Source of the DNA: a virus
Reading direction: 5' to 3' (one strand)
Length of the DNA stretch: 29,366 bases
Virus record (IMG/VR): IMGVR_UViG_3300011129_000059
Coordinates: 1 to 29,366 of that record
Shown here: piece after piece, positions 1-29,366 of the stretch
How positions within the stretch are numbered: the first letter of the stretch is position 1
Layout of the letters: each line of letters opens with the position of its first letter
The notes under the pieces: generated by a model
What the model was told of the DNA's origin: nothing
Databases searched by the model: none
What the model saw: the letters and a program-made list of their open reading frames with translations, nothing else
Program-made: the position numbers and the translations under genes

Positions 1-20
1 AACACAAAGACCAACAAGAG
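1..20. repeat. Terminal direct repeat, copy 1 (contig circularity)
   Basis: Bases 1-20 are identical to 29347-29366. Merging the copies continues the tape measure reading frame exactly, so this is most simply an assembly overlap of a circular or circularly permuted genome of 29346 bp. It does not look like a biological terminal repeat, because it lies inside a coding region. Confidence 0.93.
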
Positions 21-94
21 CATATGTAGTAAGCAATGATGTAACAACTGCACAAGAACTAGATAGAAACATTATTGAGGGTGCATCTATATAA
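2..94 (+). CDS. Tail tape measure protein, C-terminal end (continues from 29366)
   Basis: This is the end of the gene that starts at 27527 and runs off the right edge. Codons in this frame start at 2, 5 and so on to 20, and the stop is TAA at 92-94. The last 24 residues after the overlap begin AYVVSNDVTTAQELDR and finish GASI. This resembles a C-terminal signature I know from Bacteroidota phage tape measure proteins (AYVVSxDVTxAQ-like). The complete protein would be 637 residues. A short A-rich gap and a CGTTATATA promoter-like element separate it from the capsid protease gene at 129. Confidence 0.9.
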   Translation, partial: TQRPTRAYVVSNDVTTAQELDRNIIEGASI

Positions 95-96
95 AT

Positions 97-125
97 GCAA
101 AATTAAAAACTAAACACGTTATATA
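97..125 (+). promoter_or_regulatory. Putative phage late promoter, copy 1
   Basis: GCAAA at 97-101, a 15-nt spacer, then CGTTATATA at 117-125. The ATG at 129 begins 12 nt after the C of CG. It heads the protease-capsid operon immediately after the tape measure stop. The same two boxes with the same spacing recur at four other operon starts. Confidence 0.6.
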
Positions 126-128
126 TTT

Positions 129-725
129 ATGAAGATAATAGAACTTATTTTAGATGAAGAACAAGATGATATTGGTGTAGAAGCTATTTCAATAGTAGAA
201 AGCCCAGCCATCGAAAGTGATTTTGTTGCTTTAAAGAACCAAGAAATAAAGTTAGCAGAAGTAGACAAAGAAAAGAAGATACTAATGGGTGCTTTGTTAA
301 TACCAAATAAGCCTATTTACCGTAATGGTGGTGAGGGTGAGTATTATATATACTTTTCAAAAGATACGATAGTAAAAGCATCTCAAATGTTCTTACAGAA
401 TGGCAATCAAAGTAAATCAACACTAGAACACAACCAAGCATTAAATGGTCTAACGTTGGTTGAAAGTTGGATAGTAGAAAGTAAGGAACAAGATAAATCT
501 GCAATGTATGGTTTAGATGTGCCAGTTGGTACTTGGATGGGAAGTGTAAAAGTAAACAATGATGATGTTTGGAATGAGTATGTTAAAACAAATAAAGTTA
601 AGGGTTTTTCTATTGAGGGTTATTTTGCAGATAAAATGGAAGCACCTAAAGACAAAACAATAGGTGACTTAATGAGTGAAGATGATATTTTACTTAATAA
701 GATAAAAGATATACTTAATGCATAG
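129..725 (+). CDS. Capsid maturation (prohead) protease, XkdF-like serine protease
   Basis: A 198-residue protein with the organisation of XkdF-type phage serine proteases. The N-terminus has the usual VEAISIVESPAIE stretch (17-29), followed by LMGALLIPNKPIYR (52-65). The likely catalytic histidine is H101 in STLEHN and the likely serine is S161 in GFSIEGYF. Such enzymes cleave scaffold and capsid precursors inside the prohead. Position agrees: small protein, scaffold-like protein and major capsid protein follow in order. Unlike lambda-type gene order, it directly follows the tape measure gene on the circle and is far from the portal (4004). The start is the ATG 4 nt after the promoter-like CGTTATATA. 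Confidence 0.8.
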   Translation: MKIIELILDEEQDDIGVEAISIVESPAIESDFVALKNQEIKLAEVDKEKKILMGALLIPNKPIYRNGGEGEYYIYFSKDTIVKASQMFLQNGNQSKSTLEHNQALNGLTLVESWIVESKEQDKSAMYGLDVPVGTWMGSVKVNNDDVWNEYVKTNKVKGFSIEGYFADKMEAPKDKTIGDLMSEDDILLNKIKDILNA

Positions 726-766
726 AACTAAAAACAATAAAATCAATTATAACACAAAAGTAAATT

Positions 767-1168
767 ATGAAAAGTAGATTAGAAAAAGTTTATAGCAAAC
801 TACCAAAAACAGAATTAGCAACACAAAAAGTAGAATTAGGTATAGCTGATGATATTGCAAAAATGCAATCAAAATTACTTGCCTCTATTTCTGACGCAGA
901 TGGTAAATTAAAAGAATTTAAAGATGCTAAAGATGAATTTTCAAAAGCTAAAGAAAAAGTATCAAAAGTAAAAGCAACTGCAAGTAAGGCAAGTTCACAA
1001 TATGAAAAAATTGCGGATAATACTGACAGAGTATTTGACAAAGCATTAAAAGCTGCGGACGATTTAGGTGTTCCACCATCAAGTATAAAAGGCTTAACTG
1101 AAATATCAAGGTTAGCAAGTGATTTGTTAGGCAAAGCAGAAGATATGATTGATTTTAAATTTGATTAA
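767..1168 (+). CDS. Helical capsid-region protein, function unknown
   Basis: A 133-residue lysine- and alanine-rich protein, predicted almost entirely helical with coiled-coil character around residues 25-90 and no membrane segment. It sits between the maturation protease and the scaffold-like gene, so a role in head assembly (minor scaffold or internal head protein) is reasonable but inferred from position only. I see no catalytic motif. The upstream gap of 41 nt is A-rich with no promoter-like element, so it is probably co-transcribed with the protease. Confidence 0.7.
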   Translation: MKSRLEKVYSKLPKTELATQKVELGIADDIAKMQSKLLASISDADGKLKEFKDAKDEFSKAKEKVSKVKATASKASSQYEKIADNTDRVFDKALKAADDLGVPPSSIKGLTEISRLASDLLGKAEDMIDFKFD

Positions 1169-1174
1169 TAGTAA

Positions 1175-1336
1175 ATGCAAAGAAACAACAAAAATAAAAC
1201 ATTTATACCAAGTAGGACATCGCCTATTGGCGGTGGACGTGGTTGTTTATGTTGGGACACTAACAAGTATTCAATAGAGTGTTGTGATGGTTCTATGCAA
1301 GCACAAGGGATAGGTGTAATAACAAGAACAGACTGA
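1175..1336 (+). CDS. Small cysteine-rich conserved phage protein
   Basis: A 53-residue ORF (ATG 1175, TGA 1334-1336). It contains GRGCLCWDTNKYS and then IECCDGSMQAQGIG, giving four cysteines as CxC and CC pairs. I recognise this layout (C-x-C, then x-C-C-D-G-S-x-x-A-Q-G-I-G) from small proteins in head regions of Bacteroidota phages, but know no function. The paired cysteines could bind metal or form disulfides. It ends just before late promoter copy 2, at 1341. Confidence 0.7.
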   Translation: MQRNNKNKTFIPSRTSPIGGGRGCLCWDTNKYSIECCDGSMQAQGIGVITRTD

Positions 1337-1340
1337 AAAT

Positions 1341-1370
1341 GCAAATTTTAATTTAATAACCGTTATATAA
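1341..1370 (+). promoter_or_regulatory. Putative phage late promoter, copy 2
   Basis: GCAAA at 1341-1345, N15, then CGTTATATAA at 1361-1370; ATG at 1376. It is internal to the capsid operon and would raise expression of the scaffold and major capsid genes, the products needed in greatest amount. Confidence 0.6.
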
Positions 1371-1375
1371 ATAGT

Positions 1376-1957
1376 ATGAAAGCAAATGAAATGTTAAACG
1401 AAATAAAAACACTTTTAAACATTGAGGTTAAGTTGATGGAAGAAAAGTTAGAAAATGGTACTGTAGTAAGTGCAGAAGCATTTGAAAAAGGAAAAGAGAT
1501 ATTCATTGTAACAGATGATGAAAAAGTAGCAATGCCAGTTGGTGAGTACATCTTAGAAGATGGAAGATTGGTAGTTGTAGAAGAAGAAGGTATGATTGCA
1601 GATGTTCGTGAAGTATCTGATGAAGTACCAACAAAAGAAGAAGCTAAAGAAGAAGTTGAAGAAACTGAAGATTTAGGTGAAGAAAAAAAAGAAATGGAAG
1701 AAGAAGCAGATGTTGCAGATTGGAAAGGAATGGAAAAAAGAATTCAAAACCTAGAAGATGCCATTGCTGATTTAAAAGCTGATAAAGTAGAAGCAGAAGA
1801 AGAAGATAAAAAAGAGGAAGTAAAAGAAGAACTTTCAGCAGTAAAACCAATTAAACACAATCCAGAAGCAAAAACACCACAAAAGAAACAAGTGCAATTT
1901 GCTAAAGGACAATTCACAACAACACTAGATAGAGTATTAAGTAAATTAAACAAATAA
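1376..1957 (+). CDS. Putative scaffolding protein
   Basis: A 193-residue, highly acidic protein directly upstream of the major capsid gene (3-nt gap), the classic place for a scaffold. Residues 1-75 look like a small mixed fold (KLMEEKLENG, MPVGEYILEDGRLVVVEEEG). Residues 80-155 are dense in Glu/Lys and contain a coiled coil (WKGMEKRIQNLEDAIADLKADK). The C-terminus becomes basic, ending TTLDRVLSKLNK, as expected for a scaffold helix that docks on capsid protein. Both this layout and the position match scaffold-like proteins of Bacteroidota phages. No enzymatic motif is seen. Confidence 0.7.
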   Translation: MKANEMLNEIKTLLNIEVKLMEEKLENGTVVSAEAFEKGKEIFIVTDDEKVAMPVGEYILEDGRLVVVEEEGMIADVREVSDEVPTKEEAKEEVEETEDLGEEKKEMEEEADVADWKGMEKRIQNLEDAIADLKADKVEAEEEDKKEEVKEELSAVKPIKHNPEAKTPQKKQVQFAKGQFTTTLDRVLSKLNK

Positions 1958-1959
1958 AA

Positions 1960-2937
1960 ATGAATAAAAGAAACGTAAATTTAGCAACAACTACTAACAT
2001 CACAACTACCTATGCGGGTGAGTTTGCTGGTGAGTACATCGCAGCAGCTTTATTGTCTGCATCAACTATTGATGATGGTGGTTTAACAGTAAAGGCAAAC
2101 ATTGCATTTAAAGAAGTGATTAAGAAACTAGCTACAAATGCTTTAGTAGCATCTGCATCTTGTGATTTTTCACCTACATCTACAATTACACTTACTGAAA
2201 GAATTATACAACCAGTAGAGTTACAAGTAAACCTACAACTATGTAAGTATGATTTTGTAAACGATTGGGAAGCACAACAAATGGGTTATGGTCTTGGTCA
2301 AACACTACCTCCAAAGTTTTCTGACTTTATGATTGCTCACGTAGCAAGTGAAGTAGCACAGAATACAGAATTTTGTATCTGGCAAGGAGATACCGCAGCA
2401 GCAGCAAACAACTCTTTTGATGGGTTTGAGAAACTAATTGCAGCTTCAGCAGCAGCGGGTGATATACCAGCGGGTCAACAAGTGGCAGCAGTAGCTGGTG
2501 GGTTGTTATCTACAAACATTATTGATGAACTTTCTAAGGTAGTTGATGCAATACCAGCAGCACTATACGGAAAAGAAGATTTATTCTTATACATCGGAAG
2601 TAAAGCAGCTAAACTATATGTACAAGCACTAGGTGGTTTTGGAGCAAATGGTTTAGGAGCAAATGGTGTAGCAAATATGGGTACACAATGGTGGAACAAC
2701 GGAAGCCTAACGGTGAATGGTGTAAAAATCTTTGTATGCCCGGGAATGTCAGACAACAAAATGTATGCAGCACAACGTTCTAACCTTTACTTTGGAACTG
2801 GGTTACTAAACTCAACAAACGAAGTGAAAGTACTAGATATGGCAGATTTGGATGCTAGTAACAATGTGAGAATGGTAATGCGTTTTACAAGTGCAGTACA
2901 ATTTGGAATTGCATCTGATTTAGTAGAATACGCATAA
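1960..2937 (+). CDS. Major capsid protein (HK97-fold type)
   Basis: A 325-residue protein rich in Ala, Gly, Asn and Thr, typical in length for an HK97-type major capsid protein. It follows the maturation protease and scaffold-like gene and is followed by a strong terminator, which suits a very highly expressed structural gene. The N-terminal stretch (TTTNITTTYAGEFAGEYIAA) and the C-terminal part with VMRFTSAVQFGIASDLVEY resemble capsid proteins of flavobacterial phages. No accessory Ig-like domain is evident. The HK97 assignment rests on length, context and general resemblance, not on a structural comparison. Confidence 0.82.
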   Translation: MNKRNVNLATTTNITTTYAGEFAGEYIAAALLSASTIDDGGLTVKANIAFKEVIKKLATNALVASASCDFSPTSTITLTERIIQPVELQVNLQLCKYDFVNDWEAQQMGYGLGQTLPPKFSDFMIAHVASEVAQNTEFCIWQGDTAAAANNSFDGFEKLIAASAAAGDIPAGQQVAAVAGGLLSTNIIDELSKVVDAIPAALYGKEDLFLYIGSKAAKLYVQALGGFGANGLGANGVANMGTQWWNNGSLTVNGVKIFVCPGMSDNKMYAAQRSNLYFGTGLLNSTNEVKVLDMADLDASNNVRMVMRFTSAVQFGIASDLVEYA

Positions 2938-2955
2938 TAATTAATTAATCAATAG

Positions 2956-2993
2956 AAAGGGGTGGGTAGGTAATCTGCTCACCCTTTTTTTTT
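2956..2993 (+). terminator. Intrinsic terminator after the major capsid gene
   Basis: Left arm 2956-2969 (AAAGGGGTGGGTAG), a 5-nt loop, right arm 2975-2987 (CTGCTCACCC then T), and a T run to 2993. The stem has one bulged G and G-U pairs. It separates the capsid operon from the tail tube-like gene. Confidence 0.8.
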
Positions 2994-3008
2994 AAAACAT
3001 AAAAAACA

Positions 3009-3551
3009 ATGGCTTGTACATTAACAACGGGTAGAAAACTTCCTTGTAAAAGTGCCTTTGGTGGCATTAAAAAAGTTTTATTTGCAGACTTTGGCGGCAT
3101 TACAGCAGTATCAATAGATGCAACAACAAAAGAAGCAACCATTACTGGTTCACCAACATTTTATGAGTTTGATGTAAAAGGTAATTCTAGTTTAGAAACT
3201 ACAGTAACAAGTAGCAGAGAAAATGGAACAACATTTTATACTCAAACATTAAATCTTACACTAACATTTTTAGATGCTAAAACTCAAGCAGAGTTACAAA
3301 CTTTGGCAGTAGCAAGACCATATATTGTAGTACAAGATTACTACGGAAACAATTTCCTATGTGGTTATGAAAATGGAATGGAGTGTACTGGCGGAACTGT
3401 AGTTACTGGCGCAGCAGCTGGAGATTTAAGTGGGTTTACATTAACATTTGAGGGTATGGAAGAATTAGCACCATTATTCTTGGCTAGTGCAGTATCTGCA
3501 GATGTAACACAAATTGACCCAACACCAGCGGATATACCACCGCTACCATAA
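3009..3551 (+). CDS. Putative major tail (tube) protein
   Basis: A 180-residue beta-rich protein with the look of a siphovirus tail tube subunit. It has a short N-terminus with two cysteines (ACTLTTGRKLPC), an alternating strand pattern through residues 40-150, and a flexible Asp/Pro tail (DPTPADIPPLP). The pattern FEFDV/FYEFDVKG...SSLETTVTSSRENGTTFYTQTLNLTL is common in tail tube proteins of Bacteroidota phages. It lies between two strong terminators, which suggests separately tuned, abundant expression. I see no promoter-like element in the 15 nt after the upstream terminator, so it may rely on read-through from the capsid operon. Confidence 0.65.
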   Translation: MACTLTTGRKLPCKSAFGGIKKVLFADFGGITAVSIDATTKEATITGSPTFYEFDVKGNSSLETTVTSSRENGTTFYTQTLNLTLTFLDAKTQAELQTLAVARPYIVVQDYYGNNFLCGYENGMECTGGTVVTGAAAGDLSGFTLTFEGMEELAPLFLASAVSADVTQIDPTPADIPPLP

Positions 3552-3571
3552 TTATTTATTTAGTTAGAATT

Positions 3572-3602
3572 AAAGGCACTCTTTTTAGGGTGCTTTTTTT
3601 TT
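3572..3602 (+). terminator. Intrinsic terminator after the tail tube-like gene
   Basis: GCACTCT (3576-3582), TTTT loop, AGGGTGC (3587-3593), then nine T to 3602. An AAAG/T-run extension lengthens the stem from 3572. Late promoter copy 3 begins 7 nt further on. Confidence 0.85.
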
Positions 3603-3608
3603 GTTTTT

Positions 3609-3638
3609 ACAAATTAGTGTTTTTTAAACGTTATATAA
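3609..3638 (+). promoter_or_regulatory. Putative phage late promoter, copy 3
   Basis: ACAAA at 3609-3613, N15, then CGTTATATAA at 3629-3638; ATG at 3642. Its placement between a terminator and the first gene of the portal-adhesin operon is strong positional support for a promoter role. Confidence 0.65.
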
Positions 3639-3641
3639 TTG

Positions 3642-4007
3642 ATGATAATATTAAGCACATCTGCAACTGCACAAACCTTTAATATAATACCTAGACAATA
3701 TTTAGGTTCTTTTACTATGGAAGTAAGAGATGATAGTACAAATGTTAGTGTAGACTATTCAATTACAAGTGGGGTTACATCAAATAATTACCTTACATTT
3801 ACTAATGTATTTTCACCAATTTTGGTTGAGGGTCATTTTTACGATTTAACAATTTACACAGATGCCACAAAAGTATCTGTAATATATAGGGATAGAATAT
3901 TTTGCACAGACCAAGATATTAACCAAACAACAAATAACCATTATAAAATTAATGAGGGTCAATATACCACATATGATGGCAGCAATAACGATTACATTGT
4001 AATATGA
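3642..4007 (+). CDS. Beta-rich structural protein upstream of portal
   Basis: A 121-residue protein. I chose the ATG at 3642; a TTG at 3639 is also in frame but would lie against the promoter-like box. The sequence is predicted all-beta: FNIIPRQYLGSFTMEVRDDST near the start, then alternating strands, then IYRDRIFCTDQDIN and a C-terminal DYIVI. Similar short beta proteins precede the portal in other Bacteroidota phages, so a minor virion component (head decoration or fibre) is plausible. Function is unproven. Its stop overlaps the portal start (ATGA at 4004-4007), implying translational coupling. Confidence 0.65.
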   Translation: MIILSTSATAQTFNIIPRQYLGSFTMEVRDDSTNVSVDYSITSGVTSNNYLTFTNVFSPILVEGHFYDLTIYTDATKVSVIYRDRIFCTDQDINQTTNNHYKINEGQYTTYDGSNNDYIVI

Positions 4008-6076
4008 GAAAAAGAAACGCAAAGGGGCAATTTAGCAAAACAAAAGTTTCAGAATTTGGCTTTGTTAATTTAAGCACATATACATCACCAGAGATAAAAG
4101 AAGTAAATGGTGAAGATTGGATTGAGTATGGTGCAGATAATAACTATTTTCAATACCTTATTGATAGATACAATGGTTCACCTACAAACAATGCTGCTAT
4201 AAATGGTATCTCACAAGCTATTTACGGCAAAGGATTAAATGCTACAGATAGCAACAGAAAACCAAACGAGTATGCACAGATGATTGCGTTGTTTAGAAAA
4301 GATGTTGTAAGAAGATGTTGTTATGATTTAAAGTTAATGGGTCAAGCTGCAATTCAAGTTATTTATTCAAAGGATAGAAGCAAGATTGTACAACTTGAGC
4401 ATATGCCTATAGAAACTTTAAGAGCAGAAAAATGTGATGAAGATGGTAATGTACCAGCATATTATTATTATAATGATTGGGCAAACATAAAAAGAACAGA
4501 TAACCCGCTAAGAATACCAGCTTTTGGTATGTCAAATGAAAGCATAGAAATATACTACATCAAACCTTACAAGAGTGGTTTTTATTACTACTCGCCAGTA
4601 GATTACCAAGGAGGATTGCAATACGCAGAATTAGAAGAAGAAGTATCTAACTATCATTTGAACAACATTATGAATGGTCTTTCACCATCTATGTTAATTA
4701 ACTTTAATAATGGTACACCTAACCAACAAGAAAGACAATTAATAGAAACCAAGATAGCACAGAAGTTTTCTGGCACGTCTAATGCTGGTAAATTTATTTT
4801 AGCTTTTAATGACAATAAAGAAAGTCAAGCAGAAATAACACCAGTACAATTAAGTGATGCACACAACCAATATCAATTCTTGAGTGAAGAAAGCACACAA
4901 AAAATAATGGTTGCACATCGTATTGTATCACCTATGTTATTAGGGATAAAAGATGGTAGTGGTTTAGGTAACAACGCAGATGAGATTAAGACCGCATCTC
5001 TTTTAATGGATAATACTGTTATAAGGCCGTTTCAAGAACTTTTAATTGATTGCTTTGATAATATACTAGCTTATAACGATATCAGCTTAAACCTATACTT
5101 TACGACCTTACAGCCATTAGAGTTTACAGAAGTAAATAAAGATTTACAAAGTAAAGAAGATATTGAAGAAGAAACTGGGTATGAGTTTAGCAAGTTAAAA
5201 ACCATAGATGGTAAACAAGCATACAAAACAAAAGAAGAAGCTGAAAAGGTGGCTGAAGAAATGGGTTGTGGTGGTTCACACGAACACGAAATTGAGGGTG
5301 TTGTTTATTATATGCCTTGTGTATCACACGAGGAACTAAAAGCACCTTGTTGGGATGGTTACGAACAGATAGGTACAAAAACAAAAGATGGTAAAGAAGT
5401 GCCAAATTGTGTACCATTAAAGCAAGAATTATCTGATGATATTTTAGCAGAGTTTGGTGAAGAAGAAGATTTAAAAAATTGGGTATTAATAGATGAACGC
5501 AAAGTTGATTATGATGATGAAGAAGCATTAGATTACCAAATTGACCAATTAAACAAAAAGAAAAAAAGCACACTATCTAAAATATGGGAATTTGTATCTA
5601 CGGGTACTGCAAGACCAAACGCAAAATCTGAACAAGATGAAGCTGTTAAAGATGTAGCATTTAAAGTACGTTACCAATATGCACCTTTAAAAGATACATT
5701 TAACGAAAAGGGTGAAAATGTTACAAGAGGTTTTTGTGAAAAAATGGTAGCTGCTAAAAAAATATATAGAAAAGAAGATATTGAGTTAATGGGTCAAAGG
5801 GCAGTTAATCCGGGATGGGGACCAAGAGGTGCAGATACCTATTCTATATGGCTTTATAAAGGAGGTGGTGCTTGTCATCATTTCTGGATGCGTAAAACTT
5901 ATATGTACACATTAGATAGTAAACGTATTGACGTTAAATCACCAAAAGCACCTTTAATAAGTGTAAATGAAGCTAAAAGAAAAGGTTTTAAGCCAGAGGT
6001 TAACGATAAACTTGTAGCAACAAGACCAATAGATATGCCTAATGAGGGTTTTTTACCAACTAATAAAAGAAGATAG
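4004..6076 (+). CDS. Portal protein with long C-terminal extension
   Basis: A 690-residue protein, much longer than the roughly 400-500 usual for portals. Residues about 30-375 look like a portal: WIEYGADNNYFQYLIDRYNG near the start, a helical core, and HRIVSPMLLGI with an INxxxE-like NNADEI (305-328). This ring at one vertex is the DNA entry channel. The remainder looks like an added module. It has a Cys-rich patch (422-469: GCGGSHEHE, APCWDGYEQIG, VPNCVPLK), an acidic/lysine linker, then VRYQYAP...RGFCEKMVAA...IYRKEDIELMG...NPGWGPRGADTYSIW with CHHFW near 624-628. I have seen this last block in structural proteins of flavobacterial phages but know no activity for it. The connector gene at 6077 follows without a gap. 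Confidence 0.78.
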   Translation: MRKRNAKGQFSKTKVSEFGFVNLSTYTSPEIKEVNGEDWIEYGADNNYFQYLIDRYNGSPTNNAAINGISQAIYGKGLNATDSNRKPNEYAQMIALFRKDVVRRCCYDLKLMGQAAIQVIYSKDRSKIVQLEHMPIETLRAEKCDEDGNVPAYYYYNDWANIKRTDNPLRIPAFGMSNESIEIYYIKPYKSGFYYYSPVDYQGGLQYAELEEEVSNYHLNNIMNGLSPSMLINFNNGTPNQQERQLIETKIAQKFSGTSNAGKFILAFNDNKESQAEITPVQLSDAHNQYQFLSEESTQKIMVAHRIVSPMLLGIKDGSGLGNNADEIKTASLLMDNTVIRPFQELLIDCFDNILAYNDISLNLYFTTLQPLEFTEVNKDLQSKEDIEEETGYEFSKLKTIDGKQAYKTKEEAEKVAEEMGCGGSHEHEIEGVVYYMPCVSHEELKAPCWDGYEQIGTKTKDGKEVPNCVPLKQELSDDILAEFGEEEDLKNWVLIDERKVDYDDEEALDYQIDQLNKKKKSTLSKIWEFVSTGTARPNAKSEQDEAVKDVAFKVRYQYAPLKDTFNEKGENVTRGFCEKMVAAKKIYRKEDIELMGQRAVNPGWGPRGADTYSIWLYKGGGACHHFWMRKTYMYTLDSKRIDVKSPKAPLISVNEAKRKGFKPEVNDKLVATRPIDMPNEGFLPTNKRR

Positions 6077-6586
6077 ATGGCAACAGTATTATTTATAAAT
6101 AGAACCGATTTAGTAAGAAACTCTATCATTGATGGTAATGTAGATACTGATAAATTTATTCAGTTTATCAAGATTGCACAACAGATAGACATACAACAAA
6201 TTATTGGTACAAATATGTACGATGGTTTAACTGCTGCTATTGTTGCGGGAATTGATTTACCAGCCAATGCAAGATGGAAAACTATTTTAGATGACTTTAT
6301 TGTAAGTATGTTAATCTGGTATGCACAATCAAACTATATACCTTTTGCAGCTTACCAAATTAAAAATGGTGGTGTATATAAGCACACATCTGAAAATGCA
6401 CAAAACGTAGATAAAAACGAGGTTGATTTTTTAGTTGAGAAAGCAAGAACAAATGCAGAATGGTATTCAAGAAGATTTATAGATTTTATGAGTTTTAACC
6501 AAGCTACATATCCAGAGTACACTAACAACGTCAACGATGATATTTACCCTAGTTATGAAGCTACATTTAATGGGTGGGTTTTATGA
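6077..6586 (+). CDS. Head-tail connector (neck) protein candidate
   Basis: A 169-residue, mostly helical protein immediately after the portal. It contains FIQFIKIAQQIDIQQIIGTNMYDGL (28-52), a second helix LDDFIVSMLIWYAQSNYIPFA, and an aromatic-rich C-terminus. Size, helicity and position match head-completion/connector adaptors, which bind under the portal ring. I infer the role from these features only. The stop overlaps the start of a 22-residue ORF (ATGA at 6583-6586). Confidence 0.6.
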   Translation: MATVLFINRTDLVRNSIIDGNVDTDKFIQFIKIAQQIDIQQIIGTNMYDGLTAAIVAGIDLPANARWKTILDDFIVSMLIWYAQSNYIPFAAYQIKNGGVYKHTSENAQNVDKNEVDFLVEKARTNAEWYSRRFIDFMSFNQATYPEYTNNVNDDIYPSYEATFNGWVL

Positions 6587-6651
6587 GTTACAAACCAAAG
6601 GCAAATAACATAGAGAAATTAAAGGTATTTCTTAAAAAAAGAAAAAAGTAA
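6583..6651 (+). CDS. Very small basic ORF
   Basis: A 22-codon ORF with a highly basic product, ending KVFLKKRKK. It starts in an ATGA overlap with the connector gene and ends in a TAATG overlap with the adhesin gene. This is the same coupling used by accepted genes here, and the main reason to consider it real. Function unknown; it may only carry ribosomes between the two larger genes. Confidence 0.4.
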   Translation: MSYKPKANNIEKLKVFLKKRKK

Positions 6652-7628
6652 TGGCAAACGAAATATATTCAAAAAGTTGGTGGGGTTCTGGTGTTTGTGA
6701 TAATACTGTTAATTGGGGTTATGTATATCACGCTTATGCGGGTTGCACACCAGCAGAAACAAGGTTTGTAATATCAGTAAAAACAGACAATACCGGCACG
6801 TCTAATAATGACCAATTTACATTGCCTTGGATTGGTGATTATGATGTTGATTGGGGTGATGGAAATACAGATACTGGGCAAAGCGGAACAACTACACACA
6901 CATACTCAACTGCTGGAACTTATGATGTTTCAGTAACACCAACAAACGAATGCAGAATTAATTTTAATAATGGTGGTGATAGGTTAAAAGTTTTAGAGAT
7001 TAAAAACTGGGGTGTTGGTACTTGGTCAAGTGTTGGTTTAGCTAATGCATTTAGCGGTTGTAGTGTTATGGATGTAACCGCAACAGATACACCAGATTTG
7101 AGTGTTATTACTAATGCAAATAATATGTTTAGAAATTGTTTAATAATGGTTGGAAATTCAAGTTTTGAAAATTGGGATACAAGTAATATCACAAGACCAG
7201 AGGGTATGTTCAGAGCAGCAAGATTATTTAATCAAAATATATCAACTTGGGACACAAGCAGCTTTATTAGAACAGATAATATGTTTTTTGATGCTAGGTC
7301 TTTTAACCAACCAATAGGTAGTTGGGATGTGAGCAATGTAACTAATATAAGTAATATGTTTAGAAATAACCAAAGTGCTTTTGACCAAAGTCTAGCAAAT
7401 TGGGATATTACGGCAGTTACGTTGGCTAGCTCAATGTTAAGTTCTAGCGGTATATCAACTGCAAATTATGATGCTACATTAATAGGGTGGGCAGCACAAA
7501 GTATAACAAATGCGGTTAGTATTGATTTTGGTAGTTCACAATACACATTAGGTGGTGCAGCAGAAGCAGCCAGAAACACTTTAGTAAGTACCTACGGGTG
7601 GACTATCGTTGATGGTGGTGGTATATAA
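6651..7628 (+). CDS. PKD-like plus DUF285 (BspA-type) repeat protein, putative adhesin
   Basis: A 325-residue protein in three parts. Residues about 39-97 form a PKD-like beta domain with the signature VDWGDG (66-71) and THTYSTAGTYDVSV (82-95). Residues about 125-262 carry DUF285/BspA-type repeats of about 25 residues, in which MFRN/MFRAA, FNQ and WDTSN/WDVSN elements recur (for example FNQNISTWDTSS and FNQPIGSWDVSNVT). The tail (270-325) is a closing module with ARNTLVSTYGWTIVDGG. PKD and DUF285 domains are common in secreted and surface proteins of Bacteroidota. In a phage the likely role is a virion-displayed receptor-binding or host surface-binding protein. It ends the connector operon, and no signal peptide is visible. 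Horizontal acquisition from a host surface protein is plausible. Confidence 0.72.
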   Translation: MANEIYSKSWWGSGVCDNTVNWGYVYHAYAGCTPAETRFVISVKTDNTGTSNNDQFTLPWIGDYDVDWGDGNTDTGQSGTTTHTYSTAGTYDVSVTPTNECRINFNNGGDRLKVLEIKNWGVGTWSSVGLANAFSGCSVMDVTATDTPDLSVITNANNMFRNCLIMVGNSSFENWDTSNITRPEGMFRAARLFNQNISTWDTSSFIRTDNMFFDARSFNQPIGSWDVSNVTNISNMFRNNQSAFDQSLANWDITAVTLASSMLSSSGISTANYDATLIGWAAQSITNAVSIDFGSSQYTLGGAAEAARNTLVSTYGWTIVDGGGI

Positions 7629-7639
7629 AAAATAAAATT

Positions 7640-7855
7640 ATGCAAGGAGATTTAAGAAATACAAACATTTGCTACCCAAAACAAGAAACTTGGTTTATCT
7701 GTTGGGATGATAAAAGAGGTAAAATAAAAGCCTATGGCTCTATAAATACAAACCAATGTATGGATACATATTGGAATGAGGTTGATTATTATTTAGATGA
7801 AGCCGAATGGTTAGAAGTACTTATTGAAAATGGTATTAACCCAAATGAAGATTAA
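7640..7855 (+). CDS. Small protein of unknown function
   Basis: A 71-residue acidic protein, 12 nt downstream of the adhesin gene, with many aromatics (TWFICWDDKRGKIKAYGS, YWNEVDYYLDEAEWLEVL). Three cysteines are spread out and form no obvious metal site. No recognised domain. Confidence 0.6.
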   Translation: MQGDLRNTNICYPKQETWFICWDDKRGKIKAYGSINTNQCMDTYWNEVDYYLDEAEWLEVLIENGINPNED

Positions 7856-7859
7856 TTAG

Positions 7860-7867
7860 TATATTTG
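7860..7867 (+). promoter_or_regulatory. Bacteroidota-type -7 box (weak promoter candidate)
   Basis: TATATTTG matches the TAnnTTTG -7 consensus of Bacteroidota housekeeping promoters and lies 25 nt before the ATG at 7892. I see no TTG at the expected upstream distance, so this may be a weak or chance site. Confidence 0.35.
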
Positions 7868-7891
7868 ATACTTAACCAAAAAACAAATACA

Positions 7892-8131
7892 ATGGGAAAA
7901 TTATCAAAAAGTGAATTAAAAACATTTAAAGAACAAGAACAGAAGAAACAAGCAATCTTACACGATTTAGGTTTATTAACTACGCAATCACATACACTAT
8001 CACATATGTTTGCAGAACTTGCAATGAAACAAGAACAAAGTAAAAAGGAACTTGAAGCAAAATATGGAAACATAGAAGTAAACCTACAAGATGGAACTTT
8101 TAAATTAATCACAGATGAAAAGAATAAGTAA
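7892..8131 (+). CDS. Small coiled-coil protein upstream of the endolysin
   Basis: A 79-residue Lys/Glu/Gln-rich protein. I chose ATG 7892 over an in-frame TTG at 7865 because the TTG lies inside the TATATTTG box. Residues 5-60 are predicted helical or coiled coil (LKTFKEQEQKKQAILHDLG, LAMKQEQSKKELEAKYG), and a short strand region follows (VNLQDGTFKLI). No membrane segment. It overlaps the peptidase gene by 17 nt. Role unknown; it may regulate or accompany lysis, judged only from position. Confidence 0.6.
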   Translation: MGKLSKSELKTFKEQEQKKQAILHDLGLLTTQSHTLSHMFAELAMKQEQSKKELEAKYGNIEVNLQDGTFKLITDEKNK

Positions 8132-8588
8132 ACACATATCATACAAAGAAGCAGTTGGTTCTAATTATGCTAAACAATATGGCATAAAAAACAAACCAAA
8201 TGAAGAACAAGTTGAGAATATGAAGCTACTTGCTAAAGAAGTGTTTGAGCCATTAAGAGAGTGGGTAGGTTGCCCAATAAGAGTTAATAGTATGTTTAGG
8301 TCTTTGGAACTTAATACTGCTATTAAGGGAAGTTCTTCAAGCAGCCATATGAAAGGTGAGGCAATGGACATAACAAGTATGGCTTGTGATAAAGAAGATT
8401 GTAAAACAAACTTGGAAATGTTTTATTGGATTAAAGACAATTTAGAGTTTGACCAGCTTATATGGGAATTTGGTGCAGAACCAAAATGGTTGCACGTTTC
8501 CTATAACAAAGACAAAAACAGAAAGCAAGTATTAGTAACAAAAAAACAAGGTATTTATTACACCTATTCTAATTGTAAAACTTGCTAA
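8115..8588 (+). CDS. M15-family D-Ala-D-Ala peptidase, probable endolysin
   Basis: A 157-residue protein with the zinc-site signature of peptidase M15 (VanY/M15_3 type). Residues PIRVNSMFRSLELN (54-67) match the conserved region before the active site, SSHMKGEAMDI (76-86) supplies H78 and D85, and KWLHVSY (124-130) supplies H127. These three residues would hold the zinc ion. Such enzymes cut peptide cross-links in peptidoglycan and serve as endolysins in many phages of Bacteroidota. It lies one gene upstream of two holin-like membrane proteins, which supports a lysis role. There is no signal peptide, so release would depend on a holin. Confidence 0.85.
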   Translation: MKRISKHISYKEAVGSNYAKQYGIKNKPNEEQVENMKLLAKEVFEPLREWVGCPIRVNSMFRSLELNTAIKGSSSSSHMKGEAMDITSMACDKEDCKTNLEMFYWIKDNLEFDQLIWEFGAEPKWLHVSYNKDKNRKQVLVTKKQGIYYTYSNCKTC

Positions 8589-8589
8589 T

Positions 8590-9030
8590 ATGCCAATACC
8601 TAAAAAGAAATCAAACGAAAAGCAAAGTGATTATATGATGAGGTGTGTACCACAACTAATGCAGTACCACGAAAAATCACAAGCTATTGCAATTTGCTAT
8701 AAAAGTTTTAAAGGTACGGAAGTAGAACTTGAAAGCTATAATGACTATCCAGATAGTGCATCTAACAATGCAAAAAAAGCTATTAAGTACAAAGAAGAAA
8801 ATGGCTCATCTTGTGGCACTCAAGTTGGTTGGACACGTGCTGGACAATTAGCAAGAAAAGAAAACATATCAAGAGATACGATAGCAAGAATGGCATCTTT
8901 TAAAAGACACCAACAACATAAAGATGTGCCTTACAAAGATGGTTGCGGTGGTATTATGTGGGATGCTTGGGGTGGAACATCCGGAGTTGAGTGGGCAATA
9001 AACAAATTAAAACAAATAGATAAGAAATGA
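8590..9030 (+). CDS. Conserved phage protein, CGT/CGG-WGG domain, function unknown
   Basis: A 146-residue protein. Residues 1-45 are Lys-rich with two cysteines (MRCVPQLM, AICYKSF). Residues about 53-142 form a block I recognise from many phage proteins: YPDSASNNAKKAI, GSSCGTQVGWTRAGQLA, ISRDTIARMASFKRH, then GCGGIMWDAWGGTSGVEW. In other phages a similar block occurs in structural or maturation-protease proteins. I do not know its activity. Here it is a stand-alone protein between the endolysin and the holin-like genes. It begins just after the peptidase stop and its own stop overlaps the next start (ATGA at 9027-9030). Confidence 0.65.
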   Translation: MPIPKKKSNEKQSDYMMRCVPQLMQYHEKSQAIAICYKSFKGTEVELESYNDYPDSASNNAKKAIKYKEENGSSCGTQVGWTRAGQLARKENISRDTIARMASFKRHQQHKDVPYKDGCGGIMWDAWGGTSGVEWAINKLKQIDKK

Positions 9031-9203
9031 TAACAGATTATAAAACATTGCTTATAAATTTAGGAACATTTTTATTTTCAATGACAAATATTGACATAGC
9101 ATTAAAGATTATTTTATTAGTAGTAACTATTGGCTACACAGTACACAAGTGGTATTTGTTAAACAAAAATAATGGAAGAAAGAAAAAACAAAAAAAAGTT
9201 TAA
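9027..9203 (+). CDS. Small membrane protein, holin-like
   Basis: A 58-residue protein with a hydrophobic stretch at about 7-43 (LLINLGTFLFSM then ALKIILLVVTIGYTVHKWYLL), one or two membrane segments, and a strongly basic tail ending RKKKQKKV. Size, topology and its place after the endolysin suit a small holin or holin partner. The start overlaps the previous stop (ATGA) and the 3' end overlaps the next gene by 32 nt. The alternative is a generic phage membrane protein. Confidence 0.6.
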   Translation: MITDYKTLLINLGTFLFSMTNIDIALKIILLVVTIGYTVHKWYLLNKNNGRKKKQKKV

Positions 9204-9636
9204 AGACACTAGGGTAGGTAAGTTTTTATCTAAAGTAGCACCAAAGATATTAAGTGGTGTTAGTGATGTTGTACCCGATGCTGGTCTTTTAAAGCTTGTA
9301 GGTGGTCTTATAAGCAAAGATGATGTACTAACACCTAAAGATAAAGAAGAAGCCTTAAAACTGCTTGATTTAGATATTATAGAAATACAAGAAATATCTA
9401 AAAGATGGAGTGCTGATATGTCTAGTGATAGTTGGTTAAGTAAAAATACAAGACCAATGACATTAATATTTTTAACTGTATCAACTTGGTTATTAATTCT
9501 TATGGATAGCCTTGCAATAGATTTTGGTGTAGCTACGGAATGGATAGATTTACTTAAATCACTTTTACTTACAGTCTATGTAGCATACTTTGGAAGTCGT
9601 GGGATTGAAAAATACAAATACATTTCTAAGAAATAG
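9172..9636 (+). CDS. Holin-like protein with C-terminal membrane helices
   Basis: A 154-residue protein. The basic N-terminus (MEERKNKKKFKDTRVGKF) and a soluble helical region (to about 95) carry a segment VPDAGLLKLVGGLIS and an EALKLLDLD helix. Two membrane helices follow at about 97-111 (MTLIFLTVSTWLLIL) and 124-140 (LLKSLLLTVYVAYFGSR), with a short basic end (IEKYKYISKK). This architecture matches the 3TM-holin-type proteins often found near endolysins of Bacteroidota and other phages. With the preceding small membrane protein it could form a holin pair. The gene ends the lysis region; a 121-nt AT-rich gap follows. Confidence 0.65.
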   Translation: MEERKNKKKFKDTRVGKFLSKVAPKILSGVSDVVPDAGLLKLVGGLISKDDVLTPKDKEEALKLLDLDIIEIQEISKRWSADMSSDSWLSKNTRPMTLIFLTVSTWLLILMDSLAIDFGVATEWIDLLKSLLLTVYVAYFGSRGIEKYKYISKK

Positions 9637-9695
9637 AATACTATCCCAAAATCATTATCTTTATATTTATATATATTTTTAGGTTTATTATTTTA

Positions 9696-9703
9696 TATAT
9701 TTG
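9696..9703 (+). promoter_or_regulatory. Bacteroidota-type -7 box upstream of the NinG operon
   Basis: TATATTTG in an extremely AT-rich gap (9637-9757), 55 nt before the ATG at 9758. No clear TTG lies at the right distance upstream. The gap also holds a long-range inverted pair, TTTAGGTTT near 9680 and AAACCTAAA near 9752, that could fold around the leader. Confidence 0.4.
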
Positions 9704-9757
9704 TTTTATAAAAAATTGTAAATTTATTAAATTTATTTTAAACCAAAAAACCTAAAT

Positions 9758-9886
9758 ATGGAAAATACTAAATGTATTGCAGTTAGAAAAGATTACTATT
9801 TATTAATTATAGATGATAAATCTTTAGGTGAATTTGAAAAAAGCCAATTAAGACATATTTTAGAAGTTATAGATAATGCCATCTAA
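9758..9886 (+). CDS. Small protein of unknown function
   Basis: A 42-residue ORF (ATG 9758, TAA 9884-9886). Its first half is strand-like (CIAVRKDYYLLIIDD) and the second half is helical (FEKSQLRHILEVIDNAI). It overlaps the NinG-like gene by 11 nt, which favours it being translated and coupled. Confidence 0.5.
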   Translation: MENTKCIAVRKDYYLLIIDDKSLGEFEKSQLRHILEVIDNAI

Positions 9887-10271
9887 ATTATCAAGAAGTA
9901 AAATTGTAAAAAAACTTGATGCAATTTTTAGTCAATATATAAGATTAAAGGATGCAGACCACAAAGGTGATGTAACTTGCTTTACTTGTGGTAAGGTTTC
10001 ACATTATAAGGTAGGAATGCAATGCGGACATTTCCAAAGTAGAAAACACTATGCTACAAGGTGGTTAGAAAAAAACGTTGCGGTGCAATGTGTAGGGTGT
10101 AATATGTTTAAAGCTGGTGAGCAATATTTATTCTCAAAGTATCTGGATGAAAAGTATGGTGATGGAACTGCGGAAGAATTATATTTAAAATCAAAAGAAA
10201 CAGTAAAATTTTCTAATGATGAATTATTAGATATGATAAAACATTACAAAGAGTTGGTAGATAGTTTTTAA
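9876..10271 (+). CDS. NinG/Rap-like recombination nuclease
   Basis: A 131-residue protein with the cysteine/histidine layout of lambda NinG (Rap) proteins: CFTC (35-38), QCGHFQSRKH (49-58) and QCVGCNMFKAGEQ (71-83). These zinc-coordinating clusters and the conserved CGHF are diagnostic of the family. In lambda, Rap is a structure-specific endonuclease that resolves recombination intermediates. Lambda NinG is about 200 residues; this compact version lacks part of the N-terminus, as in many Bacteroidota phages. A strong terminator follows at 10306, after which the annealase-SSB group starts. Confidence 0.8.
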   Translation: MPSKLSRSKIVKKLDAIFSQYIRLKDADHKGDVTCFTCGKVSHYKVGMQCGHFQSRKHYATRWLEKNVAVQCVGCNMFKAGEQYLFSKYLDEKYGDGTAEELYLKSKETVKFSNDELLDMIKHYKELVDSF

Positions 10272-10305
10272 TTACTTACATTTGACTATTCTGTTTTGTT
10301 AAGGG

Positions 10306-10340
10306 AAAGGGGTTTGACTTTATGTTAAGCCTTTTTTTTT
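10306..10340 (+). terminator. Intrinsic terminator after the NinG-like gene
   Basis: Left arm 10306-10318 (AAAGGGGTTTGAC), loop TTTAT, right arm 10324-10336 (GTTAAGCC then T), T run to 10340. The 13-bp stem includes several G-U pairs. Confidence 0.8.
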
Positions 10341-10348
10341 GCTTTTTA

Positions 10349-10380
10349 TTGTACTTATTAACATTTTTTGTTTATATTTG
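10349..10380 (+). promoter_or_regulatory. Bacteroidota-type promoter for the recombination genes
   Basis: TTG at 10349-10351, a 21-nt spacer, then TATATTTG at 10373-10380. This fits the TTG-N19-21-TAnnTTTG pattern of host housekeeping sigma promoters. It lies just after a terminator and 28 nt before the ATG at 10408, so it probably starts an early operon. Confidence 0.65.
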
Positions 10381-10407
10381 CTTTATTATTAATTAATACT
10401 TAACAGA

Positions 10408-10557
10408 ATGAGAACACAGAAACACGATTTAAAAGACGAAATTAAACATCTTGAAAAAGAATTGTATAATGCAATTTTAAAAGAAGATGTATTTGAACAA
10501 AAGGCAATACTAAAAGATTTAGATATTGCAAAATCAACTTTAATAAATATACAATAA
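10408..10557 (+). CDS. Small coiled-coil protein
   Basis: A 49-residue, almost entirely helical, charged product (HDLKDEIKHLEKELYNAIL, then AILKDLDIAKS). It is the first gene after the promoter at 10349. Its stop overlaps the next start (TAATG at 10555-10559). Function unknown. Confidence 0.5.
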   Translation: MRTQKHDLKDEIKHLEKELYNAILKEDVFEQKAILKDLDIAKSTLINIQ

Positions 10558-10694
10558 TGGGTACAAACTATTCACAAGAAACTGCCCAAAGTATTATTGA
10601 GCAATACAGATTTAGAGTTGAAGCACTATCAAACAAGATAGAAGAATTAAAAGCAAAAATAGAAGTATCACAAATAAACAAACAAAATGGATAG
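10557..10694 (+). CDS. Small coiled-coil protein
   Basis: A 45-residue helical product (QSIIEQYRFRVEALSNKIEE, then LKAKIEV) encoded between the previous mini-gene and the annealase candidate. It overlaps them by 1 and 8 nt. Coupled translation supports its reality; no function can be assigned. Confidence 0.5.
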   Translation: MGTNYSQETAQSIIEQYRFRVEALSNKIEELKAKIEVSQINKQNG

Positions 10695-11073
10695 AGAAAA
10701 ATTATTAGACTTGTACAAAAAGTACGATTTAGGAAAAACAGATGTGTATAAACACCAACACTATGTTATTATCACCAGACAAGGAATTGAAAAAATTGCA
10801 GCAAAAGAAAACATTACAATTAATTACGAGGTTGTAAAATGTGAACCTAACTTTGCGGTTGTAAAAGCCTATGCAAAAAAAGAGGGTGTAGAAATACAAA
10901 CTTTTGGTAGTGCATTAAAAGGTGCTAACTATAAAGATGGAAATTGCAACTCTTGGTATGTAATGGAAATGGCAGAGAAAAGAAGTTTGTCAAGAAGTGT
11001 TTTAAAGCTAACTGGCTTCTACGAACTTGGTGTATTTGGTGAAGATGAAAGTGATGATTTTAAAAGAAAATAA
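10687..11073 (+). CDS. Candidate single-strand annealing protein (ERF/Rad52-like)
   Basis: A 128-residue protein. Residues 20-85 form a beta-rich core (HYVIITRQGIEKIAAKENITINYEV, FAVVKAYAKKEG, QTFGSALKGANYKDGN), and a C-terminal helix follows (YVMEMAEKRSLSRSVLKLTGFYELGVFGEDE). A conserved helix of the form xxMAExRALSRxxLKLxG after the sheet is how ERF and other Rad52-like phage annealases look. The gene lies one mini-gene upstream of an SSB, the normal partner of annealases. It is short for ERF (about 200 residues), so this is a tentative call. The alternative is a conserved phage protein of other function in the same recombination module. Confidence 0.45.
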   Translation: MDREKLLDLYKKYDLGKTDVYKHQHYVIITRQGIEKIAAKENITINYEVVKCEPNFAVVKAYAKKEGVEIQTFGSALKGANYKDGNCNSWYVMEMAEKRSLSRSVLKLTGFYELGVFGEDESDDFKRK

Positions 11074-11074
11074 A

Positions 11075-11200
11075 ATGAGAAAAATTAAAAAACCATTAAA
11101 TGATAAAATAAAATTTATACCTTGCAATGAAAATAGATTAATATATTCATACACAAGAACAGATAAAAAATCAACAAGGTTTGAAAAATTAAATAAGTAA
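11075..11200 (+). CDS. Small basic protein
   Basis: A 41-residue, strongly basic product (KIKKPLNDKIKFIPCNENRL, then a Lys-rich end) encoded 1 nt after the annealase candidate stop. It sits in the gap before the SSB gene. No domain recognised. A run of AAAT units (11201-11219) follows and carries the SSB start. Confidence 0.45.
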   Translation: MRKIKKPLNDKIKFIPCNENRLIYSYTRTDKKSTRFEKLNK

Positions 11201-11218
11201 ACAAATAAATAAATAAAT

Positions 11219-11518
11219 ATGAGTGCAATTATTAATGCTTCAATTAGGGTGGATAAGCTCCCCAAAGAAAAATTTGTAAAAGGTAAAGATGGTGCAGTTT
11301 ACTATAATCTTACTATTTCAGTAAACGATGAAACAAGATATGGTAATAATGTAGCAATAATGGATAACCGTACCAAAGAAGAACGAGATGCTAATGTAGC
11401 AAGAAATTACTTAGGTAATGGAAAAGTTGTTTGGACAGATAACAATATTGTTGTTGCCGAGCGGGATGAAACACCACAGCCAGTAGCAGAACCAGCAGAA
11501 GATGGCTTACCATTTTAA
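11219..11518 (+). CDS. Single-stranded DNA-binding protein-like
   Basis: A 99-residue protein with an OB-fold-like pattern (INASIRVDKLPKEKF, GAVYYNLTISVNDE, GNNVAIMDN) and an acidic C-terminus ending EDGLPF. This closely resembles the DDIPF-type tip by which bacterial SSBs recruit partners. SSB coats single-stranded DNA during replication and recombination; here it would work with the annealase candidate and the RecA-fold ATPase. The linker is short and Pro/Glu-rich (PQPVAEPAEDG). An intrinsic terminator follows at 11533. Confidence 0.68.
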   Translation: MSAIINASIRVDKLPKEKFVKGKDGAVYYNLTISVNDETRYGNNVAIMDNRTKEERDANVARNYLGNGKVVWTDNNIVVAERDETPQPVAEPAEDGLPF

Positions 11519-11532
11519 TTAGCCTAACTTTT

Positions 11533-11567
11533 AAAGGGTGTGAGTTTTTAACTTGCACCTTTTTTTT
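11533..11567 (+). terminator. Intrinsic terminator after the SSB gene
   Basis: Left arm 11533-11546 (AAAGGGTGTGAGTT), TTT loop, right arm 11550-11563 (AACTTGCACC then T), T run to 11567. About 14 bp with three G-U pairs. The next ATG is only 14 nt away and has no visible promoter of its own, so partial read-through seems likely. Confidence 0.85.
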
Positions 11568-11580
11568 ATATATTTAACAA

Positions 11581-12417
11581 ATGACAGAAAAAGAAACAGA
11601 ACAGAATATGTTAATGGAGTTTATTGCAGATACTTGCAAGATAGACATTAACGAAAAAATAGATTACCCACCAGTATGTTTAAGTTATGGTGAAAAGGTT
11701 TTACAATCAGATAAAGGTGATTTACTTATACCTATTGCATTAGGTACTTATGGTAATTTGAGTGTTATTACTGCACCGCCAAAAACAAAGAAAACATTTT
11801 TTGTATCTTTATTGGCATCTGCATATTTAAGTGGCTCTAATATTTATAGTGGAGATATTAAAGGCCATAGAGAAAATGGAAATTTAATACATATTGATAC
11901 AGAGCAAGGTAATTGGCATTGTAGTAAGGTATTTAAAAGACCATTGGATATGGATAGTAATATACCAATTGGTAAATATCATACGTTTGCATTACGTACA
12001 ATAGGTTTTAAGGAGCGTTTAGACTTTATTGAATATTACCTAAAGGAAAACATAAAAGAGCCATCTCTTGTTATTATAGATGGTGTAGCTGACTTGTGTG
12101 CAGATGTAAACAATATTGAGCAAAGTAATTATTTAGTAAGTGCGTTAATGCGAATAAGCACACAATATAATGTACATATAATAAATGTAATACACCAAAA
12201 TTTTGGTAGTGCAAAATTAGGTACTGGACATTTAGGAAGTGCATTGGAAAAGAAAGCAGAAACTGTTATATCATTAGAAGCAAATACTGTTAATAGAGAT
12301 TGGGTGACTGTAAAATGTGGTAGAAGTAGAGGTTATTGCTTTGATACATTTAGTTTCGAGGTTAATGAAAAAGGATTGCCAATAATAGTTGGTGATTTAT
12401 ATGACCCATTAAAATAA
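11581..12417 (+). CDS. RecA-superfamily ATPase (RepA/AAA_25-like), probable helicase or recombinase
   Basis: A 278-residue protein with a RecA-type ATPase core. The P-loop is at 65-72, APPKTKKT, where the usual GK[ST] glycine is Lys (K70) but K71-T72 remain. A Walker B strand is LVIID (163-167). A post-strand element IINVIHQN (200-207) matches the H-motif region, and HIDTEQG (104-110) matches the motif after the first strand. RepA/AAA_25 proteins act as hexameric helicases or DNA-loading ATPases, and Sak4-type relatives are annealing helpers. No primase or DNA polymerase gene is visible, so this may be the main replication ATPase, using host machinery. The gene follows a terminator closely and precedes the sigma-like gene by 1 nt. 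Confidence 0.72.
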   Translation: MTEKETEQNMLMEFIADTCKIDINEKIDYPPVCLSYGEKVLQSDKGDLLIPIALGTYGNLSVITAPPKTKKTFFVSLLASAYLSGSNIYSGDIKGHRENGNLIHIDTEQGNWHCSKVFKRPLDMDSNIPIGKYHTFALRTIGFKERLDFIEYYLKENIKEPSLVIIDGVADLCADVNNIEQSNYLVSALMRISTQYNVHIINVIHQNFGSAKLGTGHLGSALEKKAETVISLEANTVNRDWVTVKCGRSRGYCFDTFSFEVNEKGLPIIVGDLYDPLK

Positions 12418-12418
12418 T

Positions 12419-12958
12419 ATGGTACAAAAAACAATGAAATTAGTTGCTGCAAAGCACAAAGAGTGGGTAGAGATAGTTTTATCCTTTGGGTGTAAACAAG
12501 AAATAGCAGAAGATATTGTACAAGAAATGTACTATAAGATACAAATCAAATTAAAAAAAGGTTTGGATATAATGTACAACGAAAAAGAAATAAACTACTA
12601 TTATATTTTTAAGACATTACGCACATTGTTTTACGATTTAAAAAGAAAAGGTAAAAACATTACTATGATATCTATAGATGATAAAAAAAATCTATATAAC
12701 GAAACTGGAGATAGAGGTGGTTTTTATTATTATTCAAAAGTAGAAAAACATCTAACAACTACTGATGTAAACTTTAAAGAACCATACGATAAAATACAAG
12801 AAGAATTATCAAAGATGTTTTGGTATGATAGAAAAGTATTTGAAATAATAAATGAGGGTGAAAGTATTGCAGAATTTTCCCGTAAAAGTCTTATACATTA
12901 CTATTCACTTTACAACACATATAATAAAGTAAAAAATAAATTAAAAAAAATATTGTGA
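12419..12958 (+). CDS. Sigma factor-like (sigma-70 family) protein
   Basis: A 179-residue protein resembling small ECF-style sigma proteins of flavobacterial phages. Residues 20-65 contain a region-2-like segment with the typical DIVQEMYYKI (37-46), then a helix up to FYDLKRKGK (about 72-80). Acidic and aromatic residues fill the middle. The C-terminal part (about 137-179) looks like region 4: WYDRKVFEIINEGESIAEFSRKS followed by a recognition-type helix and a Lys-rich end. If active, it could direct host RNA polymerase to phage promoters, and the five CGTTATATA elements are the natural candidates. It overlaps the next gene by 4 nt (GTGA). Confidence 0.65.
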   Translation: MVQKTMKLVAAKHKEWVEIVLSFGCKQEIAEDIVQEMYYKIQIKLKKGLDIMYNEKEINYYYIFKTLRTLFYDLKRKGKNITMISIDDKKNLYNETGDRGGFYYYSKVEKHLTTTDVNFKEPYDKIQEELSKMFWYDRKVFEIINEGESIAEFSRKSLIHYYSLYNTYNKVKNKLKKIL

Positions 12959-13350
12959 GTTTAATTAGAAACAAAAAACAAATAAAACAAGGTATTGATT
13001 TTAGCGGTATAAAAAACGGTGCTATACACCCATCAGACATAGACGCTGTATTGGAGTTTGATAATGAAGCATTAATACTTATTGAAGTAAAAAGAAAAGG
13101 CAACACATTACCAACGGGTCAAAGATTATTGCTTGAAAGAATATCTGATAGTTGGCACACAAAAAAGGTTGTTTCATTATTTCTTACACACGAAAATTAT
13201 AACGCAGATGAATTAATTGATTTACATAAGTGCCAATTAGATAAATATTACTGGAATGGTGAATGGTTAATACCAAAAACAAAAAAAGATTTGATAACCA
13301 TACTAAATGAGTTAGGTGAAAAATGGAATATAAAAAAACTTAAGGTATGA
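12955..13350 (+). CDS. Small PD-(D/E)XK nuclease-like protein
   Basis: A 131-residue protein starting at GTG, in a GTGA overlap with the sigma-like gene. HPSDIDAVLEF (25-35), a short strand and LILIEVKRKG (40-49) give a D30...E44-V-K46 arrangement, the hallmark of PD-(D/E)XK folds. A following helix with QRLLLERISD fits the family. Likely roles are recombination or DNA end processing, given the SSB and ATPase neighbours. Catalysis is inferred from motif spacing only. Its stop overlaps the next small gene (ATGA at 13347-13350). Confidence 0.6.
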   Translation: MSLIRNKKQIKQGIDFSGIKNGAIHPSDIDAVLEFDNEALILIEVKRKGNTLPTGQRLLLERISDSWHTKKVVSLFLTHENYNADELIDLHKCQLDKYYWNGEWLIPKTKKDLITILNELGEKWNIKKLKV

Positions 13351-13493
13351 AACTAGGAAACATTATTTATTACATAACTAAATATACTGGCATTAAATGG
13401 TTGGTAAAAAAATACCATAACCATTGGGGTACAGATTGTGGTTGTGATGATAGAAGAAAAAAGTTAAATGAAATAAAAATTAACAGATGGTAA
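13347..13493 (+). CDS. Small cysteine-containing phage protein
   Basis: A 48-residue protein (ATG in an ATGA overlap, TAA 13491-13493). It begins MKLGNIIYYITKYTGIKWLV and carries TDCGCDDRRKKLNEI, a C-x-C-D-x-R pattern that I know from small conserved proteins of Bacteroidota phages. Function unknown. It overlaps the next start by 7 nt. Confidence 0.6.
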   Translation: MKLGNIIYYITKYTGIKWLVKKYHNHWGTDCGCDDRRKKLNEIKINRW

Positions 13494-13696
13494 AATTTAA
13501 AAAAGAAGATTTTGATGATTGGAGTAAATTTAGATTGGGTACAAAACAACACATTTCACCAACAGAATTTGAATTGGTTTGTCAATTACACGCAAAATAC
13601 TATAACCATCAATACCATAAACCTTGTACTTGTAACCCAAAAAAAATAAAGTTATGGATAAAAGAACTTAACGTAATTTGGAACAATGGGAATTAA
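13487..13696 (+). CDS. Small conserved phage protein with CxC motif
   Basis: A 69-residue protein with HISPTEFELVCQLHAKYYNH and then KPCTCNPKKIKLWIKELN. The C-x-C plus histidines could bind metal, and the final helix is basic. It overlaps both neighbours by 7-11 nt, as usual in this operon. No function known. Confidence 0.55.
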   Translation: MVKFKKEDFDDWSKFRLGTKQHISPTEFELVCQLHAKYYNHQYHKPCTCNPKKIKLWIKELNVIWNNGN

Positions 13697-14105
13697 AAAA
13701 ATTAATGAGTGGGAAAAGGCAGTAGTGTTTCTTTTAAATCTTGATGGTTGGGAGTTAGAACATTGTGGTGATGGTTATTCAAGATATGATGCAAAAGGTA
13801 AAACACCTAAAGGCAAAGATTGCGTTATAGAGATGAAATTTCGCAATAAGTACTATGAAGATAAACTTATTGAAAAAGAAAAGTACGATGCTTTAATGGC
13901 TTTAGATGTTGTAAAGATATTTTTTGTAAATGACCCTAAAGGAAACTTTATGTATTACCTTAACACATTAAATATGCCAAAGCCAGTAAAAAAGTACTGC
14001 CCAGATACTACAATGTGGACAAAGAAAAAACTTTTAAAAGACGTTTACTTGCTAAAAGAAAATAAAGCGGTAAGAATAAATATAAATCTTTCTAAAAATA
14101 ATTAA
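13686..14105 (+). CDS. PD-(D/E)XK-like protein, possible endonuclease
   Basis: A 139-residue protein. Residues 1-30 are helical then strand (WEKAVVFLLNLDGWELEHCG). YDAKGKTPKGKDCVIEMKFRNK (34-55) gives D35 and E49-M-K51, the second PD-(D/E)XK-like arrangement in this block with the same 14-residue Asp-to-Glu spacing as the protein at 12955. The rest is alpha/beta with a basic end. A nuclease or a resolvase-like role in DNA metabolism is plausible. No homologue can be confirmed from sequence alone. The gene ends the operon; a promoter-like gap follows. Confidence 0.5.
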   Translation: MGIKKINEWEKAVVFLLNLDGWELEHCGDGYSRYDAKGKTPKGKDCVIEMKFRNKYYEDKLIEKEKYDALMALDVVKIFFVNDPKGNFMYYLNTLNMPKPVKKYCPDTTMWTKKKLLKDVYLLKENKAVRININLSKNN

Positions 14106-14116
14106 CTAAAAAGGGT

Positions 14117-14144
14117 GTTAATAAGTTAATAAGTGTTATATTTG
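14117..14144 (+). promoter_or_regulatory. Bacteroidota-type promoter box with a preceding 8-bp tandem repeat
   Basis: TATATTTG at 14137-14144 lies 27 nt before the ATG at 14171. Just upstream GTTAATAA occurs twice in tandem (14117-14124, 14125-14132), a possible operator. A TTG at the right spacing is not evident. Confidence 0.5.
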
Positions 14145-14170
14145 TTCTTTATTAATTTAACAAAAACAGA

Positions 14171-14398
14171 ATGTCACAATTTGAAAAACTAGGTTATTTT
14201 TTAGAATATATGATTGACGATAATTATATTGGTTCAACTATTTTAGAAAATCCAGATAGAGAACAAATAGGATATTACGGTAGAATTGATGAGGTTGCTA
14301 CCGAGGATATTATATTTAAAAACAAAAAAAGAATAAAAAAAGGACAATCATTTTATACTAGAATGTATCCTTTATGTGGAAAATATTTAAATAAATAA
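14171..14398 (+). CDS. Small protein of unknown function
   Basis: A 75-residue protein, first after the TATATTTG box. An acidic, helical N-terminal half (FEKLGYFLEYMIDDNYIG) leads to a basic segment (FKNKKRIKKGQSFYTRMYP). No known motif. Being first behind a host-type promoter suggests early expression, a common place for host-takeover proteins, but nothing more can be said. Confidence 0.55.
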   Translation: MSQFEKLGYFLEYMIDDNYIGSTILENPDREQIGYYGRIDEVATEDIIFKNKKRIKKGQSFYTRMYPLCGKYLNK

Positions 14399-14413
14399 TT
14401 AAAAACAAAACAG

Positions 14414-14716
14414 ATGAAACAGACAATTAACTTTACACAATTTACAGATGCCTTTAGAGATTATAATAGGCAAGAACAATTTACTTACAAAGGAAAAAAA
14501 GCCTTATTTGATTTTTTAGAAGAATACGAAGACAGTACAGACGAAGAAGTAGAATTAGATGTAATTGGACTATGTTGCGATTATGTAGAATACGAGAACA
14601 TAGAAGAATTTTGGCTAGATTATGATGAGGATGATTTCCCACATAAAGAAGCTATTGAATGGCATACTTTGTTTATACCTATAGATGATGATGCTTTTAT
14701 AATACAATCATTTTAA
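14414..14716 (+). CDS. Acidic conserved phage protein
   Basis: A 100-residue, very acidic protein. It contains FTYKGKKALFDFLEEYEDST (24-43), EEVELDVIGLCCDYVEYENIEEFWLDYDED (45-74) and a C-terminal DDDAFIIQSF. I recognise this layout from uncharacterised proteins in many phages, including those of Firmicutes. High negative charge and small size allow speculation about DNA mimicry against host nucleases, but no motif establishes this. Confidence 0.6.
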   Translation: MKQTINFTQFTDAFRDYNRQEQFTYKGKKALFDFLEEYEDSTDEEVELDVIGLCCDYVEYENIEEFWLDYDEDDFPHKEAIEWHTLFIPIDDDAFIIQSF

Positions 14717-14717
14717 T

Positions 14718-14891
14718 ATGAGAGTAAACGAAGCAGCTTGGGAAAAGTTAAAAAAACAAATAGAGTATCATACAGAAGCTGACACATCTATATCAGACAT
14801 ATCGATTAACTACCAAGTTAAAGAAACAAAGAACAGAAATTATTTAAGATTTAACATAACAATAGACAAATGGGACAAGATAACAGAATAG
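14718..14891 (+). CDS. Small protein of unknown function
   Basis: A 57-residue ORF (ATG 14718, TAG 14889-14891). N-terminal helix (NEAAWEKLKKQIEYHTEA), then a beta-like region (INYQVKETKNRNYLRFNIT). It overlaps the next gene by 22 nt. No recognised family. Confidence 0.5.
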   Translation: MRVNEAAWEKLKKQIEYHTEADTSISDISINYQVKETKNRNYLRFNITIDKWDKITE

Positions 14892-15142
14892 AAAAATTAG
14901 AAGCACAAATAGAAATATTAAAATCACAACTAGAGGAAGCACAATCACATACCTACATATATGATACAGACACTTTATGGTGTAGTGATGGAGAATTATA
15001 TTTTGGATATAATAATGATAAAACTCTTGTAATGTGTATTGACCAGCTTTTTAGGGATTTACCATCGATTATAAGAATGGTAACCAAAGAACAAAAGAAA
15101 CAGCAAGAAATGCACCATAAAATGATAAAAGAAGCATTATGA
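14870..15142 (+). CDS. Small protein with N-terminal coiled coil
   Basis: A 90-residue protein. Residues 5-25 form a coiled coil (IEKLEAQIEILKSQLEEAQ), followed by a compact segment with aromatics (LWCSDGELYFGYNNDKTLVM) and a C-terminal basic helix. The coiled coil suggests oligomerisation. The stop overlaps the exonuclease start (ATTATGA), so expression is probably coupled to that gene. Function unknown. Confidence 0.55.
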   Translation: MGQDNRIEKLEAQIEILKSQLEEAQSHTYIYDTDTLWCSDGELYFGYNNDKTLVMCIDQLFRDLPSIIRMVTKEQKKQQEMHHKMIKEAL

Positions 15143-15852
15143 TTTTATTAGTAGATGCGGATAGTTTAGTTTTTGCAAGTTGCTATCGTAAAAGGGAAAC
15201 ACCAGATGATGAAAAGTACTACACCGATATTGTAGATGCTAGAAATAAATTTGACCAACAGTTTATGAAAATAGTAAACGACTTGGAGGAAAAATATACC
15301 ATTGACAAAGTGCTTACATTTAGTGGCTCAAGAGGTAATTTTAGAAAACTTATAACAAAAACTTATAAAGCTAATAGAAAGAAAACAGAATTACCACCGC
15401 TATTAAATGATATGCACCAATATGTAAAAGACCATTATGATAGCATTGTAGGTTATGGTGTAGAAACAGATGATATGGTAGCTAGGTATTGGCACCAAAT
15501 TAGTAAAGATATTGGTAGGGATGAGGTTATGATTGTATCGATAGATAAAGATTACAAGCAGTTTCCCGCGTTAATTTACAATTACCATTATAAACATAGG
15601 CTTGTTATGGATATATCGGAAGAAGAAGCTCTATTTAATTTTTATGCACAATGTATTACTGGTGATGGTGCAGACAATGTACAATATTTTAAAGGTAAGG
15701 GTATTAAGTTTTCAGAAAAATACTTTAAAGATTGCATAACAAAATACCAATACACAAGAAAACTATACGAATTATTTAAACAAGAATACAAAGGTAAGGC
15801 AAGACAAAAATATACAGAATGCTATCACCTTTTAAAATTAAGAACAGAATGA
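15139..15852 (+). CDS. 5'-3' exonuclease / flap endonuclease (FEN family)
   Basis: A 237-residue protein with the acidic metal-site pattern of FEN/PIN nucleases such as T5 D15 and T7 gp6. Seen are LLVDADSLVF (3-12; D6, D8), YKANRKK (76-82), VETDDMVA (108-115; E109, D111, D112), SIDKDYKQF (134-142; D136, D138) and ITGDGADNVQ (173-182; D176, D179). These enzymes degrade 5' ends and remove flaps during replication and recombination. It fits beside the SSB, annealase and ATPase functions. Length is typical for phage members that lack a polymerase domain. The next gene starts in an ATGA overlap at 15849. Confidence 0.85.
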   Translation: MILLVDADSLVFASCYRKRETPDDEKYYTDIVDARNKFDQQFMKIVNDLEEKYTIDKVLTFSGSRGNFRKLITKTYKANRKKTELPPLLNDMHQYVKDHYDSIVGYGVETDDMVARYWHQISKDIGRDEVMIVSIDKDYKQFPALIYNYHYKHRLVMDISEEEALFNFYAQCITGDGADNVQYFKGKGIKFSEKYFKDCITKYQYTRKLYELFKQEYKGKARQKYTECYHLLKLRTE

Positions 15853-16031
15853 AAGATAAAATAGTTGAAGATTTAAAAAGAGAGTTTGACATAAGAAGTT
15901 GTGTAGGTATAGACAAATACAAAACAACACTACAAGACAATAAACACGATGACTTTTTACAACACTTAAAAGAAGAACTAATGGATGCAGCATTATATAT
16001 CCAAAAATTACAAAGTAATGAAAGAAAATAA
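15849..16031 (+). CDS. MazG-like helical protein (partial nucleotide pyrophosphohydrolase fold)
   Basis: A 60-residue protein; ATG 15849 overlaps the exonuclease stop (ATGA) and is preferred to an in-frame ATG at 15819. The pattern GIDKYKTTLQDN...DFLQHLKEELMDAALYIQKL, with an EExxD helix (43-47), resembles a MazG-type metal-binding helix of the all-alpha NTP pyrophosphatase superfamily. It is shorter than usual (about 90-100), so it may be an oligomeric minimal form or a divergent relative. Such phage enzymes are thought to adjust nucleotide or alarmone pools. Confidence 0.5.
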   Translation: MKDKIVEDLKREFDIRSCVGIDKYKTTLQDNKHDDFLQHLKEELMDAALYIQKLQSNERK

Positions 16032-16632
16032 AATAGATGTACCGGTATTAAAAACACCAAAAGAAATAAGTGATTTATTAATTGAAATAAGTGGGGTAGA
16101 TATATTTCAAAAAACAAGAGTTAGAAATGTAATTGAACATAGAGCATTTTTTTGTTATTTATTAAAGGAAAAATTTGATTTAGGACCAAGTGCTATTTCT
16201 GCATTTATAAGAACACAACCTAAACTTATGTCATATGACCACGCAACTGCAATACACGCATTAAAAAAGTTTAAAATATATAAAACATATAGGGAAGAAT
16301 ATTTTGATACTTTGGAAAGCTATTTTGAAATAAGTCCAGATGCTGATTATAAGGAATTGCCAAAATTAGAAAGGTTATTAAATCAATATAAAGAAATTAA
16401 AAATAAATACAATAATGCTAATAACAAGATAAAAAAATACGAAGAGCAATTAAAGTATTTAGATAAATTAAAAAAACAAGTTGTATCTGGATTTACTGAA
16501 AATGAAATGCTATATAGAAATTTAGATAAAAGGCAAAGAAAAATATATGACGAAAGAGCAGCCTTAACACTAAAATCATTTAGTTGGAAAAAACCAAAAG
16601 ATGAATACGAAATAATAAACTGTGCAACGTGA
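16018..16632 (+). CDS. Protein with DnaA domain IV-like DNA-binding region
   Basis: A 204-residue protein starting at ATG 16018 (14-nt overlap with the previous gene). Residues about 30-90 resemble the DNA-binding domain IV of DnaA: TRVRNVIEHRAFFCYLL, FDLGPSAISAFI, then SYDHATAIHALKKF, where the DHATAIHA stretch matches the DHTTVIHA signature of DnaA. The rest (120-175) is a long charged coiled coil. No AAA+ ATPase domain is present. It may recognise an origin-like site or DnaA boxes and compete with or assist host DnaA. The GTGA overlap with the next small membrane gene keeps it in the operon. Confidence 0.65.
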   Translation: MKENKIDVPVLKTPKEISDLLIEISGVDIFQKTRVRNVIEHRAFFCYLLKEKFDLGPSAISAFIRTQPKLMSYDHATAIHALKKFKIYKTYREEYFDTLESYFEISPDADYKELPKLERLLNQYKEIKNKYNNANNKIKKYEEQLKYLDKLKKQVVSGFTENEMLYRNLDKRQRKIYDERAALTLKSFSWKKPKDEYEIINCAT

Positions 16633-16781
16633 TAGAATTTATAAAAACAATATTGTGCCTAGCATTAAGTTTTGGGTTTCACTGTATAGTATGGGAAGAT
16701 TATTATGTAAAATCTAAATTCTGGAAATTATATTGGGCAATAGTAATATTATGTTTAGTACCTTTAATACTAATAATATGA
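16629..16781 (+). CDS. Small membrane protein with two hydrophobic segments
   Basis: A 50-residue ORF starting at GTG 16629 (GTGA overlap) and ending TGA 16779-16781. Hydrophobic stretches at about 4-21 (FIKTILCLALSFGFHCIV) and 34-50 (LYWAIVILCLVPLILII) are separated by a short charged loop. It could be a minor membrane-active protein, for example superinfection related or an extra holin. Only topology supports this. The next gene begins in an ATGA overlap. Confidence 0.5.
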   Translation: MIEFIKTILCLALSFGFHCIVWEDYYVKSKFWKLYWAIVILCLVPLILII

Positions 16782-17167
16782 CACAATCAGAAACAATACA
16801 ATTCTTAAACAATAAGAAAAATATAAACCTAGAAGAACATCCAGACCAATATAGTTCTTATGATGCTTTTGATGATAATTACCTTGTAGAAATTAAAAAC
16901 AGAACATCTGAATATAAAGACCCTTTTTTAGAAGTAAACAAAACATTGGTTAATCTAAATAAAGCAAAGGGAGAAAACAAACAATATATTTATGTGCAGC
17001 AAGATAATAGTGGAGTATATGTTTTTAATGTAAGTAAACTAGATTTAAAAAAAATTTATAGAAGATTTTTTAATGTTCCAGCATCAACAATGTTTAAAAA
17101 CAAAGAAAGATTAAATAAAGAGTTTTGGGTACTAAATAAATCACTTGCAACAATAATAAAACTATGA
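16778..17167 (+). CDS. Small PD-(D/E)XK-like protein
   Basis: A 129-residue protein. ATG 16778 is preferred because it overlaps the preceding stop (ATGA); an in-frame ATG at 16733 lies inside the membrane-protein gene. SSYDAFDDNYLVEIKNR (26-42) presents D29 and E38-I-K40, a third PD-(D/E)XK-like pattern in this genome. A helical region follows (LEVNKTLVNLNKAKG), then strands (YIYVQQDNSGVYVF), and a basic end. Nuclease function is not proven. The stop overlaps the next gene by 4 nt. Confidence 0.5.
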   Translation: MTQSETIQFLNNKKNINLEEHPDQYSSYDAFDDNYLVEIKNRTSEYKDPFLEVNKTLVNLNKAKGENKQYIYVQQDNSGVYVFNVSKLDLKKIYRRFFNVPASTMFKNKERLNKEFWVLNKSLATIIKL

Positions 17168-17313
17168 TTAAACCAGAATGGCACTTTATGAATAGGCCTA
17201 TTACAAGAAAAAAACTAATACAAAAGCTACAACAACTATTAGACAAACTACCAAAGGGTAAGGAAAGAAAAGCAATAAGAGAAAGACTACTAAACTTAAA
17301 GCTAAATAAATAG
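17164..17313 (+). CDS. Small basic helical protein
   Basis: A 49-residue, highly basic product (ITRKKLIQKLQQLLDKL, then ERKAIRERLLNLKLNK). ATG overlaps the previous stop (ATGA at 17164-17167). Basic helical proteins of this size could bind DNA or a partner protein, but no family is recognised. Its last codons overlap the upstream half of late promoter copy 4. Confidence 0.5.
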   Translation: MIKPEWHFMNRPITRKKLIQKLQQLLDKLPKGKERKAIRERLLNLKLNK

Positions 17314-17335
17314 GTAAATTAAATACGTTATATAA
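17306..17335 (+). promoter_or_regulatory. Putative phage late promoter, copy 4
   Basis: ATAAA at 17306-17310, N15, then CGTTATATAA at 17326-17335, with ATG at 17338. It would place the ParB, sulfotransferase, glycosyltransferase, epimerase and terminase genes in one late transcription unit. Confidence 0.6.
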
Positions 17336-17337
17336 AT

Positions 17338-17928
17338 ATGGAAAAAGTAAAAATTAGTGCAGTAAAACCAAATAATAAAAACCCCCGACTTATAAAAGAT
17401 TTTAGGTTTAAAAAGCTGGTTAAGTCAATACAAGATTTCCCAGAGATGCTCAAACTACGACCTATTGTAGTAAACAAGGATATGGTAGTACTTGGTGGTA
17501 ATATGAGATTAAAGGCTTGTGCGGAAGCTGGGCTAAAAGAAGTATACATTTTAAAAGCAGATGAATTAACAGAAGAACAACAAAAAGAGTTTATTGTAAA
17601 AGACAATGTTGGTTTTGGTGAATGGGATTGGGATGTTTTAGGTAACGAATGGGATAGTGTACAAATTGAAGATTGGGGACTAGATGTTTGGAAAAACCAC
17701 GATGATATTGTTGAAAAGGTAAATACATCAGATGAGTGGGTTGGAATGCCAGAATTTGAAACACAAGATAATCCTTTTAAAGCAACCATAAGTTTTGACA
17801 CAGAAGAAGATAGATTAGAATTTGCAAAAGAATTTAATATAAAATGGTCTGCACAAGGAAAAGGAACTTGGAGTACTTGGTGGCCATATAAAGAAAGACA
17901 AGATTTAAAAAGCATACAATATGAATAA
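17338..17928 (+). CDS. ParB/Srx-domain protein
   Basis: A 196-residue protein. Residues about 1-75 form a ParB N-terminal-like domain: ISAVKPNNKNPR, then VVLGGNMRLKACAEAGL (50-66), the counterpart of the GxRRxxA core. It is followed by FIVKDNVGFGEWDWDVL, typical of phage ParB-domain proteins linked to DNA modification. The C-terminal part (about 147-190) is another small domain (ATISFDTEEDRLEFAKEFNIKW, TWWP). ParB-like domains bind or cleave nucleic acid or hydrolyse CTP. Here it heads an operon of modification enzymes and terminase, so it may be a DNA-binding factor for modified sites or packaging. It overlaps the sulfotransferase gene by 8 nt. Confidence 0.7.
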   Translation: MEKVKISAVKPNNKNPRLIKDFRFKKLVKSIQDFPEMLKLRPIVVNKDMVVLGGNMRLKACAEAGLKEVYILKADELTEEQQKEFIVKDNVGFGEWDWDVLGNEWDSVQIEDWGLDVWKNHDDIVEKVNTSDEWVGMPEFETQDNPFKATISFDTEEDRLEFAKEFNIKWSAQGKGTWSTWWPYKERQDLKSIQYE

Positions 17929-18571
17929 ACAGCCAATTATAATTGCATCTGCACCAAGGTCTGGTAGTTCCTTAATATCTTATATGTTAAATGAATTGGG
18001 TGTTTTTGTAGGTAATTGTAAAAAACCAGATAAATGGAATGTAAATGGATATTTTGAAAACATACCTATTACAGATATTGTAGTAAAATATTTAAAAGAA
18101 AATGATATACATAATTTAGGTAAAAAATATCAGCCTATAAATCTAGATAAAAAATTTGAACATTTTGGACATAAAATAAATAATACAATTTTAAAACAAG
18201 GTTTACAAAAAGGTGAAAATTGGTTGTATAAAAATCCAAAAACCCCAATATGTTGGAGATTATTTAATGAACATTTTCCAAACGCAAAATGGATTATATT
18301 AGAAAGAAATACTAAAGAGCATTTAAACAGCTTATTAAGAACAAAATTTATGGATGCTTATGATACTGAAAAAGAATGGTTAGATTTTATAAATATCTAT
18401 AAAAATTATCACAATGACATAAGGAAAAATTGCAACACAATAACAATTAATATGTCAGATATGTTTAATGATAACAAAAATTTAATTAATAATATCTGCG
18501 AATTTTTAGATATCGAAAAAAAAGATGTATCATATTGTCTAAATAAAAAGGTTTGGAATGAAAAAAAGTAA
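17921..18571 (+). CDS. Sulfotransferase (PAPS-dependent family)
   Basis: A 216-residue protein with the signature of P-loop-like sulfotransferases: IASAPRSGSSLISYML (8-23), the 5'-phosphosulfate loop, and WIILERNTKEHLNSLLR (124-140), the 3'-phosphate region with R129 and S137. An NGYFEN element (42-47) is also common in the family. The donor would be PAPS. The acceptor cannot be read from sequence. The neighbours (sugar epimerase and glycosyltransferase) suggest sulfation of a sugar, either on DNA, on virion protein, or on host glycan. The gene is very AT-rich and overlaps both neighbours, so it is fully built into the operon. Confidence 0.8.
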   Translation: MNKQPIIIASAPRSGSSLISYMLNELGVFVGNCKKPDKWNVNGYFENIPITDIVVKYLKENDIHNLGKKYQPINLDKKFEHFGHKINNTILKQGLQKGENWLYKNPKTPICWRLFNEHFPNAKWIILERNTKEHLNSLLRTKFMDAYDTEKEWLDFINIYKNYHNDIRKNCNTITINMSDMFNDNKNLINNICEFLDIEKKDVSYCLNKKVWNEKK

Positions 18572-19433
18572 ATATCCAATATATGTTTTATCAAAAGGGC
18601 GTTTTAATAATTGTTTAACCGCTAAGTGTTTTGTAAAAGATAATGTTGATTTTTTTTTAGTTGTTGAGCCACAAGAATATAAAGAATATAAAAAAAACTT
18701 TCCAAAAACAAATATCCTAATATTACCAGACGGACACTATGGCAAAGGTGCAATACCAGTAAGAAATTGGATATGGCAACATAGTAAAAATAATGGACAC
18801 ACAAGACATTGGGAGTTTGATGATAATATAACACAATTTAGAAGATTAAATAAAGGAAAAAGAATTAGATGTAATTCGTTAAAAGCAATTAATGTAATAG
18901 AAGAATTTACAGATAGATATAAAAACATAGCAATATCTGGATTTAATTATACTTTTTTTGTTATGAACCATATGCAGCACCCATTTTTTTTAAATTGCCA
19001 CGTGTATTCAGCATTGTTAATTGACAATAATATACCATATAGATGGAGATTAAGATATAATGCAGATACGGACCTTTGTTTGCAAGTTTTAGATAATAAA
19101 TTATGTACCGTATTATTTAATGCCTTTACAGTTGATAAAATGGCAACAATGAAAATGAAAGGAGGTAATACAGATAGATATAAAGGCGATGGCAGATTAG
19201 TAATGGCAAGAACATTGGAAGAAATATGGCCGCAATATGTTGAAACAAAAATAAGATTTGGCAGACCACAACACGTTATAAAAAATCAATGGAAAAATTT
19301 TATACATCCACTTGTTAGAAGAACAGATATTGATTGGAATAAAATAGAAAATAAAAAATATGATTTTAAACTAAAAAAAATAGATAATATAAAAAGTAAA
19401 TCATTAAATAAATTTTATAAAGACAATAAATGA
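18558..19433 (+). CDS. TET/JBP-associated-type glycosyltransferase (TAGT/GREB1-like)
   Basis: A 291-residue protein. Motifs, in order: YPIYVLSKGRFNNCLTAK (6-23), VVEPQEYKEY (35-44), KGAIPVRNWIWQHS (63-76), HWEFDDNI (84-91) with an acidic metal/sugar site at D88-D89, YNADTDLCLQVL (167-178), NAFTVDKMATMKMKGGNTD (188-206) and FGRPQH (234-239). This series matches the family of TET/JBP-associated glycosyltransferases described in phages and related to the C-terminus of GREB1. Characterised or predicted members attach sugar to modified bases. I see no thymine/cytosine hydroxymethylase or TET/JBP oxygenase in the window, so the acceptor is open; other acceptors remain possible. The epimerase next to it (ATGA overlap) could supply its sugar donor. 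Confidence 0.68.
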   Translation: MKKSKYPIYVLSKGRFNNCLTAKCFVKDNVDFFLVVEPQEYKEYKKNFPKTNILILPDGHYGKGAIPVRNWIWQHSKNNGHTRHWEFDDNITQFRRLNKGKRIRCNSLKAINVIEEFTDRYKNIAISGFNYTFFVMNHMQHPFFLNCHVYSALLIDNNIPYRWRLRYNADTDLCLQVLDNKLCTVLFNAFTVDKMATMKMKGGNTDRYKGDGRLVMARTLEEIWPQYVETKIRFGRPQHVIKNQWKNFIHPLVRRTDIDWNKIENKKYDFKLKKIDNIKSKSLNKFYKDNK

Positions 19434-20263
19434 AAATACTTGTAACTGGAGGTGCTGGATATATAGGAAGTAATTTAATAAAGCATTTAAAAAAAACAAC
19501 AGATGCAGAAATAACATCATTAGATAATTACTTTACTGGCAGTAAACAAAACCATATTAAAGGTGTTAAATATATAAAAGGCAATACAAGCGATATAAGC
19601 AACCTTAATAAACAAGATGTAGTTTACCATTTCGGAGAATATTCAAGAGTTGTACCATCGTTTAAAGACGTAGAGTACCTTATGAAAACAAATTTATTAG
19701 GTACAAGCAAAGTTATAGAGCAATGTAAAAAATGGAATGCAAAATTAATTTATTCAGCAAGTAGTTCTAAATTTGGTGGTAACGAAAACCTAAGTCCATA
19801 TTCTTGGGTAAAAGCTAAAATGGTAGAATTAATAAAAAACTATAATGAATGGTATGGTTTAAATTTTGAGATATGCTACTTTTATAATGTATATGGTGAA
19901 AATCATATTAAAAAAGGAACGTACGCAACAGTAATTGGAATATTTGAAACACAATACAAAAATAAAGAAACATTAACAGTTGTATCAGATGGAAACCAAA
20001 CAAGACAATTTACACACGTAAATGATATTGTAAATGCTTTGGGATTAATATTAAAACAAAACAAAAATAACGAATGGCATTTAAGTTCAGATATTGAATA
20101 TAAAATAATAGATGTAGCAAAAATGTTTACAGATAATATTAAAATAATACCAGCAAGAAATGGTGAAAGATACAAAGCTGTAAGTATAGAAAATAATACA
20201 AAAGAAATACTAGGTTGGGAAATAAAACATAAATTAGAAGATTATATAAATGAACGAAAGTAG
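19430..20263 (+). CDS. NAD-dependent sugar-nucleotide epimerase (extended SDR, GalE-like)
   Basis: A 277-residue extended short-chain dehydrogenase. The nucleotide-binding motif GGAGYIGS is at residues 7-14. Asp in SLDNYF (30-35) is placed for ribose binding. YSASSSKFGG (108-117) and Y124-S-W-V-K128 give the catalytic SSS/YxxxK arrangement. QTRQFTHVNDIV (190-201) matches the conserved substrate-binding stretch. GalE-type enzymes invert UDP-sugars; the exact substrate cannot be told. At 277 residues it is shorter than GalE (about 338). Its place between a glycosyltransferase and terminase suggests it makes the sugar donor for a phage-encoded modification. It overlaps the terminase small subunit gene by 14 nt. 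Confidence 0.85.
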   Translation: MKILVTGGAGYIGSNLIKHLKKTTDAEITSLDNYFTGSKQNHIKGVKYIKGNTSDISNLNKQDVVYHFGEYSRVVPSFKDVEYLMKTNLLGTSKVIEQCKKWNAKLIYSASSSKFGGNENLSPYSWVKAKMVELIKNYNEWYGLNFEICYFYNVYGENHIKKGTYATVIGIFETQYKNKETLTVVSDGNQTRQFTHVNDIVNALGLILKQNKNNEWHLSSDIEYKIIDVAKMFTDNIKIIPARNGERYKAVSIENNTKEILGWEIKHKLEDYINERK

Positions 20264-20609
20264 ACACATAAAAAAGGAAAGTTTATTAAAAGCACTAGAG
20301 CAAAGTTTAGGAGTGGTTACAGTAGCTTGTAAAAAAGCTGATATACCTAGAAGTACATATTACAAATGGTTAAAAGAAGATGAGGTGTTTGCTCGTAATG
20401 TGCAAGACATAGAAAATGTTGCACTTGATTTTGCAGAAAGCCAACTACATAAACAAATATCAGATAACTCAACAGCAGCAACAATATTTTACCTTAAAAC
20501 AAAAGGCAAAAAAAGAGGATATATTGAAAGACAAGAAATAACTGGAGCAGATGGTATGCCAACTAATTTTCAAATAGAAATAATTGATAAAACCGAAGAT
20601 ACAGACTAA
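20250..20609 (+). CDS. terS: Terminase small subunit
   Basis: A 119-residue protein with an N-terminal helix-turn-helix: SLGVVTVACKKADIPRSTYYKWLKED (19-44) is typical of DNA-binding small terminase subunits. A helical segment (ENVALDFAESQLHKQISDNSTAATIFYLKTKGKKRGYIERQ) and an acidic tail follow. The A-ATIFYLK-KKRGY pattern is common in small terminases of phages of Gram-positive bacteria and Bacteroidota. It recognises the packaging site and hands DNA to the large subunit, whose gene overlaps it by 26 nt. Confidence 0.82.
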   Translation: MNESRHIKKESLLKALEQSLGVVTVACKKADIPRSTYYKWLKEDEVFARNVQDIENVALDFAESQLHKQISDNSTAATIFYLKTKGKKRGYIERQEITGADGMPTNFQIEIIDKTEDTD

Positions 20610-21747
20610 TATTGTCTATAAGCATTTAGCCAATACAGATAAAAAAATTGTAGTTGAGCAAGGCGGTACAAGGTCTGGTAAAACTTATAATATTCTTTTA
20701 TGGATTATATTTAATTATTGTACTAATAACAATAAAAAGATTATAACTATTTGCCGTAAATCATTTCCAAGTTTACGTGCAACTGTTATGAGAGATTTTA
20801 TGGCTATACTGGAAAGCTATAAATGTTATAGTGAGCAGTTTCACAATAAATCAAATTCAGAATACCACCTATTTGGAAACCTAGTTGAATTTATATCACT
20901 TGACCAACCACAAAAAATTAGAGGTAGGAAAAGGGATTTGTTATTTGTTAATGAGGGTAATGAACTTTATTTTGAGGATATGCAGCAGCTTTTATTCAGA
21001 ACACAAGATAGGGTTATATTAGATTTTAATCCATCAGATGAATACCATTGGATATATGACAAGCTGATACCTAGAGATGATTGTGTCTTTTATAAAACAA
21101 CTTACCTAGATAACCCTTTTATTGAAAAATCAATAATAAATGAAATAGAAAGGTTAAGAGATACAGATGAACAATATTGGCAGATATATGGTTTAGGTGA
21201 AAGAGCAGCTAGTAGAAGCACAATCTTTAAATATGTTGAGGTAAACCAAATACCACAATTAGCAGAGCTTATAGCATATGGAATGGACTTTGGTTATACA
21301 AATGACCCTACAACATTTGTAGCTGTATATAGCCACGAACATAATTTATATATACAAGAGCATTTATATAGAACACAAATGACTACTGTTGATATACATA
21401 AATTTCTTAAAGAACTAAATTTAACAAGCAAACCTATTTATGCAGATAGTGCAGAGCCTAGACTTATATCAGAATTAAGGGCAATGGGTAACAATATATT
21501 TCCAAGTGTAAAAGGTAGAGATAGTGTAAATGCTGGTATTGACTTATTAAAGAGATACAAGATACATATACTATCTACCTCAACAAATGCAATAAGTGAA
21601 TTTAGAAACTATAAATGGAAAGAAGATAAATCTGGTACACTAACTAATATTCCAGATGATAAAAATAACCATATTATTGACCCGTGCCGCTATGCAACCT
21701 ACTCAATTTTAAGCCGACCAAACTTTGGTAAATATGCTTTACACTAA
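20584..21747 (+). CDS. terL: Terminase large subunit
   Basis: A 387-residue packaging motor-nuclease. The start is a TTG at 20584, as no ATG is suitably placed upstream of the P-loop region. Walker A is VEQGGTRSGKTYNI (24-37) and Walker B is DLLFVNEGNE (118-127). The nuclease domain has MDFGYTNDPT (234-243), IYADSAEPR (286-294) and IDPCRYATYS (366-375), with the expected Asp residues. It pumps DNA into the prohead through the portal. Genes for the modification enzymes lie directly upstream in the same operon, so modification and packaging are probably expressed together. A promoter-like gap follows. Confidence 0.9.
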   Translation: MIKPKIQTNIVYKHLANTDKKIVVEQGGTRSGKTYNILLWIIFNYCTNNNKKIITICRKSFPSLRATVMRDFMAILESYKCYSEQFHNKSNSEYHLFGNLVEFISLDQPQKIRGRKRDLLFVNEGNELYFEDMQQLLFRTQDRVILDFNPSDEYHWIYDKLIPRDDCVFYKTTYLDNPFIEKSIINEIERLRDTDEQYWQIYGLGERAASRSTIFKYVEVNQIPQLAELIAYGMDFGYTNDPTTFVAVYSHEHNLYIQEHLYRTQMTTVDIHKFLKELNLTSKPIYADSAEPRLISELRAMGNNIFPSVKGRDSVNAGIDLLKRYKIHILSTSTNAISEFRNYKWKEDKSGTLTNIPDDKNNHIIDPCRYATYSILSRPNFGKYALH

Positions 21748-21762
21748 AAAAAAATAAATAAA

Positions 21763-21795
21763 TTGTTTATATGTTAATAATTATTATTATATTTG
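21763..21795 (+). promoter_or_regulatory. Bacteroidota-type promoter for the mini-gene cluster
   Basis: TTG at 21763-21765, a 22-nt spacer, and TATATTTG at 21788-21795, 26 nt before the ATG at 21822. It fits the host consensus. It begins a unit of four mini-genes closed by the terminator at 22281. Confidence 0.6.
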
Positions 21796-21821
21796 TATAA
21801 ATTAATTAAAACAAAACATAT

Positions 21822-21923
21822 ATGAAAAACTCTACAAACTATAAAACAGAATTAATAATAGTATTGATGTTAGCATTTTTTTCAATAGCATTAAATGCTT
21901 TAAATATATATATAAATGTATAG
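21822..21923 (+). CDS. Mini membrane protein
   Basis: A 33-residue ORF with one hydrophobic helix (LIIVLMLAFFSIALNAL, about 11-27) between polar ends. Being first behind a good host-type promoter supports expression. It overlaps the next ORF by 8 nt. Function unknown. Confidence 0.45.
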   Translation: MKNSTNYKTELIIVLMLAFFSIALNALNIYINV

Positions 21924-22014
21924 TGATTGTTGTGGTGCTGAAGCATCTTATTTAAGTGAAGAATTATGTGGCTCTTGTTTAGAACACGCAGAGTTTAACG
22001 AAATAGAAGAATAA
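21916..22014 (+). CDS. Mini zinc-ribbon-like protein
   Basis: A 32-residue acidic protein with SDCCGAEA (3-10) and LCGSCLEHAEF (17-27). CC near the start plus CxxC and a His make a plausible single zinc site. Similar mini zinc proteins with CCGA and CxxCxEH patterns are common in phages; their roles are mostly unknown. Confidence 0.55.
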   Translation: MYSDCCGAEASYLSEELCGSCLEHAEFNEIEE

Positions 22015-22025
22015 ATAAAACAGAT

Positions 22026-22160
22026 ATGAAAAAATTAATAAACAGAATTTTAGTAAAGAAAAGCATCAGACCTTATAAGTTAGTACCTTTAAGTACTGGT
22101 GTAATTGTAGAACATTACCGTAATGGTAAATTAAAAACAGAATATTATGGATTGGTATAG
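22026..22160 (+). CDS. Mini protein of unknown function
   Basis: A 44-residue basic product (KKLINRILVKKSIRPYKLV) with a short strand-like segment (TGVIVEHYRNGKLKTEYYG). It overlaps the next mini-gene by 14 nt, supporting coupled translation. No recognised motif. Confidence 0.45.
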   Translation: MKKLINRILVKKSIRPYKLVPLSTGVIVEHYRNGKLKTEYYGLV

Positions 22161-22260
22161 CCCACCAGAGTACAAAGAGTATGAATGCAGTGAATGTGGT
22201 GCTGAAATAGATAGCCCCGGAGTTTGTTCTGGGACTTGCCACGAAGCAAGTATGATTTAA
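22147..22260 (+). CDS. Mini zinc-ribbon-like protein
   Basis: A 37-residue protein with YECSECGAEIDSPGVCSGTCHE (12-33). The CxxC...CxxxC spacing (C14, C17, C27, C31, then H32) is zinc-ribbon-like. It is the second such mini-protein in the cluster. The cluster ends in a terminator about 20 nt later. Confidence 0.55.
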   Translation: MDWYSPPEYKEYECSECGAEIDSPGVCSGTCHEASMI

Positions 22261-22280
22261 TAGTTAGTTAGTTTTGAGTT

Positions 22281-22313
22281 AAAAGGTGCATCTTAAATGG
22301 TGTGCCTTTTTTT
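22281..22313 (+). terminator. Intrinsic terminator before the tail operon
   Basis: Left arm 22281-22292 (AAAAGGTGCATC), 6-nt loop, right arm 22299-22310 (GGTGTGCC then T), T run to 22313. Late promoter copy 5 starts 17 nt later. Confidence 0.85.
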
Positions 22314-22329
22314 ATTATATTTACTTTGT

Positions 22330-22359
22330 ATAAAAAACCATTTTAAAAACGTTATATAA
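22330..22359 (+). promoter_or_regulatory. Putative phage late promoter, copy 5
   Basis: ATAAA at 22330-22334, N15, then CGTTATATAA at 22350-22359; ATG at 22362. It would drive the whole tail operon through to the tape measure. It lies immediately after a terminator. Confidence 0.65.
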
Positions 22360-22361
22360 GT

Positions 22362-23015
22362 ATGAAAGTTGAATTAACAGTACCAAGTGACCTATCTGAA
22401 ATATCACTTAAACAATACCAAAAGTTTCTAAAGCTACAAGATAGCAATGAAGATAGTTACTTTTTACAATGCAAGATGATAGAGATATTTTGCAACCTAG
22501 ATGCAAAGAGTGTAAGAATGTTAAAGGTAGGTGATGCAAACAAAGTTGTTGAAGTTTTAAATAATATGTTTGAAAAGCAACCAGAACTAATAAGAACATT
22601 TAAAATAGGTGGTGTTGAATATGGTATGATACCAGATTTAGATGATATTAGTTTAGGAGAGTATATTGATTTAGATACCTACATAGGTGATTGGCAAAAT
22701 ATGCAGATTGCAATGAATGTACTTTACAGACCAATAAGTAAAAAAATGGGTGACAAATACACCATAGTAGATTATAATGTAGATGCAAAAGAAAAGTTAG
22801 AACATATACCTATGGACATAGTCTTGGGGTCAATTTTTTTTTTGTACAATTTAGGGATAGAATTGTCGATGGTTATGGTGGATTATTTGGAACAGCCGCA
22901 GATGGACAGCTTGATGCAGCAACAAATTTCTCAAGAAAGTATGGATGGTATCAAAGTATCTTCTCTGCACTCGCTCAAAACGATATTAGACGAATTGAAG
23001 ATATTACCAAATTAA
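22362..23015 (+). CDS. Tail assembly chaperone, short (frame-0) form
   Basis: A 217-residue protein like gpG-type tail assembly chaperones of Bacteroidota phages. Residues 1-160 are mainly helical (LKQYQKFLKLQD, IEIFCNLDA, VLYRPISKKMGDKYTIVDY). The frame-0 end is LGSIFFLYNLGIELSMVMVDYLEQ, a helical segment, then SLHSLKTILDELKIL. Ribosomes that do not slip at the 10-T run make this form. It is the first gene of the tail operon, right behind late promoter copy 5. Chaperones of this type hold the tape measure protein before tube polymerisation; the tape measure gene lies about 4.5 kb further along the same operon. Confidence 0.8.
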   Translation: MKVELTVPSDLSEISLKQYQKFLKLQDSNEDSYFLQCKMIEIFCNLDAKSVRMLKVGDANKVVEVLNNMFEKQPELIRTFKIGGVEYGMIPDLDDISLGEYIDLDTYIGDWQNMQIAMNVLYRPISKKMGDKYTIVDYNVDAKEKLEHIPMDIVLGSIFFLYNLGIELSMVMVDYLEQPQMDSLMQQQISQESMDGIKVSSLHSLKTILDELKILPN

Positions 23016-23101
23016 ACGTACATAAATGTTTATATGCTTTAGAGTATATGAAAGAAAAAGCAGAGTTAGAAGCAAAAAGAATTAAACAAAATTTTAAATG
23101 A
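22362..23101 (+). CDS. Tail assembly chaperone, long form by -1 ribosomal frameshift
   Basis: Reading switches from frame 0 to -1 at the 10-T run (22834-22843). Codons ATT TTT TTT TTG end frame 0 at 22844 (161 residues), and the -1 frame continues from G22844 for 85 codons with no stop until TGA 23099-23101. The -1 part reads VQFRDRIVDGYGGLFGTAADG and on through NFSRKYGWYQSIFSALA, NDIRRIEDITKLNVHKCLYAL to an Ala/Glu/Lys helix ending KQNFK. This is how the T extension of flavobacterial tail chaperones looks. Its stop forms an ATGA overlap with the gene at 23098, as every real gene here does. The fusion is 246 residues. Confidence 0.85.
22834..22866 (+). promoter_or_regulatory. -1 frameshift site with downstream hairpin
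   Basis: Ten T at 22834-22843 followed by G form the slippery T-TTT-TTG in the frame-0 codon phase. ACAATT (22846-22851) can pair with AATTGT (22861-22866) around a 9-nt loop, a weak AT-rich hairpin that starts only 1 nt after the slip codon. The hairpin may help the shift or be incidental; the slip site is the well-supported part. Confidence 0.75.
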
Positions 23102-23568
23102 GCAATCAAGGTGTAAGAGGTTATTATCAATTAACCTCAACAATAGAAGAACAACTACTAGCAGATGTAAATAACAATACAGTATCTATTGGTGATATTA
23201 GTGATGTAAATCTAAACAAGCAAGATATTTTTCCATTGGCACATATGATTGTAAATAGTGTAAGTGTTGAGGAACAAGTATTAAGGTTTAGTTTAACAAT
23301 ACTAGCTTGTGATGTAGTTGACCAATCAAAGGATAGAACAACAGATAGGTTTACTGGTAATGATAATGAGCAAGATATATTAAACACGCAACTAGCGGTC
23401 TTAAATAGGCTTATACAGCGTTTAAGAATGGGTTCACTACATACAGATATGTACCAATTAGATGGTAACCCTAGTTTAGAACCATTTATGGATAGGTTTG
23501 AAAACCAATTAGCTGGTTGGAGTGCGTCAATGGATATACTTATTTACAATGATATATACATCTGCTAA
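23098..23568 (+). CDS. Tail completion / tail terminator-like protein
   Basis: A 156-residue protein with an alpha/beta layout: helix IEEQLLADVN, strands with GDISDVNLNKQDIFPLAHMIV, RFSLTILACDVVDQ, and a long helix LNTQLAVLNRLIQRLRMG. The final part is FMDRFENQLAGWSASMDILIYNDI. The pattern FPLAH...LACDVVDQSKDR and helix NTQLAVLNRLIxxLR is frequent in proteins of tail modules of Bacteroidota phages that I take to be neck or tail terminator proteins. Exact role is not certain. It is coupled to the frameshifted chaperone (ATGA) and to the next gene (TAATG). Confidence 0.55.
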   Translation: MSNQGVRGYYQLTSTIEEQLLADVNNNTVSIGDISDVNLNKQDIFPLAHMIVNSVSVEEQVLRFSLTILACDVVDQSKDRTTDRFTGNDNEQDILNTQLAVLNRLIQRLRMGSLHTDMYQLDGNPSLEPFMDRFENQLAGWSASMDILIYNDIYIC

Positions 23569-24095
23569 TGGAGTTTAACAACCTTGAAGCTGTAATGAAC
23601 CAATATGCTAAATACGTTATTCAGCAATCACGTACAAGGCTAACAAAAGATGATAAAGGTGGTGGTAATTTATACAACTCACTATCATATCAACTAATGG
23701 AAGATGACCAAGCAATGTTGGTTGAATTTATGATGGCAGATTATGGTGCTTTTGTAGATAGAGGTGTAAAGGGTAAAACCTCAACATATCCAGAAACAAG
23801 AAATGCACTATCACCATTTCAATATGGTAGTGGTACTGGGCCAAAAGGTGGTTTAACCAAAGGTATTGACAAATGGTTAAGAAAGAAAAGGTTTCAATGG
23901 CGAGATAAAAAAGGTAGGTTTATGAGTTATGAAAGTATGAGGTACATAATTGTAAAAAGCATCTACAACAAAGGTTTGAGAGCAAACTTATTCTTTAGTA
24001 AACCATTTAGAGCGGGTATAGAAAAATATGAATTAGATATGGGTAAAGCATTTGCAGAAGATATACGTTCACAAATGGTATTTACCGAAAAATAA
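23568..24095 (+). CDS. Neck / tail completion protein (HK97 gp10-like)
   Basis: A 175-residue protein. Helix NLEAVMNQYAKYVIQQSRTRL, then NLYNSLSYQL, and the typical MMADYGAFVDRGVKG (55-69), where YGxFVDxGVxG recalls the YGxxVExG motif of HK97 gp10-type neck proteins. The central part is Gly/Lys-rich with an RKKRFQWRDKKGRF stretch, followed by two helices. These proteins join head to tail or complete the tail end. The start overlaps the previous stop (TAATG at 23566-23570). Confidence 0.62.
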   Translation: MEFNNLEAVMNQYAKYVIQQSRTRLTKDDKGGGNLYNSLSYQLMEDDQAMLVEFMMADYGAFVDRGVKGKTSTYPETRNALSPFQYGSGTGPKGGLTKGIDKWLRKKRFQWRDKKGRFMSYESMRYIIVKSIYNKGLRANLFFSKPFRAGIEKYELDMGKAFAEDIRSQMVFTEK

Positions 24096-24099
24096 AAAT

Positions 24100-24243
24100 A
24101 TGAATTGGACATTAGAAATAGCATTTCACTTTCCCCACAATAGGTTTGCACTAGGTTGGGAATTTATAGATGCAGATAAAGAATACACCTACAAGACTAT
24201 AAAACTTTATTTATTTATAGCTACACTAACACTAGATTTTTAA
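24100..24243 (+). CDS. Small conserved tail-region protein
   Basis: A 47-residue protein beginning at ATG 24100; a farther upstream in-frame ATG lies within the previous gene. It contains FHFPHNRFALGWEFIDAD and ends IKLYLFIATLTLDF, a Phe/Pro/His and hydrophobic pattern I know from small proteins beside the tail genes of Bacteroidota phages. Function unknown. The end is 1 nt before the next gene. Confidence 0.6.
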   Translation: MNWTLEIAFHFPHNRFALGWEFIDADKEYTYKTIKLYLFIATLTLDF

Positions 24244-24244
24244 G

Positions 24245-25234
24245 ATGGCAGATATAGCATTAAGAAACCCACAATTTAAAGGTATAGACATAACACAACC
24301 TTTTAAATCCGTAGTATGTACAGTTACTATTGATAGTGTATTAAGATACACACTTATAAAAAATATTGACGCTGTTGGAACATTTGTTTTTGATATTGCA
24401 GAACTTGCAAGAGATTATTTAGAAATACAATACCAAGCAGATTATGTGCCACAAAAAGTAGATATTGTAAGTGTTCTAACACCTTATGCAGAAAATAATG
24501 GAGGTGGACAAGCTGGTACTGCAGTTACTTATACTGATAAAGGCTTTGAGGCTTATGGAGTTTTTACAGAAGGTGTAAATCCAGAAGTGCCTTTTGGTAG
24601 AAGTAAACCTACTTACTTAATACCAATAAATGAAACGACAACACCAAATACATTTACAATATTAGCACCAAACAATCAAACTGGTAAGATACCAAGTATA
24701 ACATCTTTAAGTGGGCTTATAGCAACATCATTTACAGCATCTGATACAAGTGTTACTAATGTAGATGGTGTAGTGTGTAACATAAAAAGAATTGATTGCA
24801 CAAAGTATGGTGATGGTAACAGAATTATCTACATAAACAAATACGGGGCACAACAAGATTTATGGTTTTTCTTAAAAGAAACTAGAAACATAAACAGAAC
24901 AAACGAGGCTTACAAATCTAACACAATAACTTATGCAAGTGGTGGTGCAACCTATTCTGTACAAGATGCACCAAATAAAGTGTTTAACACACAAGCAAAC
25001 CAAACACACACATTTAGTAGTGGATATTACCCAGAGTTTCTAAATCAACAATTTGAAGAATTACTATTAAGTGAATTTATATGGTGGTCAACAGTTAAAA
25101 AAGGTGTTGGTGTTATTATACCTTTAAAGGTTAAAACCTCATCTATGGCTTTTAAAACAAGTGTAAACGATAGGCTAATAGAATACACGATAGAGTTTGA
25201 AGAAGCTTTTGATTACATAAACAACATTAGATAA
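24245..25234 (+). CDS. Structural tail protein, probably distal/minor tail
   Basis: A 329-residue, largely beta protein. The N-terminal 60 residues (QPFKSVVCTVTIDSVLRYTLIK, DIAELARDYLEI) lead into a long strand-rich body and a C-terminal part with FLNQQFEELLLSEFIWWS and NDRLIEYTIEFEEAFDYIN. It lies between the neck genes and a 721-residue tail protein. I take it as a baseplate or distal tail component of this siphovirus-like phage. Specific homology is not certain. The stop and next start overlap (TAATG at 25232-25236). Confidence 0.55.
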   Translation: MADIALRNPQFKGIDITQPFKSVVCTVTIDSVLRYTLIKNIDAVGTFVFDIAELARDYLEIQYQADYVPQKVDIVSVLTPYAENNGGGQAGTAVTYTDKGFEAYGVFTEGVNPEVPFGRSKPTYLIPINETTTPNTFTILAPNNQTGKIPSITSLSGLIATSFTASDTSVTNVDGVVCNIKRIDCTKYGDGNRIIYINKYGAQQDLWFFLKETRNINRTNEAYKSNTITYASGGATYSVQDAPNKVFNTQANQTHTFSSGYYPEFLNQQFEELLLSEFIWWSTVKKGVGVIIPLKVKTSSMAFKTSVNDRLIEYTIEFEEAFDYINNIR

Positions 25235-27399
25235 TGCGTAGATTACAACTATACATAGAAAATCAAAGAGTTGATTTATTCAAGGATGAAAGTGTTTCAC
25301 TTACACAAACAATAAAGAATGTAAAGGATATTGCAAAGGTATTTACAGAATTTACACAAACCTTTTCTGTACCAGCATCAAGCGTAAACAATAAAATATT
25401 TCAACATTATTATAACTTTGATATTAGTAATGGTTTTGATGCAAGAATTAAAGTAGATGCAAAACTAGAATTAAATGATTTACCTTTTAAAGATGGCAAA
25501 ATATCTTTACAAGGTGTAGATTTAAAAAACAATTTAGCACATACCTATAGAATTACTTTCTTTGGTAATACTGTAAATCTAAAAGATATATTAGGTGATG
25601 CACAATTAAGTAGTTTAAGCTTCCCAAGTTTAAATACAGTATATAAATATGATACAATGGTTAATGCGTTGTCACCAAGTACTGGTGTTATTTCTGGTGA
25701 TGTTATAGCACCATTAATTACGCATACAAATAGGTTGATTTACGATAGTAGCAGTCATCCAGTATATAACACAGCAGCAACAACAAATAATGTATACGCC
25801 CATAGTGATGGTTCTAATAATGGGGTGGCTTGGAACCAGTTTAAATACGCAATAAGAGTACAAGCAATTATAGATGCAATAGAAACTGTTTATCCAAGTA
25901 TTCAATTTTCAAATGATTTTTTTAATGACAATACAAATGAAAAATTTTATAACTTGTTTATGTGGCTACATCGTAAAAGCGGTCACGTTGAACCAGCTAC
26001 ACAAGTTGAGGTTATATATACAAAACTTGTAGATTTAATTAATACAAATACACCCGCAGACCCCGCTATTGTATCAACTGAAAATGGAGGTATTATTTTT
26101 GTATCATCACCGCCTTTTGGTTTTCCGCCAAATTATTATGCAAGAAGACTTAGAATACAATTAAGACCAAATAACCAATTAAATAATTATGGTTGGCAAG
26201 TTATAAAAAATGGTGGTGTTATTATTAGTAATATAACTAATGCGTTAGGTGATTATGATTTTGTTATTACAACAAACAATAATGCGTTTGAAGATGATGC
26301 TTCATATTTAATACAATTTCAATCACCATTAGGTATTGAGTTTGATGCTGGAGATATTCAAATTGATGTTCAATATAGTGTATATCCCGCTGGTGGTGGA
26401 TTACCATACACTAAATTTGATAGCTACGAAAACAATGCAACAGTAACTATTGATGCCAATCCAGATTTTCAATTTAACATCGTTGAGCAAATACCAAAGA
26501 TGAAGATTATAGATTTTATTTCTGGTTTGTTTAATATGTTTAACTTAACCGCTTATGTAAATGATACTGGTACAATAGTAGTAAGAACATTAGATAGTTA
26601 TTATGCAGCGAGTACACAAGTTTACAACATAGATAAATACCTAGACACAACAAAATCGGCAGTAAATATTGCACTGCCTTTTAAAGAGATAAATTTTAGT
26701 TATAAAGGTTTAGGTACTTTTTTAGCAAAACAATTTAATCAACTTACAAATAGTGGATGGGGTTCTTTGTCATTTAGAGATAGTGAAATATTTGATACAC
26801 CAAGTGAAGCGTACAAAATAGAAGTACCTTTTGAACATATGATGTTTGAAAGATTATACGATGCAAACACAACATTAGCAAGTGTAACATCAACAAATAT
26901 TCAATATGGTTATTCTGTAAACGAAAACCAACAATCATATATAGGTTCTCCTTTGTTATTTTATCCAGTTATAGCTGGAAGTGCAACACAAAAATTAAGA
27001 ATAAGGGACACACAAAGTATTGGAGTAAGTGATTTAAATTTATTTATTGCACCATCAAATACTTTAACTTTAAACCCAGAACCATCTGGTAGTGATATAA
27101 GCTTACATTTTCAAAATGAATTAAGTGAATATTTAGCTAACGAACCAAGCGGTTCTGATTTAGCAGATGATTTTACAGATACATTATTTGAAACTGAATA
27201 CAAAGAGTATATACAAGATGTTTTTAGTTTAAGAAGAAGATTAACAAAGGTTACTGCATATCTACCAATGAAAGTGTATTACAACTTACAACTAAATGAC
27301 TTAATAGAAGTAGGGCAAAGTAGATACAAAATAAATTCAATGAAAACAGATTTAACAACTGGTAAAACAGAATTTGAATTACTAAACACAATATTATGA
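25234..27399 (+). CDS. Large tail/baseplate protein
   Basis: A 721-residue protein, the largest in the window. N-terminal RRLQLYIENQRVDLFKDESVSLTQTIK and FTEFTQTFSVPAS (1-50) match the start of Bacteroidota phage tail proteins that I take to be baseplate hub or tail tip proteins. The middle is beta-rich and contains an immunoglobulin-like stretch (SYLIQFQSPLGIEFDAGDIQIDVQY). The C-terminal region (YYNLQLNDLIEVGQSRYKINSMKTD) is a conserved closing module. It probably forms the tail tip, together with the upstream protein at 24245. The stop overlaps a small gene (ATGA at 27396-27399). Confidence 0.62.
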   Translation: MRRLQLYIENQRVDLFKDESVSLTQTIKNVKDIAKVFTEFTQTFSVPASSVNNKIFQHYYNFDISNGFDARIKVDAKLELNDLPFKDGKISLQGVDLKNNLAHTYRITFFGNTVNLKDILGDAQLSSLSFPSLNTVYKYDTMVNALSPSTGVISGDVIAPLITHTNRLIYDSSSHPVYNTAATTNNVYAHSDGSNNGVAWNQFKYAIRVQAIIDAIETVYPSIQFSNDFFNDNTNEKFYNLFMWLHRKSGHVEPATQVEVIYTKLVDLINTNTPADPAIVSTENGGIIFVSSPPFGFPPNYYARRLRIQLRPNNQLNNYGWQVIKNGGVIISNITNALGDYDFVITTNNNAFEDDASYLIQFQSPLGIEFDAGDIQIDVQYSVYPAGGGLPYTKFDSYENNATVTIDANPDFQFNIVEQIPKMKIIDFISGLFNMFNLTAYVNDTGTIVVRTLDSYYAASTQVYNIDKYLDTTKSAVNIALPFKEINFSYKGLGTFLAKQFNQLTNSGWGSLSFRDSEIFDTPSEAYKIEVPFEHMMFERLYDANTTLASVTSTNIQYGYSVNENQQSYIGSPLLFYPVIAGSATQKLRIRDTQSIGVSDLNLFIAPSNTLTLNPEPSGSDISLHFQNELSEYLANEPSGSDLADDFTDTLFETEYKEYIQDVFSLRRRLTKVTAYLPMKVYYNLQLNDLIEVGQSRYKINSMKTDLTTGKTEFELLNTIL

Positions 27400-27542
27400 T
27401 TAAGAATATAATAGACTTGTTGCAAGTGGTTGATGGTGAAACTGAAAACATAAGAATAGCACAAGGAAAATATAAATTAGCAGAAACACTAAAAAGTGGT
27501 GTTAAACAAACAAAAAGAAATTTAAGATGGCGCAAAAAATAG
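27396..27542 (+). CDS. Small basic protein before the tape measure
   Basis: A 48-residue protein (ATG in an ATGA overlap, TAG 27540-27542). Helical start (IIDLLQVVDGETENIRIAQG) and a basic end (KQTKRNLRWRKK). It overlaps the tape measure start by 16 nt. Function unknown. Confidence 0.5.
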   Translation: MIKNIIDLLQVVDGETENIRIAQGKYKLAETLKSGVKQTKRNLRWRKK

Positions 27543-29366
27543 AAGTAGAATTTGAGTTAAAATACAAAGAAGCCGTTAAGAATTTAGATGAGTTCCAAAA
27601 GGAGTATGCTAAACTTGAAAAGAAAGTTGTACAAGCTAATGAAAAAACAGCTAACGCATTAGATAAAGTTGAAAAAAACGCAAAAAGCGGTGCTACGGGA
27701 ATACGTGCGGTTGGTGTTTCAATTAAAGCATTAGCAAAAGCATCTGGTATTATATTCTTGTTACAAAAAGCATTTGAGTTTGTAAGTGATGCAGTACAAC
27801 AAAACCAAGAAGTAATGGATGGTTTAAATGTTGTATTTAATACTGCACAAATTTTATTTAATCAAGTTGTAAATGCTTTTGTAGATATTTATAAAAGTGT
27901 ATCATCTGCAACAGAAAACTTTGATGCACTTGGTAAGGTGATTAATGGTTTAATAACACTATCAATTACACCTTTTAAATTAGCCTTTTATCAATTAGTA
28001 ACAGCATTTCAAGTTGCTAACCTTGCATATCAAAATCTATTTGGTGATGATGCATCAATACAAGCCGCTGGTGAAGCATTGGTTGAAACAAAACTTAAAG
28101 TAATAGAATTAGGTACTGAATTTGTGCAAGCTGGTAAAGATGTTGTAAATAATTTTGGTGAAGCAATAACAGAAGTAGGAGAAATAAGTACAACAGTTGT
28201 AGAAGAATTTGGTAAGGTAAGTGTAAAAACTGCATTAGAAACTGCAAAAACAAATACTGCATTAAAAAAATCTGCTGAAATAGCTGCTGCACAAAGTAGA
28301 ATACTATTAGAGCAATATGATAGACAAGCAGAGATACAAAGACAAATAAGAGATGATGAAACAAAAAGCATAGCTGAAAGACAAGAAGCAAACAATAAGC
28401 TAAATGATATTCTTGTACAGCAAGAAGAAGAAATGACTAAAAATGCTCAATTAGTCAAAGCAGCAGCACAAGCACAATTTGATTTAACTGGTAAAACAGA
28501 AGATTATGTTGCAGTATTAGATGCAGAAGCAGAAATACAAGCAGTTGCAGCAACAGTAACTGGGTTTAAATCTGAACAACAAACAAACGCAAATGCACTT
28601 ACAAAAGAAGCCACAGAATTAAAAAAGGCAGAGTTAGAAAGCGAAAGTTTATTATCTATTGAAAAGAAAAGATTTAATGCTGAATTAATAGAAGATGAAT
28701 TATTAAGGCTTGAGAAATTAAAAGAAATTGATTTATTAGAAGCAGAACAAGAAACCGCAAGGTTACAAGCAATAGTAGATAATGCTGCTGCTGGGACACA
28801 AGCTAAAGTAGATGCGCAAATAGCACTAGACCAATTTACAGAAACATCAAGACAAACTAATTTAACAAGAGATAGAGAAATAGCTGATGCAAAAATGGCT
28901 ATGCAACAAGAGGTGCTAGATAACCTTATTGCAATAGGTGGTGCAGAAACTAAATTTGGTCAAGCTATGCTAGTAGCAAAACAATTACTATTAGCAAAGG
29001 AATTAATAATGGATGTAAAGGCTACATTATTTTCCGCTAAAAATTCTGCAACTAAAACAGTTATTAAGGCATCTGAAGCTGGAGTTGATGTTGCGGGTGG
29101 TGCAGCAAAAACAGCAGCTTCTGTACCATTTCCAGCAAATATACCTTTAATTGTAGGTTACGCAGCACAAGCAGTTGGCATTATATCTGCAATTAAAAGT
29201 GCAATGAAAGCATCTAAGGCTGCAACAAAAGGAATGGGCGGTGCAACACCGAGTATAGAAGCACCAAATGCTGGGTCACAATCACCAGCATTTAATGTAG
29301 TGGGCGCAAGTGGTGAAACACAATTAGCAGATGCAATAGGAAGCCAAACACAAAGACCAACAAGAG
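27527..29366 (+). CDS. Tail tape measure protein (3' end lies at 2..94)
   Basis: The reading frame from ATG 27527 is open to the window edge, 613 codons plus one base, and completes across the junction to 637 residues. Residues 1-58 are a coiled coil (FELKYKEAVKNLDEFQKEYAKLEKK). A hydrophobic segment follows at about 60-90 (VSIKALAKASGIIFLLQKAFEF), then another near 138-162, then long Ala/Glu/Lys coiled coils (about 250-470). Near the end is a further hydrophobic patch (PLIVGYAAQAVGIISAI) and a flexible Gly/Pro stretch. This architecture is that of tape measure proteins, which set tail length: at about 0.15 nm per residue the tail would be near 95 nm. It lies at the end of the tail operon that the frameshifted chaperone heads. 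Confidence 0.85.
   Translation, partial: MAQKIEVEFELKYKEAVKNLDEFQKEYAKLEKKVVQANEKTANALDKVEKNAKSGATGIRAVGVSIKALAKASGIIFLLQKAFEFVSDAVQQNQEVMDGLNVVFNTAQILFNQVVNAFVDIYKSVSSATENFDALGKVINGLITLSITPFKLAFYQLVTAFQVANLAYQNLFGDDASIQAAGEALVETKLKVIELGTEFVQAGKDVVNNFGEAITEVGEISTTVVEEFGKVSVKTALETAKTNTALKKSAEIAAAQSRILLEQYDRQAEIQRQIRDDETKSIAERQEANNKLNDILVQQEEEMTKNAQLVKAAAQAQFDLTGKTEDYVAVLDAEAEIQAVAATVTGFKSEQQTNANALTKEATELKKAELESESLLSIEKKRFNAELIEDELLRLEKLKEIDLLEAEQETARLQAIVDNAAAGTQAKVDAQIALDQFTETSRQTNLTRDREIADAKMAMQQEVLDNLIAIGGAETKFGQAMLVAKQLLLAKELIMDVKATLFSAKNSATKTVIKASEAGVDVAGGAAKTAASVPFPANIPLIVGYAAQAVGIISAIKSAMKASKAATKGMGGATPSIEAPNAGSQSPAFNVVGASGETQLADAIGSQTQRPTR
29347..29366. repeat. Terminal direct repeat, copy 2
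   Basis: Identical to bases 1-20. It lies within the tape measure reading frame, which continues seamlessly at position 20 after the overlap is merged. Confidence 0.93.

Follow-up and report, generated by a model that had tools for sequence, protein, structure and literature searches.

Results

The window, the whole 29,366-nt stretch of phage DNA analysed here, carries six consecutive genes on its plus strand. In 5' to 3' order these are a ParB-like gene (17338-17928), a sulfotransferase gene (ST, 17921-18571), a TAGT (TET-associated) GT-A glycosyltransferase gene (18558-19433), an NAD-dependent nucleotide-sugar epimerase gene (19430-20263), and the genes for the small (TerS, 20250-20609) and large (TerL, 20584-21747) terminase subunits. 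Successive genes overlap by 8, 14, 4, 14 and 26 nt, which bears out the five overlaps of 4-26 nt in the original prediction. Its title listed the genes in the wrong order, as ST precedes TAGT and TAGT precedes the epimerase; its family calls for all six genes hold on the open reading frames and profile matches. TerL matched PF04466 and PF17288 at about 78 bits each, and TerS had weak profile matches. At the level of sequence, the gene set and its operon arrangement are established.

The sequence ACGTTATATAA (17325-17335) lies 2 nt 5' of the parB ATG. Further exact copies occur at 3628 and 22349, just 5' of genes starting at 3639 and 22362, and copies with one mismatch occur at 116 and 1360, just 5' of genes starting at 129 and 1376. 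Allowing up to one mismatch, the window holds six matches where 1.5 were expected; across the window and all fetched loci, a start codon was found within 8 nt of 37 of the 39 exact copies. Of the single late-type promoter originally proposed for this operon, the part that stands is a repeated motif ahead of gene starts. Its promoter role is our inference, and the motif is probably a late promoter or leader common to several genes.

We compared the window with eight related phages whose terminase DNA was 82-86% identical to it. Homology ended at 17686-17696, inside parB, and restarted at 20221-20310, at terS; in all eight relatives the intervening contents were unrelated to those of the window. 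The GC content of the ST, TAGT and epimerase genes was 23-26.5%, compared with 30-33% for the flanks. These breakpoints and the GC content delimit an exchangeable cassette, from 17690 to about 20249, that comprises the 3' half of parB, ST, TAGT and the epimerase, with TerS as its right flank. The same slot in relatives held a TET/JBP dioxygenase (PF12851; 16 loci plus the APS-kinase lineage), Mom (PF25680, 165.7 bits), GTP cyclohydrolase I (210.9 bits), a PAPS reductase with a second ParB, or AdoMet decarboxylase, and ParB-N6_N4_Mtase fusions were found where the slot seemed empty or held SpeD. Within a freshwater lineage whose TerL proteins are 92-97% identical, TET-containing cassettes have been replaced by ST-TAGT. 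By these sequence comparisons, the region is one swap cassette, equivalent in place to known DNA-modification enzymes.

The left breakpoint divides the ParB-like protein in two. Its N-terminal domain (17338-17690, plus strand) is constant within the lineage, at 80-89% identity among same-lineage phages whichever cassette follows. The window protein scored below the ParB_N cut-off (20.6 versus 26.3 bits) and strongly matched phrog_940, phrog_498 and phrog_620; its homologue in L077 scored above the cut-off (33.2 bits). This domain, which is fused to N6_N4_Mtase in relatives, is probably a DNA-binding module.

The C-terminus carries a 'WxGMPEF...WWP' domain (17737-17886, plus strand). A profile built from the N-terminal extensions of TAGTs alone matched residues 134-183 of the window ParB with an E-value of 8.9e-7, and the same domain forms the N-terminal extension of the TAGTs of the cultured phages Aeh1, phiAS5, 65, POP12, 1.076.O and 1.124.O. 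Aligning TAGT extensions directly to ParB C-termini by HMM-HMM comparison (hhalign) gave a weak signal; clear matches came with a profile restricted to the trimmed motif. The domain was present in 30 of 44 ParBs preceding a TAGT and in one of the 34 accompanied by no TAGT or TET, on a contig that ends after ST. L102 encodes ParB, this domain and TAGT in a single open reading frame. ParB C-termini grouped by cassette with a purity of 0.86, compared with a permuted mean of 0.33 and maximum of 0.44 (2000 permutations), in rows that are related and therefore not independent. The sequence link between ParB and TAGT suggests that the domain is probably a partner or docking domain for TAGT, and the earlier assignment of ParB to a modification system gains support from a cassette-matched C-terminus that is itself a TAGT domain.

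ST matched PF13469 at 47.4 bits (cut-off 27). It has the 5'-phosphosulfate loop and the 3'-phosphate Arg/Ser of PAPS-dependent sulfotransferases; the PRSGSS loop, R129 and S137 were invariant in six close relatives, and RSG, S17 (within that loop), R129 and S137 in all 10 sequences compared. The AlphaFold2 model aligned with the tyrosylprotein sulfotransferase complex TPST1-PAP over 191 residues (Z 16.4, rmsd 3.9), followed by carbohydrate sulfotransferases at Z 12-13. On sequence and model, ST is a predicted PAPS-dependent sulfotransferase, and its fold does not name the substrate, since the nearest folds act on protein tyrosine and then on carbohydrate. In each of the eight contigs that extend beyond ST, TAGT followed directly; these include L003, which has another terminase, and L094, which has a divergent terminase and a Vsr endonuclease. 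The proposal that ST belongs with TAGT is upheld by this adjacency. Some distant phage sulfotransferases (L097, L098) lie amid head genes and lack a neighbouring TAGT.

An unrelated sulfotransferase (PF03567, Sulfotransfer_2) occupied the same slot in seven further contigs, where it lay between TAGT and TET/JBP in the order ParB-TAGT-Sulfotransfer_2-TET/JBP. Sulfotransferases are consistently linked to DNA-modification genes both in these seven contigs and in the eight with ST-TAGT. Among 45 records, Sulfotransfer_2 was found in no other slot beyond the L163 type, and neither ST nor Sulfotransfer_2 proteins had a match in 50,697 cultured phage records. Several of the seven contigs continue into an APS kinase gene. 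We rejected the idea that this kinase and the adjacent HIGH nucleotidyltransferase supply PAPS specifically for ST, as both genes form an invariable flank in one freshwater lineage and accompany TET cassettes too. The kinase is APS-kinase-like, the nucleotidyltransferase is nearest NMN adenylyltransferase rather than ATP sulfurylase, and L179 has the TAGT-Sulfotransfer_2-TET set and lacks the pair. In loci of the L166 type, a gene of 204 aa next to TET is at best a weak candidate for a third sulfotransferase; its one such feature is a GxGRSGT loop, and it drew no support from Pfam or PDB.

The TAGT matched PF20691 at 159.9 bits (cut-off 27.5). Its acidic metal-site residues, D88-D89, were invariant in 12 sequences, and its AlphaFold2 model (pLDDT 86.5) gave GT-A structural matches at Z 14-15. 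The PHROG to which it belongs is named beta-glucosyl-HMC-alpha-glucosyltransferase. ST-linked TAGTs did not quite form a single clade: the 14-row clade (100/100) that holds them also contains epimerase-linked and three unlinked TAGTs. The epimerase (PF01370, 126 bits; phrog_540, 174 bits) follows TAGT immediately in L064, L066, L067 and L070 as well, and is absent from seven of the eight ST contigs that extend beyond ST. Its family was thus named correctly in the original prediction, in which it supplied the sugar donor; it is not an essential part of the system, and we regard it as an accessory, optional donor supply.

TAGT-type enzymes are thought to use a hydroxymethyl base. No recognised enzyme that makes such a base was present in the window fragment. 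A Pfam scan of most window open reading frames and a search of the ST contigs tested, all of them fragmentary records, found no TET/JBP (PF12851), and neither thymidylate-synthase family (PF00303) nor C5-methyltransferase (PF00145) genes turned up in the window or in those relatives that we searched, which are likewise fragments. The contigs with the L163 set (TAGT, Sulfotransfer_2 and TET) likewise have no C5-methyltransferase gene; there, TET would be expected to hydroxylate T, TAGT to glycosylate and Sulfotransfer_2 to sulfate. TET/JBP was also absent from 13 of 13 bacterial genomes with ParB-TAGT. This absence suggests that TAGT may use an acceptor other than a TET/JBP product.

Discussion

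We consider it somewhat more probable than the other readings together that this marine phage cassette is a DNA-hypermodification cassette that makes a sulfated glycosyl base. That phage DNA is the target, as originally proposed, is well supported by sequence comparison, because DNA methyltransferase, TET/JBP or Mom takes this slot in relatives, and because the C-terminal domain of ParB is a TAGT domain. The acceptor base, the sugar, the site of sulfation, the timing and the protective role are what we infer from there. In the proposed mechanism, the two-domain ParB-like protein would use its cassette-specific C-terminal domain to recruit the modifying enzymes to phage DNA. TAGT would move a sugar from a nucleotide donor, here adjusted by the epimerase, onto a DNA base, and ST would move sulfate from PAPS to that sugar, its presumed site, or to a base substituent. 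The resulting base, bulky and negatively charged, could block restriction, CRISPR or modification-dependent nucleases. Co-expression of the cassette with terminase would mean that modification is complete before packaging.

An unlikely variant is that TAGT glycosylates DNA and ST merely shares the operon, acting on tyrosine in a virion protein, on a glycan of the host surface or on some small molecule. The fold of ST is indeed nearest to tyrosylprotein sulfotransferases (Z 16.4, versus 12-13 for the carbohydrate enzymes), and the phage sulfotransferases of L097 and L098 sit amid head genes. However, ST always adjoins TAGT, within a DNA-modification slot and across divergent phages, and a second, unrelated sulfotransferase family occupies the same slot between TAGT and TET/JBP. 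We give still less credence to a sulfated sugar on capsid or tail proteins. Late, terminase-proximal expression would suit such a role, and in Vibrio phage 1.076.O a TAGT gene has the portal gene on one side and head morphogenesis genes on the other. Against it, relatives fill the slot with DNA methyltransferase fusions, TET/JBP or Mom, and the partner domain that these proteins share is joined to TAGT or to a DNA-binding domain of ParB type rather than to a virion protein.

Sulfotransferases, glycosyltransferases and epimerases are frequent in capsule and LPS clusters, which could point to a change in host surface glycan, for superinfection exclusion or receptor alteration. We find this very improbable: in the ST contigs, ST and TAGT lie between ParB and terminase, none of the inspected ST loci was beside capsule or LPS genes, and in the window we recognised no gene for a membrane flippase or polymerase. 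Nor did the ST loci and slot loci that we inspected show the genes apart from one another and next to capsule or LPS genes, the arrangement named at the outset as contrary to DNA modification.

Returning to a sulfated base on phage DNA, we propose a broader model with slightly less than even confidence. It holds that phage DNA carries a base with a sulfated sugar (or sulfated hydroxymethyl) installed through a modular ParB-like adaptor, and that ST-TAGT, TAGT-sulfotransferase-TET, Mom, methyltransferase and possibly preQ0/aminopropyl cassettes are interchangeable in one terminase-linked slot. We know of no description of sulfation of DNA bases, and the literature searched on sulfotransferases or sulfated DNA and on phage DNA modification held no report of sulfated phage DNA. 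If the model is true, a charged group joins the phage DNA-modification repertoire as a new anti-nuclease strategy. ParB-like genes, common beside phage terminases, gain a proposed function that can be tested, as adaptors for modification enzymes. The slot is fixed in place, with ParB to the left and terminase to the right, and its content is predicted by the ParB C-terminus; it can therefore be mined in metagenomes for unknown DNA chemistries.

The closest known systems glycosylate 5hm-pyrimidines with TET/JBP and TAGT, as in Nonlabens phage P12024L, where TET, a TAGT homologue and a DNA methyltransferase lie in a row. The window likewise has a TAGT, and its slot relatives pair TAGT with TET/JBP. 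Unlike those systems, the window and ST contigs, as fragments, yielded no TET/JBP; they carry in addition a sulfotransferase and a ParB that bears a domain of TAGT type, and the window cassette is part of the terminase operon. T4-type glucosylation of 5hmC, by dCMP hydroxymethylase and glucosyltransferases, is similar in that a phage glycosyltransferase adds sugar to phage DNA, whereas the window has no hydroxymethylase-family gene that we found and would add a sulfate step and cassette exchange. Phage ParB-DNA methyltransferase fusions (phrog_498; Streptococcus Javan phages) share the ParB N-terminal domain and, in relatives, the slot; where they have a C-terminal methyltransferase, the window has a probable partner domain for TAGT, with the enzymes encoded separately. 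Hypervariable islands rich in methyltransferase and terminase genes have been described in metagenomic phages (PMC7468147). In the accessible part of that report, as in our slot, variability lies near ParB/TerS/TerL, with methyltransferase or acetyltransferase variants at one place. That part describes variability and mentions neither a ParB C-terminus matched to its cassette, nor sulfotransferases, nor a breakpoint within parB.

A discrete cassette from inside parB to terS

The ParB-to-TerL genes named in the original prediction are present as a single run of overlapping genes, encoding a ParB-like protein (17338-17928), a PF13469 sulfotransferase (ST, 17921-18571), a TET-associated glycosyltransferase (TAGT, PF20691, 18558-19433), an epimerase (19430-20263), TerS (20250-20609) and TerL (20584-21747), with successive overlaps of 8, 14, 4, 14 and 26 nt. 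An ORF is still open at the right end of this 29,366-base IMG/VR virus contig; the record is therefore a fragment. The motif ACGTTATATAA lies 2 nt upstream of the parB start. Exact or one-mismatch copies stand immediately before start codons at window positions 116, 1360, 3628, 17325 and 22349, and across the window and all fetched loci a start codon lies within 8 nt of 37 of 39 exact copies, so the motif may be a late promoter or leader peculiar to this phage type. Elsewhere, downstream of the portal gene, a PKD and DUF285 repeat protein (6651-7628) is a possible host-recognition or decoration protein.

Gene order around the terminase was compared in 80 IMG/VR relatives of TerL, most of which had ParB at the left and TerS-TerL at the right, with variable content between. 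When window DNA was aligned with that of eight relatives (terminase segment 82-86% identical), homology broke off on the left at 17686-17696, within parB, and resumed on the right at 20221-20310, at terS. GC content is 23-26.5% in the three inner genes versus 30-33% in the flanks. The window therefore holds a discrete ~2.6 kb cassette that begins inside parB.

Sulfotransferase and glycosyltransferase are linked

By family, motif residues and predicted fold, ST is a sulfotransferase. It matches PF13469 above the cut-off (47.4 bits); an alignment of six sequences (relatives 39-47% identical to the window protein) shows no variation in its PRSGSS loop, R129 or S137, and RSG, S17, R129 and S137 stayed invariant when four more were added. 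An alignment-based AlphaFold2 model (pLDDT 86.8) matched tyrosylprotein sulfotransferases with PAP (Z 16.4, 191 residues), followed by heparan-sulfate sulfotransferases (Z 12-13). A base kinase is unlikely because the loop lacks the Walker-A lysine. TAGT has a GT-A fold by structure comparison and a Pfam match of 159.9 bits.

ParB precedes ST in all nine ST contigs, and TAGT directly follows it in all eight that extend further (the window and related loci L002, L003, L004, L005, L006, L010 and L094). In L003 the pair accompanies an unrelated terminase; in L094, from a divergent phage, the gene run also includes a Vsr mismatch endonuclease. Independently, seven contigs carry in series ParB, a short TAGT, a second, unrelated sulfotransferase (Sulfotransfer_2, PF03567; 57 bits, cut-off 22) and a TET/JBP dioxygenase (PF12851). 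Within a freshwater lineage with 92-97% identical TerL, ST-TAGT (L005) and Sulfotransfer_2-TET cassettes interchange at one position.

The epimerase, which probably sets sugar identity, is absent from the other ST contigs and thus optional in ST cassettes; it recurs in a cassette of a 306-aa glycosyltransferase, TAGT and epimerase (L064, L066; L067 and L070 start within TAGT).

The ParB C-terminus travels with the cassette

The 64 ParBs from this slot share a conserved N-terminal domain (80-89% within the near lineage), whereas their C-termini are unrelated (10-20%) except between cassettes of like kind. C-terminal clusters matched cassette type with a purity of 0.86 (permuted labels: mean 0.33, maximum 0.44, 2000 permutations), a descriptive statistic since the rows are related to one another. 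The ParB C-terminus swaps with the cassette, and the breakpoint within the gene is direct evidence of this. The very distant ST-cassette ParB of L094 shares 22% in the N-domain, yet 37% in the C-domain.

The C-domain of ST-cassette ParBs reads WxGMPEF ... W[WF]P and matches no Pfam model. A profile made solely from N-terminal extensions of TAGT proteins matched 39 ParBs and short ORFs in TAGT loci, most directly upstream of TAGT, including the window ParB (E 8.9e-7, residues 134-183). The domain occurs in 30 of 44 ParBs preceding TAGT, in one of 34 unaccompanied by TAGT or TET (L092, a contig ending in ST), and by profile search in none of 23 TET cassettes, whose ParBs have their own C-termini. 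One ORF (L102, 2735-4291) joins ParB, this domain and TAGT. In L103, L106, L107, L115 and L157, too, the domain is either fused between the two or a small stand-alone ORF just ahead of TAGT. From these arrangements we infer that the domain may dock or activate TAGT. Of 54 bacterial and MAG loci from several phyla, about half also have ParB next to TAGT.

Other contents of the slot

When cluster representatives were scanned against Pfam and PHROG, the slot proved to hold TET/JBP in 16 loci, Mom in two (L018, L057), PAPS reductase with a second ParB in 11-12, and also GTP cyclohydrolase I, AdoMet decarboxylase, ABC-GNAT proteins, FkbM methyltransferase, formyltransferase and other glycosyltransferases. 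Where the slot seemed empty (L011, L037), parB is longer, its product being a ParB-N6/N4 DNA methyltransferase fusion; in cultured phages the slot-type ParB domain matches fusions annotated 'DNA modification methylase'. The theme that unites these contents is DNA modification.

Three arrangements were seen in passing. AdoMet decarboxylase (SpeD) directly follows a ParB-N6/N4 DNA methyltransferase fusion in L077 (994-2512) and its relatives L061, L085 and L088; with decarboxylated SAM, the methyltransferase domain could transfer an aminopropyl group to DNA. A PAPS-reductase-domain protein and second ParB stand in IbrA/IbrB-like order in L059, L062, L065, L072, L074, L075, L080, L081 and L086. 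GTP cyclohydrolase I in L069 (1-1387), behind a fragment QueE-like by eye, and in L071 (3-554) marks a possible deazaguanine DNA modification cassette.

Probable target of the modification

A DNA hypermodification cassette is the best reading of the ParB-ST-TAGT-epimerase segment. DNA is probably the target of the glycosyltransferase, and the product, somewhat more likely than not, is DNA bearing a sulfated sugar or base. TAGT enzymes are thought to require a hydroxymethyl pyrimidine. The ST contigs tested yielded neither TET/JBP nor a thymidylate-synthase-family enzyme, the latter being absent from the window as well, and no scanned window ORF resembled either. A query that does detect TET/JBP in P12024L likewise gave no hit in 13 genomes carrying TAGT loci, mostly of ParB-TAGT type. 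Either the missing hydroxymethyl step lies outside the contig fragments or these TAGTs take another acceptor. Since neither a C5-methyltransferase nor a thymidylate-synthase-family gene is present in the Sulfotransfer_2-TET contigs, their TET would, like JBP, act on thymine.

Distant sulfotransferases in L097 (7977-8681) and L098 (7986-8630) lie among head genes, beside glycosyltransferase- or methyltransferase-like genes and without TAGT; these possibly sulfate virion glycans.

A set of 50,697 cultured phage genomes contained no match to ST or to the Sulfotransfer_2 protein. The proposed sulfation step, the exchange of putative ParB adaptors and the anatomy of the swap site had no description in the literature searched, whose coverage excluded most subscription papers; the general kind of system is already known.
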